From the NCBI RefSeq assembly GCF_001190925.1, contig NZ_CP011072.1, positions 744,001 to 808,000 on the forward strand: 64,000 nucleotides of DNA, read 5' to 3'. Both the position numbers and the translations under genes were made by a program. This document shows, piece by piece, positions 1 through 64,000 of the stretch. The notes under the pieces were generated by a model. That model was given only the letters and a program-made list of their open reading frames with translations. It did no database searches and had not been told where the DNA came from. Source of the DNA: Azoarcus sp. CIB (GTDB lineage Bacteria; Pseudomonadota; Gammaproteobacteria; Burkholderiales; Rhodocyclaceae). The first letter of the stretch is position 1. The number at the start of each line of letters is the position of its first letter.

Positions 1-754
1 CGAGATCCTGCGCGGCGTCGACCTGAAGGTGCCGCGGGGCAAGGTCGTCGCGATCATGGGCGGCAGCGGTTGCGGCAAGACCACGCTGTTGCGCCTGATA
101 GGCGGGCAGCTGCGTGCGACCGCCGGTACCGTCGAAGTCGCCGGCCGCAATGTCGCGTCCCTGAATACTGCCGAGCTCTACGAGATGCGCCGGCGCATGG
201 GCATGCTGTTCCAGTTCGGGGCGCTCTTCACCGACATGTCGGTGCTCGACAACGTCGCCTTCCCGCTGCGCGAACACACCGATCTGCCGTTCAGCCTGAT
301 CCGCGACATGGTGCTGATGAAGCTCAATGCGGTCGGGCTGCGCGGCGCGGCGGACCTCATGCCGGCGGAACTGTCGGGTGGCATGGCGCGCCGCGTCGCG
401 CTGGCGCGGGCGATCGCGCTCGATCCGATGCTGATCATGTACGACGAGCCCTTCGCCGGCCTCGACCCGATCTCGCTCGGCGTCATCGGCCAGCTGATCC
501 GCAAGCTCAACGACGCGCTCGGTGCGACGACGATCATGGTGACGCACGACATCATGGAGTCGCTGCAGATCGTCGATTACATCTATTTCGTTTCCGAAGG
601 CCGCATCGTCGCGGAAGGTACGCCCGACGAGCTGCGCGCCTCGAAGGATCCCTGGGTGTACCAGTTCATCCACGCCGAGCCCGACGGCCCCGTGCCCTTC
701 CACTATCCGGCCGAAGCGCTGGACGAAAGCCTCATCGGCGGGAGGGCCGCGTGA
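1..754 (+). CDS. mlaF: MlaF, ATP-binding subunit of the Mla phospholipid ABC transporter (5' end outside window)
   Basis: ATPase of the inner-membrane MlaFEDB complex, which moves phospholipids between the inner membrane and the periplasmic carrier MlaC to keep the outer membrane asymmetric. The reading frame is open from base 2, so the true start lies upstream. Seen: Walker A (GGSGCGKTT), ABC signature (LSGGMARRVALARA), Walker B (LIMYDEPFAGLDP) and the switch histidine (VTHD). The stop overlaps the mlaE start. The neighbouring mlaE, D, A, C and B genes make the assignment secure. Confidence 0.95.
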   Translation, partial: EILRGVDLKVPRGKVVAIMGGSGCGKTTLLRLIGGQLRATAGTVEVAGRNVASLNTAELYEMRRRMGMLFQFGALFTDMSVLDNVAFPLREHTDLPFSLIRDMVLMKLNAVGLRGAADLMPAELSGGMARRVALARAIALDPMLIMYDEPFAGLDPISLGVIGQLIRKLNDALGATTIMVTHDIMESLQIVDYIYFVSEGRIVAEGTPDELRASKDPWVYQFIHAEPDGPVPFHYPAEALDESLIGGRAA

Positions 755-1545
755 ACGGCCTGCTGAACTTCATCCGTCGCCTCGGCGCGACGGCGGTCGA
801 AGGCGTGTGGCGCATCGGTTTCGCCGCGCGCTTCTTCATGCTGTTGCTGCGCCATTCGGGGCAATCGCTGACGCGCATCCACCTGACGGTGCGCGAGATC
901 TACTTCAGCGGGGTGCTCTCGCTGCTGATCATCATCGTTTCAGGTCTCTTCGTCGGCATGGTGCTGGGCCTGCAGGGCTATGAGACGCTGCAGCGCTACG
1001 GTTCGGGCGATGCGCTCGGCGTGCTCGTGTCGCTGTCGCTGACGCGCGAGCTCGGTCCGGTCGTTGCCGGACTCCTCTTCGCCAGCCGCGCCGGCCTTGC
1101 CGTGACCGCGGAGATCGGCCTGATGAAGACCACCGAGCAGCTCGACGCGATGGACATGATGGCGGTCAATCCCATCGCCCGCGTCGTCGCGCCGCGCTTC
1201 TGGGGCGGCGTGATCTCGATGCCGCTGCTGGCCGCGCTGTTCTCCGCGATGGGCGTGCTCGGCGGCTGGCTGATCGGTGTCGTGTTCATTGGCGTCGATA
1301 ACGGCGCGTTCTGGTCGCAGATGCAGGCGGCCGTGGACTTTCGCTTCGATATCATGAACGGCGTGATCAAGAGCTTCGTGTTCGGCGCCACGGTCGCGCT
1401 GATCGCCGTGTTCGAGGGCTATGACTGCACGCCGACCGCCGAGGGGCTGTCGCGTGCGATCACCCGCACCGTCGTGACCTCCGCGCTGGCGATCCTGGCG
1501 CTCGATTTCGTGCTTACATCTCTTATGTTCCGAGGGCAGTCATGA
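751..1545 (+). CDS. mlaE: MlaE, permease subunit of the Mla phospholipid transporter
   Basis: Integral membrane permease (264 aa) that forms the channel part of MlaFEDB. A GTG start overlaps the mlaF stop (GTGA), the usual translational coupling in this operon. The protein has several long hydrophobic stretches and the conserved MlaE/YrbE core with TRELGPVVAGLLFASR and the TEQLDAMDMM segment. The stop overlaps the mlaD start. The start is the only one that keeps the normal family length. Confidence 0.93.
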   Translation: MNGLLNFIRRLGATAVEGVWRIGFAARFFMLLLRHSGQSLTRIHLTVREIYFSGVLSLLIIIVSGLFVGMVLGLQGYETLQRYGSGDALGVLVSLSLTRELGPVVAGLLFASRAGLAVTAEIGLMKTTEQLDAMDMMAVNPIARVVAPRFWGGVISMPLLAALFSAMGVLGGWLIGVVFIGVDNGAFWSQMQAAVDFRFDIMNGVIKSFVFGATVALIAVFEGYDCTPTAEGLSRAITRTVVTSALAILALDFVLTSLMFRGQS

Positions 1546-2015
1546 GGCGTACAACGCTCGACCTGTGGGTCGGTTTCTTCGTCATCATCGGCATGGCCGC
1601 GCTGATATTCCTCGCGTTCAAGGTCGGCAACCTGGGCGCGGCGAACGGCGGGGAATCCTATGTCGTGAGCGGGCAGTTCGACAACATCGGCGGCCTGAAG
1701 GCGAGGGCTCCGGTCAAGAGCGCAGGGGTGGTCGTGGGGCGGGTCAAGGAAATCCGCTTCGATCCCAAGACCTATCGCGCCGTCGTCGCCCTGTCGCTCG
1801 ACGCGAGTTACCAGTTCCCGCGCGACACGATCGCGACCATCCTGACCTCCGGCCTGCTCGGCGAGCAGTACGTCGGGCTCGAGCCGGGCGGTGACGAGGC
1901 GATGCTGCAGACCGGCGACGTGTTGCAGATCACCCAGTCCGCGGTCGTGCTGGAGAAGCTCATCGGCCAGTTCATGTTCGACAAGGCTGCCGAAGGGTCG
2001 GCGCCCGCGAACTGA
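1542..2015 (+). CDS. mlaD: MlaD, MCE-domain periplasmic lipid-binding subunit
   Basis: Inner-membrane-anchored MCE protein (157 aa) that forms the hexameric ring receiving lipid from MlaC. Seen: one N-terminal membrane segment (about residues 7-27, WVGFFVIIGMAALIFLAF) followed by an MCE domain with the FDNIGGLKARAPVKSAGVVVG core. ATGA overlap with mlaE. Length matches the proteobacterial family. Confidence 0.94.
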   Translation: MRRTTLDLWVGFFVIIGMAALIFLAFKVGNLGAANGGESYVVSGQFDNIGGLKARAPVKSAGVVVGRVKEIRFDPKTYRAVVALSLDASYQFPRDTIATILTSGLLGEQYVGLEPGGDEAMLQTGDVLQITQSAVVLEKLIGQFMFDKAAEGSAPAN

Positions 2016-2043
2016 ACCGGTTGCGCGCGATCTGAATCCCATA

Positions 2044-2820
2044 ATGAAAAAAACGACCTCCCCCAAGCTCGTCAGGGCATTCGCCGTCGCGGCCGCCTGC
2101 TTAGCGCTGGCCGGTTGCACGACGCGTGTCGCCAATCCGGACGATCCGCTCGAAAGCTACAATCGCACGATGTTCACCTTCAACGAGAAGGTGGACGAGG
2201 CCGCGATCCAGCCCGTTGCCAAGGCCTACGACAAGGTCACACCGCTGCCCGTGCGTACCGGCGTCGGCAATTTCTTCGGCAACGTCGGCGACGTGTGGAT
2301 TGGCGGCAACAACCTGTTGCAGGGCAAATTCGCGGATGGCCTGAGCGACCTGCTACGCTTCGCGATCAACTCGACGGTCGGCATCCTCGGCTTCTTCGAC
2401 GTCGCCAGCGAGCTCGAACTGCCCAAGCACGACGAGGATTTCGGCCAGACCCTGGGCTGGTGGGGCGTGGGCGAAGGGGCGTATTTCGTCGTGCCGTTCT
2501 TCGGTCCGCGCACCGTCCGCGACGCGGCGGTCCTGCCGATCGACCTGTACGGCGATGACGTGTGGGGCATCAGGGACGTCCCGACGCGCAACAGCCTCAC
2601 GGCGCTGCGCCTCGTGCATGCGCGCGCCAACCTGCTCGGCATCGACAAGACGCTCGACGAAGGCACGCTGGACAAGTATGCCTACGCGCGCGATTTCTAC
2701 CTGCAGCAGCGCCGCTACCGCGTGTTCGACGGCAATCCGCCGCTCGAAGAGATCGATTTCAACGGCGCCCGGCGGCAACAGGATGACGCCGAACTGGTCG
2801 CGGAAACCGGTGCGCAATAA
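2044..2820 (+). CDS. mlaA: MlaA (VacJ) outer-membrane lipoprotein
   Basis: Outer-membrane lipoprotein (258 aa) that removes misplaced phospholipid from the outer leaflet and passes it to MlaC. ATG 2044 gives a type II signal peptide ending in LALAGC (Cys25 lipidation). The VacJ domain follows (DPLESYNRTMFTFNEKVD near the N-terminus, DFGQTLGWWGVGEGAYFVVPFFGP in the middle). In E. coli this gene is unlinked. Here it sits between mlaD and mlaC, a common betaproteobacterial order. Confidence 0.94.
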   Translation: MKKTTSPKLVRAFAVAAACLALAGCTTRVANPDDPLESYNRTMFTFNEKVDEAAIQPVAKAYDKVTPLPVRTGVGNFFGNVGDVWIGGNNLLQGKFADGLSDLLRFAINSTVGILGFFDVASELELPKHDEDFGQTLGWWGVGEGAYFVVPFFGPRTVRDAAVLPIDLYGDDVWGIRDVPTRNSLTALRLVHARANLLGIDKTLDEGTLDKYAYARDFYLQQRRYRVFDGNPPLEEIDFNGARRQQDDAELVAETGAQ

Positions 2821-2877
2821 CTTTCTGACGGACAACAGGGGCACCCGCATGGTCGCCGGTGTCCCCGAGGAGTGATG

Positions 2878-3498
2878 ATGAATAAGTTCCTGCTTTCCCT
2901 GTGCCTGATGTTCTCGGTGCTGCCGGCGCTGGCCGCCGACGCGCCCAAGGGGCCCGATGCGCTCGTGCGCGAAGTCAGCGACGACGTCCTGACCATCGTG
3001 CGCAAGGACAAGGCGATCCAGTCGGGTGACACGCGCCGCGTGATCGACCTGGTCGAGGAAAAGGTCCTGCCGCACTTCAACTTCCGCCGCATGACCATGC
3101 TGGCGGTCGGCAAGGACTGGCGCCAGGCCAACCCGGAACAGCAGGGCAAGCTCGTCGAAGCCTTCCGCGTCCTGCTCGTGCGCACCTACTCCAACGCGCT
3201 GACGCAGTACCGCGACCAGACCATCGGCTACAAGCCCGCCAAGTTCGGCGAGGCCGATACTTCGGTGCGCGTGCAGACCGAAGTCCGTCAGGCCGGAGCA
3301 CAGCCGATCAATATCGACTACACGCTGGAAAAGACGCCCGAGGGCTGGAAGGTGTTCGACGTGGTCGTCGCCGGCGTCAGCCTCGTGACCAATTATCGCG
3401 GCACCTTCGCGCAGGAAATTCGCGCCGGCGGCGTGGATGGATTGATCCGCTCGCTCGAGCAGAAGAACCGAGACCTCACGGCACCGGCACATTCATGA
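2878..3498 (+). CDS. mlaC: MlaC, periplasmic phospholipid shuttle
   Basis: Soluble periplasmic carrier (206 aa) that moves phospholipid between MlaA and MlaD. A Sec signal peptide ends at about residue 20 (LPALAA), followed by the MlaC/Ttg2D fold with HFNFRRMTMLAVGKDWRQA. Three in-frame start codons lie in a row (GTG 2872, ATG 2875, ATG 2878). The GAGGAG ribosome site ending at 2871 is best spaced for 2878, which is chosen here. The stop overlaps the mlaB start. Confidence 0.93.
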   Translation: MNKFLLSLCLMFSVLPALAADAPKGPDALVREVSDDVLTIVRKDKAIQSGDTRRVIDLVEEKVLPHFNFRRMTMLAVGKDWRQANPEQQGKLVEAFRVLLVRTYSNALTQYRDQTIGYKPAKFGEADTSVRVQTEVRQAGAQPINIDYTLEKTPEGWKVFDVVVAGVSLVTNYRGTFAQEIRAGGVDGLIRSLEQKNRDLTAPAHS

Positions 3499-3779
3499 AC
3501 GCTGACGCGGACAAAGTCCTCGCCATAGAAGGCGAGCTGACGATGGCGACGGCCGCGCAATGGATCGAGCGTGGCCGCGCGCTGGCGCGCGCCGAGGATC
3601 TCGTCGTCGACCTGTCCGGCGTGAGCGCGGCGGATTCGTCGGCCCTTGCGCTGCTGTTCGACTGGATGCGCGTTGCCCGCGCGAGCGGACACAAGGTTCG
3701 CCAGACCGGCATGCCGGCGGGGATGCTCAGCCTTGCGACGCTCTATGGCGTCGACGAGCTGCTGCCCGCGGAAGCCTGA
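3495..3779 (+). CDS. mlaB: MlaB, STAS-domain subunit of the Mla transporter
   Basis: Small cytoplasmic STAS protein (94 aa) that binds MlaF and supports assembly and activity of MlaFEDB. Seen: the STAS pattern, an N-terminal strand, LVVDLSGVSAADSSALALLFDW, and a C-terminal LATLYGVDELL helix. ATGA overlap with mlaC places it last in the mla operon. Confidence 0.9.
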   Translation: MNADADKVLAIEGELTMATAAQWIERGRALARAEDLVVDLSGVSAADSSALALLFDWMRVARASGHKVRQTGMPAGMLSLATLYGVDELLPAEA

Positions 3780-3792
3780 CCTCCTGCCGTCG

Positions 3793-4689
3793 ATGAATCC
3801 TCCCGCAATACGGATCGTTTCGGCGACCAAGCGTTACGGTTCCCTGCTGGCGCTCGCCGGTGTCGACCTCGAAGTTGCGCAGGGCGAATTCTTCGGCCTG
3901 CTCGGACCGAACGGCGCGGGCAAGACGACGCTCATCTCGGCGCTCTCGGGCCTCGCGCGCCCGGACGGCGGCGTCTTCGAGATCATGGGCTACAACGTCG
4001 TCTCGGACTACCGCAGCGCCCGGCGCAACCTCGGTGTCGTGCCGCAGGAGCTGGTGTTCGACCCCTTCTTTTCGGTGCGCGAGCTGTTGCGCATCCAGTC
4101 CGGCTACTTCGGCATCCGCAACAACGACGACTGGATCGACGAGATCCTCGAGAGCCTGGATCTGACCGCCAAGGCCGGCGCCAACATGCGCATGCTCTCG
4201 GGGGGCATGAAGCGGCGCGTGCTTGTCGCGCAGGCGCTCGTGCATCGTCCCCCGGTGATCGTGCTCGACGAGCCGACCGCCGGTGTCGACGTCGAGCTGC
4301 GCCAGGGCTTGTGGCAGTTCATCCGCAAACTCAATCGCGACGGCCACACCATCGTGCTGACGACGCACTACCTCGAAGAGGCCGAGGCGCTGTGCGGGCG
4401 CATCGCGATGCTCAAATCCGGCAAGGTCGTCGCGCTGGATACCACCGAGAACCTGTTGCGTCGCTTCGCCAGCCATTCGCTCGCGGTGCGCCTCGAACGC
4501 CCCGAACTGGCGGCTGCCTCGGGTGGCGTGCTCGCGGCCAACGGCTGGGCGGAGTTTCCCCTCGATCGCTACGAAGATCTGGAGCCCCTGCTGGCGCGCT
4601 TGCGCGAGGCGGGAGCGAAGATCCTCGACCTGCGTCTGGGCGAGGCCGATCTCGAGCGCGTGTTCGTGGAGGTGATGAACCGTGCATGA
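3793..4689 (+). CDS. ABC transporter ATP-binding protein, YadG/DrrA-like
   Basis: ATPase (298 aa) of a two-component ABC-2 exporter with the permease encoded next. Seen: Walker A (GPNGAGKTT), signature (LSGGMKRRVLVAQAL), Walker B (VIVLDEPTAGVD) and H-loop (TTHYLEEAE). It starts 13 bp after mlaB. Relatives include YadG and NodI/DrrA drug or oligosaccharide exporters, and the substrate cannot be read from sequence. The gene overlaps the permease by 8 bp. Confidence 0.9.
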   Translation: MNPPAIRIVSATKRYGSLLALAGVDLEVAQGEFFGLLGPNGAGKTTLISALSGLARPDGGVFEIMGYNVVSDYRSARRNLGVVPQELVFDPFFSVRELLRIQSGYFGIRNNDDWIDEILESLDLTAKAGANMRMLSGGMKRRVLVAQALVHRPPVIVLDEPTAGVDVELRQGLWQFIRKLNRDGHTIVLTTHYLEEAEALCGRIAMLKSGKVVALDTTENLLRRFASHSLAVRLERPELAAASGGVLAANGWAEFPLDRYEDLEPLLARLREAGAKILDLRLGEADLERVFVEVMNRA

Positions 4690-5449
4690 GCGCCTGATCG
4701 GTTTCCGCACCCTGCTGCAGAAGGAGGTGCTGCGTTTCTGGAAGGTGAGCTTCCAGACCGTTGGCGCCCCGGTTCTCAATGCGTTGCTGTACCTGCTGAT
4801 CTTCTCGCACGTCCTCGACCGGCACGTCACGGTGTATGGCGACGTCGCCTACACGGCCTTCCTCGTGCCGGGTCTCGTGATGATGTCGCTGCTGCAGAAC
4901 TCGTTCGCGAACAGCTCCTCGTCGCTGATCCAGAGCAAGATCACCGGCAACATCATCTTCGTGCTGCTGCCGCCGCTGTCCTACCGCGAGTTCTATGCCG
5001 CCTACGTGATCGCGTCGGTGCTGCGCGGGCTGTTCGTCGGCTTCGGCGTGTTGCTCGTGTCCTTCCCCTTCGTCGAGCTGCCAATGGCGGCCCCGGGCTG
5101 GATCTTCGCGTTCGGCCTCATGGGGGGCGCGATCCTCGGCTCGCTGGGCGTCATCGCGGGGATCTGGGCCGACAAGTTCGACCAGCTCGCGGGCTTCCAG
5201 AATTTCCTGATCATGCCGCTGACGATGCTGTCCGGCGTGTTCTACTCGATCCACTCGCTGCCCGAGTTCTGGCAGAAGGTCTCGCACATCAATCCGTTTT
5301 TCTTCATGATCGATGGCTTCCGTTACGGCTTCTTCGGTCAGTCCGACGTCTCGCCGTGGCTGAGCCTTGCGGTCGTGAGTCTTTGTTTCGTGTTCCTCGC
5401 AGTGCTGACCCTGGCGATGCTCGCCCGGGGCTACAAGCTGCGGGCTTGA
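4682..5449 (+). CDS. ABC-2 type permease, YadH/NodJ-like
   Basis: Membrane partner (255 aa) of the preceding ATPase. It shows six or so hydrophobic segments and the ABC-2 permease signature region (GVFYSIHSLPEFWQKVSHINP, then FFMIDGFRYGFFG). GTG start inside the last codons of the ATPase gene. Substrate unknown. The position between mlaB and ibaG suggests envelope function, but that is inference only. Confidence 0.9.
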   Translation: MHERLIGFRTLLQKEVLRFWKVSFQTVGAPVLNALLYLLIFSHVLDRHVTVYGDVAYTAFLVPGLVMMSLLQNSFANSSSSLIQSKITGNIIFVLLPPLSYREFYAAYVIASVLRGLFVGFGVLLVSFPFVELPMAAPGWIFAFGLMGGAILGSLGVIAGIWADKFDQLAGFQNFLIMPLTMLSGVFYSIHSLPEFWQKVSHINPFFFMIDGFRYGFFGQSDVSPWLSLAVVSLCFVFLAVLTLAMLARGYKLRA

Positions 5450-5455
5450 GGGTAG

Positions 5456-6991
<1,536 letters not shown>

Positions 6992-7006
6992 GGTGCGTGG
7001 TAGCCC

Positions 7007-7044
7007 CCCGGCGCGGATGCCGCGCCGGGTTACAATGTTTTTTT
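7007..7044 (+). terminator. Hairpin plus T-run between murA and hisG
   Basis: A perfect 10-bp stem (CCCGGCGCGG / CCGCGCCGGG, 7007-7016 with 7020-7029) and 3-base loop is followed 8 bases later by seven T residues (7038-7044). It looks like an intrinsic terminator for murA. It lies right in front of hisG, so it could also act as a leader control element, although no his-rich leader peptide is visible. Confidence 0.6.
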
Positions 7045-7066
7045 GATATTTCCCGAGGCACCCTTC

Positions 7067-7708
7067 GTGTCCAGCATTACCCTCGCCCTGTCCAAGGGCC
7101 GCATCTTCGAGGAAACGCTGCCGCTGCTCGCGGCCGCCGGCATCACGCCGACCGACAATCCCGAGACCTCGCGCAAGCTCATTATCGGCACGAACCGTCC
7201 CGACGTGCGCCTCGTGATCGTGCGCGCGACCGATACGCCGACCTACGTCCAGTACGGGGCGGCCGATCTCGGCATCGCGGGCAAGGACGTGCTCCTCGAG
7301 CATGGCGGGGCCGGGCTGTATCAGCCGCTGGACCTCAATATCGCGAAGTGCCGCCTGTGCGTCGCGACGCAGAAGGGTTTCGATTACGCCGCTGCGACCC
7401 GCCCCGGCGGGCGCATCCGCGTCGCGACCAAGTACATCAACAGCGCGAAGGCGCACTTCGCCGCGAAAGGCGTGCATGTCGACCTGATCAAGCTGTACGG
7501 CTCGATGGAGCTCGCGCCGCTGGTCGGCCTCGCGGATGCGATCGTGGACCTGGTCTCGAGCGGCAACACGCTGCGCGCGAACAACCTCGAGGAAGTCGAG
7601 GAGATCATGTCGATCAGCTCGCGCCTGGTCGTGAACCAGGCCTCGCTAAAGATGAAGCGCGAGCTCATCCAGCCCGTGCTGGAGGCCTTTGCCGGAGCCG
7701 TGAGATGA
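7067..7708 (+). CDS. hisG: ATP phosphoribosyltransferase catalytic subunit, short form (HisG)
   Basis: First enzyme of histidine biosynthesis (213 aa): condenses ATP with PRPP. This is the short HisG form, which in known systems needs the regulatory subunit HisZ, not seen in this window. GTG 7067 is preferred over an upstream TTG (7043) because a GAGG ribosome site lies 9 bp before it and the protein then starts [12 protein letters not shown] like relatives. Overlaps hisD by 4 bp. Confidence 0.95.
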
Positions 7709-9018
7709 GTGATTCGGAGCGCAGCATCCGCCGCCTCGACGCGCGCGATCCCGAGTTCCTGTCCACGCTGGACGCACTTCTCGCCTTCGAAGGCAGCGCC
7801 GACGCGCGCATCGACGCGGCCGTCACCGAGATCCTGAGTGCCGTGCGCACCACCGGTGACGCCGCGGTCATCGAATACACGCGCCGCTTCGACCGCCTCG
7901 ACGTGAAGTCGATGGCCGCGTTGGAGTTGCCGAAGTCCGAACTGAAGGCCGCGCTCGACAGCCTCACCGTCGAGCAGCGCGAAGCCCTGCGCATCGCCGC
8001 CGACCGCGTGCGCATCTACCACGAACGCCAGCGTGCCGAGTCGTGGGACTACGTCGAGGCCGACGGCACGCGCCTGGGCCAGAAGGTCACGCCGCTCGAC
8101 CGCGTCGGCCTGTACGTGCCGGGTGGGCGCGCGTCCTACCCGAGTTCGGTGCTGATGAACGCCATTCCGGCCAAGGTCGCCGGTGTCGGCGAGCTGATCA
8201 TGGTCGTGCCGACGCCGAACGGCGAGAAGAACCCGCTCGTCCTCGCCGCCGCCGCCATCACCGGCGTCGATCGCGTATTCACGATCGGCGGCGCGCAGGC
8301 CGTCGCCGCGCTCGCCTACGGCACACAGACCCTGCCGCAGGTAGACAAGATCGTCGGCCCCGGCAATGCCTATGTTGCCGAGGCCAAGCGCCGCGTGTTC
8401 GGCACGGTCGGCATCGACATGGTCGCCGGGCCGTCCGAGGTGCTGATCATCTCCGACGGCAGCGGCCACTCCGACTGGGTCGCGATGGACCTGTTCGCGC
8501 AGGCCGAGCACGACGAGCTGGCGCAGTCCATCCTGTTATGCACCGACGCCGCGTTCATCGATGCGGTGGAGGCCTCGATCGAGCGCCTGCTGCCGACGAT
8601 GCCGCGGCGCGAGACCATCGCCGCCTCGCTCGCCAATCGCGGCGCGCTGATCCACGTCGATAGTCTGGAGCAGGCCTGCACGATCGCGAACCGCATCGCG
8701 CCGGAACACCTCGAGCTGTCGCTCGACGAGCCCGAGCCTTGGATAGCCCGCATCCGTCACGCCGGCGCGATCTTCGTCGGGCACTGGTCGGTGGAGGCCC
8801 TGGGCGACTATTGCGCCGGTCCCAACCACGTGCTGCCGACGATGCGCAGCGCGCGCTTCTCGTCGCCGCTGGGCGTGTACGACTTCCAGAAGCGCACCAG
8901 CATCATCCAGATTTCGGAAGCGGGGGCGCAGACGCTGGGGCGCGTCGCCTCGACGCTCGCCCACGGTGAAGGCCTGCAGGCGCACGCGCGCTCGGCGGAG
9001 ATGCGCCTGCACAAGTGA
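7705..9018 (+). CDS. hisD: Histidinol dehydrogenase (HisD)
   Basis: Zinc enzyme (437 aa) that oxidises histidinol to histidine in two NAD-dependent steps, the last reactions of the pathway. Seen: [39 protein letters not shown] and the catalytic EHLEL segment near residue 335. ATGA overlap with hisG. A strong inverted repeat follows before the oppositely oriented hisC. Confidence 0.97.
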
Positions 9019-9058
9019 GCCACGCCACGCCGCACCGCTCGTGCGCGAAGCGAATCAC

Positions 9059-9087
9059 GGAAGGGCGTCCCGGCGGGACGCCCTTCC
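9059..9087. terminator. Perfect 13-bp inverted repeat between convergent hisD and hisC
   Basis: A 13-bp perfect stem (9059-9071 with 9075-9087) has a 3-base GGC loop. It lies in the 74-bp gap where hisD (+) and hisC (-) converge and is symmetric, so it can act as a bidirectional terminator. Neither side has a good T-run, which lowers confidence in intrinsic termination. Confidence 0.6.
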
Positions 9088-9092
9088 TGCGT

Positions 9093-10163
9093 TTACGCGA
9101 GGATTTCGCGCAGCGCCCCGACCAGGGCACCGCATTGCTCGTCGGTCCCGACGGTGATGCGCAGGAACTGATCGATGCGCGGCTGGCGGAAGTGGCGCAC
9201 GATGATCGCGCGCTTGCGCAGCTCGGCGGCGAGTTCCCCGGCGTCGCGCGTCGGGTGCGTCGCGAACACGAAGTTCGCCGCCGACGGCAGCACTTCGAAG
9301 CCCAGCGCGGACAGGTCGGAAACGAGCTGGCCGCGCGTGCGGATCACCGCTTGGCGCGTGTGTTCGAAATATTCCTCGTCCTCGATCGCCGCGACCGCGC
9401 CCACGATCGCCAGCCGATCCAGCGGGTAGGAATTGAAGCTGTCCTTCACGCGCACGAGCGCCTCGATCAGGTCCGGGTGGCCGATCGCGAAGCCCACGCG
9501 CAGGCCCGCAAGCGAGCGCGACTTGGACAAGGTCTGCACGACCAGCAGGTTCGGGTAGCGGGCCGTGAGCGCAATGGCCGACTCGCCGCCGAAGTCCACA
9601 TAGGCCTCGTCGATGACGACCACGCACTGCGGATTGCCGGCGACGATGCGCTCGATCTCGGTGAGCGGCAGCAGGCGCCCCGTCGGCGCGTTCGGGTTCG
9701 GGAAGATGATGCCGCCCGCGGCCAAGTCGCCGGCAGGCAGGTAATCTTCGGGGCGGATCGCGAGGTTCGCATCGAGCGGCACCGTCTCGAAGTCGATCCC
9801 GTACAGCCCGCAATACACGGGATAGAAGCTGTACGAGATGTCTGGGAAGCGCAGCGGCCGATCGTGCTTCAGCAGCGCCAGGAAGGCGTGCGCGAGGACC
9901 TCGTCGGATCCGTTGCCGACGAACACTTCCTGCGTCGTGATGCCGTGGCGCGCGGCGATCGCGGCGCGCAGCCGTTCCGAGGTCGGGTCGGGATACAGGC
10001 GCAGCGCGTCGGACGCCTCGGCGCGGATCGCCTCGATCGCCTTCGGCGAGGGGCCGTACGGCTGCTCGTTGGTGTTGAGCTTGACCAGGTTGGCGATCTT
10101 GGGCTGTTCGCCCGGGACATAGGGGGTCAGGCCGTTGACGACGGCGCTCCAGTATTGGCTCAT
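9093..10163 (-). CDS. hisC: Histidinol-phosphate aminotransferase (HisC), inverted relative to the his operon
   Basis: PLP enzyme (356 aa) that converts imidazole-acetol phosphate to histidinol phosphate. Seen: [14 protein letters not shown] near the N-terminus, [12 protein letters not shown], and the PLP lysine in [14 protein letters not shown]. It sits exactly where hisC belongs (between hisD and hisB) but on the opposite strand. It must therefore be read from its own promoter in the 149-bp gap shared with hisB. The sequence is intact, so it is probably functional. Confidence 0.95.
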
Positions 10164-10228
10164 CGGCGGATCGGATGCAGGGTTGTCGGAGGGGCCCGCG
10201 CAGGCCAGGCGGCCGCTGCGGCCAGCAT

Positions 10229-10258
10229 TGCGGCGGTACAGTCAGGCGATGGTATCAT
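10229..10258 (+). promoter_or_regulatory. Putative sigma-70 promoter for hisB-hisE
   Basis: TTGCGG (10229-10234), an 18-bp spacer and TATCAT (10253-10258) lie 55 bp before hisB. With hisC inverted, hisB and the genes after it cannot be read with hisG-hisD, so a promoter here is required. Confidence 0.5.
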
Positions 10259-10312
10259 GCCGAAGAGTGACGTCCGTGCGCGTCCGAACCCTACATTTCG
10301 AAGCAGATCCTC

Positions 10313-10900
10313 ATGCGGCAAGCCGAAGTAACTCGCGACACCCTGGAAACCCGGATCACGGTCCGCATCGACCTGGACGGCAGCGGCAAGGCCAGTCTCG
10401 CCACGGGCGTGCCCTTTTTCGATCACATGCTCGACCAGATCGCCCGTCATGGCGCGATCGATCTCGATATCAGGGCCGACGGCGACACCCACATCGACGA
10501 CCACCATACCGTCGAGGACGTCGGCATCACCCTTGGACAGGCCTTCGCGAAGGCGCTCGGCGACAAGAAAGGGATCTTCCGCTACGGCCACGCCTACGTG
10601 CCGCTCGACGAGGCGCTGTCGCGCGTGGTCGTGGATTTCTCCGGCCGACCGGGGCTGCACTACTTCGTGAATTACACGCGTGCGCGCATCGGCAATTTCG
10701 ATGTGGATCTCGCACGAGAATTCTTCCAGGGCTTCGTCAATCATGCCGGGGTGACCGTGCATATCGACAACCTGCGCGGCGACAATGCCCATCACCAGTG
10801 CGAGACCATTTTCAAGGCCTTCGGTCGCGCGTTGCGCATGGCAGCCCAGCGCGACGAGCGCGCCGCCGGCGTGATCCCCTCGACCAAGGGTGCCCTTTGA
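10313..10900 (+). CDS. hisB: Imidazoleglycerol-phosphate dehydratase (HisB)
   Basis: Monofunctional manganese enzyme (195 aa) for the sixth step of histidine synthesis. It lacks the phosphatase domain of enterobacterial HisB. Seen: the first metal motif in [15 protein letters not shown] and the second near the C-terminus in [19 protein letters not shown]. First gene of the rightward hisBHAFIE run. Confidence 0.97.
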
Positions 10901-10953
10901 GTTTCCGCAAAACTCCCCGCCCAACCTTCTGATTTTCTGCGAGCGATTCCGCG

Positions 10954-11592
10954 ATGAGCGACGTAGCCATCATCGACTACGGCATGGGCAACCTGCGTTC
11001 GGTTGCCAAGGCGGTCGAACACGTAGCCCCCGGCAAGACCGTGGTCGTGACCTCCGATCCCGCGGTGGTCGCGGCGGCCGGCCGGGTGGTGTTTCCGGGT
11101 CAGGGCGCGATGCCCGACTGCATGCGCGAACTGGATCTGCGCGGACTGCGCGCATCGGTGCTCGAGGCCGCCGCGTCCAAGCCCTTTCTCGGCATCTGCA
11201 TCGGCGAACAGATGCTTTTCGGCCATAGCGAGGAGGGCGACGTGCCCGGTCTCGGCATCCTCCCCGGCAATGTCGTGCGCTTTCCCGATGCGAAGATGGT
11301 CGCGGCCGACGGCGCCCGCCTGAAGGTGCCGCACATGGGCTGGAACCGCGTGCAGCAGCGCATCGCACACCCGTTGTGGGAAGGCATTCCCGACGGCGAG
11401 CGCTTCTATTTCGTGCACAGCTATTTCGTCCGCCCCGACGAGCCTTCGCTGGTTGCGGCCGAAACCGACTACGGTTTGATGTTTACCAGTGCAGTCGCGC
11501 GGGATAACATCTTCGCGGTTCAGTTCCATCCCGAAAAGAGTGCGCAGGCAGGCCTGCGGATGCTTGCGAATTTCATTTCCTGGGCTCCCTGA
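10954..11592 (+). CDS. hisH: Imidazole glycerol phosphate synthase, glutaminase subunit (HisH)
   Basis: Class I glutamine amidotransferase (212 aa) that supplies ammonia to HisF. Seen: the nucleophile in [12 protein letters not shown] and the His-Glu pair in [11 protein letters not shown]-terminal [12 protein letters not shown] is typical. It lies 53 bp after hisB. Confidence 0.96.
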
Positions 11593-11655
11593 CGAACGCC
11601 GTCCGGACCCCGTCTGTAGCTCCCCTTCCACTCCTCTGATGCAACTCATCCCCGT

Positions 11656-12405
11656 ATGCTGCTGATTCCCGCTATCGATCTGAAGGACGGCCATTGCGTC
11701 CGCCTCAAGCAGGGCGAAATGGACGACGCCACGGTGTTTTCCGAGGACCCGGCCGCGATGGCGCGGCACTGGATCAACCTCGGCGCACGCCGTCTGCACC
11801 TAGTCGACCTTAACGGCGCCTTCGCCGGCAAGCCGAAGAACGGGGCCGCGATCCGCGCGATCGCCGATGAAGTCGGCGACGACATCCCGGTCCAGCTCGG
11901 CGGCGGCATCCGCGATCTCGACACCATCGAGCACTACCTCGACAACGGCATCTCCTACGTCATCATCGGGACTGCCGCGGTGAAGAATCCGGGCTTCCTG
12001 CATGACGCGTGCGGCGCCTTCCCGGGTCACATCATTGTCGGCCTCGACGCCAAGGACGGCAAGGTCGCTGTCGACGGCTGGTCGAAGATGACGGGGCACG
12101 ACGTCGTGGATCTCGCGAAGAAGTACGAGGACTATGGCGTGGAAGCCGTGATCTACACCGACATCGGTCGCGACGGCATGCTCTCGGGCGTGAACATCGA
12201 AGCGACCGTGCGCCTTGCGCAGGCGCTGCGCATTCCGGTCATCGCCAGCGGCGGCATCGCCACGCTGGCGGACATCGACGCGCTGTGCGCGGTCGAATCC
12301 GAAGGCATCGCCGGCGCGATCACCGGACGCGCGATCTACGAAGGCACGCTGGATTTCGCCGCCGCGCAGGCGCGCGCGGACGAACTCAGCGGCGAAACGG
12401 CCTGA
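11656..12405 (+). CDS. hisA: ProFAR isomerase (HisA)
   Basis: TIM-barrel isomerase (249 aa) that acts on phosphoribosylformimino-AICAR phosphate. Seen: N-terminal [17 protein letters not shown] with the catalytic Asp, second catalytic Asp in [12 protein letters not shown], and two half-barrel phosphate sites (LGGGIRD, ASGGIA). The stop overlaps the hisF start. Confidence 0.97.
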
Positions 12406-13163
12406 TGCTCGCCAAGCGCATCATCCCCTGCCTGGACGTGAATGCCGGGCGTGTGGTCAAGGGCGTCAATTTTCTCGAATTGCGCGACGCCGGTGATCCG
12501 GTCGAGATCGCGCGCCGCTACGACGAGCAGGGCGCCGACGAGATCACCTTCCTCGACATCACCGCGAGCTCCGACGCGCGTAACACGATCATCCACGTCG
12601 TCGAGCAGGTCGCCGAGCAGGTCTTCATCCCGCTGACGGTGGGCGGGGGCGTGCGCACGGTCGAGGATGTGCGGCGTCTGCTCAACGCCGGCGCCGACAA
12701 GGTCAGCATCAACACCGCCGCGGTGAATAACCCGCAGGTCGTCGCCGACGCTGCGGGCAAGGTCGGCAGCCAGTGCATCGTCGTCGCAATCGACGCCAAG
12801 CAGACGGCTCCCGGCAAGTGGGAAGTGTTCACGCACGGCGGGCGCAACAACACCGGACTCGACGCGATCGAGTGGGCGAAGAAGGTCGCCGCGCTTGGCG
12901 CCGGCGAAATCCTGCTCACCAGCATGGATCGCGACGGCACGAAGATCGGCTTCGATCTCGCGCTGACGCGCGCGGTCTCCGATGCCGTTCCGATCCCCGT
13001 GATCGCCAGCGGCGGCGTCGGCACCCTGGAACATCTGGCCGAAGGTGTGTCGGAAGGCCGCGCCGACGCCGTGCTCGCCGCGAGCATCTTCCATTTCGGC
13101 CAGCATACGGTGCGTGAGGCGAAGGAGCTGATGCGCAGCCGCGGCATCGAGGTACGACTGTGA
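12405..13163 (+). CDS. hisF: Imidazole glycerol phosphate synthase, cyclase subunit (HisF)
   Basis: TIM-barrel cyclase (252 aa) that uses HisH ammonia to make imidazole glycerol phosphate and AICAR. Seen: [19 protein letters not shown] with catalytic Asp11, and the second Asp in [13 protein letters not shown]. The ATG shares one base with the hisA stop (TGATG), and the stop overlaps the hisI start. Confidence 0.97.
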
Positions 13164-13561
13164 CCAACGCCAATTCAGCCCGCTGGCTCAACGAGATCCG
13201 CTGGGACGACCAGGGTCTCGTACCGGTGATCGCGCAGGAGGCTTCGACCGGCGACGTGCTGATGTTCGCCTGGATGAACCGCGACGCCCTGCAGCGCACC
13301 GCCGACACGGGCGAGGCGATTTACTGGTCGCGTTCGCGCCGCAAGCTCTGGCACAAGGGCGAGGAGTCCGGTCACGTGCAGAAGGTGCATGAGATCCGCA
13401 TCGACTGCGACAACGACGTGGTGTTGCTGAAGGTTGAGCAGGTGGGCGGCATCGCCTGCCACACCGGCCGCCACAGCTGCTTTTTCCAGCGCTATCTGAG
13501 CGCGGGTTCGTGGGAGGCCGCGGACCCCGTGCTGAAGGATCCCAAGGATATCTACAAATGA
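13160..13561 (+). CDS. hisI: Phosphoribosyl-AMP cyclohydrolase (HisI)
   Basis: Zinc cyclohydrolase (133 aa) for the third histidine step, separate from HisE as in most betaproteobacteria. Seen: [30 protein letters not shown] and the metal cysteines in DCDND and [13 protein letters not shown] start overlaps hisF, and the stop overlaps hisE. Confidence 0.96.
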
Positions 13562-13884
13562 TCGACATCGAAGTGCTGCATCGCGTCGCCGCGACCCTCG
13601 CGGAGCGCAAGAAGGCCGACCCCGATTCCTCCTACGTGTCCAGCCTGTACGCCAAGGGCACCGATGCGATCTGCAAGAAGGTCGCCGAGGAGGCCGCCGA
13701 GACCATCATGGCGGCCAAGGACAAGGACATGCTGCACATCGTCTGGGAGGTCACCGACCTGTGGTTCCATTCGATGGTGCTGCTGTCGCATTTCGGCCTG
13801 TCGGTCGACGACGTGCTGGCTGAATTCCGGCGCCGCGAGGGTGTCTCAGGAATTGACGAGAAGAAGGCCCGCACAACGGCCTGA
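13558..13884 (+). CDS. hisE: Phosphoribosyl-ATP pyrophosphatase (HisE)
   Basis: Second histidine step (108 aa): removes pyrophosphate from PR-ATP. It has the MazG-like all-alpha fold with [16 protein letters not shown], whose acidic residues bind magnesium. ATG 13558 overlaps the hisI stop and gives the usual family length. Confidence 0.95.
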
Positions 13885-13891
13885 GGTGATG

Positions 13892-14239
13892 ATGAGCGAC
13901 TGCATCTTCTGCCGGATCGCGGCCGGCGAGATCCCCGCGAAGAAACTGTACGAGGACGAGCACGTGCTCGCGTTCCACGACATCAACCCGGTCGCGCCGG
14001 TGCATTTTCTCGTGATCCCGAAGCTGCATGTCGCGTCGATGGCGGAGCTCGGGCCCGAGCACGTCGAGGTGATGGGGCGGGTGATGACCACGGCGGCGCG
14101 GCTCGCGCGCGAAAACGGTTGCGGCGAAGGCTTCCGCACCATTATCAATACCGGAAGGGTGGGGCGGCAGGAAGTGTATCATCTGCACGTTCACGTCCTG
14201 GGTGGCCCGGATGTGCTTCCGGCCATGTTGAAGCGTTAA
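13892..14239 (+). CDS. HIT-family protein, HinT-like purine nucleoside phosphoramidase
   Basis: Small histidine-triad hydrolase (115 aa). Seen: [19 protein letters not shown] at the N-terminus and the triad HLHVHVLGG near the C-terminus. Of two adjacent ATG codons, 13892 is better spaced from the GAGG at 13883-13886. A HIT gene between hisE and tatA is a common betaproteobacterial arrangement. Confidence 0.9.
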
Positions 14240-14249
14240 GGAGAGCAGT

Positions 14250-14474
14250 ATGGGTTCATTCAGCATTTGGCATTGGCTGATCGTCCTGGTGATCGTGGTT
14301 TTGGTGTTCGGTACCAAGAAGCTGCGCAACATGGGCCAGGATCTCGGCGGCGCGGTGAAGGGTTTCAAGGACGGCATGAAGGAGTCGGAGAAGTCCGACG
14401 ACGTGCAGCAGAAGATCGGCGGTGAAACCATCGACGCCCAGGCGCGGGAAAAGTCCGACAAGCTGCACTCCTGA
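14250..14474 (+). CDS. tatA: Sec-independent translocase subunit TatA
   Basis: Pore-forming Tat subunit (74 aa) for export of folded proteins. It has one N-terminal membrane helix ([16 protein letters not shown]), the [10 protein letters not shown] hinge and an amphipathic helix with the FKDGMKE segment. It lies 10 bp after the HIT gene, with GGAGAG as ribosome site. Confidence 0.95.
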
Positions 14475-14498
14475 GCCTGTCCGGGCGATGTCGGCGGC

Positions 14499-14530
14499 AA
14501 GGGGCGCGGCGTCAGTGCGCCCCTTCGTTT
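14499..14530 (+). terminator. Hairpin between tatA and tatB
   Basis: A 9-bp stem (AAGGGGCGC 14499-14507 with GCGCCCCTT 14517-14525) is followed by a short T-run (CGTTTTG). It lies in the 104-bp tatA-tatB gap and may reduce read-through, which would fit the excess of TatA over TatB/C known in other bacteria. Confidence 0.5.
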
Positions 14531-14578
14531 TGATGCCGTCACCGTACGCCCGGCCCGGCCGGCAAAGGCTTCTAATCC

Positions 14579-15079
14579 ATGTTCGATCTAGGTTTTTCTG
14601 AACTCATCGTCATCGCGGTGGTGACGCTCATCGTCGTCGGGCCGGAGCGCCTGCCGAAGGTTGCGCGGACCGCGGGCCATCTCCTGGGGCGACTGCAGCG
14701 CTACGTCAGTGACGTCAAGTCGGACATCCAGCGCGAGATGCAACTCGAGGAGCTCAAGAAGTTGCAGCAGCAGGTCGAGCAGCAGGCGCGCGATCTCGAA
14801 ACGTCGATGCGCGGGCAGGTCCAGAGCGTGGAGGCGGATCTTGCGCAGACCGCTGCCGAAGCGAAGAGCGGGCTCGACGGCCAGTCTGCACCGGAGGCTG
14901 CGGTGAGCGCAGTTCCCGTGGCGGAGGCCATGCCGGTCATCCCCGCCGCAATCCCGGCGGAGGTCGCGAACCTTCCGGACGCGCAGCCCGCCGAGCCGGT
15001 CGTCGATAACCGCCAGCTCGAACTTGGACTCGCTCCGGCTGCCGCGCCGCTCGCGAACACGACCACGGACAAAGCATGA
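14579..15079 (+). CDS. tatB: Sec-independent translocase subunit TatB
   Basis: Receptor-complex Tat subunit (166 aa). It has an N-terminal membrane helix with the signature Glu and LIVVGPERLPKVAR, then an amphipathic helix and a coiled, acidic C-terminal tail rich in Ala and Pro. ATGA overlap with tatC. Confidence 0.94.
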   Translation: MFDLGFSELIVIAVVTLIVVGPERLPKVARTAGHLLGRLQRYVSDVKSDIQREMQLEELKKLQQQVEQQARDLETSMRGQVQSVEADLAQTAAEAKSGLDGQSAPEAAVSAVPVAEAMPVIPAAIPAEVANLPDAQPAEPVVDNRQLELGLAPAAAPLANTTTDKA

Positions 15080-15837
15080 GCGCTGTGCAGGAAACCTTCA
15101 TTTCGCATCTCGTCGAGCTGCGTGACCGCTTGTTGCGCGCGATGCTGGCCGTGCTCGTCGTGTTCCTGTGCCTGATGCCCTGGGCGGGCGACGTCTACGA
15201 TCTGCTGGCATTGCCGATGATGAAGACCCTCCCCGAGGGGACGCACATGATCGCAACCGGTGTGATCACGCCCTTCTTCGTGCCGGTCAAGGTGACGATG
15301 ATGGCGGCCTTCGTGATCGCGCTTCCGGTCGTCCTCTATCAGGTCTGGGCCTTCGTCGCGCCCGGCCTGTACGCGCACGAAAGGCGGCTGGGCCTGCCGC
15401 TCGTGCTCGGCAGCACGATCCTGTTCGTGCTCGGGATGGCGTTCTGCTACTTCTTCGTGTTCGGCACCGTCTTCACGTTCATCGCCGAGTTTGCGCCGAA
15501 GAGCATCACGCCGGCGCCGGATATCGAGCAGTACCTGTCCTTCGTGATGACCATGTTCATCGCCTTCGGCCTGACCTTCGAGGTGCCGGTGGCGGTGATC
15601 CTGCTCGCCAAGACGGGCGTGGTCAGCGTGGCGAAACTGGCCGCGGCACGCCCCTATGTGATCGTCGGCGCCTTCGTCGTCGCCGCGGTCATTACGCCGC
15701 CGGACGTGGTGTCGCAATTGCTATTGGCGATCCCGATGTGCCTGCTCTACGAGGTGGGCGTGATCATTGCGCGCATTCTCGTCAAGGATCGGCCCGACGG
15801 CGGGGACGAGGCGCTCGAGCGCATCGAGAGCAACTAA
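15076..15837 (+). CDS. tatC: Sec-independent translocase subunit TatC
   Basis: Six-span membrane protein (253 aa) that recognises twin-arginine signal peptides. Seen: N-terminal FISHLVELRDRLLRA and central YQVWAFVAPGLYAHERR, the family signature. It ends 18 bp before the convergent HtrA-type protease gene. Confidence 0.96.
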   Translation: MSAVQETFISHLVELRDRLLRAMLAVLVVFLCLMPWAGDVYDLLALPMMKTLPEGTHMIATGVITPFFVPVKVTMMAAFVIALPVVLYQVWAFVAPGLYAHERRLGLPLVLGSTILFVLGMAFCYFFVFGTVFTFIAEFAPKSITPAPDIEQYLSFVMTMFIAFGLTFEVPVAVILLAKTGVVSVAKLAAARPYVIVGAFVVAAVITPPDVVSQLLLAIPMCLLYEVGVIIARILVKDRPDGGDEALERIESN

Positions 15838-15855
15838 GCCCTCGGCGGGCGGTGT

Positions 15856-17019
15856 TCAGCGCTGCACGGAGGGGGCCGGACGGCGCCCGATTTCCACCTT
15901 CAGATCGACTTCGCTGTCGGCCCGGCGCACGCGGAAATTCGCGCTGTGGCCCGGCATCAGGCCGGCGACCAGTTCCAGCATGCCTTTCGGGTCGTGGACC
16001 GGCTTGCCGTCGACGCCGATCAGGATGTCTCCCGGGCGGATGCCGGCGTGCTCGGCCGGGCTGTCGCGCAACACTCCGGCGATGAGGGCGCCTTCGGTGC
16101 CCCGAATGCCGAACGATTCGGCGAGTTCGGGCGTGATCTCCTGGATTTCGACGCCGATCCAGCCGCGCGTGACCTGGCCGGTCGCGATGATCTGCTCGAG
16201 CACGTCGCGCGCGGTCGACGCGGGGATCGCGAAGCCGATGCCGAGCGAACCGCCCGAGCGCGAATAGATCGCCGTGTTGATGCCGACGAGGTTGCCCTGG
16301 CTGTCGACCAGTGCGCCGCCCGAATTGCCCGGATTGATCGCCGCGTCGGTCTGGATGTAGTTCTCGAAGGTGTTGATGCCGAGCTGGCTGCGCTCGAGGG
16401 CCGAGACGATGCCCATCGTGACGGTCTGGCCGACGCCGAACGGGTTGCCGATGGCGAGGACGACGTCGCCGACCTGCAGCGCATCCTGTTTCGCGAAGGC
16501 GATCGCCGGCAGCTTGCCGTTGCCCTGCAGGCGGAGCACTGCGAGATCGGTCTCCGGGTCGCGGCCGACGAGGCGCGCGGGGAACTTGCGGCCGTCATTG
16601 AGTGCGATCTCGATCTCGTCGGCGCCCTCGATGACGTGATTGTTGGTCAGGACCAGTCCGTCCGGGCTCGCGATGACGCCCGAGCCCAGCCCCGATGCGC
16701 GCTGCGACGGCGCGTTGCCCTGCCGGTCACCGAAGAAATGGCGGAAGATTGGGTCGTCGAGCAGGGGGTGGCTCGGGCGCGCGATGTCCTTGGCCGTGTA
16801 GATATGGACGACGGCCGGCATCGAGCGTCGGGCTGCATCGGCATAGGAGTTCGGCGCCGGGACGGGCGCCGCGGAGCCGGCTTCGGGGGCCTCGAGGATG
16901 GAGACGACCGCGGCGGGGGCTGCGTTCTTGAACCATTCGGGCTTCAGGGTGTTCAGTACAAACAGGACCGCGACGCTCACCGTCACGGCCTGCGCGAAGA
17001 TCAGCCACAGGCGGCGCAT
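15856..17019 (-). CDS. HtrA-family periplasmic serine protease (DegS/AlgW/DegP-like), one PDZ domain
   Basis: Membrane-anchored trypsin-like protease (387 aa) acting in the periplasm. Seen: N-terminal membrane segment (LWLIFAQAVTVSVAVLFVL), catalytic His in TNNHVIEG, Asp in ETDLAVLRL and Ser in NPGNSGGALV, then one PDZ domain. A single PDZ and an anchor fit the DegS/AlgW type that senses envelope stress. The start at 17019 (MRRLWLIF) is chosen because the longer open frame to 17094 adds 25 residues without family character. Confidence 0.9.
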   Translation of the reverse strand: MRRLWLIFAQAVTVSVAVLFVLNTLKPEWFKNAAPAAVVSILEAPEAGSAAPVPAPNSYADAARRSMPAVVHIYTAKDIARPSHPLLDDPIFRHFFGDRQGNAPSQRASGLGSGVIASPDGLVLTNNHVIEGADEIEIALNDGRKFPARLVGRDPETDLAVLRLQGNGKLPAIAFAKQDALQVGDVVLAIGNPFGVGQTVTMGIVSALERSQLGINTFENYIQTDAAINPGNSGGALVDSQGNLVGINTAIYSRSGGSLGIGFAIPASTARDVLEQIIATGQVTRGWIGVEIQEITPELAESFGIRGTEGALIAGVLRDSPAEHAGIRPGDILIGVDGKPVHDPKGMLELVAGLMPGHSANFRVRRADSEVDLKVEIGRRPAPSVQR

Positions 17020-17092
17020 AATGTTGCTCGAATTGGGCAAGCGCTCGGTGTCGCGCTCGCCATGAGGCCCGGAAAACAGGAGTGGAGACCGC

Positions 17093-17839
17093 ATGCAACT
17101 CGCCGAACTGCAAGCCCATCTGGATGAACTGCTGGAAGTCCCGCGGTTCCGGGATTATTCCCCAAACGGCCTGCAAGTGGAAGGACGCGCCGAGGTGCAT
17201 CGCGTGCTGTGCGGCGTCACCGCGAGCCAGGCGCTGCTCGACCGTGCCGTGGAGGAGGGGGTCGATGCCGTCATCGTGCACCACGGCTGGTTCTGGCGCG
17301 GCGAGGACGGGCGCATCACGGGTATCCGCAAGCGCCGCATCGCGAGCCTGCTGCGTCATGACATCAGCCTGCTCGCATACCATCTGCCGCTCGACGCCCA
17401 CCCGCAGTTGGGCAACAACGCGCAGCTTGCAGCGCTCGCGGGCTGGGTCGGCGAAGGGCGTTTCGGCGACCAGGATATCGCGTGGATCGGCCGGCCCGAA
17501 CAGCGGGGGAGCGCCGCGCAGCTTGCGCGCTCCCTGGCTGCGCGGCTCGGGCGCGAGCCGTTGCTGGTCGGCGACGGCAGTCGGGAGGTGCGCCGCGTCG
17601 CGTGGTGTACGGGCGGCGCGCAGGGCTATTTCGAACAAGCGATCGCGGCGGGCGCAGATCTCTACGTGTCGGGGGAGATTTCCGAGCAGACGGTGCATCT
17701 CGCGCGCGAATCGGGCGTGCCCTACCTGGCCGCGGGGCACCATGCGACCGAGCGCTACGGCATCCACGCGCTGGCGCAATATCTGGAACAGACCTTCGGC
17801 ATCGAGGCGCGCTTCGTCGATCTCGACAATCCGGTGTAG
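17093..17839 (+). CDS. Nif3/YbgI-like dinuclear metal-binding protein
   Basis: 248 aa member of the Nif3-like (DUF34) family, annotated in some databases as GTP cyclohydrolase 1 type 2. Metal-binding motifs are visible: VHHGWFWRG near residue 63 and GHHATERYGIHAL near the C-terminus. Despite its name this family is not part of nitrogen fixation. The gene is divergent from the htrA-type gene with a 73-bp gap and has a GGAG ribosome site 6 bp before ATG 17093. Physiological role unknown. Confidence 0.88.
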   Translation: MQLAELQAHLDELLEVPRFRDYSPNGLQVEGRAEVHRVLCGVTASQALLDRAVEEGVDAVIVHHGWFWRGEDGRITGIRKRRIASLLRHDISLLAYHLPLDAHPQLGNNAQLAALAGWVGEGRFGDQDIAWIGRPEQRGSAAQLARSLAARLGREPLLVGDGSREVRRVAWCTGGAQGYFEQAIAAGADLYVSGEISEQTVHLARESGVPYLAAGHHATERYGIHALAQYLEQTFGIEARFVDLDNPV

Positions 17840-17873
17840 CGCGGGCTCGGGTCGGATCCGTGTCCGTTTCGGC

Positions 17874-19754
17874 TTATACGAGCTGGGGCGGCGTCGCGCG
17901 GGACGTGTCGCCGTCCGGGGGGGGCGGGGTGGTCTCGGGGCGATAGGGGCCGAGCTGGTCCTCGAGGAGCTGCTCGAGCAGCAGGATCTCGTCGATCACG
18001 CTGAGCGGGAAGCCTTCGCGCGTTCCGTCGCGATTGTCGCGCAGCAGATGTTCGAGGTAGGTCTGGCATTCGCGCGTGCCCCACATCTGCTGGACGTTTT
18101 TCGTCACGTGCCCCATCTGCTCCATCGAGTTCGTCGCCAGGCGCGCTTCGTCGAAACTCTCCCAGGTGACGGCCTTGACGTTGAAGGTCTTGTTGAGCTG
18201 TTTTGCGAGTGCGTCGAATTCCTCGCGCAGGTCGGCGGCGCGGTACACCTCCATGAGCTTGAGCCAGGGCGTGATCGCCTTCTTCGGATTCGAGGCGATG
18301 AACTCGGCGAGCGTGTCGGCTGCGCCGCGGATGCGGCCGAACCCCATCATGATTTCGGCGAGCTCGATGGCCGATTCGTGCTCTTCTGCGGATTCCTCGA
18401 CCGCGACGGGAGAGATCGGGGCAATGGGGTCGATCGGCGCGAGCGATATCGGGTGCGCGAAAATGTCTTCCTCGGTCTCCCATCCGAGCGGTGAATGCTC
18501 GGGGGGGGGGCCGGATGCGGGCGTATCCGCGACTTCGGGCGGCAGCTCGGGGGCGGCTGGGGTGGCGCTCGTCACTCGGCTGGCGGTGACGACCGGACTG
18601 GCGGTGGCGGCCGAACTGGCGGCGGGGCGCCCCACCGGTTCGGTTCGCGGGGTCGACGGGCGGACGGCCGGCTTCTTCCTGTCCGGCGTGGGTCTGGGCG
18701 TCGGTTCCGCTTCGTCCGCGACGGGCGCGTTTTCGCGCCGCTTGCGGAGCCACGCGAGGGCGGCGGCGAGCGCGAGGGAGACGAATCCGACCGTCAGCGT
18801 GCCCTGTTTCCAGGCCTCGGCGACGCTGTGGTCGGGCTCCAGCGGTTGCGCCGTCGCCGGTGCCGGCGGTTCCGCCTCGGTCGGCTCCGCGACGGGGGTG
18901 ACGCCGGATGCCGGCGCGGGCGTGCGGACATGCTCGGCCATCATGCGCGACTGCACGGCTTCGAGCTGCCGGATGCGTTCGTTCAGTTCGAGCTGGGCAA
19001 CGATGGTCCGGTCGATCGCCATGATCACGGACTGCTCGCGGCGTAGCTGCTCGCGCTGGGCCTCGGTTGTTGCTTCGATGCGTGCGAGGCTGCCGAGCTG
19101 CGTGCTCAGACGCAGGCCGGCGCCGGAAATTTCCGATTCGCCGCCGCCGACTTGCAGTCGGTCGCGCCCGCTGGCTGACGGAGCTGTGGCACGGCCTGGC
19201 GCGGCGGTGGAGGTCGCTGTCGGCGTATCGGCGGCGGGGGTGGCGCGGCGGTAGTAACGGGGGCGGCGCGGCGCTTCCTGCGGAGGGGCGTCGGCAACCG
19301 TGCTGCCGGATTGTTGCGGGGGCTGCGTGCCCGCGGATTCGTCGGCGACGGCGGCGGTGTCGGGGAAGGCCAGCAGTACCGTGTACTCGCGGCGCAGGCG
19401 GCTGTCGCAGAGGTCCTCGATGGCGAAGCGCAGCGCGGGATCGAAACTCGGCAGGCGGTGCGAGAGCACGAGCCGCGCCTTCGGTCCTCGCCCCGCGATG
19501 TCGAGGCGTGCATTGCGCACCCGCGGCAGGCCGTCGGATGCTGCCGGCAGCGCCGCAAGGCGAAGGCACTCGCCGAATTGCGCCGGGTCGCCCTGGAGGA
19601 TGGGGATCTCGATCTTGAGGGGTTCGCCGATCTTCGACAGGGGTACGGGTTCGCCGAGAACGAAGGCGCCGGACGGCGTCGGCGCGAACGCCAGCAGCGC
19701 CGCCAGAAGCAGGGGCGCGTAATCCCTCGGGTGCAGGCACTGCTGTTTTGTCAT
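17874..19754 (-). CDS. FimV-like pilus/polarity protein
   Basis: Large envelope protein (626 aa). It has a signal peptide ending near FAPTPSGA, the FimV N-terminal domain (LGEPVPLSKIGEPLKIEIPIL), a long Pro/Ala-rich linker, a membrane helix near the middle (VGFVSLALAAALAWLRKR) and a cytoplasmic C-terminal part with a TPR-like region (ELAEIMMGFGRIRGAADTL). FimV-like proteins support type IV pili and pole organisation. The best-conserved parts are the two ends. Confidence 0.82.
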   Translation of the reverse strand: MTKQQCLHPRDYAPLLLAALLAFAPTPSGAFVLGEPVPLSKIGEPLKIEIPILQGDPAQFGECLRLAALPAASDGLPRVRNARLDIAGRGPKARLVLSHRLPSFDPALRFAIEDLCDSRLRREYTVLLAFPDTAAVADESAGTQPPQQSGSTVADAPPQEAPRRPRYYRRATPAADTPTATSTAAPGRATAPSASGRDRLQVGGGESEISGAGLRLSTQLGSLARIEATTEAQREQLRREQSVIMAIDRTIVAQLELNERIRQLEAVQSRMMAEHVRTPAPASGVTPVAEPTEAEPPAPATAQPLEPDHSVAEAWKQGTLTVGFVSLALAAALAWLRKRRENAPVADEAEPTPRPTPDRKKPAVRPSTPRTEPVGRPAASSAATASPVVTASRVTSATPAAPELPPEVADTPASGPPPEHSPLGWETEEDIFAHPISLAPIDPIAPISPVAVEESAEEHESAIELAEIMMGFGRIRGAADTLAEFIASNPKKAITPWLKLMEVYRAADLREEFDALAKQLNKTFNVKAVTWESFDEARLATNSMEQMGHVTKNVQQMWGTRECQTYLEHLLRDNRDGTREGFPLSVIDEILLLEQLLEDQLGPYRPETTPPPPDGDTSRATPPQLV

Positions 19755-20010
19755 CGTCCGTTCTTATGCTGGCGAGAGCCCGGGCGTAAAGTCATATCTT
19801 GTATCAAATCTTTGCGGAGCATTGTAACGAATTTGCATTCTCGCTGCCCGCCGAAAGCCGGAGATTTTACCCCGAGCGTATGACATCCGGTAATTTAGGT
19901 GCGCTGGCGGGTGGAAGACGTCGCCGTGTGGCCGGAATGGGCGCGTCGCCGCGCGGCCATCGTCCCGATTCGCGGTAACATGCGGTTTTCCATACGTTGC
20001 CGTACGTCCG

Positions 20011-20565
20011 ATGCCGCTCTCTCCTCCCAAGTGCGCACGCAGTCCGGCGCATCTGCGCCAGATCACGGTCGAGGGTTTTCGCCGCGACGATGGCCTGCTG
20101 GAGCTCGAGGCCTGCCTGCGCGACACGAAGGCCGTCGATTATCCGCTCGCGTCCGGGGTGCGACGCGCCGGCGATCCCGTGCACGAGATGCGCGTGCGCA
20201 TCACGATCGACGAGGCGTTCAACATCGTCGATGCCGAGGCATGTTCCGATCGTGTCCCCTATGTGGGCGAATGCGACACGATCGGGCCCGCCTACGGGCG
20301 GCTGGTCGGGCTCAACCTGATCCGTGGCTTTCGACGCAACGTCGGAGAGATGTTCGCCGACGTGCGCGGATGCTCGCACGTGACCGAGCTGCTGATGAGT
20401 CTGCCGACAGCGGCGGTGCAGACTTTCGCGACTTACCGGCGCGACAACGAGGACACCGTCGAGAAGCCCTTCCAGCTCGACCGGTGCCACGCATTGGAGA
20501 GTTCGCGCGAGACGGTGCGCCGCTATTACCCGAAGTGGTACCGCAAGCCCGCAGCCGACGAGTAG
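20011..20565 (+). CDS. DUF2889 family protein
   Basis: 184 aa conserved protein of unknown function. The sequence shows the DUF2889 layout: an early REITVEGF-like segment ([20 protein letters not shown]), a middle [10 protein letters not shown] strand, and [22 protein letters not shown], with [20 protein letters not shown] near the end. No signal peptide or membrane span. It lies between fimV and sucC and has no clear operon partner. Confidence 0.8.
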
Positions 20566-20631
20566 CGGCGGCCCGCCGCGCGGTCGGACGGTTCGCGCGG
20601 GTGTTGCGATTCTGCACTGCGCAATTGCGGG

Positions 20632-20637
20632 TATAAT
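20632..20637 (+). promoter_or_regulatory. TATAAT -10 element upstream of sucCD
   Basis: A perfect TATAAT lies 190 bp before sucC in the 262-bp gap after the DUF2889 gene. The -35 is weak (TTCTGC at a 16-bp spacing). The long untranslated leader (about 185 bases) shows no riboswitch I can recognise. Confidence 0.45.
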
Positions 20638-20827
20638 CCTGCGATCTTGCGACCTTCAGGCCCGTTTCGGGTCCGGGTCAATAGGTCGGGCCGGGCGGCA
20701 TACGACCGGTCGGGAGCGGTATGCGTCGGTCGAGGGAGACGGCGTATGTCGCGGAGCGATGCTCCGAAGCGTCCCATCAACCTGTTCGCGGCGTCCAGGG
20801 CGTCGCGGCTTCGATCGAAGGGCAATC

Positions 20828-21988
<1,161 letters not shown>

Positions 21989-21999
21989 GGAGAGTGTGA

Positions 22000-22893
22000 A
22001 TGTCCATCCTGATCAACAAAGACACCAAGGTCATTACCCAGGGCATCACGGGCAAGACCGGTCAGTTCCACACCGAGAAGTGCCAGGAATACGCCAACGG
22101 CAAGAACTGCTTCGTTGCCGGCGTGAATCCGAAGAAGGCGGGCGAGAAGATCTTCGACATCCCCATCTACGCCTCGGTGAAGGAAGCGGCTGCTGAAACC
22201 GGCGCGACCGTGTCGGTGATCTACGTGCCGCCGGCAGGTGCCGCCGACGCGATCTGGGAAGCCTGCGAGGCCAACCTGGATCTGGCGATCTGCATCACCG
22301 AAGGGATCCCGGTCCGCGACATGCTGGTCGTGCGCAACAAGATGAAAGAGAAGGTTGCCAAGGGCGGCAAGGAAACCCTGCTGCTGGGACCGAACTGCCC
22401 GGGTCTGATCACGCCGGACGAGATCAAGATCGGCATCATGCCGGGTCACATCCACCGCAAGGGCCGCATCGGCGTCGTGTCGCGTTCGGGCACGCTGACC
22501 TATGAAGCCGTGGCGCAGCTGACCGAAATCGGTCTGGGCCAGTCGTCGGCGGTCGGTATCGGCGGCGACCCGATCAACGGTCTGAAGCACATCGACGTGA
22601 TGCGTATGTTCAACGACGATCCGGACACCGATGCGGTGATCATGATCGGCGAGATCGGCGGTCCGGACGAAGCCGAAGCGGCAATGTGGTGCAAGGCCAA
22701 CATGAAGAAGCCGATCGTCGGCTTCATCGCCGGCGTGACCGCGCCGGCCGGCAAGCGCATGGGCCACGCCGGTGCGCTGATCTCCGGCGGCGCCGACACG
22801 GCCGATGCCAAGCTCGCCATCATGGAAGAGTGCGGCTTCACCGTGACGCGCAACCCGTCCGAGATGGCCAAGCTGCTGAAGGCGATGCTGTAA
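22000..22893 (+). CDS. sucD: Succinyl-CoA synthetase alpha subunit (SucD)
   Basis: CoA-binding, phospho-histidine subunit (297 aa). Seen: N-terminal CoA-binding fold (VITQGITGKTGQFHTEKC), GPNCPGLITPDE and the phosphorylated His in RMGHAGALISGG. A strong terminator follows and separates it from the nif region. Confidence 0.98.
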   Translation: MSILINKDTKVITQGITGKTGQFHTEKCQEYANGKNCFVAGVNPKKAGEKIFDIPIYASVKEAAAETGATVSVIYVPPAGAADAIWEACEANLDLAICITEGIPVRDMLVVRNKMKEKVAKGGKETLLLGPNCPGLITPDEIKIGIMPGHIHRKGRIGVVSRSGTLTYEAVAQLTEIGLGQSSAVGIGGDPINGLKHIDVMRMFNDDPDTDAVIMIGEIGGPDEAEAAMWCKANMKKPIVGFIAGVTAPAGKRMGHAGALISGGADTADAKLAIMEECGFTVTRNPSEMAKLLKAML

Positions 22894-22915
22894 GCATTGC
22901 GTCTTCCGCAACACG

Positions 22916-22947
22916 AAAAAGCGCCGGCTGGTCCGGCGCTTTTTTTT
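22916..22947 (+). terminator. Strong intrinsic terminator after sucCD
   Basis: A 12-bp stem (AAAAAGCGCCGG 22916-22927 with CCGGCGCTTTTT 22933-22944), a 5-base loop and eight T residues (22940-22947), located 22 bp after the sucD stop. Confidence 0.92.
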
Positions 22948-22955
22948 CGCCGCGA

Positions 22956-22995
22956 TGTTCGTGACGCGACGTTTGTTTGTGTCGGTTTCCTGCCA
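22956..22995 (+). promoter_or_regulatory. Two degenerate NifA upstream sites before nifV
   Basis: TGTTCGTGACGCGACG (22956-22971) and TGTCGGTTTCCTGCCA (22980-22995) each differ at one half-site from TGT-N10-ACA. They lie about 95-135 bp upstream of the nifV -24/-12 element. No perfect site was found here, unlike the other nif promoters in the window, so NifA binding may be weaker. Confidence 0.4.
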
Positions 22996-23090
22996 TTGTC
23001 GTGCCGGCGTGGTGCCGCCTGGCGCGCGGCGGTGGGCGAATTCCCTGAACTGGCGCCGCCTGCGGGGCGACATGCTGGCGGATGTCGGGG

Positions 23091-23105
23091 TGGCATCGTC
23101 CTTGC
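23091..23105 (+). promoter_or_regulatory. Sigma-54 promoter of nifVW
   Basis: TGGCATCGTCCTTGC matches the -24/-12 consensus (TGGCAY-N5-TTGC) with correct GG-GC spacing, 38 bp before nifV. Confidence 0.85.
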
Positions 23106-23143
23106 GGTAGCAAGGCAATGCCATTCACGGGACGCAGCACATC

Positions 23144-24280
23144 ATGGTGACGATCAACGATACGACCCTGCGCGACGGGGAACAGACGGCCGGGGTCGCC
23201 TTCACGGCGGACGAGAAGCTGGCGATTGCGCGGGCGCTGGCGGCTGCCGGCGTGCGCGAGATGGAGATCGGCGTGCCGGCGATGGGCGAGGCGGAGCGCG
23301 AGGTGATCCGCGCGATCGTCGCGCTGAAATTGCCGGTGCGGCTGATGGTGTGGTGCCGCATGTGCGTGGCCGATCTCGACGCGGCGGCCGAATGCGGGGC
23401 CGACGTCATCCATCTCGCGCTGCCGGTGTCGGACCAGCAGATCGAGCGCAAGCTGGGGCGGGATCGCGATTGGGCTCTGGCACAGTTGCGCGATACCTTG
23501 CGCGCGGCCCGCGAGCGCGGGCTGGTGGTGTCGGTCGGGGGCGAGGATGCGTCGCGCGCCGATCCGGACTTCCTGTGTCGCGTTCTGGACACGGCGCAGG
23601 CGGGGGGGGCGGTGCGCTTCCGCTATGCGGACACGCTCGGGGTGCTCGATCCGTTTTCGGCCCATGCGGCGATTGCACGCCTGCGGGCGGCTAGCGACCT
23701 GGACATCGAGATGCACGCGCACGACGACCTCGGGTTGGCCACCGCGAACACGCTGGCGGCCGTGAAGGCCGGTGCGACGCACATCAGCACGACGGTGAAC
23801 GGTCTGGGCGAGCGTGCGGGCAATGCGCCGCTGGAAGAGGCGGTGATGGCGCTGCGCCACCTGCACGGCATCGAGTCGGGCGTCGACTCGCGCCAGTTGT
23901 TGGTGATCTCTGAGCTGGTAGCGGAGGCGTCGGGACGGCCGGTGGCGGCGAACAAGCCGATCGTCGGCGGCTGGGTGTTCACGCACGAGGCGGGCATCCA
24001 CGTCGATGGGCTGGTGAAGGATGCGGGCAATTACCAGAGCTTCGATCCGGCCGAGGTGGGGCGCAGCCATCGCCTGGTGCTGGGCAAGCATTCGGGCGCG
24101 GCGTCGATCGTGAATGCGTGCCGCGAGCTGGGGCTGGAGGTCGATGCGGTGACCGCACGCCTCGTGCTCGAGCGCGTGCGCGAGCATGCGATGCGGACCA
24201 AGCGCAGTCCGGATTTGCGCGATCTGATGCGCTTCCACCGTGAATGTCGTGCGCTGCTGACCGAAGGAGTGATGCCGTGA
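23144..24280 (+). CDS. nifV: Homocitrate synthase NifV
   Basis: Makes homocitrate, the organic ligand of FeMo-cofactor, from acetyl-CoA and 2-oxoglutarate (378 aa). Seen: [17 protein letters not shown] at the N-terminus, the metal-binding [13 protein letters not shown] and [14 protein letters not shown]. The nif context and the lack of a C-terminal LeuA regulatory domain separate it from isopropylmalate synthase. Overlaps nifW by 4 bp. Confidence 0.96.
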
Positions 24281-24603
24281 ATACCCTTGTCGAAGATCTG
24301 AAGCACCTCGAGAGCGCGGAGGATTTCCTCAATTACTTCGCGATCCCCTATGACCTCGCGGTCGTGCAGGTGAGCCGCCTGCACATCCTGAAGCGCTTCC
24401 AGCAGTATCTCGCGCGTGAGGGCGGGGTCGAGAGCTTGCCCGCTGCGTCGGCGTTCGCGACCTGTCGTGCGCTGCTTGCGCGGGCGCACAACGATTTCGT
24501 CGCGTCGAACGGCATCGAGCAGAAGGTGTTTAAGGTGTTCCAGACCGCGCAAGGCGAGCACCGCGTTGCGATCGAGGGGCTGCGGCGCAAGGCCGGGTTC
24601 TGA
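24277..24603 (+). CDS. nifW: Nitrogenase-stabilising protein NifW
   Basis: Small accessory protein (108 aa) that associates with and protects the MoFe protein. Typical NifW start [18 protein letters not shown], then [11 protein letters not shown] and the C-terminal [26 protein letters not shown] 24277 overlaps the nifV stop. The longer frame upstream lies inside nifV. Confidence 0.93.
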
Positions 24604-24649
24604 AGGCGGGAGTGGCCTCGGCCGCTCCCCTTCACGTGTTCGATGCGGA

Positions 24650-24822
24650 CGTAGGGCGGGAGCAGCGCAGCGCATCCCGCCTCCTGCCGTGAAAAATATT
24701 ATTTTGCATAATTCGCGAATGCGCGAACAACACCGTTGGTCGACCAAATGAATCTCGCCGCGGGGCAGCGGCGAGATTGAGGGGTGGATTGGCGGGGTGC
24801 GCTGCGCTCCTCCCGCCCTACG
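24650..24822. repeat. Pair of inverted 32-bp repeats between nifW and rnfH
   Basis: Copy A is 24650-24681 and copy B, in reverse orientation, is 24791-24822. They match with two differences over 32 bp, starting at CGTAGGGCGGGAG. Each copy also contains a shorter internal palindrome. They frame a 109-bp AT-richer spacer (AAAATATTATTTTGCATAAT inside) that has no gene. This looks like a REP-type intergenic element in the nifW-rnfH gap. Nothing else is seen between 24604 and 24898 apart from a hairpin at 24751-24778. Confidence 0.7.
24751..24778. terminator. 11-bp hairpin between convergent nifW and rnfH
   Basis: AATCTCGCCGC (24751-24761) pairs with 24768-24778 over a 6-base loop. It sits in the gap where nifVW (+) and the rnf operon (-) converge, so it is a likely bidirectional terminator. 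No long T-run. Confidence 0.55.
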
Positions 24823-24898
24823 CCAGATTGCTCGGCATTTGACCCGGATAGCAGTATCTACGGGCAAGCCGCTGGGCCGATAGCCCCCCGACGCAGCC

Positions 24899-25177
24899 TC
24901 AGTCCTCGTCGCCTTCGGCGAGGTCGCGGCGTGGGACGGTTTGCGGGTCGCAGGTGATCGGGCGGTAGATTTCGATGCGGTCGCCGACGCGCAAGGGGGC
25001 GTCGAGCTTTACGAGCCGGCTGAACACGCCGATCTTCTGCGTGGCGAGGTCGATATGCGGAAACTGCCGCAGGATGCCGGAGCGTTCGATGGCGTCGCGG
25101 ACGGTAGCTTCGTCCGGGACGTCGATCGTGACCCAGGCCTGCCGGCCCGGCTCGGAGTAGGCAACGCCGATTTGCAT
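24899..25177 (-). CDS. rnfH: RnfH family protein
   Basis: Small ubiquitin-like-fold protein (92 aa, UPF0125/RnfH) often encoded last in rnf operons. Function unsettled. Seen: IGVAYSEPGRQAWVTIDVPD at the start and VGDRIEIYRPITCDPQ, the family signature, near the end. ATG 25177 has a good GGAGAG ribosome site. Last gene of the leftward rnfABCDGEH operon, 29 bp after rnfE. Confidence 0.9.
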   Translation of the reverse strand: MQIGVAYSEPGRQAWVTIDVPDEATVRDAIERSGILRQFPHIDLATQKIGVFSRLVKLDAPLRVGDRIEIYRPITCDPQTVPRRDLAEGDED

Positions 25178-25206
25178 GGTGGTCTCTCCTTCGCAGTGCG
25201 TTCCGC

Positions 25207-25890
25207 TCACGCCGACGCCGGGCCGGGCACGGAGCAGTGGGATTCGGTGGCATGCGCGGTCTGCCGGCGCTTCAGCTCCCACGCGCGTTTGCCTGCGAGG
25301 AGGAAGCCGAGCACGGCGAAGCCGCCGGGCGGCAGGATCATCAGCAGGGCGCCGTTCCACGCGCCGATCTTCATCTCGAGGAAGGCGAAGTGGCTGCCGA
25401 GGAGCGCGCTGGCCTGCGCGAACACGGTGGCGCTGCCGAGGATCTCGCGGATCAGGCCGATCACGGTGAGCGCGAAGGTGAAGCCGAGGCCCATCGCGAG
25501 TCCGTCGATGGCGGAGGCGGCGACGGTGTTGCGCACCGCGAAGGCTTCCGCGCGGCCGAGGATCGCGCAGTTCACGACGATCAGCGCGATGAAGAGGCCG
25601 AGCACCTTGTAGAGCTCGTGCAGCCAGGCGTTGAGGACGAGGTCGATGAGCGTGACGAGGGTCGCGATGAGGACGACGAACACGGGGATGCGCACCTGTG
25701 CGCTGACGGCGTGGCGGATCGAGGCGACGAGGATGTTGGAGACGATCAGCACCGCGGTAGTCGCGAGGCCCATGCCGAGGCCGTTGGTGCCCGAGGTCGT
25801 GACGGCCATCGCCGGGCACATCGCGAGGAGTTGGGCGAAGACGACATTGTTGTCCCACAGGCCGTCGCGCATCAGTTTTGCGGCATTCAT
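25207..25890 (-). CDS. rnfE: Rnf complex membrane subunit RnfE
   Basis: Six-span membrane subunit (227 aa) of the Rnf complex, which uses ion-motive force to reduce ferredoxin for nitrogenase. Homologous to RnfA, and the two are inserted with opposite topology. Seen: NNVVFAQLLAMCPAMAVTTS with the conserved membrane Cys, LIVVNCAILGRAEAFA and the C-terminal PPGGFAVLGFLLAGK. ATG 25890 overlaps the rnfG end by 4 bp. Confidence 0.95.
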   Translation of the reverse strand: MNAAKLMRDGLWDNNVVFAQLLAMCPAMAVTTSGTNGLGMGLATTAVLIVSNILVASIRHAVSAQVRIPVFVVLIATLVTLIDLVLNAWLHELYKVLGLFIALIVVNCAILGRAEAFAVRNTVAASAIDGLAMGLGFTFALTVIGLIREILGSATVFAQASALLGSHFAFLEMKIGAWNGALLMILPPGGFAVLGFLLAGKRAWELKRRQTAHATESHCSVPGPASA

Positions 25891-26534
25891 GGTTGCGCTC
25901 CGAGGATTTCGTTGCGATGGGCGGCGAAGTAGTCGAGGCCACCCTTGACGGCCTTGACCACCGCGCGCGGGGTGATGGTGGCGCCGGCGAAGCTGTCGTA
26001 GACGCCGCCGTCCTTCTTCACTGCCCACTTTTCGGGGGCGGGGTCGTCTAGCGATTTGTCGTTGAAGCTCGTGATCCACGGGTTGCGGGCGATCTCGATC
26101 TTGTCGCCGAGGCCGGGCGTTTCGGTGTGCTTGAGAACGCGCACGCCCAGCACCCTGCCGGCCGGATCGACCGCCATCAGCAGGCGGATCTCGCCCGAGT
26201 AGCCGCGTTCGGCGACGTTGAAGACGGCGCCGGTGACGGCGCCGGCCTTCCGCGCGACGTGGATTTTGCGGGTGCTGCCGGTGATGGGGCCGGGGAGCTC
26301 GAGGACGTCCTTGAGCAGGTCGTTGTCGGCGCTGCCGGGCGGCAGAACCTGTGCGAGCGTCATCTGTGTGTCGTGCGCTTCGGCGGCGGCGATCGGCGCG
26401 CGCGTCGCATTGCTGGCGAGGGTGAGCGCGGTGCCGGCGACGAGGGCGATGCCGCCGAGCAGCAGCGGCTGGTAGGCGAGCCGGTCGCGCAGCGTGTCGA
26501 GCGAGAAGCCGGCGGATTGATCGGTGCCCATCAT
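25887..26534 (-). CDS. rnfG: Rnf complex subunit RnfG, covalent flavoprotein
   Basis: Membrane-anchored periplasmic subunit (215 aa) carrying covalent FMN. Seen: one N-terminal membrane span (PLLLGGIALVAGTALTLA), VLKHTETPGLGDKIE and the flavinylation motif DSFAGATITPRAVV, where the Thr of GAT-I-T is the expected FMN site. ATG 26534 overlaps the rnfD stop, and a second ATG lies at 26531. Confidence 0.95.
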   Translation of the reverse strand: MMGTDQSAGFSLDTLRDRLAYQPLLLGGIALVAGTALTLASNATRAPIAAAEAHDTQMTLAQVLPPGSADNDLLKDVLELPGPITGSTRKIHVARKAGAVTGAVFNVAERGYSGEIRLLMAVDPAGRVLGVRVLKHTETPGLGDKIEIARNPWITSFNDKSLDDPAPEKWAVKKDGGVYDSFAGATITPRAVVKAVKGGLDYFAAHRNEILGAQP

Positions 26535-27658
26535 GCGTCTCCGGTGTTGTCGAGCGGGGTGGGTTCGAGCGCGCGCCCGTCGCGCCGGCGGCCGAGGATG
26601 CGCGGACGGCAGTAGCGGTCGATCACCGGGGTCAGCGCGTTCATCAGCAGCACCGCGAAGGCCATGCCTTCCGGGTAGCCGCCCCAGCTGCGGATGATCC
26701 AGGTGAGGAATCCGATGCCGAAGCCGAAGACCAGTTGGCCCGCCGGGGTGTTGGGCGAGGTGACGTAGTCGGTGGCGATGAAGAAGGCGCCGAGGAGTGC
26801 CGCGCCGGAGAGGAGGTGCTGGGTGGCGGAAAGGTAGCGTGCCGGATCGGCGGCGTGGCCGATGAGGGCGGGCAGGGCGATGCCGGCGAGCACGGCGGCC
26901 GGGATGTGCCAGCGGATGATGCCGCTGGCGAGGAGGTAGAGCCCGCCCGCGATCATCAGCAGGGCGCCGGTTTCGCCGAGGCTGCCGGTGCGCATGCCGG
27001 CCCAGTCGAAGAGCGCCTGCGGGCCGCTGGCGATCGCTTGCGGGAGTTCGACGCCGCGCGAGAGCTCGGTCTTGCTGTGGCCGAGCAGCGACGCGGAGGT
27101 GACGGCGTCGGGGTGGGCGGGCGCTTCGGCGGTGATGCGCAGGCTGTCGATGAAGCCGGGGGCTGCTGCCGAGAACAGCGGCTGCGGCACGACCCACTGC
27201 GTCATCGCGACGGGGAAGGACACGAGCAGAGCGACGCGCGCGACCATCGCCGGATTGAAGAGGTTTTGCCCGAGGCCGCCGAAGACCTGCTTGCCGACGA
27301 CGATGGCGATGAAGCCGCCGAGGAGGCCGATCCACGCGGGTGCCCAGGGCGGCAGCGACAGCGCGAGGAGCCAGCCGGTGAGCAGCGCCGAGCCGTCGCC
27401 GAGGCTGCTCCGGCGGCCCATCAGGCGTTCGCAGAAGCGCTCGGCGAGCAGGCAGGCGCCGACGGTGACGGCGAAGAGGTTGATCGCCGGCCAGCCGAAC
27501 AGCCAGAAGCCGAACAGGGTCGCGGGGGTGAGCGCGAGCATCACGCGCTGCATGACCTGCGCCACTGAGACGCCGCCGTGGGCGTGGGGCGAGGCGGCGA
27601 GGGGGGGCAGGGCGCCGTCGTCGGCGGAGATCGAGCCAGAGATGCGGGTGGGGCTCAT
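26531..27658 (-). CDS. rnfD: Rnf complex membrane subunit RnfD
   Basis: Multi-span membrane subunit (375 aa) with covalent FMN. Seen: VMLALTPATLFGFWLFGW, GKQVFGGLGQNLFNPAMVARV and YVTSPNTPAGQLVFGFGIGF. The expected flavinylation motif reads DAVTSASLL, with Ser where many RnfD have Thr. The ATG (27658) overlaps the TGA of the shifted rnfC frame, which is the normal rnfC-rnfD junction. As sequenced, the upstream rnfC frame runs into rnfD without a stop, because of the rnfC frameshift. Confidence 0.93.
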   Translation of the reverse strand: MSPTRISGSISADDGALPPLAASPHAHGGVSVAQVMQRVMLALTPATLFGFWLFGWPAINLFAVTVGACLLAERFCERLMGRRSSLGDGSALLTGWLLALSLPPWAPAWIGLLGGFIAIVVGKQVFGGLGQNLFNPAMVARVALLVSFPVAMTQWVVPQPLFSAAAPGFIDSLRITAEAPAHPDAVTSASLLGHSKTELSRGVELPQAIASGPQALFDWAGMRTGSLGETGALLMIAGGLYLLASGIIRWHIPAAVLAGIALPALIGHAADPARYLSATQHLLSGAALLGAFFIATDYVTSPNTPAGQLVFGFGIGFLTWIIRSWGGYPEGMAFAVLLMNALTPVIDRYCRPRILGRRRDGRALEPTPLDNTGDA

Positions 27659-29176
27659 GCCGGGGCTCCTTCGGAGTTGGATGCGGTGCTCGCGGCGGCC
27701 TCGCGGGCCTTCTGCGCCTTGCGCTCGGCGGCGCGGCGGGCGGCGGCTTCGGCCTTTTCGCGCGCTTCGCGGTCGAAGGCGCTCGGCGCGCGCGTCGGCC
27801 ATCCGGCGCGTCGCATCCGTGCGCTTCCGGTCGCGCTCGCGCGTGGCGAGTTCGCCCTTCGCATGGTTGAAGGCCTGCACGAGCGGGATGCGGGCGGGGC
27901 ACACGTACGCGCAGCAGCCGCAGCCGATGCAGTCGTGCAGACCGAGGGCGACGGCGGCATCGAGCGCGCCGTTGGCGATGCGGGCGTTCATCTCCAGCGG
28001 CAGCAGGCCGACCGGGCAGGCCCGGGTGCAGCTGCCGCAGCGGATGCAGGGACCGGGTTCGTCGCGTGCGACTTCGGCGGCGGACAGCGCGAGGATGCCG
28101 CTGCAGCCCTTGACCACGGGCACCTTGGCCGAGGGCAGGACGAGGCCCATCATCGGGCCGCCCATGACGAGGCGCGCGGGTTCGCAGCGCGCCCCGCCGG
28201 CGAAGGCGAGGAGGTCGTCGACGAGGGTGCCGATGGGGACCTCGTAGTTGCCGGGCTGGGCGAGGGCTTCGCCGTTGAGCGTCATGACGCGGCTGACCAG
28301 CGGGCGGCCGAGGTCGATCGCCTGATGGATCGCGAAGGCGGTGCCGACGTTGTGCACGAGCACCCCGACGTCGGCGGCGCGCGACTCGGCGGGCACCTCG
28401 ATGCCGGTGAGCTCGATGATGAGCTGGCGGTCCGATCCCATTGGGTAGCGCGCGGGGACGACGCAGACTTGCACGTCGGCGTGGCCGTCGGCGGCGGCGC
28501 GCATCGCGGCGATCGCCTCGGGTTTGTTGTCCTCGATGCCGATGCGCACCTCGCGCGCGCCGGTGGCGTGGCGCATCAGCACGGCGCCGCGCACGATGCC
28601 CGCCGCGCGTTCGCGCATCAGGCGGTCGTCGCACGACAGGTAGGGTTCGCATTCGCTGCCGTTGAGGATCAGCGTGCGGATGCGCGAGCGGTGGCCCAAG
28701 CCGAGCTTCACCGAGGCGGGAAAGGTCGCACCGCCCAGGCCGACGATGCCGGCTTCGGCGACCCGGCGCGCGAGTTCCTCGGGTGAGCGGGCGAGCGGGT
28801 CGGCGAGGCCTTCGAGCGGCGCCCAGCGGTCTTCCATGTCGCTGCGCAGCGTGATCGCCGTCATCTCGAGACCCGAGGGGTGCGGCGCGGTGATCGGCCC
28901 GATCGCGACGATCTCGCCGGAGGTCGGCGCATGCACCGGGGCGGAGATGTTGCCCGTGGCGGTCGCGAGGCACTCGCCCTTGAGGACCTTCTGGCCGATG
29001 CGCACGACCGGCTCCGCGGCGGCGCCGACGTGCTGCGACAGCGGCAGGTAGAGGAGCGGCGGCACCGGCAGGCGCCGGATCGGCGCTTCCGAGGCCGGGC
29101 GCTTACGCTCGTCCGGATGCACGCCCCACGGTTCGCTGCGGGCGAGGTGGCGGAAGATCTTGTCGAAGAATCCCAT
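27655..29176 (-). pseudogene. rnfC: Rnf complex subunit RnfC with a one-base frameshift near the C-terminus
   Basis: Cytoplasmic NADH- and ferredoxin-facing subunit. The N-terminal frame is intact: GIVGLGGATFPASVKL, and two 4Fe-4S motifs, CIRCGSCTRACP and CIGCGCCAYVCP. After about residue 465 the frame turns into Arg/Pro-rich nonsense and joins rnfD. In the +1 frame the expected Ala/Lys/Glu-rich tail (FDREAREKAEAAARRAAERK) continues to a TGA that overlaps the rnfD ATG. The span is 507 codons plus one base. Removing one base of GG/CC at about 27778-27781 gives a normal 506-aa RnfC. Both iron-sulfur sites lie before the shift. Sequencing error is likely. Confidence 0.9.
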
Positions 29177-29192
29177 GATGTGCGTTCCGGGT

Positions 29193-29720
29193 TCAGGCGC
29201 GGGCCGGGTTCGGCCACACCCAGTGCTGCAGCGTGATCGGGACCGGTTTCAGGCCGATGGCTTCGGTCGGGCAGCGGTCGACGCAGTTGCCGCAGCCGGT
29301 GCAGGCCTCGCGCAGCACTGCGTGGATCTGTTTGGCGCCGCCGAGGATGGCGTCGGTCGGGCAGGCCTTGATGCAGCGGCAGCAGCCGATGCAGATGTCT
29401 TCGGTGACGACGGCGAGCTGCGGTCCGGCGTTGGCGACCGCCGAGAGGTCGATCTCGAGTCCCAGCCTGGCGGCGAGGCTCTGAGCGAGCGCCTTGCCGC
29501 CCGGCGGGCAGCAGGTGGCCGGCGCCTCGCCGCCGACGATCGCCGCCGCCGCACCGGTGCAGCCGGGGAAGCCGCACTGACCGCAGTTGGAGCCGGGCAT
29601 CAGCGCCTCGACTTCGGCGACGATGGGGTTGCCTTCGACGTGGAAGCGGCGACTCGCGAAACCGAGCAGCACGCCCAGGACGGCGCCGAGGACGGTGAGG
29701 CTGGAGACGGCAACGAGCAT
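29193..29720 (-). CDS. rnfB: Rnf complex ferredoxin subunit RnfB
   Basis: Iron-sulfur subunit (175 aa) that passes electrons to ferredoxin. It has an N-terminal membrane anchor (LVAVSSLTVLGAVLGVLLGF), the 4Fe-4S domain NCGQCGFPGC, then two clusters in CIGCCRCIKACP and CTGCGNCVDRCP. ATG 29720 is 11 bp after rnfA. rnfC follows 16 bp later. Confidence 0.95.
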   Translation of the reverse strand: MLVAVSSLTVLGAVLGVLLGFASRRFHVEGNPIVAEVEALMPGSNCGQCGFPGCTGAAAAIVGGEAPATCCPPGGKALAQSLAARLGLEIDLSAVANAGPQLAVVTEDICIGCCRCIKACPTDAILGGAKQIHAVLREACTGCGNCVDRCPTEAIGLKPVPITLQHWVWPNPARA

Positions 29721-29731
29721 GGCGACGCTCC

Positions 29732-30319
29732 TCAGGAGATCAGGCCGGAAAAGCCCATGAAGGCGAGGCTCAGCAGGCTGATGGTGATGAATGCGGACGG
29801 CGCGCCGTTGAACGCGGCGGGCACGCGGGCGAGCGCGAGGCGTTCGCGCAGGCCGGCGAAGACCAGCAGGACCAGCGTGAAGCCGAGCGCCGAGCCGAAG
29901 CCGTACAGCACGCTCTTCATGAAGCCGAAGCTCTGCTGCACGTTGAGCAGCGCGAGACCGAGCACGGCGCAGTTGGTCGTGATCAGCGGAAGGTAGATGC
30001 CGAGGCTCTGGTACAGCGCCGGACTGGTCTTCTTGATGACCATCTCGACGAACTGCACCGCTGCGGCGATCACGAGGATGAAGCACAGGATGCGCAGGAA
30101 GCCGAGCTCGAAGGGCGCGAGCAGCCAGTGGTCGAGCATCCAGCACAGCGCCGACGCGAGCGTGATGACGAAGGTGGTCGCGAGCCCCATGCCGAGGGCG
30201 GCGTCCATGCTCTTGGAGACGCCCATCACGGGGCACAGGCCGAGGAACTTGACCAGCACCACGTTGTTCACGAGGGCGGTCGAGAGCAGCAGCAACAGGA
30301 TTTCGGTCGTGGCGGTCAT
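29732..30319 (-). CDS. rnfA: Rnf complex membrane subunit RnfA
   Basis: Six-span membrane subunit (195 aa), homologue of RnfE. Seen: [20 protein letters not shown] with the conserved Cys, [14 protein letters not shown] and [13 protein letters not shown]. First gene of the rnf operon. A sigma-54 promoter and a NifA site lie upstream, so this is a nitrogen-fixation Rnf rather than the constitutive SoxR-reducing Rsx. Confidence 0.96.
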
Positions 30320-30369
30320 GGCTGGCGCGTCGTGTCGGTTGCGGCGGGGGTCGTTACGACGGCGCTAGT

Positions 30370-30384
30370 GCATGGAGCGTGCCA
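30370..30384 (-). promoter_or_regulatory. Sigma-54 promoter of rnfABCDGEH
   Basis: Read on the minus strand, TGGCACGCTCCATGC matches the -24/-12 element (TGGCAC-N5-NTGC), 50 bp before rnfA. Confidence 0.82.
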
Positions 30385-30495
30385 CGGGCTCCGCTGTGGG
30401 CGGAAAGTGTCGCGGATTCAGCGGTTTGCGATGCGGCGCGGACTGCCCGGCGAGCGGGTAGGGCGCCGGGGCAATCCCGACAAAGTCGACGCCGC

Positions 30496-30511
30496 TGTCG
30501 TCTTTGCGACA
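30496..30511. promoter_or_regulatory. NifA upstream activator site for rnf
   Basis: TGTCGTCTTTGCGACA is a perfect TGT-N10-ACA site of the extended TGTCG-N6-CGACA form. It lies about 112 bp upstream of the rnf -24 element. Confidence 0.85.
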
Positions 30512-30539
30512 GCCCGCGCGGATTGCCCCGGGGGCGTGC

Positions 30540-31209
30540 TCAGCGGGATGCGAGGACGATGTCGAAGGTGGCCGCGGCGGGGGTGCCGGCCTTCGCCGCG
30601 GCGACGTCGACGCTCAGCGCCTCGCGCTCGGGCGGGGCATAGCCGTTGCCCTCGCGGTTGTTGCCGCGGAAGTACATCTGCGTGACGAATTCGGCGCGCC
30701 CGGGCTGGGCGACGCGGAAGTGGATGTGCGGCGGCCGCGAGCCGTAGTTGCCCGGCAGGACCGTGAGGAAGCTGTAGCGGCCCTGGGCGTCCGTCATCGT
30801 GCGGCCGAAGCCCTGGAAGGCGGAGTCGCGCGTGCGCGGATCGACGCCGGGGTGGCGGTAGCGGCCGCGCGCGTCGGCCTGCCAGATCTCGACGGCGGCG
30901 TCTGCGACCGGTTTTCCCGCGGTGTCGCGCACCGCGCCGCTGACGCGCAGCAGCGCGCCTTCGACGGCAGGTCCCCGTTGCGCCCGCGAGCTTCGTCAGG
31001 TCGGCGTCGATGTCGCCGTTCCAGTCGAGCGGGTAGAAGGGGCCGATGTCGTCCTCGGGCGTGGGGCGCAGGGTGGCGGCGCCGGCCGGGAGGGCGGTGG
31101 CGGTCAGCCCGAGCGGCAGGAAGGGGAGGCCGCCCAGCCAGCGCAGGAGGTGGCGGCGCAGCGTGCCGCGGGTCGTGGCGGGGCCGTGGGGGCGGGAAGG
31201 GGCGTGCAT
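30540..31209 (-). pseudogene. Intradiol dioxygenase (protocatechuate 3,4-dioxygenase beta-like) with a one-base frameshift
   Basis: Secreted-type intradiol ring-cleavage family protein. The first part (to about residue 78) has an RR-containing signal region (LRRHLLRWLGGLPFLPLG) and DDIGPFYPLDWNGDID. The rest, in the +1 frame, holds all four iron ligands of the family: Tyr in GRYRHPG, Tyr in PGNY and the two His in RPPHIHF. The span is 223 codons plus one base. Removing one C of the CCCC at 30973-30976 joins both parts as LAGATGPAVEG into a 222-aa protein. Likely sequencing error, otherwise a recent pseudogene. It lies between two NifA-controlled units but has no sigma-54 element. Confidence 0.85.
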
Positions 31210-31286
31210 CGTGTCGTCCTGTTGAAGGCGGGCAAATGTTCGATGGCTTTCATGTCCGCGGGTTCCGTACTACGTGGCGCGTCGCA

Positions 31287-31302
31287 TGTCACAAACCCGA
31301 CA
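31287..31302. promoter_or_regulatory. NifA upstream activator site for the ferredoxin operon
   Basis: TGTCACAAACCCGACA fits TGT-N10-ACA and lies 79 bp upstream of the -24/-12 element. Confidence 0.82.
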
Positions 31303-31380
31303 TTCGCGACGCGGCATGTCAAGGCTGCGATTGGCCGTGTTGTTATTTGTTTTCAGTGGCTTGGGTCGGTAGGCCGGTCT

Positions 31381-31395
31381 TGGCACCGTCCTTGC
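31381..31395 (+). promoter_or_regulatory. Sigma-54 promoter of the ferredoxin-unknown-rseC operon
   Basis: TGGCACCGTCCTTGC is a perfect -24/-12 element (TGGCAC-N5-TTGC), 86 bp before the ferredoxin gene. Confidence 0.92.
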
Positions 31396-31481
31396 GATAA
31401 GTCCCGTGAGCCTCCCGCGCCGTCGTTGTCGCGACGGCGCGGGGAATCGGATCCCATCCACCCGTCCTGAAGGAGCCCACC

Positions 31482-31679
31482 ATGGCCATGAAGATCATCG
31501 CCGATGAATGCACCGCCTGCGGCGACTGCAAGCCCGCCTGTCCGACCAAGTCGATCACCGAGAAGGGCGGCGTCTTCCGCATCACCGTCGACACCTGTAC
31601 GGAATGCGACGGCGACGCGGATTCGCCGCAATGCCTGGCGGTGTGTCCGGCCGGCGAGAATTGCATCGTCTATCTGTGA
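31482..31679 (+). CDS. 2[4Fe-4S] ferredoxin, FdxN-like
   Basis: Small low-potential ferredoxin (65 aa). Cluster motifs CTACGDCKPACP and CTECDGDADSPQCLAVCP have the long second loop of nif/Allochromatium-type ferredoxins. Driven by a perfect NifA/sigma-54 promoter and next to the rnf operon, so it is a strong candidate for the carrier from Rnf to nitrogenase. ATG 31482 follows a GGAGC ribosome site. A second ATG lies at 31488. Confidence 0.92.
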   Translation: MAMKIIADECTACGDCKPACPTKSITEKGGVFRITVDTCTECDGDADSPQCLAVCPAGENCIVYL

Positions 31680-31737
31680 TGCGCGTGCAAACCGCTGCCG
31701 GGCGCGCGTCGTCCGGCCATCCGGGAACGAGGCCCGC

Positions 31738-32742
31738 ATGAATGCGCCCACTGCCTGGGGCGAGCGCTGCCGCCAGCTTGCCGAGCCCGTCGTCGAAGCC
31801 TGCTCCGTGACCCCCGCGGCCGCAGGGCCGGCGGCGCTCGCCCACGAGATCCGCAAGCACCTGCCCGACTGGCCGTTCCGCGAGGTGCTGTGCCGCGGCG
31901 GCTGGTACCGGCTGGGGGGCGTGATCGACGCGGATGGCGTGCGCGTTTCCGACAATCTCGAGCAATGGGCCGTCGCGGAACTGGAGGCACGCGACGGCGA
32001 GCTCGGCGCGATGCTGGAGGACTATGCGGGCTCGACGCTACGCGCGACCCACCTGCGTGGTCGCACGCACTACTTCGCCGCCGCGACGCCGGGGCGCGCG
32101 AGCACGGACTTCGTCCAGCTGGAGGTCGAGGAGTTGCAGGAAACCTGGGCGTCGCCGCTGTTCCGCGACGACGCTGCGCCCGGGACGCTGGACGAGCTGA
32201 TCGATGCGCCCTGCGGCGGCGAGGCGTGCTCGGGTGAGCATGGGCCGCGCTGCGGCACGCCGGTCGAGGCCGCGCATTACCGCTTCCGCCGCCTCACGCA
32301 CGTCGGCGACCTGCTCGCGCGCATGCGCACGCAGGCGCTCGAGCCGCAGCCCATCCACCGCTTCGTCGCGGACTGGGACGCCTCCAGCGCAGGGCCGGCG
32401 ACCGCCTTCTGCAACCACTGGGCGATCGCGCTGCGCGAGCATCTGGACCGCTTCCGGCAGACCATCGTGCGTGCGACGCCGATCTCGGCGCTGACCGGCG
32501 AGGCGCCGCGCTTCGGTGCGCGCGAGGGCGCGAGCGGGCTGTCGCTGCATGCGGCGCTGCTCGCGTTCGATCGCGCCGTCGGTTATCCGATGGCGTGGTA
32601 TTTCGCCATGCTCGCCGGCAAGGCGGTGGGGCACTGGGTACCGGCCGCGGTCGCGTCCGACGCGGCGGCGGGTTTTTCCTATCTTCCCGAACGCGATCTC
32701 GCGGTGCTGCGGCAGTGGCTGCACCGGCCCTACGCGTTCTGA
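31738..32742 (+). CDS. Unknown protein co-transcribed with a nif ferredoxin
   Basis: 334 aa, no family recognised. Cytoplasmic by appearance: no signal peptide, no clear membrane span. It has a cysteine cluster in the middle (Cys159, Cys164, Cys172 in a CGGEACSGEHGPRCG segment) and another Cys at 52 in LCRGGWYRLGG, so metal or Fe-S binding is possible. It sits 58 bp after the ferredoxin and 13 bp before rseC, so it should be under the same NifA/sigma-54 promoter. Codon use and GC match its neighbours. Function not assigned. Confidence 0.8.
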   Translation: MNAPTAWGERCRQLAEPVVEACSVTPAAAGPAALAHEIRKHLPDWPFREVLCRGGWYRLGGVIDADGVRVSDNLEQWAVAELEARDGELGAMLEDYAGSTLRATHLRGRTHYFAAATPGRASTDFVQLEVEELQETWASPLFRDDAAPGTLDELIDAPCGGEACSGEHGPRCGTPVEAAHYRFRRLTHVGDLLARMRTQALEPQPIHRFVADWDASSAGPATAFCNHWAIALREHLDRFRQTIVRATPISALTGEAPRFGAREGASGLSLHAALLAFDRAVGYPMAWYFAMLAGKAVGHWVPAAVASDAAAGFSYLPERDLAVLRQWLHRPYAF

Positions 32743-32755
32743 TCGGGGGGCGACG

Positions 32756-33175
32756 ATGTCCGATGCGGTGATGCACGACGGCGTGGTCCGGTCGGTCGAG
32801 GGGGGCAAGGCCCTCGTCGCGGTGCCGGTGCAGGGCTGTTCGAGCTGCGGCGAACGCAGCCGCTGCGGGGTCGGCAAGCTCGCGGGCGGCGGCAAGCTGT
32901 CGCTCGTGACGGTGCCCGTCGGCGAGAGCGACGGCCTCGCGCCGGGCGATGCGGTGACGCTCGCGGCCGACCCGGACGCGATCAACCGTGCGGCACTCCT
33001 CGGCTACCTGTTGCCGGCGCTGCTGATCGTCGTCGGTGCGATCGGCGGGGACCGGCTCGCGCACACCGACGTCGCCGCGGTGCTCGGCGCGTTCGGCGGT
33101 CTCGTGCTGGGCGTGCTGGTCACGCGGATGTTCCGCGCCGCGTCGGTGCAGCTTGAGGTGCTGCGGCGCGGCTGA
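32756..33175 (+). CDS. rseC: RseC/SoxC-family membrane protein
   Basis: Small membrane protein (139 aa) of the RseC family, linked elsewhere to Rnf/Rsx complexes and SoxR reduction. Seen: N-terminal EGGKALVAVPVQGCSSCGERSRCGVG with the family cysteine cluster (C-x2-C-x5-C), then two membrane spans (LLGYLLPALLIVVGAIGG and VLGAFGGLVLGVLV). Third gene of the ferredoxin operon. The location suggests a role with the nif Rnf complex (inference). Confidence 0.88.
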   Translation: MSDAVMHDGVVRSVEGGKALVAVPVQGCSSCGERSRCGVGKLAGGGKLSLVTVPVGESDGLAPGDAVTLAADPDAINRAALLGYLLPALLIVVGAIGGDRLAHTDVAAVLGAFGGLVLGVLVTRMFRAASVQLEVLRRG

Positions 33176-33190
33176 GCGGGAGAACGACGG

Positions 33191-33619
33191 TCAGGCGAAA
33201 GCGAGCAGCGGCAACTCCTCGCTGCCGAAGCATTCGCCGTGGTGCGCACACACGCCGCAGGACGGCGCGCGGCAGGCGCTGATGCCGACCTCTTCGCACA
33301 GCTGCTTGTAAAAGAACTTCTTCCAGCGCATGCCGTTCACGTTGCGCCCGGCGAGGCGCGGGAAATGCTCGTGCAGCAGCGCCGACAGCTCGGCGCGCGC
33401 GGGCAGGCCGAGGTCGTGCCACAGGTGGTCCTCGCCCATGCAGGCGCGCGCGACGCATTCGGCCAGCGCGACCACGTCGGCGCTGCGCCCCGCGGCGCCC
33501 TGCAGCAGCAGGCGGCGCACGTCCTCGTATTCGTCGTGGCGCGCGCCGCTGGCGAACATGCTGCCGCCGGGCTTCCAGCGCGCGTCCGTCATCGCGAGCC
33601 AAGCGGCAGCGGGGCGCAT
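33191..33619 (-). CDS. nifQ: NifQ, molybdenum-donor protein for FeMo-cofactor
   Basis: Iron-sulfur-molybdenum protein (142 aa) that delivers Mo to NifEN. The C-terminal cysteine signature C-x4-C-x2-C-x5-C is present (CRAPSCGVCAHHGEC), after MRWKKFFYKQLCEE. It is somewhat shorter than many NifQ. ATG 33619 lies one base after the fdxB stop. Last gene of the nifN operon, convergent with rseC across 15 bp. Confidence 0.92.
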   Translation of the reverse strand: MRPAAAWLAMTDARWKPGGSMFASGARHDEYEDVRRLLLQGAAGRSADVVALAECVARACMGEDHLWHDLGLPARAELSALLHEHFPRLAGRNVNGMRWKKFFYKQLCEEVGISACRAPSCGVCAHHGECFGSEELPLLAFA

Positions 33620-33620
33620 G

Positions 33621-33917
33621 TCACATCGCCTTCGGCGCATACGAGATGCAGCGGCGCGCACAGTTGTTGTTGCAGGACTCGCAGCCGACGCAGTTCTCCG
33701 GGTGTGCGATGTGCATCACCTTCTTCTCGCACTCCTCGTCCTCGTCCTCGATCGCGAACATCTCGCCCTCGTCGTCGACGGCCATCAGCTGCAGCACCTC
33801 GCGCGCACAGGTCTTGAAGCAACGGCCGCAGCCGATGCAGCGCTCCTGATTGATCGCGGCGATGAAGTTGGGCGTCCAGGCGACGCCCGAGGGCAGGGTG
33901 ACGGTGAAGTGGGACAT
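33621..33917 (-). CDS. fdxB: Nif-specific ferredoxin III (FdxB)
   Basis: 98 aa ferredoxin of the nif-specific FdxB family. Two cluster motifs: CIGCGRCFKTC and CVGCESCNNNCARRC, separated by an acidic insert (DEDEECEKK). Starts MSHFTVTLPSG, as expected. GGAG ribosome site 6 bp before the ATG. Confidence 0.93.
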   Translation of the reverse strand: MSHFTVTLPSGVAWTPNFIAAINQERCIGCGRCFKTCAREVLQLMAVDDEGEMFAIEDEDEECEKKVMHIAHPENCVGCESCNNNCARRCISYAPKAM

Positions 33918-33954
33918 GGCTGCTCCGTAAAAAGGTTCGGTCGGGATCCGGCGT

Positions 33955-34146
33955 TCAGCCCGCTGCGGCCAGCCGGGCGCGCGCTTCGGTGAGCTTCGCG
34001 TAGGCCTCGAAGGTCTTCTGCGCCTGCTCGGGGATGCGCTCCCAGCCGATCGGCAACTCTTCGGACAGGTCGTGCAGATCCATCTTCGCCTGCGTGGCCT
34101 GCGCGTTGAGCTTCTTCACCAGTGCCTTCAATTCGTCGCTCGTCAT
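33955..34146 (-). CDS. DUF683 / CCE_0567-family nif protein
   Basis: Small two-helix protein (63 aa) of a family found almost only in nif clusters next to nifX and the DUF269 gene. A member has been reported to bind metal. Seen: ELKALVKKLNAQATQAKMDLHDLSEELP and the conserved LPIGWERIPE. ATG 34146 is spaced 6 bases from GGAGG. The ATG at 34152 is too close to it. Confidence 0.88.
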   Translation of the reverse strand: MTSDELKALVKKLNAQATQAKMDLHDLSEELPIGWERIPEQAQKTFEAYAKLTEARARLAAAG

Positions 34147-34167
34147 CGCCATCCTCCTCGAAATGCC

Positions 34168-34641
34168 TCAGAAATTCGCCACTTCGGGGAAGCGGCCGAT
34201 GAGGCCGGCCGCCTCGTCGACGATGCGGTCGCCGGCTTCGGCGAGCGCCTGCAGCGTGTCGAAGCCGAAGCGGTGGATGTCGCGGTGGTATTTCGAGAAC
34301 ACGATCAGGCGTCCCGTCGTCAGCATCGCGCGGCCGAAACCTTCGTGGTTGAGCTTGATCGTCGGGGATGCGATCAGCCCCGTGCGGCGCTCGATCGCGA
34401 GGCCGGCGGCGTTGTAGAACAGATCCACCCGCGCCATCACCTCCGGGCCCGGGTCGTCGATGATCGAGATCTGCTTGCGCGCGGCCTTGTCGACGACGAA
34501 GGGCTTGAGGATCTCGGCATCGCTCTTGTGCTCGCGCCGTCCGAAGGTGTCCTGGGCGCGGATCAGCTTGACCAGCTCCGCGAGGAAGGGCGATGCGGCG
34601 ATGACGATGGCCGCCTCATCCGGTGCGAGGGTGTCAGACAT
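34168..34641 (-). CDS. NifX-associated protein, DUF269
   Basis: 157 aa nif-specific protein of the DUF269 family, always near nifX/nifE/nifN. Seen: SPFLAELVKLIRAQDTFG near the start and FGRAMLTTGRLIVFSKYHRDIHRFGF in the second half. Exact function not settled, and FeMo-cofactor assembly is assumed from context. ATG 34641 overlaps the nifX end by 8 bp. Confidence 0.92.
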   Translation of the reverse strand: MSDTLAPDEAAIVIAASPFLAELVKLIRAQDTFGRREHKSDAEILKPFVVDKAARKQISIIDDPGPEVMARVDLFYNAAGLAIERRTGLIASPTIKLNHEGFGRAMLTTGRLIVFSKYHRDIHRFGFDTLQALAEAGDRIVDEAAGLIGRFPEVANF

Positions 34642-35062
34642 GTTCGGCCTCGCTCGCGGCGTCTTGCTCCGCATCGAAATCGAAGCTGCGCTCGCGGCCC
34701 TTCAGCAGCACCTTGCGCAGCCACGGCGGCGGTGTGCCCTTGAGCACCTCCTGCAGGCGCTCGATGATGTTCGCGATCGGCTGCGCGGACGCCACCTTCA
34801 CCGGATGCACGCGCAGGTTCACGACCTTGGCCGCGGCCGAGCCGCCGATCGCCGCGACATACAGCATCGCGCAGTCGCGCACCGCGTCGAGCTTGGGCAC
34901 GAGCTTGTCCTCGGTGCCGTCCTCGGCGAGATCGCCGGCGAACTCGACGACTTCGACCAGCCGGCTCGCGTCCGGCTGCACTTCGTAGATCGCGATCTTC
35001 TTCGCCCAGCCGAAGTGGGCGTCGACGTCGATCAGGTTTTCCGTTGCAAAGGCGACTTTCAT
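34634..35062 (-). CDS. nifX: NifX, FeMo-cofactor precursor carrier
   Basis: Carrier of NifB-co and VK-cluster between NifB and NifEN (142 aa). Seen: MKVAFATENLIDVDAHFGWAKK, IAIYEVQPDASRLVEV and VGAIG-like YVAAIGGSAAAKVV with the NifX/NafY fold. ATG 35062 is chosen: a GGGAG ribosome site lies 9 bp upstream. An in-frame ATG at 35110 would overlap nifN and add a typical MRRLTLV extension, so it remains possible. Confidence 0.93.
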   Translation of the reverse strand: MKVAFATENLIDVDAHFGWAKKIAIYEVQPDASRLVEVVEFAGDLAEDGTEDKLVPKLDAVRDCAMLYVAAIGGSAAAKVVNLRVHPVKVASAQPIANIIERLQEVLKGTPPPWLRKVLLKGRERSFDFDAEQDAASEAEHV

Positions 35063-35084
35063 GCCGAGTTCTCCCAGGGACGAG

Positions 35085-36473
35085 TCAGTGACCAGCGTGA
35101 GCCGGCGCATCCACGGCCGGCGCGGGGCCGGTTCGGTGGAGGTCGGGCCGGATGCTGGCGGGGGTGACGTGCTGTTCATGCGCGTGCAGTTGCTCCATGA
35201 AGACATTGCCCACCTCGAAGATCAGATCGCGCGTGCCGCGATAGCCGACAGTGACCTTGTGTGCGACGCCGAGCCGGTCGAAGGTCGGCAGGCCGGCGCG
35301 CCAGAAGGGGATGCCCAGCCGCGCCGCAGCCTGGCGGCCGTGCGAATGCGTGACCAGCAGGTCGCAGCCGGCGGCGTGCTCCTCGAAGTCGCCCAGGTCG
35401 CCGATGCGCACCGTCTCCGCAGCGACGCGCGCGAGCACCGGGGCGTCCTGCGGCGCGATCGCGCAGGTCACCTGTGCGCCCATGTCGGCGAAGAAGTGCG
35501 ACAGCGCGAACAGCAGGTCCGGCTCCGCGGCGATCGCGACCTTCTGCTCGCCGAAGTAGAAATGCCCGTCGAGCATCGCGTCCTGCAGTTGGCTGCGCCG
35601 GCGGCGGTATTTCATCGGCACGTCCTGTTCGGACAGATCCGACAGCAGCGCGATGAAGGCGTCGCAGGCGGCGAGCCCGGACAGGCGCTCGAACACGCGG
35701 AAGGGCACGCCGGCCTTCTTCTCCAGCAGCGCTGCGGCCGGGCGCATCTGCTCTCCGATCGCGATCGTGATCGCCGAGGCGCCCATGCGCTTCACGTCCT
35801 CCAGGCGCGTGCCGCCCAGCGTGTGCGGCAGGAAGGTCTCCGGGATGTGGCCGTCGAGCGAGCCCGAGAGGTCCGGCAGCACGATGGGCGTGAGGCCGAA
35901 GGCTTCGACCGTCTCGCGGATCTCCTCGATGTCGCCCGGCGTGAGATGGCAGCCCGCGAGGATGTTCACCTGCCACGGCGTGCGCACCTTCGTCGGCGGC
36001 ACCAGTGCGTCGACCATGGCAGTGACGGCCTTCGCCCAGCCGTCGGAAAAGCCGCCGACGAAATCCGGCGTCGTCGCGAACACCACCTCCGTGTCGGCGA
36101 GTTCCGGATGCTTCTCGCGGATCAGCTTCAGGAAGCCCGCGACGTCGTCGCCCTTGGCCTCCGTGATGCCGGTCGAGCACAGCCCGATCAACGCCGGGTT
36201 CGCGCGCTTCTTGATGTTGAGCAGCGCCTGCTCGATGTTCTCCAGGCCGCCGAGGATGGTCGTGACCTCGTTCATCGCGGTCGTCTGCAGCGGGATGGTC
36301 TCGCGGAAGTGGCGCACGAACAGCACCAGCCCGAAGGCCGTGCAGCCCTGCGAGCCGTGCAGCAGCGGCAGCGCGCGGTCCATGCCGAGGAAGGCGAGCG
36401 CGGCGCCGATCGGGGCGCTCATCTTCAGCGGGTTCGTCGTGCAGGCTTTCCTGCCGGGAATGATCGTGGCCAT
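35085..36473 (-). CDS. nifN: NifN, beta subunit of the NifEN cofactor scaffold
   Basis: NifD/K-like scaffold protein (462 aa) that with NifE matures FeMo-cofactor. Seen: MSAPIGAALAFLGMDRALPLLHGSQGCTAFG with the cluster Cys, HFRETIPLQTTAMNEV, and LCSTGITEAKGDD. First gene of nifN-X-DUF269-DUF683-fdxB-nifQ. Unusually, nifE is not directly upstream: an oppositely oriented kinase gene lies between. nifN has its own sigma-54 promoter and NifA site. Confidence 0.96.
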   Translation of the reverse strand: MATIIPGRKACTTNPLKMSAPIGAALAFLGMDRALPLLHGSQGCTAFGLVLFVRHFRETIPLQTTAMNEVTTILGGLENIEQALLNIKKRANPALIGLCSTGITEAKGDDVAGFLKLIREKHPELADTEVVFATTPDFVGGFSDGWAKAVTAMVDALVPPTKVRTPWQVNILAGCHLTPGDIEEIRETVEAFGLTPIVLPDLSGSLDGHIPETFLPHTLGGTRLEDVKRMGASAITIAIGEQMRPAAALLEKKAGVPFRVFERLSGLAACDAFIALLSDLSEQDVPMKYRRRRSQLQDAMLDGHFYFGEQKVAIAAEPDLLFALSHFFADMGAQVTCAIAPQDAPVLARVAAETVRIGDLGDFEEHAAGCDLLVTHSHGRQAAARLGIPFWRAGLPTFDRLGVAHKVTVGYRGTRDLIFEVGNVFMEQLHAHEQHVTPASIRPDLHRTGPAPAVDAPAHAGH

Positions 36474-36506
36474 GATGCGTGCTCGAAAGGGTACGAGCAC
36501 TGCACA

Positions 36507-36521
36507 GCAGGAACGGTGCCA
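36507..36521 (-). promoter_or_regulatory. Sigma-54 promoter of nifN
   Basis: Read on the minus strand, TGGCACCGTTCCTGC fits the -24/-12 element (TGGCAC-N5-NTGC), 33 bp before nifN. It makes nifN independent of nifE. Confidence 0.85.
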
Positions 36522-36605
36522 GCGGTGCATTCTCAGTAAAAACAGGCACATGGCCGCGGCGCACCGGCGTGCGAACGGCGCTTTGGCTGATGTCCGACAC
36601 GAACG

Positions 36606-36621
36606 TGTCGCAAGCGCCACA
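36606..36621. promoter_or_regulatory. NifA upstream activator site for nifN
   Basis: TGTCGCAAGCGCCACA, a perfect TGT-N10-ACA site, 85 bp upstream of the nifN -24 element. The rest of the gap up to the kinase start (36622-36921) shows no gene and no clear promoter. Confidence 0.83.
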
Positions 36622-36921
36622 AATCCCGCGTAGCGCGAGTGCAGATCGATCCCGGCGGCAATCCCGCACGGCAATAGAGGCCGCGCGCGGTATGATGACG
36701 CCCGGCTGGAGTCGTGCGTCGACGCCTCGTCCGCAGGCAGTCGCACACGAGTTCGGGCGCGCCCGGCAGGTATGTCCGGGAACCCGACATTCAGGACACG
36801 AGGAGCGCAGGATGCCCGTTTTCCAGGAGCCGCTTACGCGATTTGCCTCTTGCGGCGCATTTTCTCCCGACCTCAGCGGGACCGCCGCGCGATGGTCTCT
36901 CGACCGTGGAGCGCACACGAG

Positions 36922-39384
36922 ATGAAGTACCGTCGGGTCGCAGCCCGCACGGCCGAACTGGCCGCGGTCAGCGCCTCGCTGCGCGAAGCCAATGCCGAGC
37001 AGCAGGCGATCTTCGACACCGCGACCTCGGGCATCGCGCTCATCAAGGACCGCGTGCTCGTCCGCGGCAACCGGCGCCTGCACGAGATGTTCGGCTGGCC
37101 GCCGGGCGAACTCGTCGGCCAGCGCACGGCGGTCTGGTATCCCGACGAGGCCGCGCACGCGGCGGGCGGCGAACCGGTGTATGCCGCGATCTGGCGCGGC
37201 GAGTCGCACCGGCGCGAGCAGCAGCTCATGCGCCGCGACGGCTCGCTGTTCTGGGCGCGCCTGACCGGCACCGCGGTGGAACCGTCGGACCGCAGCAAGG
37301 GCTCCGTGTGGGTCATCGACGACATCTCCGCCGAGTTCGAAGCCATCGAGCGGATGGAGAAGGCCCGCGCGCTCGCCGAGGATGCCGCACGCATCAAGTC
37401 GGATTTCCTCGCCAACATGAGCCACGAGATCCGCACGCCGATGAACGCCATCATCGGCATGACCTACCTCGCGCTGCGCACGCAGCTCGACGCTCGTCAG
37501 CGCGACTACCTCGAGAAGATCCAGGCGTCCAGCCAGCACCTGCTCGGCATCATCAACGACGTGCTCGACTTCTCCAAGATCGAGGCCGGCAAGCTCATCA
37601 TCGAGCGCATCGACTTCGACCTCGAGAAGACCGTTGCAGACGTCGGCGCCCAGATCGTCGAGAAGACCAACGCGAAGGCGCTCGAACTGGTCATCGACGT
37701 CGCGGCGGACGTGCCGGCCAGCCTCGTCGGCGACCCCCTGCGCATCAGCCAGATCCTGCTCAACTACGCCAACAACGCGGTCAAGTTCACCGACCGTGGC
37801 GAGATCGTCCTGCGCATCCGGCGCGAGCAGTTCGTGGACGGCGACGTCGTGCTGCGCTTCGAAGTGCGCGACACCGGCATCGGCATCGATGACGAACTGC
37901 GCGACCGCCTGTTCCGCAGCTTCGAACAGGCGGACACCTCGACCACGCGCAAGTACGGCGGCACCGGGCTGGGGCTCGCGATCAGCAAGCGGCTCGCCGG
38001 CATGATGGGCGGCAGCGTCGGCGTCGACAGCCAGCCCGGCGCCGGTTCGACCTTCTGGTTCACCTGCCGCCTCGGCATCGGCCGCTCCGAGGGACACCTG
38101 CTGATGCCCGCCCCGGACCTGCGCGGCCTGCGCGCCCTGGTCGCCGACGACAACCTCAGTTCGCGCGAGGTGCTCGCCGAGATGATGCGCTGCATGACCT
38201 TCCATGTGCACACCGTGGACTGCGGTCGCGCAGCGGTCGCCGAAGTCGAGCGCGCGGCGCACGCCGGCGAACCCTACGACATCGTCCTGATCGACTGGCA
38301 GATGCCCGAGCTCGACGGCGTGGCCGCCGCGCGCGCGATCGGCCAGCTCGGCCTGCCGCGGCTGCCCGTGCGCATCGTCGTCACCGCCTACGGGCGCGAG
38401 GATGTCGCGCGCGCGGCCGTGGGTGCCGGCGTCGACGACATCCTGCTCAAGCCGGTCACCGCCTCCGCGCTGTTCGACACCGCGATCCGGCTGCTCGACG
38501 GCGCCCTGCGTCCGGCCAGGCCGCACGCCGCCGCTGGCGAAGCGCCGGCCGACCTCGCCGCGATCCGCGGTGCCCGGCTGCTGCTCGTCGAAGACAACGA
38601 ACTCAACCAGGAGGTCGCGAGCGAGCTGCTCGGCGCCGCCGGCCTCCGCGTCGATATCGCCTGCAACGGTGCAGAAGCCGTCCAGCGCGTGCAGCAGGCC
38701 GCCTACGACCTCGTGCTCATGGACATGCAAATGCCGGTGATGGACGGCGTGACCGCGACGCGCGCGATCCGCCGCCTGCCTGCCTGCGCCGACCTGCCCA
38801 TCGTCGCGATGACCGCCAACGCGATGGCGGGCGACCGCGAACAGTGCATCGAGGCGGGCATGAACGACCACATCGCCAAACCGATCCACCCCGATCGCCT
38901 GTGGGCCGCGCTACTGCGCTGGATCGCGCCGCGCGGCGACGCAACCGCCGCCGCCACGTCGGGCGCAGCAGGGGCGCTGTCCGCCGCTCCGTGCGCCGTC
39001 CTCGCACGGCTCAGGCGGATTTCCGGCCTCGATCCCGATCTGGGCGTGCGCCGCCTGATGGGGAAGGAAGACTTCTACCTCTCCCTGTTACGCAAGTTCG
39101 TCACCGGCTACGGGGATTTCACCGCGCGCCTGGATGCCGCCCTCGCGGCAGGTGACCTCGCCGCCGCCGAGCGCCTCGCCCACTCGCTGAAAGGCCTGGC
39201 GGGGCAGATCGGCGCGGCGCTGCTGCAGGAAGTTGCGGCCGAACTCGAGCGGCGTATCCACGAGGGTGCCCCCGCCGCGGACATCGACGAGGCGCGCGAC
39301 CGCGCCGCGCGCACGCTCGCCGACCTGATCGGAGCACTGTCGCAGGCGCTGCCGGCGCCCGAAACGCCCGCGTCGGCCGTGTAG
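36922..39384 (+). CDS. Hybrid sensor histidine kinase (PAS-HisKA-HATPase-REC-REC-HPt), apparently without its sensor
   Basis: Multi-step phosphorelay kinase (820 aa from ATG 36922). Order: short coiled segment ([18 protein letters not shown]), PAS domain (about residues 25-140), HisKA with phospho-His168 in [10 protein letters not shown], HATPase with DTGIGI and [10 protein letters not shown], receiver 1 (Asp458 in LIDWQMPE), receiver 2 (Asp601 in LMDMQMPV) and C-terminal HPt (His754 in [10 protein letters not shown]). No membrane span and no signal peptide. The first lines resemble the cytoplasmic start after a lost membrane sensor, and the frame upstream (to 36772) has no family character. 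Strand is opposite to nifE and nifN, which flank it. No response regulator with an output domain is adjacent. Confidence 0.88.
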
Positions 39385-39415
39385 CGTCGCGGCCCTCCGA
39401 GCCTCCCGCGGCCGC

Positions 39416-40832
39416 TCACTCCGCGGCCACGCGCTCGCCCCAGCCTTCGGCCAGCTCCCACGGCGCCGGCTGCCGCACCTGCGACCAGATCGGGTTGTAG
39501 AGCGCCTTGTCGATCTCGGCGACGAGATTCACCACCCCGTCGTAACCCGCGTAGGCGTGATGGCGCTCCTGGTTGATCTCGACCCACGGCGTCTTCGCCT
39601 TCAGCGCGACGAACTGCGAGCGCCCGCCCGAGAGCATCACGTCGGCCTGCGACTCCTTCAGCATCCGGTACATCTCGCGCGGCGGCAGCTCGTCGAACAT
39701 GTGCGCGTCGGTGCCCATGATCTCGACCACCTTCGCGCGGTCGCTCTGCGTCGATTTGCGCATCGAGGTGCCCACGATCTCCATGCCCACCTCCTGCAGC
39801 GCCGCCACCACGCTCCACGACTTCACGCCGCCCGTAGAAAAGCAGCACCCGCTTGCCCGCCAGCCGCGCGCGGTACTTCTCCAGCCGCGCCCACGCGCGC
39901 GCCTCCTCGCGTGCGATCAGCGCCTCGGCGCGCGCCGGCAGGTCGGCCGGCGCGCCGCGTTCGACCAGCAGGCGCGAGATCCGGCGCAGGCAGTCCGACA
40001 TGTCCGCGATGCCGTAGAAGCTGCCCTCGAAGAAGGGGATGTCGTAGCGCTCGTCCATCTTGCGCGCGATGTTGATCAGCGCCTGCGAGCACAGCATGAT
40101 CGCCGCCTTGGCGCGGTGCGAGCCCGCGATGTCGCGGTAGCGCGCGTCGCCGCAGAAGGTCGCCAGCACGCGGATGCCCAGCTCGTCGAAGAGCGGCTTC
40201 ACCTGCCAGAACTCGCCGACCACGTTGTACTCGCCGATCAGGTTGATGTCGCAATCCGTCGTATATTCCGGCTCCTGCGTGCCGACGACATAGTCGAGCA
40301 GCGCCTCGCCGCCCAGCTTGTTGCCGAGGTTCTTGCTGCCCGCGAAGCCGGGCGCGTTCACCGGGATCACTGGCGTGCCGAACTTCGCGCTCGCCGCCTT
40401 GCACACCCCCTCGACGTCGTCGCCGATCATTGCCGGCAGGCAGGTCTGGTACACGAAGATCGCCGGCGGATTCACCTTGTCCACGATCTCCTTGATCGCG
40501 CGGTACAGGCGCTTCTCGCCGCCGTAGATCACGTCGAACTCCGCCATGTCGGTCGTGAAGCCCGTACGGTAGGTCTGCGGACCGGACGAATACACGTGGC
40601 GCGAATCCCACGAATTGCCCTCGCACGCAATCGGCCCATGCACCAGATGGGCGACGTCCACCACCGGCTGCAGCGCGATCTTCGCACCGTCGAAGGCACA
40701 GCCGCCGGCCGCGGCGCCGGGCGTCAGCGGCTTCTTGCAGCCCTCCTTGCGCGCCTTGTCGCTCTTCGCCTGGTTCGTCGCGCAGCCGGGTTCGACCAGC
40801 AGGCTGTCGATTCTCTGTTTGAGTGCGCTCAT
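39416..40832 (-). pseudogene. nifE: NifE, alpha subunit of the NifEN scaffold, with a one-base frameshift
   Basis: FeMo-cofactor scaffold subunit. Seen in the main frame: [56 protein letters not shown] and [22 protein letters not shown]. After VLLFYG the frame fails. The rest ([20 protein letters not shown] to the end at 39416) is in another frame. One extra base in CCC at 39831-39833 explains it, since [14 protein letters not shown] is restored by its removal. The span is 472 codons plus one base, and the corrected protein is 471 aa. As NifE is essential for cofactor synthesis and everything else is intact, a sequencing error is most likely. Confidence 0.93.
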
Positions 40833-40887
40833 GTCGGTTTCCTGTGTGCGCCCGTGGCGCGGATGTCGCGGGGGCAGGGGAACCGAT

Positions 40888-40902
40888 GCACGATCGATGC
40901 CA
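40888..40902 (-). promoter_or_regulatory. Sigma-54 promoter of nifE
   Basis: Read on the minus strand, TGGCATCGATCGTGC has the -24 GG and -12 GC at correct spacing, 55 bp before nifE. Confidence 0.75.
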
Positions 40903-40961
40903 GACCGCACAGTGCGTTAAATCAATGGCTTGCGAAACGCGCACGCATTCATCTCCGCCGC

Positions 40962-41000
40962 TGTCGAACTCGCGACAACGCTTTTGTCGAACTCGTGACA
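40962..41000. promoter_or_regulatory. Two tandem NifA upstream sites for nifE
   Basis: TGTCGAACTCGCGACA (40962-40977) and TGTCGAACTCGTGACA (40985-41000) are both perfect TGT-N10-ACA sites, spaced 23 bp apart (about two helical turns), so both face the same side of the DNA. They differ at one base. Confidence 0.87.
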
Positions 41001-41089
41001 CGCCCCCGACGCCCCTGCGCCGCAGGACACCTCCTGCTATGCTCACGCTTTTCCGGCGTACCGCGCCGCGCTCCCGACCCGCCGCCAAG

Positions 41090-41596
41090 ATGAAGAAAGC
41101 CCTCGTTTCCCTCGCCCTGTGCCTCGCCGCAATGCCCGGCCCCGCCTTCGCCACGCCCGGAGAAGTGCCCGAAGGCGGCACCCTGCGCCAGATACCGATG
41201 CAGGGCCTCACCGCCGGCTCCAAGCTGCTCGGCGACTATCGCGGCAAGCCGCTGATCATCAACGTCTGGGCGAGCTACTGCCCGCCCTGTCTCGCCGAGA
41301 TGGGGTCGCTGGAGCGCCTGTCGAAGCGCTACGGCAAGCAGTTCAACGTCATCGGCATCTCGATCGACGACTACCCCGAGCGCGCCACGGCCTTCCTCAC
41401 CCAGGCGAAGACCAGCTTCCCGCACTTCATCGACCACAAGCTCGCGCTCGAGAACATGCTCGGCGCCAACCGCATCCCGCTCACGGTGCTGGTCGACGCC
41501 GACGGCAAGGTCGTGCACAAGGTGTTCGGCGCCAAGGAGTGGGACAGCCCCGAAACCGTCGAGGCGATCGGCAAGGCCTTCGGCCTGCGCATGTAG
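41090..41596 (+). CDS. TlpA/ResA-like periplasmic thioredoxin
   Basis: Exported thiol-disulfide protein (168 aa). A Sec signal peptide is followed by mature TPGEVPEG, and the active site WASYCPPC sits in a TlpA fold with INVWASYCPPCLAEM and VLVDADGKVVHKVFG. It is divergent from nifE across 257 bp. An upstream in-frame ATG (41039) is possible, but 41090 gives a clean signal peptide (MKKALVSLALCLAA). Family members reduce apocytochrome c or other periplasmic thiols. Confidence 0.88.
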   Translation: MKKALVSLALCLAAMPGPAFATPGEVPEGGTLRQIPMQGLTAGSKLLGDYRGKPLIINVWASYCPPCLAEMGSLERLSKRYGKQFNVIGISIDDYPERATAFLTQAKTSFPHFIDHKLALENMLGANRIPLTVLVDADGKVVHKVFGAKEWDSPETVEAIGKAFGLRM

Positions 41597-41734
41597 GCCG
41601 TCCAGGCCGTCCGCGGTGGGCATATAGCCCCGGAATACGGGGTTTCAGGCTGAATTTGCGCGCGGAACATTACAGGATTGTTTCAGCTGGTAAAATCGCG
41701 CCCTGATTCCACTCCCCGGCAGGCAAAAACAATC

Positions 41735-42373
41735 ATGTTCTCCCGCTTCATGCCCCGTGAGGGACAGTTCTTCACCCTGTTCAACGCCCATGCAGACGAG
41801 ATCGTGGCCGGCGCCAAAGCCCTGGTCGCGCTGATGCAGGCCGTCGGAAAGGACGCATCGACAGCGGCGAAGACCACCGCCGACATCGACGAGATCGAGA
41901 CCCGCGCGGACAAGCTGAACCACGACGTGATGGCGCTGATGCACTCCACGTTCATCACGCCGCTCGACCGCGACGAGATCCATCAGCTCATCTCGCACAT
42001 GGACGACGTGCTCGACACCATCCAGGACGTCGCCGAAACCGTCTCGCTGTACGACATCGTCGAAGTGACCGAGGACGCCCTGCGCATCGCCGAGCTGTCC
42101 CTGTCCTGCGCCGAGAGCGTGCGCGCGGCGGTCGTGCTGCTGTCCAACATGGACAACGGCCGCGAGATCCTGCGCATCTGCCACGAGATCGACGGCTTCG
42201 AATCCGACGCCGACCGCGTCCTGCGCAAGGCGCTGTCGGGCCTCTTCCGCGAAGAGCCCGACGTCCGTGTGGTCCTGAAGATGAAAGGCGTGTACGAACT
42301 GCTCGAATCGGTCACCGATCGCTGCAAGGACGTCGCCAAGATCCTCGAGGCCATCGTGCTCGAAAACTCCTGA
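41735..42373 (+). CDS. DUF47/PhoU-like phosphate transport regulator
   Basis: Cytoplasmic all-helical protein (212 aa), PhoU-related DUF47 (YkaA) family. Seen: EGQFFTLFNAHADEIVAGAK, HSTFITPLDRDEIHQLISHMDDVLDTI and the metal-binding EIDGFESDADRVLRKAL. The gene directly precedes a Pit-type phosphate permease (23 bp), the usual pairing. A TAAAAT -10-like element is at 41691-41696. Confidence 0.92.
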   Translation: MFSRFMPREGQFFTLFNAHADEIVAGAKALVALMQAVGKDASTAAKTTADIDEIETRADKLNHDVMALMHSTFITPLDRDEIHQLISHMDDVLDTIQDVAETVSLYDIVEVTEDALRIAELSLSCAESVRAAVVLLSNMDNGREILRICHEIDGFESDADRVLRKALSGLFREEPDVRVVLKMKGVYELLESVTDRCKDVAKILEAIVLENS

Positions 42374-42396
42374 CCCGCGATCTCCAGGAAAACGAC

Positions 42397-43404
42397 ATGG
42401 CAACTTTGGAGATCGGGCTCGCCACGGTGATGTTTCTCGTGGTGCTGGCCCTGCTGTTCGACTTCATGAACGGCTTCCACGATGCGGCGAACTCGATCGC
42501 GACGGTCGTCTCGACCGGCGTGCTCAAGCCGCAGCATGCGGTCGCGTTTGCGGCCTTCTTCAACGTCGTCGCCATCTTCATCTTCCAGTTGAAGGTCGCG
42601 AGCACGATCGGCAAGGGCACCATCGACCCCGCGGTCGTCGACCACATCGTCGTGTTCGGCGCACTGGTCGGGGCGATCGCGTGGAACGTCATCACCTGGT
42701 ACTACGGCATCCCGTCCAGCTCCTCGCACGCGCTGATCGGCGGCCTCGTCGGTGCCGCGGTCGCCAAGGGCGGTTTCGGCTCGTTGCTCGCCTCCGGCCT
42801 CATCAAGACCGTCGCCTTCATCCTCGTGTCGCCGCTGCTGGGCTTCCTGCTCGGTTCGCTGCTGATGGTGGGCGTCTCATGGTTATTTTTCCGAACGCCC
42901 CAGCGCAAGGTCGACAAGTGGTTCCGCCGCCTGCAGCTCGTCTCGGCCTCGCTCTACAGCCTCGGCCACGGCGGCAATGACGCGCAGAAGACCATCGGCA
43001 TCATCTGGATGCTCCTGATCGCCGCCGGCATCAGCCAGAGCACGGACCCCGTGCCGACCTGGGTCATCGTCACCTGCTACCTCGCCATCGGCCTCGGCAC
43101 CATGTTCGGCGGCTGGCGCATCGTCAAGACCATGGGCCAGCGCATCACCAAGCTGAAACCGGTCGGCGGCTTCTGCGCCGAAACCGGCGGCGCGATCACG
43201 CTGTTCCTCGCCACCGCGATGGGCATCCCGGTGTCGACCACCCACACCATCACCGGCGCCATCGTCGGCGTCGGCTCCGCGCGCAAGGTCTCGGCCGTGC
43301 GCTGGGGCGTGGCGGGCAGCATTGTCTGGGCGTGGGTTCTCACGATCCCGTGCAGCGCCCTCATCGCCGGCGCCGCATGGTACGTCGGCCGCATGATCCT
43401 CTGA
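42397..43404 (+). CDS. pit: Low-affinity inorganic phosphate transporter, Pit family
   Basis: Membrane phosphate/proton symporter (335 aa) with about ten spans. It has the repeated PHO-4 signature: FDFMNGFHDAANSIATVVSTGVL at the start and GHGGNDAQKTIGIIW in the second half, plus PVSTTHTITGAIVGVG. Forms an operon with the DUF47 gene. Confidence 0.95.
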   Translation: MATLEIGLATVMFLVVLALLFDFMNGFHDAANSIATVVSTGVLKPQHAVAFAAFFNVVAIFIFQLKVASTIGKGTIDPAVVDHIVVFGALVGAIAWNVITWYYGIPSSSSHALIGGLVGAAVAKGGFGSLLASGLIKTVAFILVSPLLGFLLGSLLMVGVSWLFFRTPQRKVDKWFRRLQLVSASLYSLGHGGNDAQKTIGIIWMLLIAAGISQSTDPVPTWVIVTCYLAIGLGTMFGGWRIVKTMGQRITKLKPVGGFCAETGGAITLFLATAMGIPVSTTHTITGAIVGVGSARKVSAVRWGVAGSIVWAWVLTIPCSALIAGAAWYVGRMIL

Positions 43405-43423
43405 GCGGCCAGCCGTAACACAA

Positions 43424-43447
43424 CGGCCCGCCCTGTGCGGCGGGCCG
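43424..43447. terminator. Hairpin between pit and the DUF924 gene
   Basis: CGGCCCGCC (43424-43432) pairs with GGCGGGCCG (43439-43447) over a 6-base loop between convergent genes. Likely bidirectional terminator. The same stem sequence recurs at 45616-45638. Confidence 0.7.
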
Positions 43448-43459
43448 AACCGGCCGCGT

Positions 43460-44020
43460 TCAGAAGCGCGAGCCCGGCTGCTTCAGAAATTCGACCTCGT
43501 CCGGGGTCGACTCCCTTCCCAGAATGGCATTGCGATGCGGATAGCGCCCAAAGCGCTCGATGATCGTCTTGTGCTTCAGCTCGTAGTCCAGGTTGCCCGG
43601 GATGCCGTTGCGCTCGAAGAGCTGCACCGCGATCTTGTGGATCGCCAGCGACTCGCTGTGCATGAAGGGCATGTACAGGAAGCTGCGCTCGTTGGGCCGC
43701 AGCGCCTGCTCCGCCCCCGTCGCGATCGCCTCCTGCGCCAGCACCAGCGCCATCCCGTCGCACGCGAACGCCGCCGCCAAGTCGCGGAACATGTTGCGCG
43801 AGAACTGATCCAGCACGATTACCTCCGCCAGCCGTCCGGCCGGCGTGCTCCGCCACTCGAACAACTCGCCGCGCGCGGCCTGGGCGTGCACGTCGCCGAA
43901 GCGTTCGGCGATCATGCGGTCGAAGGCGGCGTCCTTCTTCCACCATTGGGCGGGTGAGAGCTCGTCGAACCAGAATTCCAGAATTTCTCGGTGCATGGCG
44001 TTCATCTCCGGGTTCGGCAA
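43460..44020 (-). CDS. DUF924 family protein
   Basis: Conserved protein (186 aa) of unknown function with the DUF924/TPR-like all-helical fold. Seen: EILEFWFDELSPAQWWKKDAAFD, IVLDQFSRNMFRD and FLYMPFMHSESLAIH, the strongest family motifs. Start codons at 44020, 44005 and 43996 are all possible. The ORF-long form is listed. Confidence 0.85.
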   Translation of the reverse strand: MPNPEMNAMHREILEFWFDELSPAQWWKKDAAFDRMIAERFGDVHAQAARGELFEWRSTPAGRLAEVIVLDQFSRNMFRDLAAAFACDGMALVLAQEAIATGAEQALRPNERSFLYMPFMHSESLAIHKIAVQLFERNGIPGNLDYELKHKTIIERFGRYPHRNAILGRESTPDEVEFLKQPGSRF

Positions 44021-44083
44021 AATTGACGTTCCAGTCTGGTCGGCCCATGCTATGAGAATAGGTAAAACTTAAAGGCGACCCCC

Positions 44084-44323
44084 ATGCAGGCCGAACGACG
44101 TCGCGTACGTGTTTTCAGGGGCAGGAATCAAGCCATCAGGGTTCCTCACGAATTCGAACTCGATGCCGACGAAGCGATTATCCATCGCGAAGGTGGCAGG
44201 CTGATCATAGAGCCGGTGCGCAGAAACCGCCTGCTTGCCGTGCTTTCCGGGTTGGAGGCTCTCCCACGGGAATTCCCCGATGTCGATTCCGGCTTGCCGC
44301 CGCTCGACGACGTTTCGTTTTGA
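44084..44323 (+). CDS. vapB: VapB-type antitoxin (AbrB/SpoVT fold), orphan
   Basis: Small DNA-binding antitoxin (79 aa). Seen: RRVRVFRGRNQAIRVPHEFEL and the REGGRLIIEPV strand typical of VapB, with a C-terminal toxin-binding tail (FPDVDSGLPPLDD). The vapC toxin that should follow is decayed, so this is an orphan antitoxin that may still bind other sites. Confidence 0.85.
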   Translation: MQAERRRVRVFRGRNQAIRVPHEFELDADEAIIHREGGRLIIEPVRRNRLLAVLSGLEALPREFPDVDSGLPPLDDVSF

Positions 44324-44343
44324 GGAAGGCTGCGCAACCTGGC

Positions 44344-44557
44344 GTGCCGCGTTACCTGCTCGATACCAATGTCGTCTCCGACCTTGTGCGCAATCGCCAG
44401 GGAGAGTTTGCGGCCCGGCATGCCCGTCGGCCCGAATGATCTGCAGATCGCGGCGCATGCACGTGCGCTGGGCCTTACAGTCGTCGCCGCCAATCTGAAG
44501 TAGTTCCGCCGGGTGCCGGGACGGGCCGTGGAAAATTGGCTGGATCGCAGCGAGTAG
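44344..44557 (+). pseudogene. vapC: vapC toxin remnant with a large internal deletion
   Basis: The N-terminal 31 codons are a PIN-domain start (PRYLLDTNVVSDLVRN, with the first catalytic Asp), then a stop. About 20 bp on, another frame gives a VapC C-terminus (GPNDLQIAAHARALGLTVV, then a TAG, then FRRVPGRAVENWLD). The middle of the toxin (most catalytic acids) is missing, so deletion, frameshift and a nonsense change have all occurred. Non-functional. Confidence 0.88.
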
Positions 44558-44644
44558 GGCGGTTGTATGGTTACGTGGGCAAGAAACGAGATCTGACCCC
44601 AGAGACAGAGAGCTGCGTCAATATCAAAGCCCGGATAGTTTGCG

Positions 44645-45424
44645 ATGAAAGACCTTCTTAATCTCATGTTCCTCGTGTGGCTTGCACTCATCATGGGCGG
44701 GTGCGGAGGATCCGCAACGCTTCCAAATCCAGTGAAAAGCAAGGATGGGCTGGCATATATCCCCATCGACGAAACGGCATTTCTCATCCCCGAAAAGACC
44801 TGGCTTAAGAGCTACGCTAGAAATTTGACAGATGGGTCTGTGGACAGCGTGACCTTACATGCGACGGTGCCTGATGTGCAGCCGTGGAGCCCGGAGCGCC
44901 ATGACGAGATGTACTGGCCGGCGGGGCCGGGTAGTAAGCTATTGATTTATCTGTGGGGCGATCGCCGCTATCAGATCAGTCATTTTTCGAACGCTCCAAA
45001 GAGTATGGCGCCTCAATTTGATGTCATTGAGGAAGACTCAGATCAAAAGCGTCAGGGGCTTCGGCGGTTTAGGCAAATATCCAAATTTAATCCCACGCCA
45101 GACGAGCTTGAACGGCTAACGCGAAGTCTGGGCAATGAAGCTATCGAAAAGCTGCGCGCTAAGAATGGGACGCCGATGACCGATGCGGTGTATTACGAAC
45201 TCATTGTCGACGAAAAAGTTAAGTACTACATCAGCTGTACTGACAGAAAGGAAGCGCCATTTCCAGGCTGTAAATTGTGGTTTTCCTGGGGGGCGACAAT
45301 CTTGGTCGAGGTTCAATTCTCGCGTACCGACCTAATTAATGCGGTCCGTATGGCTGAGCTTCTGGCAAAGCAGCTGCATTCCTTTGAAGCAGCAGGCCTT
45401 GAGCGCGGGGCAATTGGTCGATAA
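44645..45424 (+). CDS. Unknown lipoprotein of AT-richer composition
   Basis: 259 aa. It has a probable lipoprotein signal peptide (LVWLALIMGGC, Cys20), then a periplasmic domain with no family I recognise, two further Cys (in YISCTDRKEAPFPGC) and an LVEVQFSRTDL segment near the end. Base composition and codon use are visibly less GC-rich than all neighbours (many AAA, GAA, ATT and TTT codons), so recent horizontal transfer is likely. It follows the vapBC remnant. The 269 bp after it hold only hairpins. Confidence 0.75.
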   Translation: MKDLLNLMFLVWLALIMGGCGGSATLPNPVKSKDGLAYIPIDETAFLIPEKTWLKSYARNLTDGSVDSVTLHATVPDVQPWSPERHDEMYWPAGPGSKLLIYLWGDRRYQISHFSNAPKSMAPQFDVIEEDSDQKRQGLRRFRQISKFNPTPDELERLTRSLGNEAIEKLRAKNGTPMTDAVYYELIVDEKVKYYISCTDRKEAPFPGCKLWFSWGATILVEVQFSRTDLINAVRMAELLAKQLHSFEAAGLERGAIGR

Positions 45425-45615
45425 AGGTGTTTTTTTGCCAAGGACGTACGTATAGCAAGGCCGTTTATTTCAAAAGCGAATCTGCGGTTTTGAATGACGA
45501 TTCCCCTAAATAGTGGGCGTCATATGGTTGAAGGCTTGAGTGGCTGTATCGGGTTGATGGCCGCGGTTCCTTGTTTCCGCGATACCCCACCGCCCAGCGT
45601 CGACAAAGAAGATAA

Positions 45616-45638
45616 CGGCCCGCCTTGCGGGCGGGCCG
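45616..45638. terminator. Hairpin after the nifHDK-ferredoxin operon
   Basis: CGGCCCGCC (45616-45624) pairs with GGCGGGCCG (45630-45638). Read leftward it is followed by TTATCTTCTTT, so it suits termination of the leftward nifHDK operon. It also closes the rightward lipoprotein unit. Confidence 0.7.
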
Positions 45639-45643
45639 AGCAA

Positions 45644-45672
45644 CATCCGGCGCGGAGAGAAATCGCCGGATG
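45644..45672. terminator. Second hairpin after the nifHDK-ferredoxin operon
   Basis: CATCCGGCG (45644-45652) pairs with CGCCGGATG (45664-45672) over 11 bases, directly next to the first hairpin and 22 bp after the ferredoxin stop. Confidence 0.55.
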
Positions 45673-45693
45673 CCGTGAGCAAAATCCATCCGC

Positions 45694-46041
45694 TCAGAAC
45701 TTCACAACAATATCCTCATCAAGCAGCAGGTACTGGCACGCGAGCCGGTAACGCGGCGCCAGATCCAGCAGTTCCAACTCCTCGAACTCCTGCCGCGCGA
45801 GCTTGCCGGACGTTAGCAGCGTGAGCTTTTCCTTCTCGGTGAGGTGCACCGCCATCGGCGGTTTGTTGCCGATGTGGATCACCTCGACCGTGCAGGAACC
45901 GCATTCGCCTTTCTGACACTCGCAGTCGATCGCGACGCCGTGCTCCCGGGCGACGCCGAGGATGCTCTTGCGGTCGCCCGCAGGGGCATAGACGGTGAGG
46001 TCGCGGCGCATCTTCGGCGAACTGAAGGTAACGGTGGGCAT
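45694..46041 (-). CDS. 2Fe-2S ferredoxin of the nifHDK operon
   Basis: Plant-type [2Fe-2S] ferredoxin (115 aa). Cluster ligands in CECQKGECGSC (C-x4-C-x2-C counted from the second Cys) and the distal LACQ. Placed directly behind nifK (11 bp) with a GAGGAG ribosome site, so made with nitrogenase. The role may be electron supply or protection of nitrogenase from oxygen as in FeSII-type proteins. The sequence alone does not decide. Confidence 0.9.
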   Translation of the reverse strand: MPTVTFSSPKMRRDLTVYAPAGDRKSILGVAREHGVAIDCECQKGECGSCTVEVIHIGNKPPMAVHLTEKEKLTLLTSGKLARQEFEELELLDLAPRYRLACQYLLLDEDIVVKF

Positions 46042-46052
46042 GCCGGATCTCC

Positions 46053-47582
46053 TCAGCGGACCAGGTCGAAGCTGGCCGAGTCGGAGGTCTTCGCGTCCAG
46101 CGTGTCGAAGATCTTGTCGAGGATCTTCACGAGAACGTTCAGGCCGCCCTGGTAGCCCCAGATCGGGAAGCGGTGGTGGTGGTGGCGGTCGAAGATCGGG
46201 AAGCCGATGCGGATCAGCGGCGTGCCGATGTCGCGCTCGAGGTACTTGCCGTGCGAGCTGCCGATCAGGAAATCGACCGGCTCGGTGGCGAGCAGCGAGC
46301 GCAGGTGCCACAGGTCCTTGCCCGGCCAGGCCTTGGCGTCCTTGCCGAAGGGGCTGGCGGCGAGCAGCGCGTTGATCTTCGCCGTCCATTCCTTCGTCGC
46401 GTTGCTGCAAAGGATGTGCACCGGCTCGGCGCCGAGTTCCAGCAGGAAGGCGGTCAGGCCCAGCAGCATGTCGGGGTCGCCGAACAGCGCGAAGCGCTTG
46501 CCGTGCAGGTGGGCCTGCGAGTCGGCGATCGCATCGACGAGGCGGCCGCGTTCGAGCTCCAGCGAGGCCGGGATCGGCTGGCCGGTGAGCTCGGACACCG
46601 CCATCAGGAAGGCGTCGGTGCCGGTGACGCCGACCGGGCAGTTGAGCGACACCGTCTTCTGGCCCGCTTTCGCGACGTAGTCGGCCGATTTCGCCGCCGA
46701 GATGCCCTGCATGAAGACCGTGCCCTTGGCGTGCAGCGCGGCTTCCATCTGGTCGGCGGTGGTGCCGCCCGCGTACATGCGGAATTCGCCGTCGGCCGGG
46801 GTATCGAAGACCTCGGACGGGTCGGAGATGATGGTCGCCTCGACGCCCATCTCCTTCATCATCCGCTTCAGCTCGCGGTTGTTGGCGACACAGTAGCCGT
46901 CGAAGCCGCCGTTGAGGTTGATCGCGGGCGCCGCGGTTTCGCTGCGCGTCTTGCCGTCCCAGAAGCTCGTGAGAAAGCCCTTGAGCATGTTGTCGTAGCC
47001 GGTGACGTGGCTGCCGACGAAGGACGGCGTGTGCGCGAACGGTACGCGGAAGTCCTCGGGGACCGAACCCTTCTGTTTCGCCGTCTTGATGAAGGCGTCG
47101 AGGTCGTCGCCGATGACTTCGGCCATGCAGGTGGTCGACACCGCGATCATCTTCGGCTTGTACAGCGCATGCGCGTTCGCCAGCCCGTCGACCATGTTGT
47201 TGAGGCCGCCGAACACCGCCGCGTCCTCGGTCATCGAGTCGGACACGGCCGAACACGGTTCCTTGAAGTGGCGGTTGAAGTGCGAGCGGAAGTAGGCCAC
47301 GCAGCCCTGCGAGCCATGCACGTAGGGCAGGGTGCCTTCGAAGCCGGACGCGCACAGCACCGCGCCGAGCGGCTGGCACGCCTTCGCGGGGTTGATGACG
47401 AGGGCTTCGCGCTTGAAGTTGATCTCGCGGTATTCCATCGTCTTGGTCCAGTCGGCGATCTCCTGGACCTTGGCCGCGCCGCAGCCGCCTTCGAAGCCCT
47501 TCTTGCGCTCGAAGATCTCCTGGTATTCCGGTTCCTTGAACAGCTCGGCGTGGTCGAGGACCTTTTCAGCTGATTGAGGCAT
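46053..47582 (-). CDS. nifK: Nitrogenase MoFe protein beta subunit (NifK)
   Basis: Beta subunit of dinitrogenase (509 aa), shares the P-cluster with NifD. Seen: [39 protein letters not shown] (P-cluster Cys), [13 protein letters not shown], and [21 protein letters not shown] 47582 (MPQSAEKV) has an AAGGAG ribosome site and matches family starts. It lies 11 bp after nifD. Confidence 0.98.
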
Positions 47583-47593
47583 GGTCGTGCTCC

Positions 47594-49039
47594 TTATTTC
47601 TTCCAGGGGGCCTTGGTCATGCCCCATACCGGCGAGTTGATCGCCATGTCCATGTCACGGGCGAAGATCGCGAAGCCGTCGAAGCCGTGATACGGGCCGG
47701 AGTAGTCCCAGCTGTGCATCTGGCGGAAGGGGATGCCCATCTTCTGGAAGATGTACTTTTCCTTGACGCCCGAGGCCATCAGGTCGGGGCGGATCTTCTC
47801 GGCGAACTTCTCCAGTTCGAAGCTGGAGACGTCGTCGTAGATCAGCGTGCCGTCCTTAACATAGTGGGTGGTGCGCTGGTAGTCGTCGCCGTGGCCGAAC
47901 TCGTAGCCGGTGCCGACCACTTCCATGCCGAGGTCCTCGTACGCGCCGACAACGTGGCGCGGGCGCAGGCCGCCGACGTAGAGCATGACCTTCTTGCCCG
48001 CGAGGCGCGGCTTGTACTTGTCGATGACCGCCTGCGACAGTGCCGTGTACTTGGCGATGACCTGCTCGGCCTTTTCCTTGATCGTGTCGTCGAAGAAGGC
48101 GGCAATGCCGCGCAGCGATTCGGCGATCTTGGTCGGGCCGAAGAGGTTGTACTCGAACCAGGGCACGCCGTATTTCTCTTCGACGTGGCGGGCGATGTAG
48201 TTCATCGAGCGGTAGCAGTGCAGCAGCAGCAGCTTCGCGCGCGGCATCATCTCGATTTCCTTGAGCGTCGCGTCGCCGGTGCCCTGGCCGATCACGCGCA
48301 GGCCCATCTCCTCGAGCAGGATGCGCGAACTCCACGCGTCGCCGCCGATGTTGTAGTCGGCCATCAGCACGACGTCGTAGGGCGTCGATTCGAAGGGCTT
48401 CTCGTAGTCCGCCTTGTCGAACACCCAGTCGCGGATCGCGTCGTTGGCGATGTGGTGGCCGAGCGACTGCGACACGCCGCGGAAGCCTTCGCAGCGCACC
48501 GGCACCATCGGCAGGTTCACTTCCTTGGACTTCTTCTTCGACACCGCCTCGATGTCATCGCCGATCAGGCCGATCGGGCACTCGGACTGCACCGAGATGC
48601 CCTTCGCCAGCGGGAAGACCTGCGTGATCTCGTCGACCAGCTTGTCGAGCTTCTTGTCGCCGCCGAAGACGATGTCCTTCTCCTGGAAGTCGGACGTGAT
48701 CTGCATCGCACCGAAGGCGTCGACCCCGGTCGTGCCGTTGTAGTAGTTGCGCCGGGTGGCCCACGAGTACTGGCCGCAGCCGACCGGACCGTGGCTCACA
48801 TGCACCATGTCCTTGATCGGGCCCCACACCACGCCCTTCGAGCCGGCGTAGGCACAGCCGCGGATCGTCATCACGCCCGGCAGGGACTTGATGTTGGACT
48901 TCACGCCGCAGTCGGGCTTGCCTTCCTCATACACGTTGAGGTGCTTGGCGCGCTTCTTCGCGGCCTTCTCGGGGTAGACCTCGAGCACCTCGTTGATCAA
49001 CGCCTTGTTGCGCGTCTTGTCGTCCAGAACTGCACTCAT
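47594..49039 (-). CDS. nifD: Nitrogenase MoFe protein alpha subunit (NifD)
   Basis: Alpha subunit of dinitrogenase (481 aa), holds FeMo-cofactor. Seen: P-cluster Cys in [20 protein letters not shown] and [11 protein letters not shown]; cofactor Cys in [12 protein letters not shown]; cofactor His in [13 protein letters not shown]. This is the molybdenum type (NifD), not AnfD or VnfD. ATG 49039 is spaced 7 bases from GGAGG, while the upstream ATG 49045 is only one base from it. Confidence 0.98.
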
Positions 49040-49052
49040 GATCATGCCTCCT

Positions 49053-49111
49053 GATGGGCCGTCCCGAAGGAGGCATCGCCCCCGCGGGGGGCAGCGAACG
49101 CAGTGAGCGTG
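49053..49111. repeat. GC-rich intergenic hairpin element in the nifH-nifD gap
   Basis: The 105-bp nifH-nifD spacer contains a palindromic run (GCCCCCGCGGGGGGC near 49078-49092) flanked by GGGCCGTCCCGAAGGAGGC and GCAGCGAACGCAGTGAGCG. It looks like a short interspersed repeat common in GC-rich betaproteobacteria. A hairpin here could stabilise nifH mRNA and help raise NifH over NifDK. Confidence 0.5.
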
Positions 49112-49144
49112 GGGGTCATTTCAACTCTCCTGTGTGCGTGGAAG

Positions 49145-50047
<903 letters not shown>

Positions 50048-50080
50048 TCACACCCGGCGAACCGGCACAGTTCCCCTATG

Positions 50081-50095
50081 GCAAGGGCTGTGCCA
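50081..50095 (-). promoter_or_regulatory. Sigma-54 promoter of nifHDK
   Basis: Read on the minus strand, TGGCACAGCCCTTGC is a perfect -24/-12 element (TGGCAC-N5-TTGC), 66 bp before nifH. Confidence 0.95.
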
Positions 50096-50176
50096 ATCGC
50101 GCCAAAAAGTCACGAAAGCCAGTCGCAGCAAGGGATTTTGGCGGGGAGGGGAGGGCCGCAGGAGCGGCGCCGGACC

Positions 50177-50192
50177 TGTCGGCAACGCGACA
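50177..50192. promoter_or_regulatory. NifA upstream activator site shared by nifHDK and the fmdB-draTG unit
   Basis: TGTCGGCAACGCGACA, a perfect TGT-N10-ACA site of the extended form. It lies about 82 bp from the nifH -24 element and 106 bp from the divergent -24 element before the FmdB-like gene. Confidence 0.87.
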
Positions 50193-50297
50193 AGGGCGCG
50201 GCGAGTGTCGGACATCGGCATGTCGCGAGAGGAGGCGAATGTCGCGTTTGTGCGTCGGCGCAAGGGGATATGCGCGCCAATTGGCGACCGTTGCAGG

Positions 50298-50312
50298 CGG
50301 CATCCTTCTTGC
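50298..50312 (+). promoter_or_regulatory. Putative sigma-54 promoter of fmdB-draT-draG
   Basis: CGGCATCCTTCTTGC keeps the essential GG and GC of the -24/-12 element with correct spacing. Only the first base differs from TGGCAY. 41 bp before the FmdB-like gene. Confidence 0.7.
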
Positions 50313-50352
50313 TGCTCGATGGCCGACCCGACCCAACCATTCCGGAGGCCCA

Positions 50353-50559
50353 ATGCCGATCTTCGACTACCGCTGTCCCGCCTGCGCCAAGACCTTCGAG
50401 CTGCTCGTGCGCGCCAGCCAGACGCCACACTGTCCGCACTGTGGCGGCACTGCGCTGGAAAAACAGGTGTCCGCGCCCGCCGCGCCGCCCCAGTCCGGCG
50501 AGCTGGTGAAGCAGGCGCGCGCGCAGGCGAGGCGTGAAGGCCATTTCAGCAACTACTGA
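50353..50559 (+). CDS. FmdB-like zinc-ribbon protein
   Basis: 68 aa with one zinc ribbon: CPACAKTFELLVRASQTPHCPHCGG (two CxxC pairs), preceded by MPIFDYR, the standard FmdB start. FmdB-type proteins are putative regulators. It overlaps draT by 26 bp and is the first gene of the draTG unit. Role in nitrogenase control is inference from position. Confidence 0.88.
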   Translation: MPIFDYRCPACAKTFELLVRASQTPHCPHCGGTALEKQVSAPAAPPQSGELVKQARAQARREGHFSNY

Positions 50560-51391
50560 GGCCCGCGCCGCCGCCGCATACGGCCATTCGACCAATCTCG
50601 TCGGCATCCCGACCGGGCTCGTCGCGAGCGTCGCGTTCAACGAGCATCCGCTGCCGCTGCACATCCACGGCGTGCGCGAGACCAACCGCGCGCTGTTCGC
50701 GATGCTGGGCGACGCGACGTGCGCCGACGAGGCCGTGCTCGCCTTCCAGATCTACATGCACACCGTGTTCGAACTGAACCTGCCGGGCGAGCGCGATGCG
50801 GCCGGGCGCAAGCGCTACCGCGCGAGCTACCTGCGCCTGTTGCGCGGCTGGGGCTTCGACGCCAACGGCAGTGAAGGCGCGGTGCTCAAGGGGTGGGCCG
50901 AGTCGCGCTTCGGCCTGCATCCGACTTTCCACAAGCGGCCGCTCGGGCGCTACCCGTCCGAGGCGTGGATGCAGTACGTCGAGGAGAAGATGAACGCGCG
51001 CTTCCACAACAACTGCATCCATGCGCAGCTCGATCTGCTGTACGAGTATGCGCAGCATGTGTTCCGCCGCTGGCTATACCCCGGTCGGCGCCACCTCACG
51101 CTGTACCGCGGCGTGAATGACTTCGCCGAGCATCAGGTCGTCGCCTGGCTGCCGCGCGCCGACGGCAGACCCGGGCGCGCACGCGAGGCCATCGCGCGGC
51201 AGAACAACCTTGTCTCGTTCACGACACGGCGCGACATTGCCGACCAGTTCGGCGACACCATCCTCGAAGTCGAGGTGCCACTATGCAAGGTCGTGTACTG
51301 CAACGAGCTGATGCCGGGACCGCTGCTGCGCGGCGAGGGGGAAATGCTGGTGCTCGGCGGCGACTATCGTGTCAGGATGGCGACCCTATGA
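50534..51391 (+). CDS. draT: NAD+-dinitrogenase-reductase ADP-ribosyltransferase (DraT)
   Basis: Switches nitrogenase off by ADP-ribosylating Arg101 of NifH when ammonium appears or energy falls (285 aa from GTG 50534). Seen: GHSTNLVGIPTGLVASVAFNE, FQIYMHTVFELN, and HNNCIHAQLDLLYEYAQHVFRRWLYP, all DraT signatures. The start codon lies inside the FmdB-like gene, so its translation is probably coupled. It overlaps draG by 4 bp. Confidence 0.96.
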   Translation: MKAISATTEARAAAAYGHSTNLVGIPTGLVASVAFNEHPLPLHIHGVRETNRALFAMLGDATCADEAVLAFQIYMHTVFELNLPGERDAAGRKRYRASYLRLLRGWGFDANGSEGAVLKGWAESRFGLHPTFHKRPLGRYPSEAWMQYVEEKMNARFHNNCIHAQLDLLYEYAQHVFRRWLYPGRRHLTLYRGVNDFAEHQVVAWLPRADGRPGRAREAIARQNNLVSFTTRRDIADQFGDTILEVEVPLCKVVYCNELMPGPLLRGEGEMLVLGGDYRVRMATL

Positions 51392-52290
51392 CGAACGCGA
51401 CAGAACCGACCCTGCGCGAACGCGCCCTGGGCGCCTACCTGGGCCTTGCCGTCGGCGACGCGCTGGGCGCCACGGTCGAGTTCCTGACGCCCTCGGAGAT
51501 TCGCCACCAGTACGGCGAGCTGCGCGACATCGTCGGCGGCGGCTGGCTGAGGTTGAAAGCCGGGCAGGTCACGGACGACACGCAGATGTCGCTCGCACTC
51601 GGCGCCGCGATCATCGAGTCGGGCGGGTGGGACCTGAAGAACATCGCCGAACACTGGCTCGCGTGGCTGAAATCCAAGCCCATCGACGTCGGCAACACCT
51701 GCCGCCGCGGTCTCGTGCGCTTTGGGCGCGACGGCTCGCTCGAATCGCCCTTCTCGGACGGGGACGCCGGCAACGGCGCGCTGATGCGCGTGCTGCCCGC
51801 GATCCTGTTCGCCTACCGCGACATGGCGCTCCTCGAACGCTGCGCGCTCGAGCAGGCGCACGTCACGCACAACCACCCGCTGTCCGACGCCGCGACGCTG
51901 TGCCTTGCACGCATGCTCGCCGATCTCCTGCATGGCGGCCACTGGCGCGACAATCTCGCCAAGCTGCGCGCGCATGCCAAGGCGCTGGTCGACGCGCACC
52001 GCCAGTTCCGCTTCGACCCCTACCCGAAGCGCGCAACCGGCTACGTCGTCGACACCGCACAGACGGTGCTGTACGCGTTCTTTTCTACCGACGACTTCGA
52101 GTCCTGCCTGATCCGCACCGTGAACTGCGGCGGCGACGCCGACACTACCGGCGCGATCGCCGGCATGCTGGCGGGGGCGCACTACGGCGTCGACGCCATT
52201 CCGGTCCGCTGGCTGAAGCGCCTGGATCGCGACGTGAGTGAGGCGATCGTGCGGCAGGTCGACGGCCTGCTCGCGCTCGGGAGTGCCTGA
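51388..52290 (+). CDS. draG: ADP-ribosyl-dinitrogenase-reductase hydrolase (DraG)
   Basis: Removes ADP-ribose from NifH and so reactivates nitrogenase (300 aa). Dinuclear manganese ADP-ribosylglycohydrolase fold with metal ligands in TDDTQMSLAL and NCGGDADTTGAIAG. ATG 51388 overlaps draT. It ends 3 bp before the convergent nifT gene, with no room for a terminator between them. Confidence 0.95.
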   Translation: MTNATEPTLRERALGAYLGLAVGDALGATVEFLTPSEIRHQYGELRDIVGGGWLRLKAGQVTDDTQMSLALGAAIIESGGWDLKNIAEHWLAWLKSKPIDVGNTCRRGLVRFGRDGSLESPFSDGDAGNGALMRVLPAILFAYRDMALLERCALEQAHVTHNHPLSDAATLCLARMLADLLHGGHWRDNLAKLRAHAKALVDAHRQFRFDPYPKRATGYVVDTAQTVLYAFFSTDDFESCLIRTVNCGGDADTTGAIAGMLAGAHYGVDAIPVRWLKRLDRDVSEAIVRQVDGLLALGSA

Positions 52291-52293
52291 AGC

Positions 52294-52506
52294 TCAGCCT
52301 TCGCCCAGCCTGCGCGCCTCCACCGTGACCGGCAGGCGCGTGTCCGCCGCCATCGCCGGCATCTCCAGCGTCCAGCCGTTGTCGAGCTCCACCTTGCCGC
52401 CCCAGATCGCCGGGTGTTCGGCGCTCACGACGCGCGCCTCGAGATCCTTCTTCGCCACGTAGATCGAATAGTGGCCGGCCGTTTCCTTGCGCACGGTGAC
52501 TTTCAT
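52294..52506 (-). CDS. nifT: NifT/FixU protein
   Basis: Small nif-associated protein (70 aa) of unknown role. Family start MKVTVRK, then GHYSIYVAKKDLEARVV and the WGGKVELDNGWTLEMP core. The ATG overlaps the nifZ stop. Last gene of nifB-hesB-nifZ-nifT. Confidence 0.92.
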   Translation of the reverse strand: MKVTVRKETAGHYSIYVAKKDLEARVVSAEHPAIWGGKVELDNGWTLEMPAMAADTRLPVTVEARRLGEG

Positions 52507-52835
52507 CGCATCGTTTCCTCTTCTTCGAAATGGTGTGCGTCGTCCTCGTCGCAGACCTCGGGCGAGGGCGCATCCAGCGAGCGCAGTTCGCGCCCCTTCA
52601 TGCCCACCACGTAGCCCAGGTCGACGAAGTCGATGCCGTAGATGTAGAACTGCTGCAGGAAGGTGCCGATGCTCTTCACGTAGCCGACATCCCCTTTCTT
52701 CACCAGCACGTCGCCGATCTCGCGGCCGTGGAAGGTGCCGTCGTTCCTGACGTTCTTCCGCGAGATGACCTTCTCGCCGTAGTCGAAGGCCGGCTGTCCG
52801 TCGAGTTCGACGATGTCCGAATCGCGCGCGAACAT
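52503..52835 (-). CDS. nifZ: NifZ, P-cluster maturation protein
   Basis: 110 aa protein needed for formation of the second P-cluster in NifDK. Seen: FDYGEKVISRKNVRNDGTF, GDVGYVKSIGTFLQQFYIY and VDLGYVVGMKGREL. The C-terminal acidic tail is typical. Ribosome site AGGAGG 6 bp before ATG 52835. Confidence 0.93.
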   Translation of the reverse strand: MFARDSDIVELDGQPAFDYGEKVISRKNVRNDGTFHGREIGDVLVKKGDVGYVKSIGTFLQQFYIYGIDFVDLGYVVGMKGRELRSLDAPSPEVCDEDDAHHFEEEETMR

Positions 52836-52843
52836 GATTCCTC

Positions 52844-53236
52844 CTATCCCTTGGCGCAGCTGCTGCCGGGCTTGAAGAACTTCACCGCGACCGCGGCGCC
52901 GGGTGCCTGCGCACCATTCCCCGAGCCGCAGCCGCAGGCCTCCGCCGCGCCTTCCTTGTGGTAGCTCAGTCGGCTGTCGACGCTGTTCTCGGTGAAATCC
53001 ACCGTGTAGCCGCGCAGCAGCGCGCAACTGTCCCCGGTCAGGAACAAGCGCACGCCGAGCTGCTCGATCACCGCGTCGCCGGCGGCGGGGGCGGGCTCGA
53101 CCGTGAAGCTCGAATCGAAGCCCGAGCAGCCGCCGGGCTTCACGGACAGCCGGAAGCCACTGTCGGCGCTGCCGCCGCCGAAGCGCACGATGCGCGTCAT
53201 GAAATCGGCGGCGGCGGGGGTCAGGGTCACGCACAT
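52844..53236 (-). CDS. HesB/IscA-family iron-sulfur carrier, nif type
   Basis: A-type carrier (130 aa) with LTPAAADFMTRIVR and GGCSGFDSSFTV (first Cys). Near the C-terminus the usual CGC motif is present as ACGCGSG, followed by an unusual 25-residue extension ending in SSCAKG. Located between nifB and nifZ, so probably an IscA-nif that supplies clusters for nitrogenase maturation. Confidence 0.87.
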   Translation of the reverse strand: MCVTLTPAAADFMTRIVRFGGGSADSGFRLSVKPGGCSGFDSSFTVEPAPAAGDAVIEQLGVRLFLTGDSCALLRGYTVDFTENSVDSRLSYHKEGAAEACGCGSGNGAQAPGAAVAVKFFKPGSSCAKG

Positions 53237-53248
53237 GTTCGTTCCTCC

Positions 53249-54751
53249 TCAGGCTGCGATGGTGGCCGCGCCCGCGACCGACTTTGCGAACCAGTCGATC
53301 AGCGAGGCCTCGATGTATTCGTGCGCGTAGTCCTCGATCGCGGCGATGCCCCCTGCCGCGAGGTCCTTGCGCGGACAGTGGCCGATCTTCGCGACGAACA
53401 CCGCGCCGCAGCCCGCGAGCGCCTCGACGATCCCCGGCAGCGCCTCGTCATCGTCGTAACCGCCCTGGCAGTACAGCGACACCTTGCGATGGCCGACGAA
53501 CTTCGCGCCAGCGGCCGACACCTCGTACACCTGGAATTCCTCGGCGTGGCCGAAGTGCTGGTTGATCCGCCCCGAGCCCTTGGTCGCGACCGCCACCAGC
53601 CGGGTCTCGGCGGTCGTTCCGAGCCGGGACCGGGCCGCATCCGCCGCCTCGCTCTGATCGGCGCGCTCGCGCTCGACGAAGCTGCGATAGGCCGCGCGCG
53701 ATTCGGCGACTTCCGCCGCATCGACCCCGGCCGCGATCGCATCGACGTTGTGCGACGTGAACTCGGCGCCGCGATCCTCGCCCAGCATCCCCACCGCGTC
53801 GGCGCGGCACTGGCGACAGTGGCGCATCAACTGCATCTCGCCCTCGCACGCATCCTGCAGCGCCTTCAGCTCCGCCGGCGTGGGCCCGCGCTGTCCCGTC
53901 AGGCCGAAATGCGTGCCGTGCGCCGGGTCCGAGATCAGCGGCATGATGTTGTGCAGGAAGGCCCCGCGCGACTTCACCGCCTCGTTCACCTCGGCGAGAT
54001 GGCGGTCGTTGATCCCCGGAATCATCACCGAGTTCACCTTCACCAGCACGTCGGCGGCGACCAGCATCTCCAGCCCCAGCATCTGCCGCTCATGCAGGAT
54101 GCGCGCCGCCTCCAGCCCGCGCCGGCGCTTGTGGTCGAAGAAAATCCACGGATAGATCTGCGCGCCGATTGCCGGGTCGATCATGTTGATCGTGATCGTC
54201 ACGTGGTCCACCCCCAGCGCCTTGATGCGCTCGACGTGATCGGGCAGGGCCAGCCCGTTGGTCGACAGGCACAGCCGGATGTCGGGCGCCGCCTCCCTGA
54301 TCAGCTCGAAGGTGCGGAAGGTCTTCTCGGGGATCGCCAGCGCATCGCCCGGGCCCGCCACCCCCACCACCGACAGCTGCGGAATCTGCGCCGCCACCGC
54401 GAGCACCTTCTTCGCCGCCAGTTCTGGCGTCAGCTTCTCCGACACCACGCCCGGCCGGCTCTCGTTCGCACAGTCGTACTTGCGATTGCAGTAGTTGCAC
54501 TGGATGTTGCAGCCCGGCGCCACCGCCACGTGCATGCGCGCGAAGTGGTGATGCGCCTCCGCGCTGTAACAGGGATGGTCGTGGACGCGGTCGCGCACAT
54601 GCTGCGGCAGTCCGGCGGAACTGCCCGACCCGCAACCGCCCTTCGTCGCGGTGCCGCAGCCGCCCGCGCGCGGCGCGGCCGTTCCCGCCACGGCGAGCGG
54701 AATGATCTTGCGGGCAGGGGCTTCGGGCACAACGAGGCCTTGCGTTGACAT
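53249..54751 (-). CDS. nifB: NifB, radical SAM FeMo-cofactor core synthase
   Basis: Fuses two 4Fe-4S clusters with a carbide into NifB-co (500 aa). Seen: radical SAM motif [14 protein letters not shown], upstream [22 protein letters not shown], and [10 protein letters not shown]. The C-terminal NifX-like domain ([19 protein letters not shown]) is present. ATG 54751 ([10 protein letters not shown]) follows a GGGAG ribosome site, and the longer open frame has no family match. Confidence 0.97.
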
Positions 54752-54827
54752 GGGGAACTCCCTTCGCAGTGATCCATCAGGCCGCAACGTCGCGAAAGCA
54801 CGCCGCGCAGCGTCTGCGGGGATAACT

Positions 54828-54842
54828 GCAATGCCTGTGCCA
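54828..54842 (-). promoter_or_regulatory. Sigma-54 promoter of nifB
   Basis: Read on the minus strand, TGGCACAGGCATTGC is a perfect -24/-12 element, 76 bp before nifB. Confidence 0.92.
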
Positions 54843-54911
54843 GTGCCGCGCGATCGGTGCAATGCATTGAAAGAAAAGAACTATCTGCGCGGTGTCGCCC
54901 CCGCGCTGCGA

Positions 54912-54927
54912 TGTCGCATGTGCGACA
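54912..54927. promoter_or_regulatory. NifA upstream activator site between nifB and the divergent unknown gene
   Basis: TGTCGCATGTGCGACA, a perfect TGT-N10-ACA site and a near-perfect palindrome. 70 bp from the nifB -24 element and 145 bp from the divergent one. Confidence 0.87.
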
Positions 54928-55071
54928 GCAATGTCGCGTCGATGTCCGGAATGTCGTCCCTGCGCCGTCGTTGCCACCGCCCGCGCGCCGCAGTCGCCGG
55001 AAGTCGCCTGCGCGCGGAAAGGCCTGCAAATACAATGTGTTGTGCGCTGACCCTGCGTGCGTCCAGTGCCG

Positions 55072-55086
55072 TGGCGCAGTTCTTGC
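55072..55086 (+). promoter_or_regulatory. Sigma-54 promoter of the unknown gene next to nifB
   Basis: TGGCGCAGTTCTTGC matches the -24/-12 element apart from A-to-G in TGGCAC, 51 bp before the gene. Confidence 0.75.
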
Positions 55087-55137
55087 GGAACGGTGAACGA
55101 ACCGCCTTACCCACTGTCACTGCACGAGAGATCCCAC

Positions 55138-55707
55138 ATGACCACGCCGACCCTGTTCAGCGCCCTCGACGGCAAGCTCCTGTCCCCGACCTTCTCCGGC
55201 CCTACCGGCAAGACCGCCCGCTATGGCTTCCGCGGCGAGCTCGGCCTCAAATTCCCGCCCTCGATCGCCGGCGAAAAACGTCCGCCCGAAATCAAGGCCG
55301 ACCAGGTCATCCTCGCCGTCGAAGGCGAAGCCGTGAGCTTCCTCGCCCTGCACATCGATTCGCTCGCCCACCTCGACGACGTCCGCGCCACCTTCGGCGC
55401 CGCGCTCGTCCCGACGGGCAAGTACTTCATCTTCGCGGGCAACGTCGACATCTCGAAGAAATACCTGCTCGACATCGACGGCGTCAGCTACTACGTCCTG
55501 CCGCTGGACGAGGCCACCGTCTACAACGAGCTCCTCGAACTCCTGTACCTGGAAAAGGGCGACCTCAAGAAGATGTCCTCCGAGGCCAAGATCGACGCGA
55601 TCGTTGATGCCGCGGCGAAGCTCGGCGGCGGCTTCCCGCGTGCCGAGTACGCGCAGGCGCTGGCCGAGATGGGGCCGGTGAAGGTCGCCGACAACCGCCC
55701 CGTCTAA
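55138..55707 (+). CDS. Unknown protein, probably NifA-regulated, divergent from nifB
   Basis: 189 aa, no family recognised. Soluble, no signal peptide, no Cys. Seen: LFSALDGKLLSPTFSGPTGK, YGFRGELGLKFPPSIAGEKRPPE, a middle region with GKYFIFAGNVDISKKYLLDIDG, and a Lys/Glu-rich YLEKGDLKKMSSEAKID helix. Composition matches neighbours, so it is resident rather than foreign. A sigma-54 element and a shared NifA site lie upstream, so it should be made together with nitrogenase. Function unknown. Confidence 0.85.
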   Translation: MTTPTLFSALDGKLLSPTFSGPTGKTARYGFRGELGLKFPPSIAGEKRPPEIKADQVILAVEGEAVSFLALHIDSLAHLDDVRATFGAALVPTGKYFIFAGNVDISKKYLLDIDGVSYYVLPLDEATVYNELLELLYLEKGDLKKMSSEAKIDAIVDAAAKLGGGFPRAEYAQALAEMGPVKVADNRPV

Positions 55708-55735
55708 GCGACCGACGAGCAATCCACCCACGCAG

Positions 55736-55924
55736 CCCGAGCGCGGGGGGCTTCCCGCCGGGCTGTCGTGAGCGCCGGATCGGGGCGGCTTGCGGGGGAT
55801 GAAGGCGACGCATGTCTGAGCCGGCGCAGCCGGCGAGTTTGCGTCGCCGCCCCCGCAAGCCGCCTCGATCCGGGAAGCCGAAGGCCGCGAGCGCCTGCCC
55901 GAAGGGGAGTCCCCCGCGCTCGGG
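55736..55924. repeat. Large nested palindromic element between the unknown gene and nifA
   Basis: About 190 bp of three nested inverted arms: outer arms CCCGAGCGCGGGGG-type (55736-55756 with 55905-55924, few mismatches), middle arms 22 bp with one mismatch (55777-55798 with 55850-55871), inner arms GGCGACGCA/TGCGTCGCC (55804-55812 with 55840-55848) and a central GCCGGC-GCA-GCCGGC. No gene lies here. It separates two convergent genes, so it may terminate both, but the size is far beyond a simple terminator. Confidence 0.75.
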
Positions 55925-55966
55925 CGGGTCGAAGCCACCTCTGCCTCGGAGCCAGTCCCCCGGCCG

Positions 55967-57607
<1,641 letters not shown>

Positions 57608-57821
57608 GGCGGAGCCTGTATTTCCATGTTTGTTTCAGGGTCTTCCGCAAGAAGTGCGCCACGTTTGCTGCAGCGCAAAAACTCCGCGCACCGGCGAGGT
57701 GCTGCGGCCTGGGTGCCGTTGTCGTAGCGCTGGGAGACTGTCAAGAAAAACTGCTAGAATCACGAGCTACGCTTTTTGCGCCCAATTTTTCGCAGACCGA
57801 TTCAATCCGGAGTTTTTTCAA

Positions 57822-58247
57822 ATGGCTATCGAACGCACCCTGTCCATCATCAAGCCCGACGCCGTCGCCAAGAACGTGATCGGCAAGATCTACCAGCGCT
57901 TCGAAGATGCAGGTCTCAAGGTCATCGCCTCGAAGATGGTGCACCTGTCCGAGCGCGAGGCCGGCCAGTTCTACGCCGTGCACAAGGAGCGCCCCTTCTT
58001 CAAGGATCTGGTGTCCTTCATGATCTCCGGCCCGGTGATGATTCAGGTCCTGGAAGGCGAGAACGCCATCACCAAGAACCGTGACCTGATGGGCGCCACC
58101 GACCCGAAGAAGGCCGCTGCCGGCACCATCCGCGCCGACTTCGCCGACTCGATCGACGCCAACGCCGTCCACGGTTCGGATGCGCCCGAAACCGCTGCGG
58201 TCGAAGTCGCGTTCTTCTTCCCCGGAATGAACGTTTACGCCCGCTAA
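57822..58247 (+). CDS. ndk: Nucleoside diphosphate kinase (Ndk)
   Basis: Balances nucleoside triphosphate pools (141 aa). Seen: [18 protein letters not shown], catalytic His in [15 protein letters not shown] and [21 protein letters not shown] 57822 matches family length. The open frame extends upstream into the nifA promoter region without family character. A TAGAAT -10-like element is at 57755-57760. Confidence 0.97.
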
Positions 58248-58270
58248 GCCTCTCAGGGCTACGCCCGCGG

Positions 58271-58312
58271 ATCGGCCCGCGCACTTCGTGCAACGCGGGC
58301 CGATTGCATTTT
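58271..58312 (+). terminator. Terminator after ndk
   Basis: ATCGGCCCGCG (58271-58281) pairs with CGCGGGCCGAT (58294-58304), with a small inner GCAC-TTC-GTGC helix and a following TGCATTTT. rlmN starts 20 bp later. Confidence 0.8.
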
Positions 58313-58332
58313 GAGGGCAGCACAGGAAACAC

Positions 58333-59466
58333 ATGGAAACACCGGTCAATCTGCTCGATTTCGACGTCGACGGCCTCGTCGCCTGGTTTGCCGAGCGCGA
58401 CGAGAAGCCCTTCCGCGCGCGTCAGGTGATGCGCTGGATGCACCGCTTCGGCGAAACCGATTTCGACAGCATGACCGACGTCGCGAAGAGCCTGCGCGCG
58501 AAGCTCGCCCAAGAGGCGTGCGTCCGCCCGCCGCAGGCCATCCGTGACAGCGTGTCGGAAGATGGCACGCGCAAGTGGCTGCTGGATGTCGGCAACGCCA
58601 ACGCGGTCGAGGCCGTGTTCATTCCCGAGACCAACCGCGGCACCCTGTGCATCTCGTCGCAGGCCGGCTGCGCGCTCGACTGCGCCTTCTGCTCGACCGG
58701 CAAGCAGGGCTTCAACCGCAACCTGTCGGCAGCCGAGATCATCGGCCAGCTGTGGCTCGCGAACAAACTGCTGGGCGGCACTTCGACGCCGGCCGGGGCC
58801 AAGGACGCCGAGGGCGACGCGGATAACGGCCGCGTCATCAGCAACGTCGTCATGATGGGCATGGGCGAGCCGCTCGCCAACTTCGACAACGTCGTCACCG
58901 CGCTGCGCCTGATGCTCGACGATCACGCCTATGGCCTGTCGCGCCGCCGCGTCACGGTGTCGACCTCCGGCATCGTGCCGGCGATGGACCGCCTGCGCGA
59001 CGAATGTCCGGTCGCGCTCGCCGTGTCGCTGCACGCGCCCGACGACGCGCTGCGCGACCGCCTCGTGCCGATCAACCAGAAATACCCGCTGCGCGAGCTG
59101 ATGGCCGCGTGCCGGCGTTACCTCGAACGCGCCCCGCGCGACTTCGTGACCTTCGAATACGTCATGCTCGACGGCGTGAACGACTCCGACGCGCATGCGC
59201 GCGCGCTCGTCGCCCTCGTGCGCGACGTGCCGTGCAAGTTCAACCTGATCCCGTTCAACCCCTTTCCGAACTCGGGTTTCGGCCGTTCCCAGCCCGAACG
59301 CATACGCCGCTTTGCAGGTATCCTGATCGACGCGGGCATCGTCACGACGACCCGCAAAACCCGCGGCGACGACGTCAATGCCGCCTGCGGCCAGCTCGCG
59401 GGGCAGGTCCAGGACCGCACGCGCCGCACCGTTCGCCTTGTCAAACCGATGGAGGATCGTGCATGA
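58333..59466 (+). CDS. rlmN: Dual-specificity rRNA/tRNA methyltransferase RlmN
   Basis: Radical SAM enzyme (377 aa) that methylates C2 of A2503 in 23S rRNA and A37 in some tRNAs. Seen: cluster motif [19 protein letters not shown] (C-x3-C-x2-C), [13 protein letters not shown] and VSLHAPDD. Start [11 protein letters not shown]. Overlaps the pilF gene by 4 bp. Confidence 0.96.
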
Positions 59467-60263
59467 CCCGGCTCTTCGTGAAGCTGTCGCTTCCGCTGTT
59501 CGCGCTGGCGCTCGCCGGCTGCAACGCCACCATGAACGCCGCCGGCACGCCGCTTGCGGATCGTCCCGTGGCGGACACGCCGGTGTCGGGCAAGGGCGAG
59601 GCGACGGCCAAGGTGCACGCCGAGCTGGGCGCGGCCTACCTGCAGCTCGGCAACTATGCCGTGGCGCTCGACGAAGCGCGCGTGGCGCTGCAGAGCCAGT
59701 CCAACTACGCGCCGGCCTATCACCTGATGGCGCTGGTGTACATGGCCATCGACGATGCGAATGCGGCGCGCGAGAACTTCCTGCGTGCGCTCGAGATCGC
59801 GCCGAACGACCCCGAGTTCAACAACAGTTTCGGCTGGTTCCAGTGCATCAACGGAAATGTACAGGACGGCCTGGCGCGGCTTGCCTCGTCGGCGCGCAAC
59901 CCGTACTACCGCACGCCCACGCGGCCTTACACGAACGCCGGCCTGTGCCATCTGCGCCAGAACAACGACACGGCAGCAGAGGCGGAATTCCGCCGCGCTT
60001 TGCAGGCCGACCCGGCGAACCGCCAGGCGATGTACCAGCTCGCCGGCATCTCCTACCGGCGCGGCGCCTACAACGTCGCGAGCGCCTTGCTGGTCGACCT
60101 GCATCAGCAAGGCGAGCCGACGCCGCAATCGGTGTGGCTGGGGCTGCGCACCGCGCGCCGCCTGGGCAACCGTGACTCCGAAGCCAGCTACGCGGCGCAG
60201 CTGCGCGGCCGCTTTGCGGACAGTCCCGAATACCGGACGATGATTCAGGGAAATTACGAGTGA
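59463..60263 (+). CDS. pilF: Type IV pilus lipoprotein PilF/PilW
   Basis: Outer-membrane pilotin-type TPR lipoprotein (266 aa) needed for secretin assembly. Lipobox LALAGC (Cys20), then TPR repeats from about residue 50 ([27 protein letters not shown] onward). It lies between rlmN and a rodZ-like gene, the standard location. Overlaps the next gene by 4 bp. Confidence 0.92.
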
Positions 60264-61270
60264 CAGAAGTGCATCTGGACCAGCAGGGGGCGGAATCGTC
60301 CGACCTCGCTGCCGAGATGGGCGCGCAACTTCGGCAGTTGCGCGAAGCCCGTGGCGAAACGACGAGCGACGTCGCGCATTCCCTCAAGCTGACCAGCCGG
60401 CAGATCGAGGCGATGGAGGCGGGGCGGCTCGATCTCCTGCCCGGCGCCGCGTTCGCGCGCGGTTTCCTGCGCAACTACGCCCGCTATCTCGGTGTCGATG
60501 CGGCGACCGTGCTCGCGGCCTTCGAGGCCGACGTCGCCCCGCGTGTCGTCGAACTCGCGCCGGTGTCGAACGCCGTGGGCGTCATGCCCAGCGGCAGCGG
60601 CGGGCGCTCGGTACAGATCCCGGCCGGGCTGATCGCCGGTGCGCTTCTGCTCGTGGTGCTGGTGGGCTGGTACTTCGACTGGTTCCGCATGCCTGCGGAG
60701 AATGCCGAAGTCGCGGAAAGCGTCGTCGAGCCGGCGCCGCAGGGGGCTCCCGCCGTGACCAGCGCCGCCGCCGCGCCGCAAGGGCAGGTGTCGGAATCCG
60801 CGCTCGCCGCGAGCGGCGTCGTGCCTTCGCTCCCGGTCGCTACTCCGGCAACGCCGGCCGCGCCTGCACCGGAAACCGCTGCGGTGACTGCTCCGGTTCC
60901 GGCTGCTCCCCCGTCCGCTGCCCTTCCTCCGGTCTCTGCAGCCGCCACGGCTGTCCCGCCGGCGGCGCCCACCGCGCAGGCAGTGGTGCCGCCTTTTGCG
61001 GCCACTCCGGCGGCCGTACCCCCCGCGGAAGGCGTCGAACATATCGTGTTCCGTTTCGAAGGCGAATCCTGGATCGAGGTGCGCGATGCGCGCGGTTCCA
61101 TCGTCTATTCGGGGGTCAATGGCGCCGGTAGTTCGCGCACCGTGCAGGGCAAGCCGCCCTTTGCGCTGGTCGTCGGCAACGCCAGGCAGGTGTCACTCGA
61201 CTATCGCGGCAAGTCTTACGACATGAAGCCGCACGTGCGCGTCAGCGTCGCTAGATTCACCCTGGAGTGA
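60260..61270 (+). CDS. RodZ-like helix-turn-helix membrane protein
   Basis: Cytoskeleton-linked membrane protein (336 aa): N-terminal HTH (LRQLREARGETTSDVAHSLKLTSRQIEAME), one membrane span (GLIAGALLLVVLVGWYFDWF, about residues 122-141), a long Ala/Pro/Val-rich periplasmic linker and a C-terminal DUF4115 domain (RFEGESWIEVRDARGSIVY). Full RodZ layout. In this position it is common to all Rhodocyclales-like genomes I know of (inference). Confidence 0.88.
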   Translation: MTEVHLDQQGAESSDLAAEMGAQLRQLREARGETTSDVAHSLKLTSRQIEAMEAGRLDLLPGAAFARGFLRNYARYLGVDAATVLAAFEADVAPRVVELAPVSNAVGVMPSGSGGRSVQIPAGLIAGALLLVVLVGWYFDWFRMPAENAEVAESVVEPAPQGAPAVTSAAAAPQGQVSESALAASGVVPSLPVATPATPAAPAPETAAVTAPVPAAPPSAALPPVSAAATAVPPAAPTAQAVVPPFAATPAAVPPAEGVEHIVFRFEGESWIEVRDARGSIVYSGVNGAGSSRTVQGKPPFALVVGNARQVSLDYRGKSYDMKPHVRVSVARFTLE

Positions 61271-61276
61271 GTTGAA

Positions 61277-62533
<1,257 letters not shown>

Positions 62534-62544
62534 ACCGTCCACCT

Positions 62545-63864
62545 ATGACTGAAAAGAAACCTGTAATGCAGACACTGCAGGCCGTGCGCGGGATGAACGA
62601 CATCCTGCCCGACGACGCCGAGGCCTGGGAACACTTCGAAGACATCGTGCGCGACTGGCTGCGCAGCTACGGCTATCGCCCGATCCGCATGCCCATCGTC
62701 GAGCCGACGCCGCTGTTCAAGCGCGCGATCGGCGAAGTCACCGACATCGTCGAGAAGGAGATGTACTCCTTCGAGGACGCCCTCAACGGCGAGCACCTCA
62801 CGCTGCGCCCCGAAGGCACCGCCTCCTGCGTGCGCGCCGCGATCCAGCACAAGATGCTCGCGACGGGCGCCCAGCGCCTGTACTACCACGGGCCGATGTT
62901 CCGCCACGAGCGTCCCCAGAAGGGCCGCTATCGCCAGTTTCACCAGATCGGCGTCGAGGCGCTGGGCTTCGACGGTCCCGACATCGACGCCGAGCACATC
63001 CTGATGTGCGCGCGCCTGTGGGACGACCTCGGCCTCGAGGACGTCCGGCTTGAACTCAACTCGCTGGGCTCCAGCGAGGAGCGTGCGCGCCACCGCGCCG
63101 AGCTGATCGCCTATCTGTCCGCGCACCAGGACCGCCTCGACGAGGACGGCAAGCGCCGCCTGCACACCAACCCGCTGCGCATCCTCGACACCAAGAACCC
63201 CGACCTGCAGGAACTCGTCGAGGCGGCGCCGCGGCTGATCGACTTCCTCGGCGAGGAATCGCTCAGGCACTTCGACGGCGTGCAGGCCCTGCTCAAGGAC
63301 GCCGGCATCCCGTATCGCATCAACCCGCGCCTCGTGCGCGGCCTCGACTACTACAACCGCACCGTGTTCGAATGGGTCACGACGCGGCTGGGCGCTCAGG
63401 GCACGGTGTGCGCGGGCGGCCGCTACGACGGCCTGGTCGAGCAGCTCGGCGGCAAGCCTGCTCCCGCGGCTGGTTTCGCGATGGGTGTCGAGCGCCTGCT
63501 GGCGCTGTGGCGCGAGGGAGGCGGCGAGATCGAACGTGCGCTGCCCGACGTGTACGTCGTGCATCTCGGCGAGCAGGCCCAGCGGCTTGCCTTCCGTGCC
63601 GCCGAAGCGCTACGCGGCTACGGTTTCGCGGTGCTCACCCACTGCGGCGGCGGTAGCTTCAAGTCGCAGATGAAAAAGGCCGATGCCAGCGGCGCGCAGC
63701 TCGCCGTCGTCATCGGCGACGACGAGGCCGCGGCGGGCGAGGTCGGCCTCAAGCCCCTGCGCGGCCCCGGCGGCCAGCAGCGCGTCGCCCTGGAAGTCCT
63801 CGGCGATGTCGTCGCCGAATGCCTATTTACTGAAGAAGAAGAGGAAAACGATGGCAGTGTATGA
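62545..63864 (+). CDS. hisS: Histidyl-tRNA synthetase (HisS)
   Basis: Class II aminoacyl-tRNA synthetase (439 aa). Seen: [13 protein letters not shown], motif 2 ([24 protein letters not shown]), His-binding [12 protein letters not shown], and motif 3 [13 protein letters not shown]. An in-frame ATG at 62566 would give a 432-aa protein starting [11 protein letters not shown] and may be the real start. Overlaps the next gene by 14 bp. Confidence 0.96.
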
Positions 63865-64000
63865 CCTCGAAGAGCAGGAACAGATTTCCGAACTGAAGGC
63901 CTGGTGGGTCCGGTACGGCAATTTCGTGACTGCGATCGCAGTGGCTGCCGCGCTGGCCTCGGTCGGCTGGCAGGGCTTCCAGTACTACAAAAACCGGCAG
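63851..64000 (+). CDS. YfgM-like SecYEG-associated protein, 5' end only
   Basis: First 50 codons only, cut by the window end. Starts [19 protein letters not shown] and has one membrane helix ([19 protein letters not shown]). This is the normal start of the YfgM (TPR_21) family, whose gene lies between hisS and bamB in many proteobacteria. Confidence 0.85.

Follow-up and report, generated by a model that had tools for sequence, protein, structure and literature searches.

NifE and NifN form one scaffold complex, and close known counterparts of the locus reported here include NifA/sigma-54 nifEN(X) units with adjacent genes, such as those of A. diolicum (L154) and Azospira oryzae (L012). They encode the proteins found here, nifX directly follows nifN in both, and the A. 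diolicum nifE promoter region carries two NifA-type sites, as in the window (the whole stretch of 64,000 nucleotides from Azoarcus, or Aromatoleum, sp. CIB that was analysed). In that type nifE and nifN overlap by 8 nt, whereas here a 2.5-kb antisense gene lies between them and nifN has a predicted promoter of its own. No published description of this split was found among titles and abstract openings. The features concerned are the following.

35085-36473, minus strand: nifN (TIGR01285, 604.6 bits against a curated cut-off of 326.8; start set with the six-genome alignment)
36506-36521, minus strand: -24/-12 (sigma-54) element of nifN (same core in all six split genomes)
36584-36599, minus strand: TGT-N10-CCA, a near-match to a second nifN NifA-type site (by eye; 22 nt downstream of the first)
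36606-36621, minus strand: NifA-type site TGT-N10-ACA of nifN (in 6 of 6 split genomes)
36922-39384, plus strand: hybrid histidine kinase, PAS-HisKA-HATPase-REC-REC-Hpt (domain matches)
39416-40832, minus strand: nifE, with a frame break near 39831-39835 (TIGR01283 in two frames)
40888-40902, minus strand: -24/-12 (sigma-54) element of nifE
40962-41000, minus strand: pair of NifA-type sites (TGT-N10-ACA) before nifE, starting at 40962 and 40985
41091-43404, plus strand: tlpA-like, DUF47 and pit-like resident genes between nifE and nifK

The kinase start at 36922 is a judgement (the longest open frame begins at 36772), the tlpA-like gene scores under its model's cut-off, and the third resident is one we take to be pit. 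A minus-strand nifX directly follows nifN, and NifA (698.9 bits) and RpoN (466 bits) are both encoded in the same genome. From 22947 to 57728, nif genes are interleaved with residents (the dioxygenase-like gene and tlpA-DUF47-pit) that form an unbroken series in relatives lacking nif at the locus, an interleaving common to the window, A. diolicum and the KH32C-like genome G008. Near the dioxygenase-like gene, 94 bp separate a NifA-type site from a plus-strand sigma-54 match (31287-31396).

The separation of nifE from nifN by an antisense kinase, as the first-pass annotation described it, is real. The sample of the genus comprised 17 genomes with 15 nifN copies above cut-off: six copies are split from nifE by the kinase, and the other nine directly follow nifE, with anything from an overlap to a gap of about 120 bp between the two. 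The split order nifN-kinase-nifE occurs in G000 (the genome of the window), G006 (evansii), G011 (Aa7), G013 (toluclasticum), G014 (tolulyticum) and G015 (toluolicum). The window does have frame breaks relative to its relatives, in nifE, the dioxygenase-like gene and the rnfC/rnfD region, which could raise the suspicion that the order itself is an assembly or sequence artefact, but this is hardly credible when the same order stands in six genomes and nifE is in a single frame in five of these; an assembly join is thus ruled out. Both genes are under purifying selection, with median dN/dS of 0.131 for nifN (six genomes) and 0.127 for nifE (five genomes, the window left out). Aromatoleum sp. CIB and A. 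toluolicum, each with one nifN above cut-off, reduce acetylene (PMC7825797, Table 2), and CIB grows without fixed nitrogen (PMC4207700). For the split strain A. evansii, acetylene reduction is not detected in Table 2 of PMC7825797 and the strain is marked positive in Table 1. A. toluclasticum MF63 (L152/L008) has nif genes; Table 1 of the same paper gives none.

The frame break in nifE was not mentioned in the first-pass annotation. TIGR01283 matches the gene in two frames, 39831-40817 and 39458-39889, which jointly cover profile positions 3-459 and score 462.9 and 150.4 bits, each below the curated cut-off of 505.1. At the break the window differs by one base in length from all seven relatives compared, and open nifE frames cross the spot at nine loci of seven relatives. 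A second nifE was not found in the genome, where the other TIGR01283 matches are nifD, nifK and nifN. Because nifE is intact in the five split relatives, and because strain CIB fixes nitrogen and reduces acetylene, the break probably reflects an error in the recorded genome sequence. The survey of frame breaks (24 records; 36539, 40871 and 42390 set aside as outside known genes or in chance frames) also flagged the rnfC/rnfD region at 27713-27774 (two relatives) and the dioxygenase-like gene at 30970 (five loci).

Relatives with intact nifEN do exist, so that neither of the objections named in the first-pass annotation, an assembly join or a split common to all close relatives, applies. In A. 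diolicum and G008, nifE ends 8 nt inside nifN, and the pair lies in the same chromosomal neighbourhood as in the window, between sucCD and tlpA (in A. diolicum about 10.6 kb of other genes stand between tlpA and nifE, L164 15734 to L154 7860). Since these relatives outside the CIB group keep the overlap, the split is, on the evidence of gene order, derived from overlapping nifEN. A rooted rpoB tree of 16 genus rows and 3 outgroup rows (the partial G012 and one outgroup row were omitted) places all nine genomes with the kinase in a single clade (100/100) that excludes G008, A. diolicum and five genomes lacking nif. The kinase has an orthologue, at least 86% identical, in 9 of the 17 genus genomes, and its best relative outside the genus reaches 62% (199 sampled family genomes, four candidates scored per genome). 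Because the carriers are one clade and no close orthologue is seen outside the genus, the kinase gene was most likely gained on the branch leading to the CIB group.

From the gene order, its conservation and polarity, the coding constraint and a nifE fossil in G007, we infer the cause of the rearrangement, and consider the following account probable. An ancestral nifEN, with an 8-nt coding overlap as in close relatives, would have been interrupted in the ancestor of the Aromatoleum CIB group, where an antisense hybrid histidine kinase gene came to separate the two genes. A NifA/sigma-54 promoter directly before nifN, similar to that of nifE in an intact relative and perhaps copied from it, most likely kept nifN in the nif regulon; both genes are still under purifying selection, and nitrogen is fixed by strains where the split nifN is the sole copy found. 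The kinase itself is an ordinary signalling gene, most likely a passenger. What the split removes is the 8-nt overlap, which suggests that translational coupling may be what was given up.

This account carries a cost. In G010 and A. toluvorans the kinase adjoins tlpA with no nif gene at the locus, and sucCD, the dioxygenase-like gene (in A. toluvorans), kinase, tlpA, DUF47 and pit are contiguous, so that several clean nif deletions must be supposed. The two genomes, together with the interleaving of nif blocks and residents in the window, could instead mean that the kinase is an old resident beside tlpA and that nif genes moved in piecewise around the residents, with no insertion into nifEN at all; because of these genomes we retain this reading, although we think it unlikely. 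It is opposed by G008 and A. diolicum, which branch outside the kinase clade and have nif genes among the dioxygenase-like and tlpA-DUF47-pit genes with nifEN intact and no kinase. It is opposed also by G007, which lacks nifN and keeps the kinase under constraint: between kinase and tlpA (L146:11200-11700) G007 has a nifE fragment (E = 3e-20) and a nifE-promoter fragment (E = 1e-6, both against A. evansii), with a TGT-N10-ACA site in the fossil region (by eye), so G007 lost nif from the split form. Against it, too, is one NifA-like motif (by eye) kept in the corresponding gap of G010, the gap of A. toluvorans having none; a nif coding fossil was looked for in these two gaps and not found.

If the kinase broke nifEN, it does not appear to have done so as a regulator. 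The protein has PAS, HisKA and HATPase domains, two receiver domains and an Hpt domain. Its layout recalls the HisKA-HATPase-receiver-Hpt arrangement of BarA-type kinases (NF008318, 510.3 bits), from which it differs in scoring below the cut-off of 890, in its PAS input domain and in having two receiver domains. The nine orthologues retain the H-box, N-box, G-boxes, both receiver aspartates and the Hpt histidine, so the kinase looks active as far as its residues tell, and its median dN/dS of 0.181 (nine genomes, G007 included) indicates purifying selection. An extra N-terminal PAS (36772-37100) is present in G010 (by Pfam) and in G013, G014, G015 and G016 (by likeness) and missing from G000, Aa7, evansii and G007, a distribution that on the rpoB tree suggests two losses. 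These intact catalytic residues might be taken to mean that the insertion is regulatory, the kinase, or a transcript convergent with nifE, tuning NifE relative to NifN. Kinase and nifE are convergent with stop codons 31 bp apart, and since a search of the gap between them gave no terminator-like site and shuffles fold nearly as well as the gap itself (z -1.8 and -1.3), read-through is possible; two other signalling genes are antisense in the nifE/nifN gap of the Ideonella group. Yet constraint on the kinase continues in G007, which has no nifN, and in G010 and A. toluvorans, where it does not lie near nif, and the neighbours of other separated nifN genes include some with no resemblance to signalling genes, for example a flavodoxin-like and a TPR-like protein (labels by eye). 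We regard a regulatory insertion as very improbable. Among the features examined, the kinase is tied to nif by place only, and a role as nif regulator is not supported; because it persists where nif is lost or not nearby, it is probably a passenger.

The promoter elements of both genes are present as the first-pass annotation had claimed: a -24/-12 element and a TGT-N10-ACA site before nifN, and an element with two sites before nifE. Any one such motif is weak evidence, because shuffles also give matches: TGT-N10-ACA occurs 9 times in the window and on average 4.25 times in a shuffled copy, and strict sigma-54 matches number 9 and 2.4 respectively (20 shuffles). The weight of the candidate nifN promoter is carried by conservation, not by single motifs. 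Its GG-N10-GC core, at -47, is identical in 6 of 6 split genomes, the upstream TGT-N10-ACA site (UAS) stands at -148 or -149 in all six, and the UAS block is near-identical among them in a setting of variable flanking sequence. A sigma-54 match together with a UAS at a fitting distance was seen before nifN at 5 of the 77 named loci examined, which are the five split Aromatoleum/Azoarcus loci. The putative promoter is presumably active. That a second NifA promoter accommodated the split stands insofar as a conserved nifN promoter accompanies it; which came first is not readable from the window, and the parallel case in Ideonella leans towards the promoter. The further claim that NifE and NifN levels are set independently does not follow, both promoters being of the same NifA/sigma-54 type.

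Where the nifN promoter came from may be seen in an intact relative. Scored against eight upstream regions from G008, the six nifN promoters rise clearly above shuffles for the nifE region alone (mean 44.5 versus 22.6 for shuffles, sd 2.1), the seven other regions giving z of at most 1.7. Much of this similarity is the 15-nt -24/-12 core. With the motifs excluded, results are mixed: the mean score is reached by a fraction of shuffles of 0.001 for G008, 0.004 for toluclasticum, 0.044 for Aa7, 0.063 for toluolicum and 0.16-0.31 for the remaining four. That the nifN promoter is a copy of a nifE promoter is on these figures a plausible suggestion and no more. The nifN and nifE upstream regions of Ideonella aquatica have 17 nt in common, a score reached by 0 of 1000 shuffles; the same comparison within I. 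alba gives p = 0.34.

Separation of the two genes is not confined to the genus, and the statement that nifE and nifN are adjacent in nearly all nif clusters is too strong for this order. We evaluated two sets of loci, which overlap in part. The named set holds 80 nifN loci kept from 356 confirmed relatives; nifE is upstream on the same strand in 76, within 264 bp in 69 and farther off in 7 (five Aromatoleum/Azoarcus and two Ideonella loci). In the 110 nt preceding nifN, 10 of 79 named loci have a sigma-54-like match: all seven farther-off loci, two of Methylocystis type with gaps of 263-264 bp, and L067, a locus at which nifE was not found. Matches thus accompany 7 of 7 distant and 2 of 69 near loci (Fisher p = 1.6e-8, kinship ignored). 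In the order-wide sample, 54 of 399 genomes carry nifN, with 55 matches; once the window's own nifN and L339, a fragment without upstream DNA, were set aside, 53 genes were evaluated. For 44 of these nifE lies within 172 bp, and one has a sigma-54 match; for the other nine nifE is more than 500 bp away or absent from the 0.8-3.2 kb of upstream DNA seen, and eight have such a match. The notion that the inserts are always signalling genes was dropped, since other separated loci have other neighbours.

A parallel is found in the genus of I. alba, where 11 of 16 genomes have nifN. In two genomes the nifE/nifN gap holds an antisense chemotaxis receptor, in a third such a receptor flanks nifN where the contig ends, and an antisense GGDEF protein (diguanylate cyclase) lies in the gap of three others (Pfam was run on one receptor and two GGDEF proteins). 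Elsewhere in the group there is one 198-bp gap, one genome with the genes on different contigs and one, G231 (L280, L285), with nifE and nifN about 113 kb apart on one contig and an own sigma-54 match before nifN. Loci with both an antisense insert and a sigma-54 match are L056, L079, L272, L274 and L275. All nine rearranged or 198-bp-gap genomes have a match before nifN, and their nifN promoters are alike; no match was found before nifN in two genomes with gaps of about 35 and 528 bp. The 198-bp-gap genome clusters with the GGDEF carriers (100/100), which fits a nifN promoter older than the inserts, or the loss of an insert.

The split is thus a real, derived and recurrent kind of nif operon break, not unique to the CIB group. 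A more general process can be proposed, tentatively and as something we would not yet bet on: the nifE/nifN junction may break repeatedly, mainly after nifN has gained a NifA/sigma-54 promoter, in many cases copied from that of nifE, and may then be a safe landing site, which antisense signalling genes (for a hybrid kinase, a chemotaxis receptor and a diguanylate cyclase) would have filled on at least three occasions. The frequency of sigma-54 matches, 8 of 9 separated against 1 of 44 close genes, suggests a rule by which an essential operon can break with its function kept, and such a rule would be useful for rebuilding nif clusters. The host clade consists of pollutant-degrading bacteria, in which a stranded nifN with an apparent nif switch of its own can, it seems, still leave a working pathway, and a nitrogen-fixing clade with nifE and nifN in separate units is a natural test of NifE/NifN coupling. 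Another known counterpart is the Ideonella arrangement (L056, L079; G230, G234, G236): as in the window, a signalling gene lies antisense between the two genes, and nifN is preceded at about 50 nt by a -24/-12 match. It differs in the insert, a chemotaxis receptor or diguanylate cyclase, and in the UAS-like site, TGT-N10-CCA, and in Ideonella similar promoters occur with different inserts or none.
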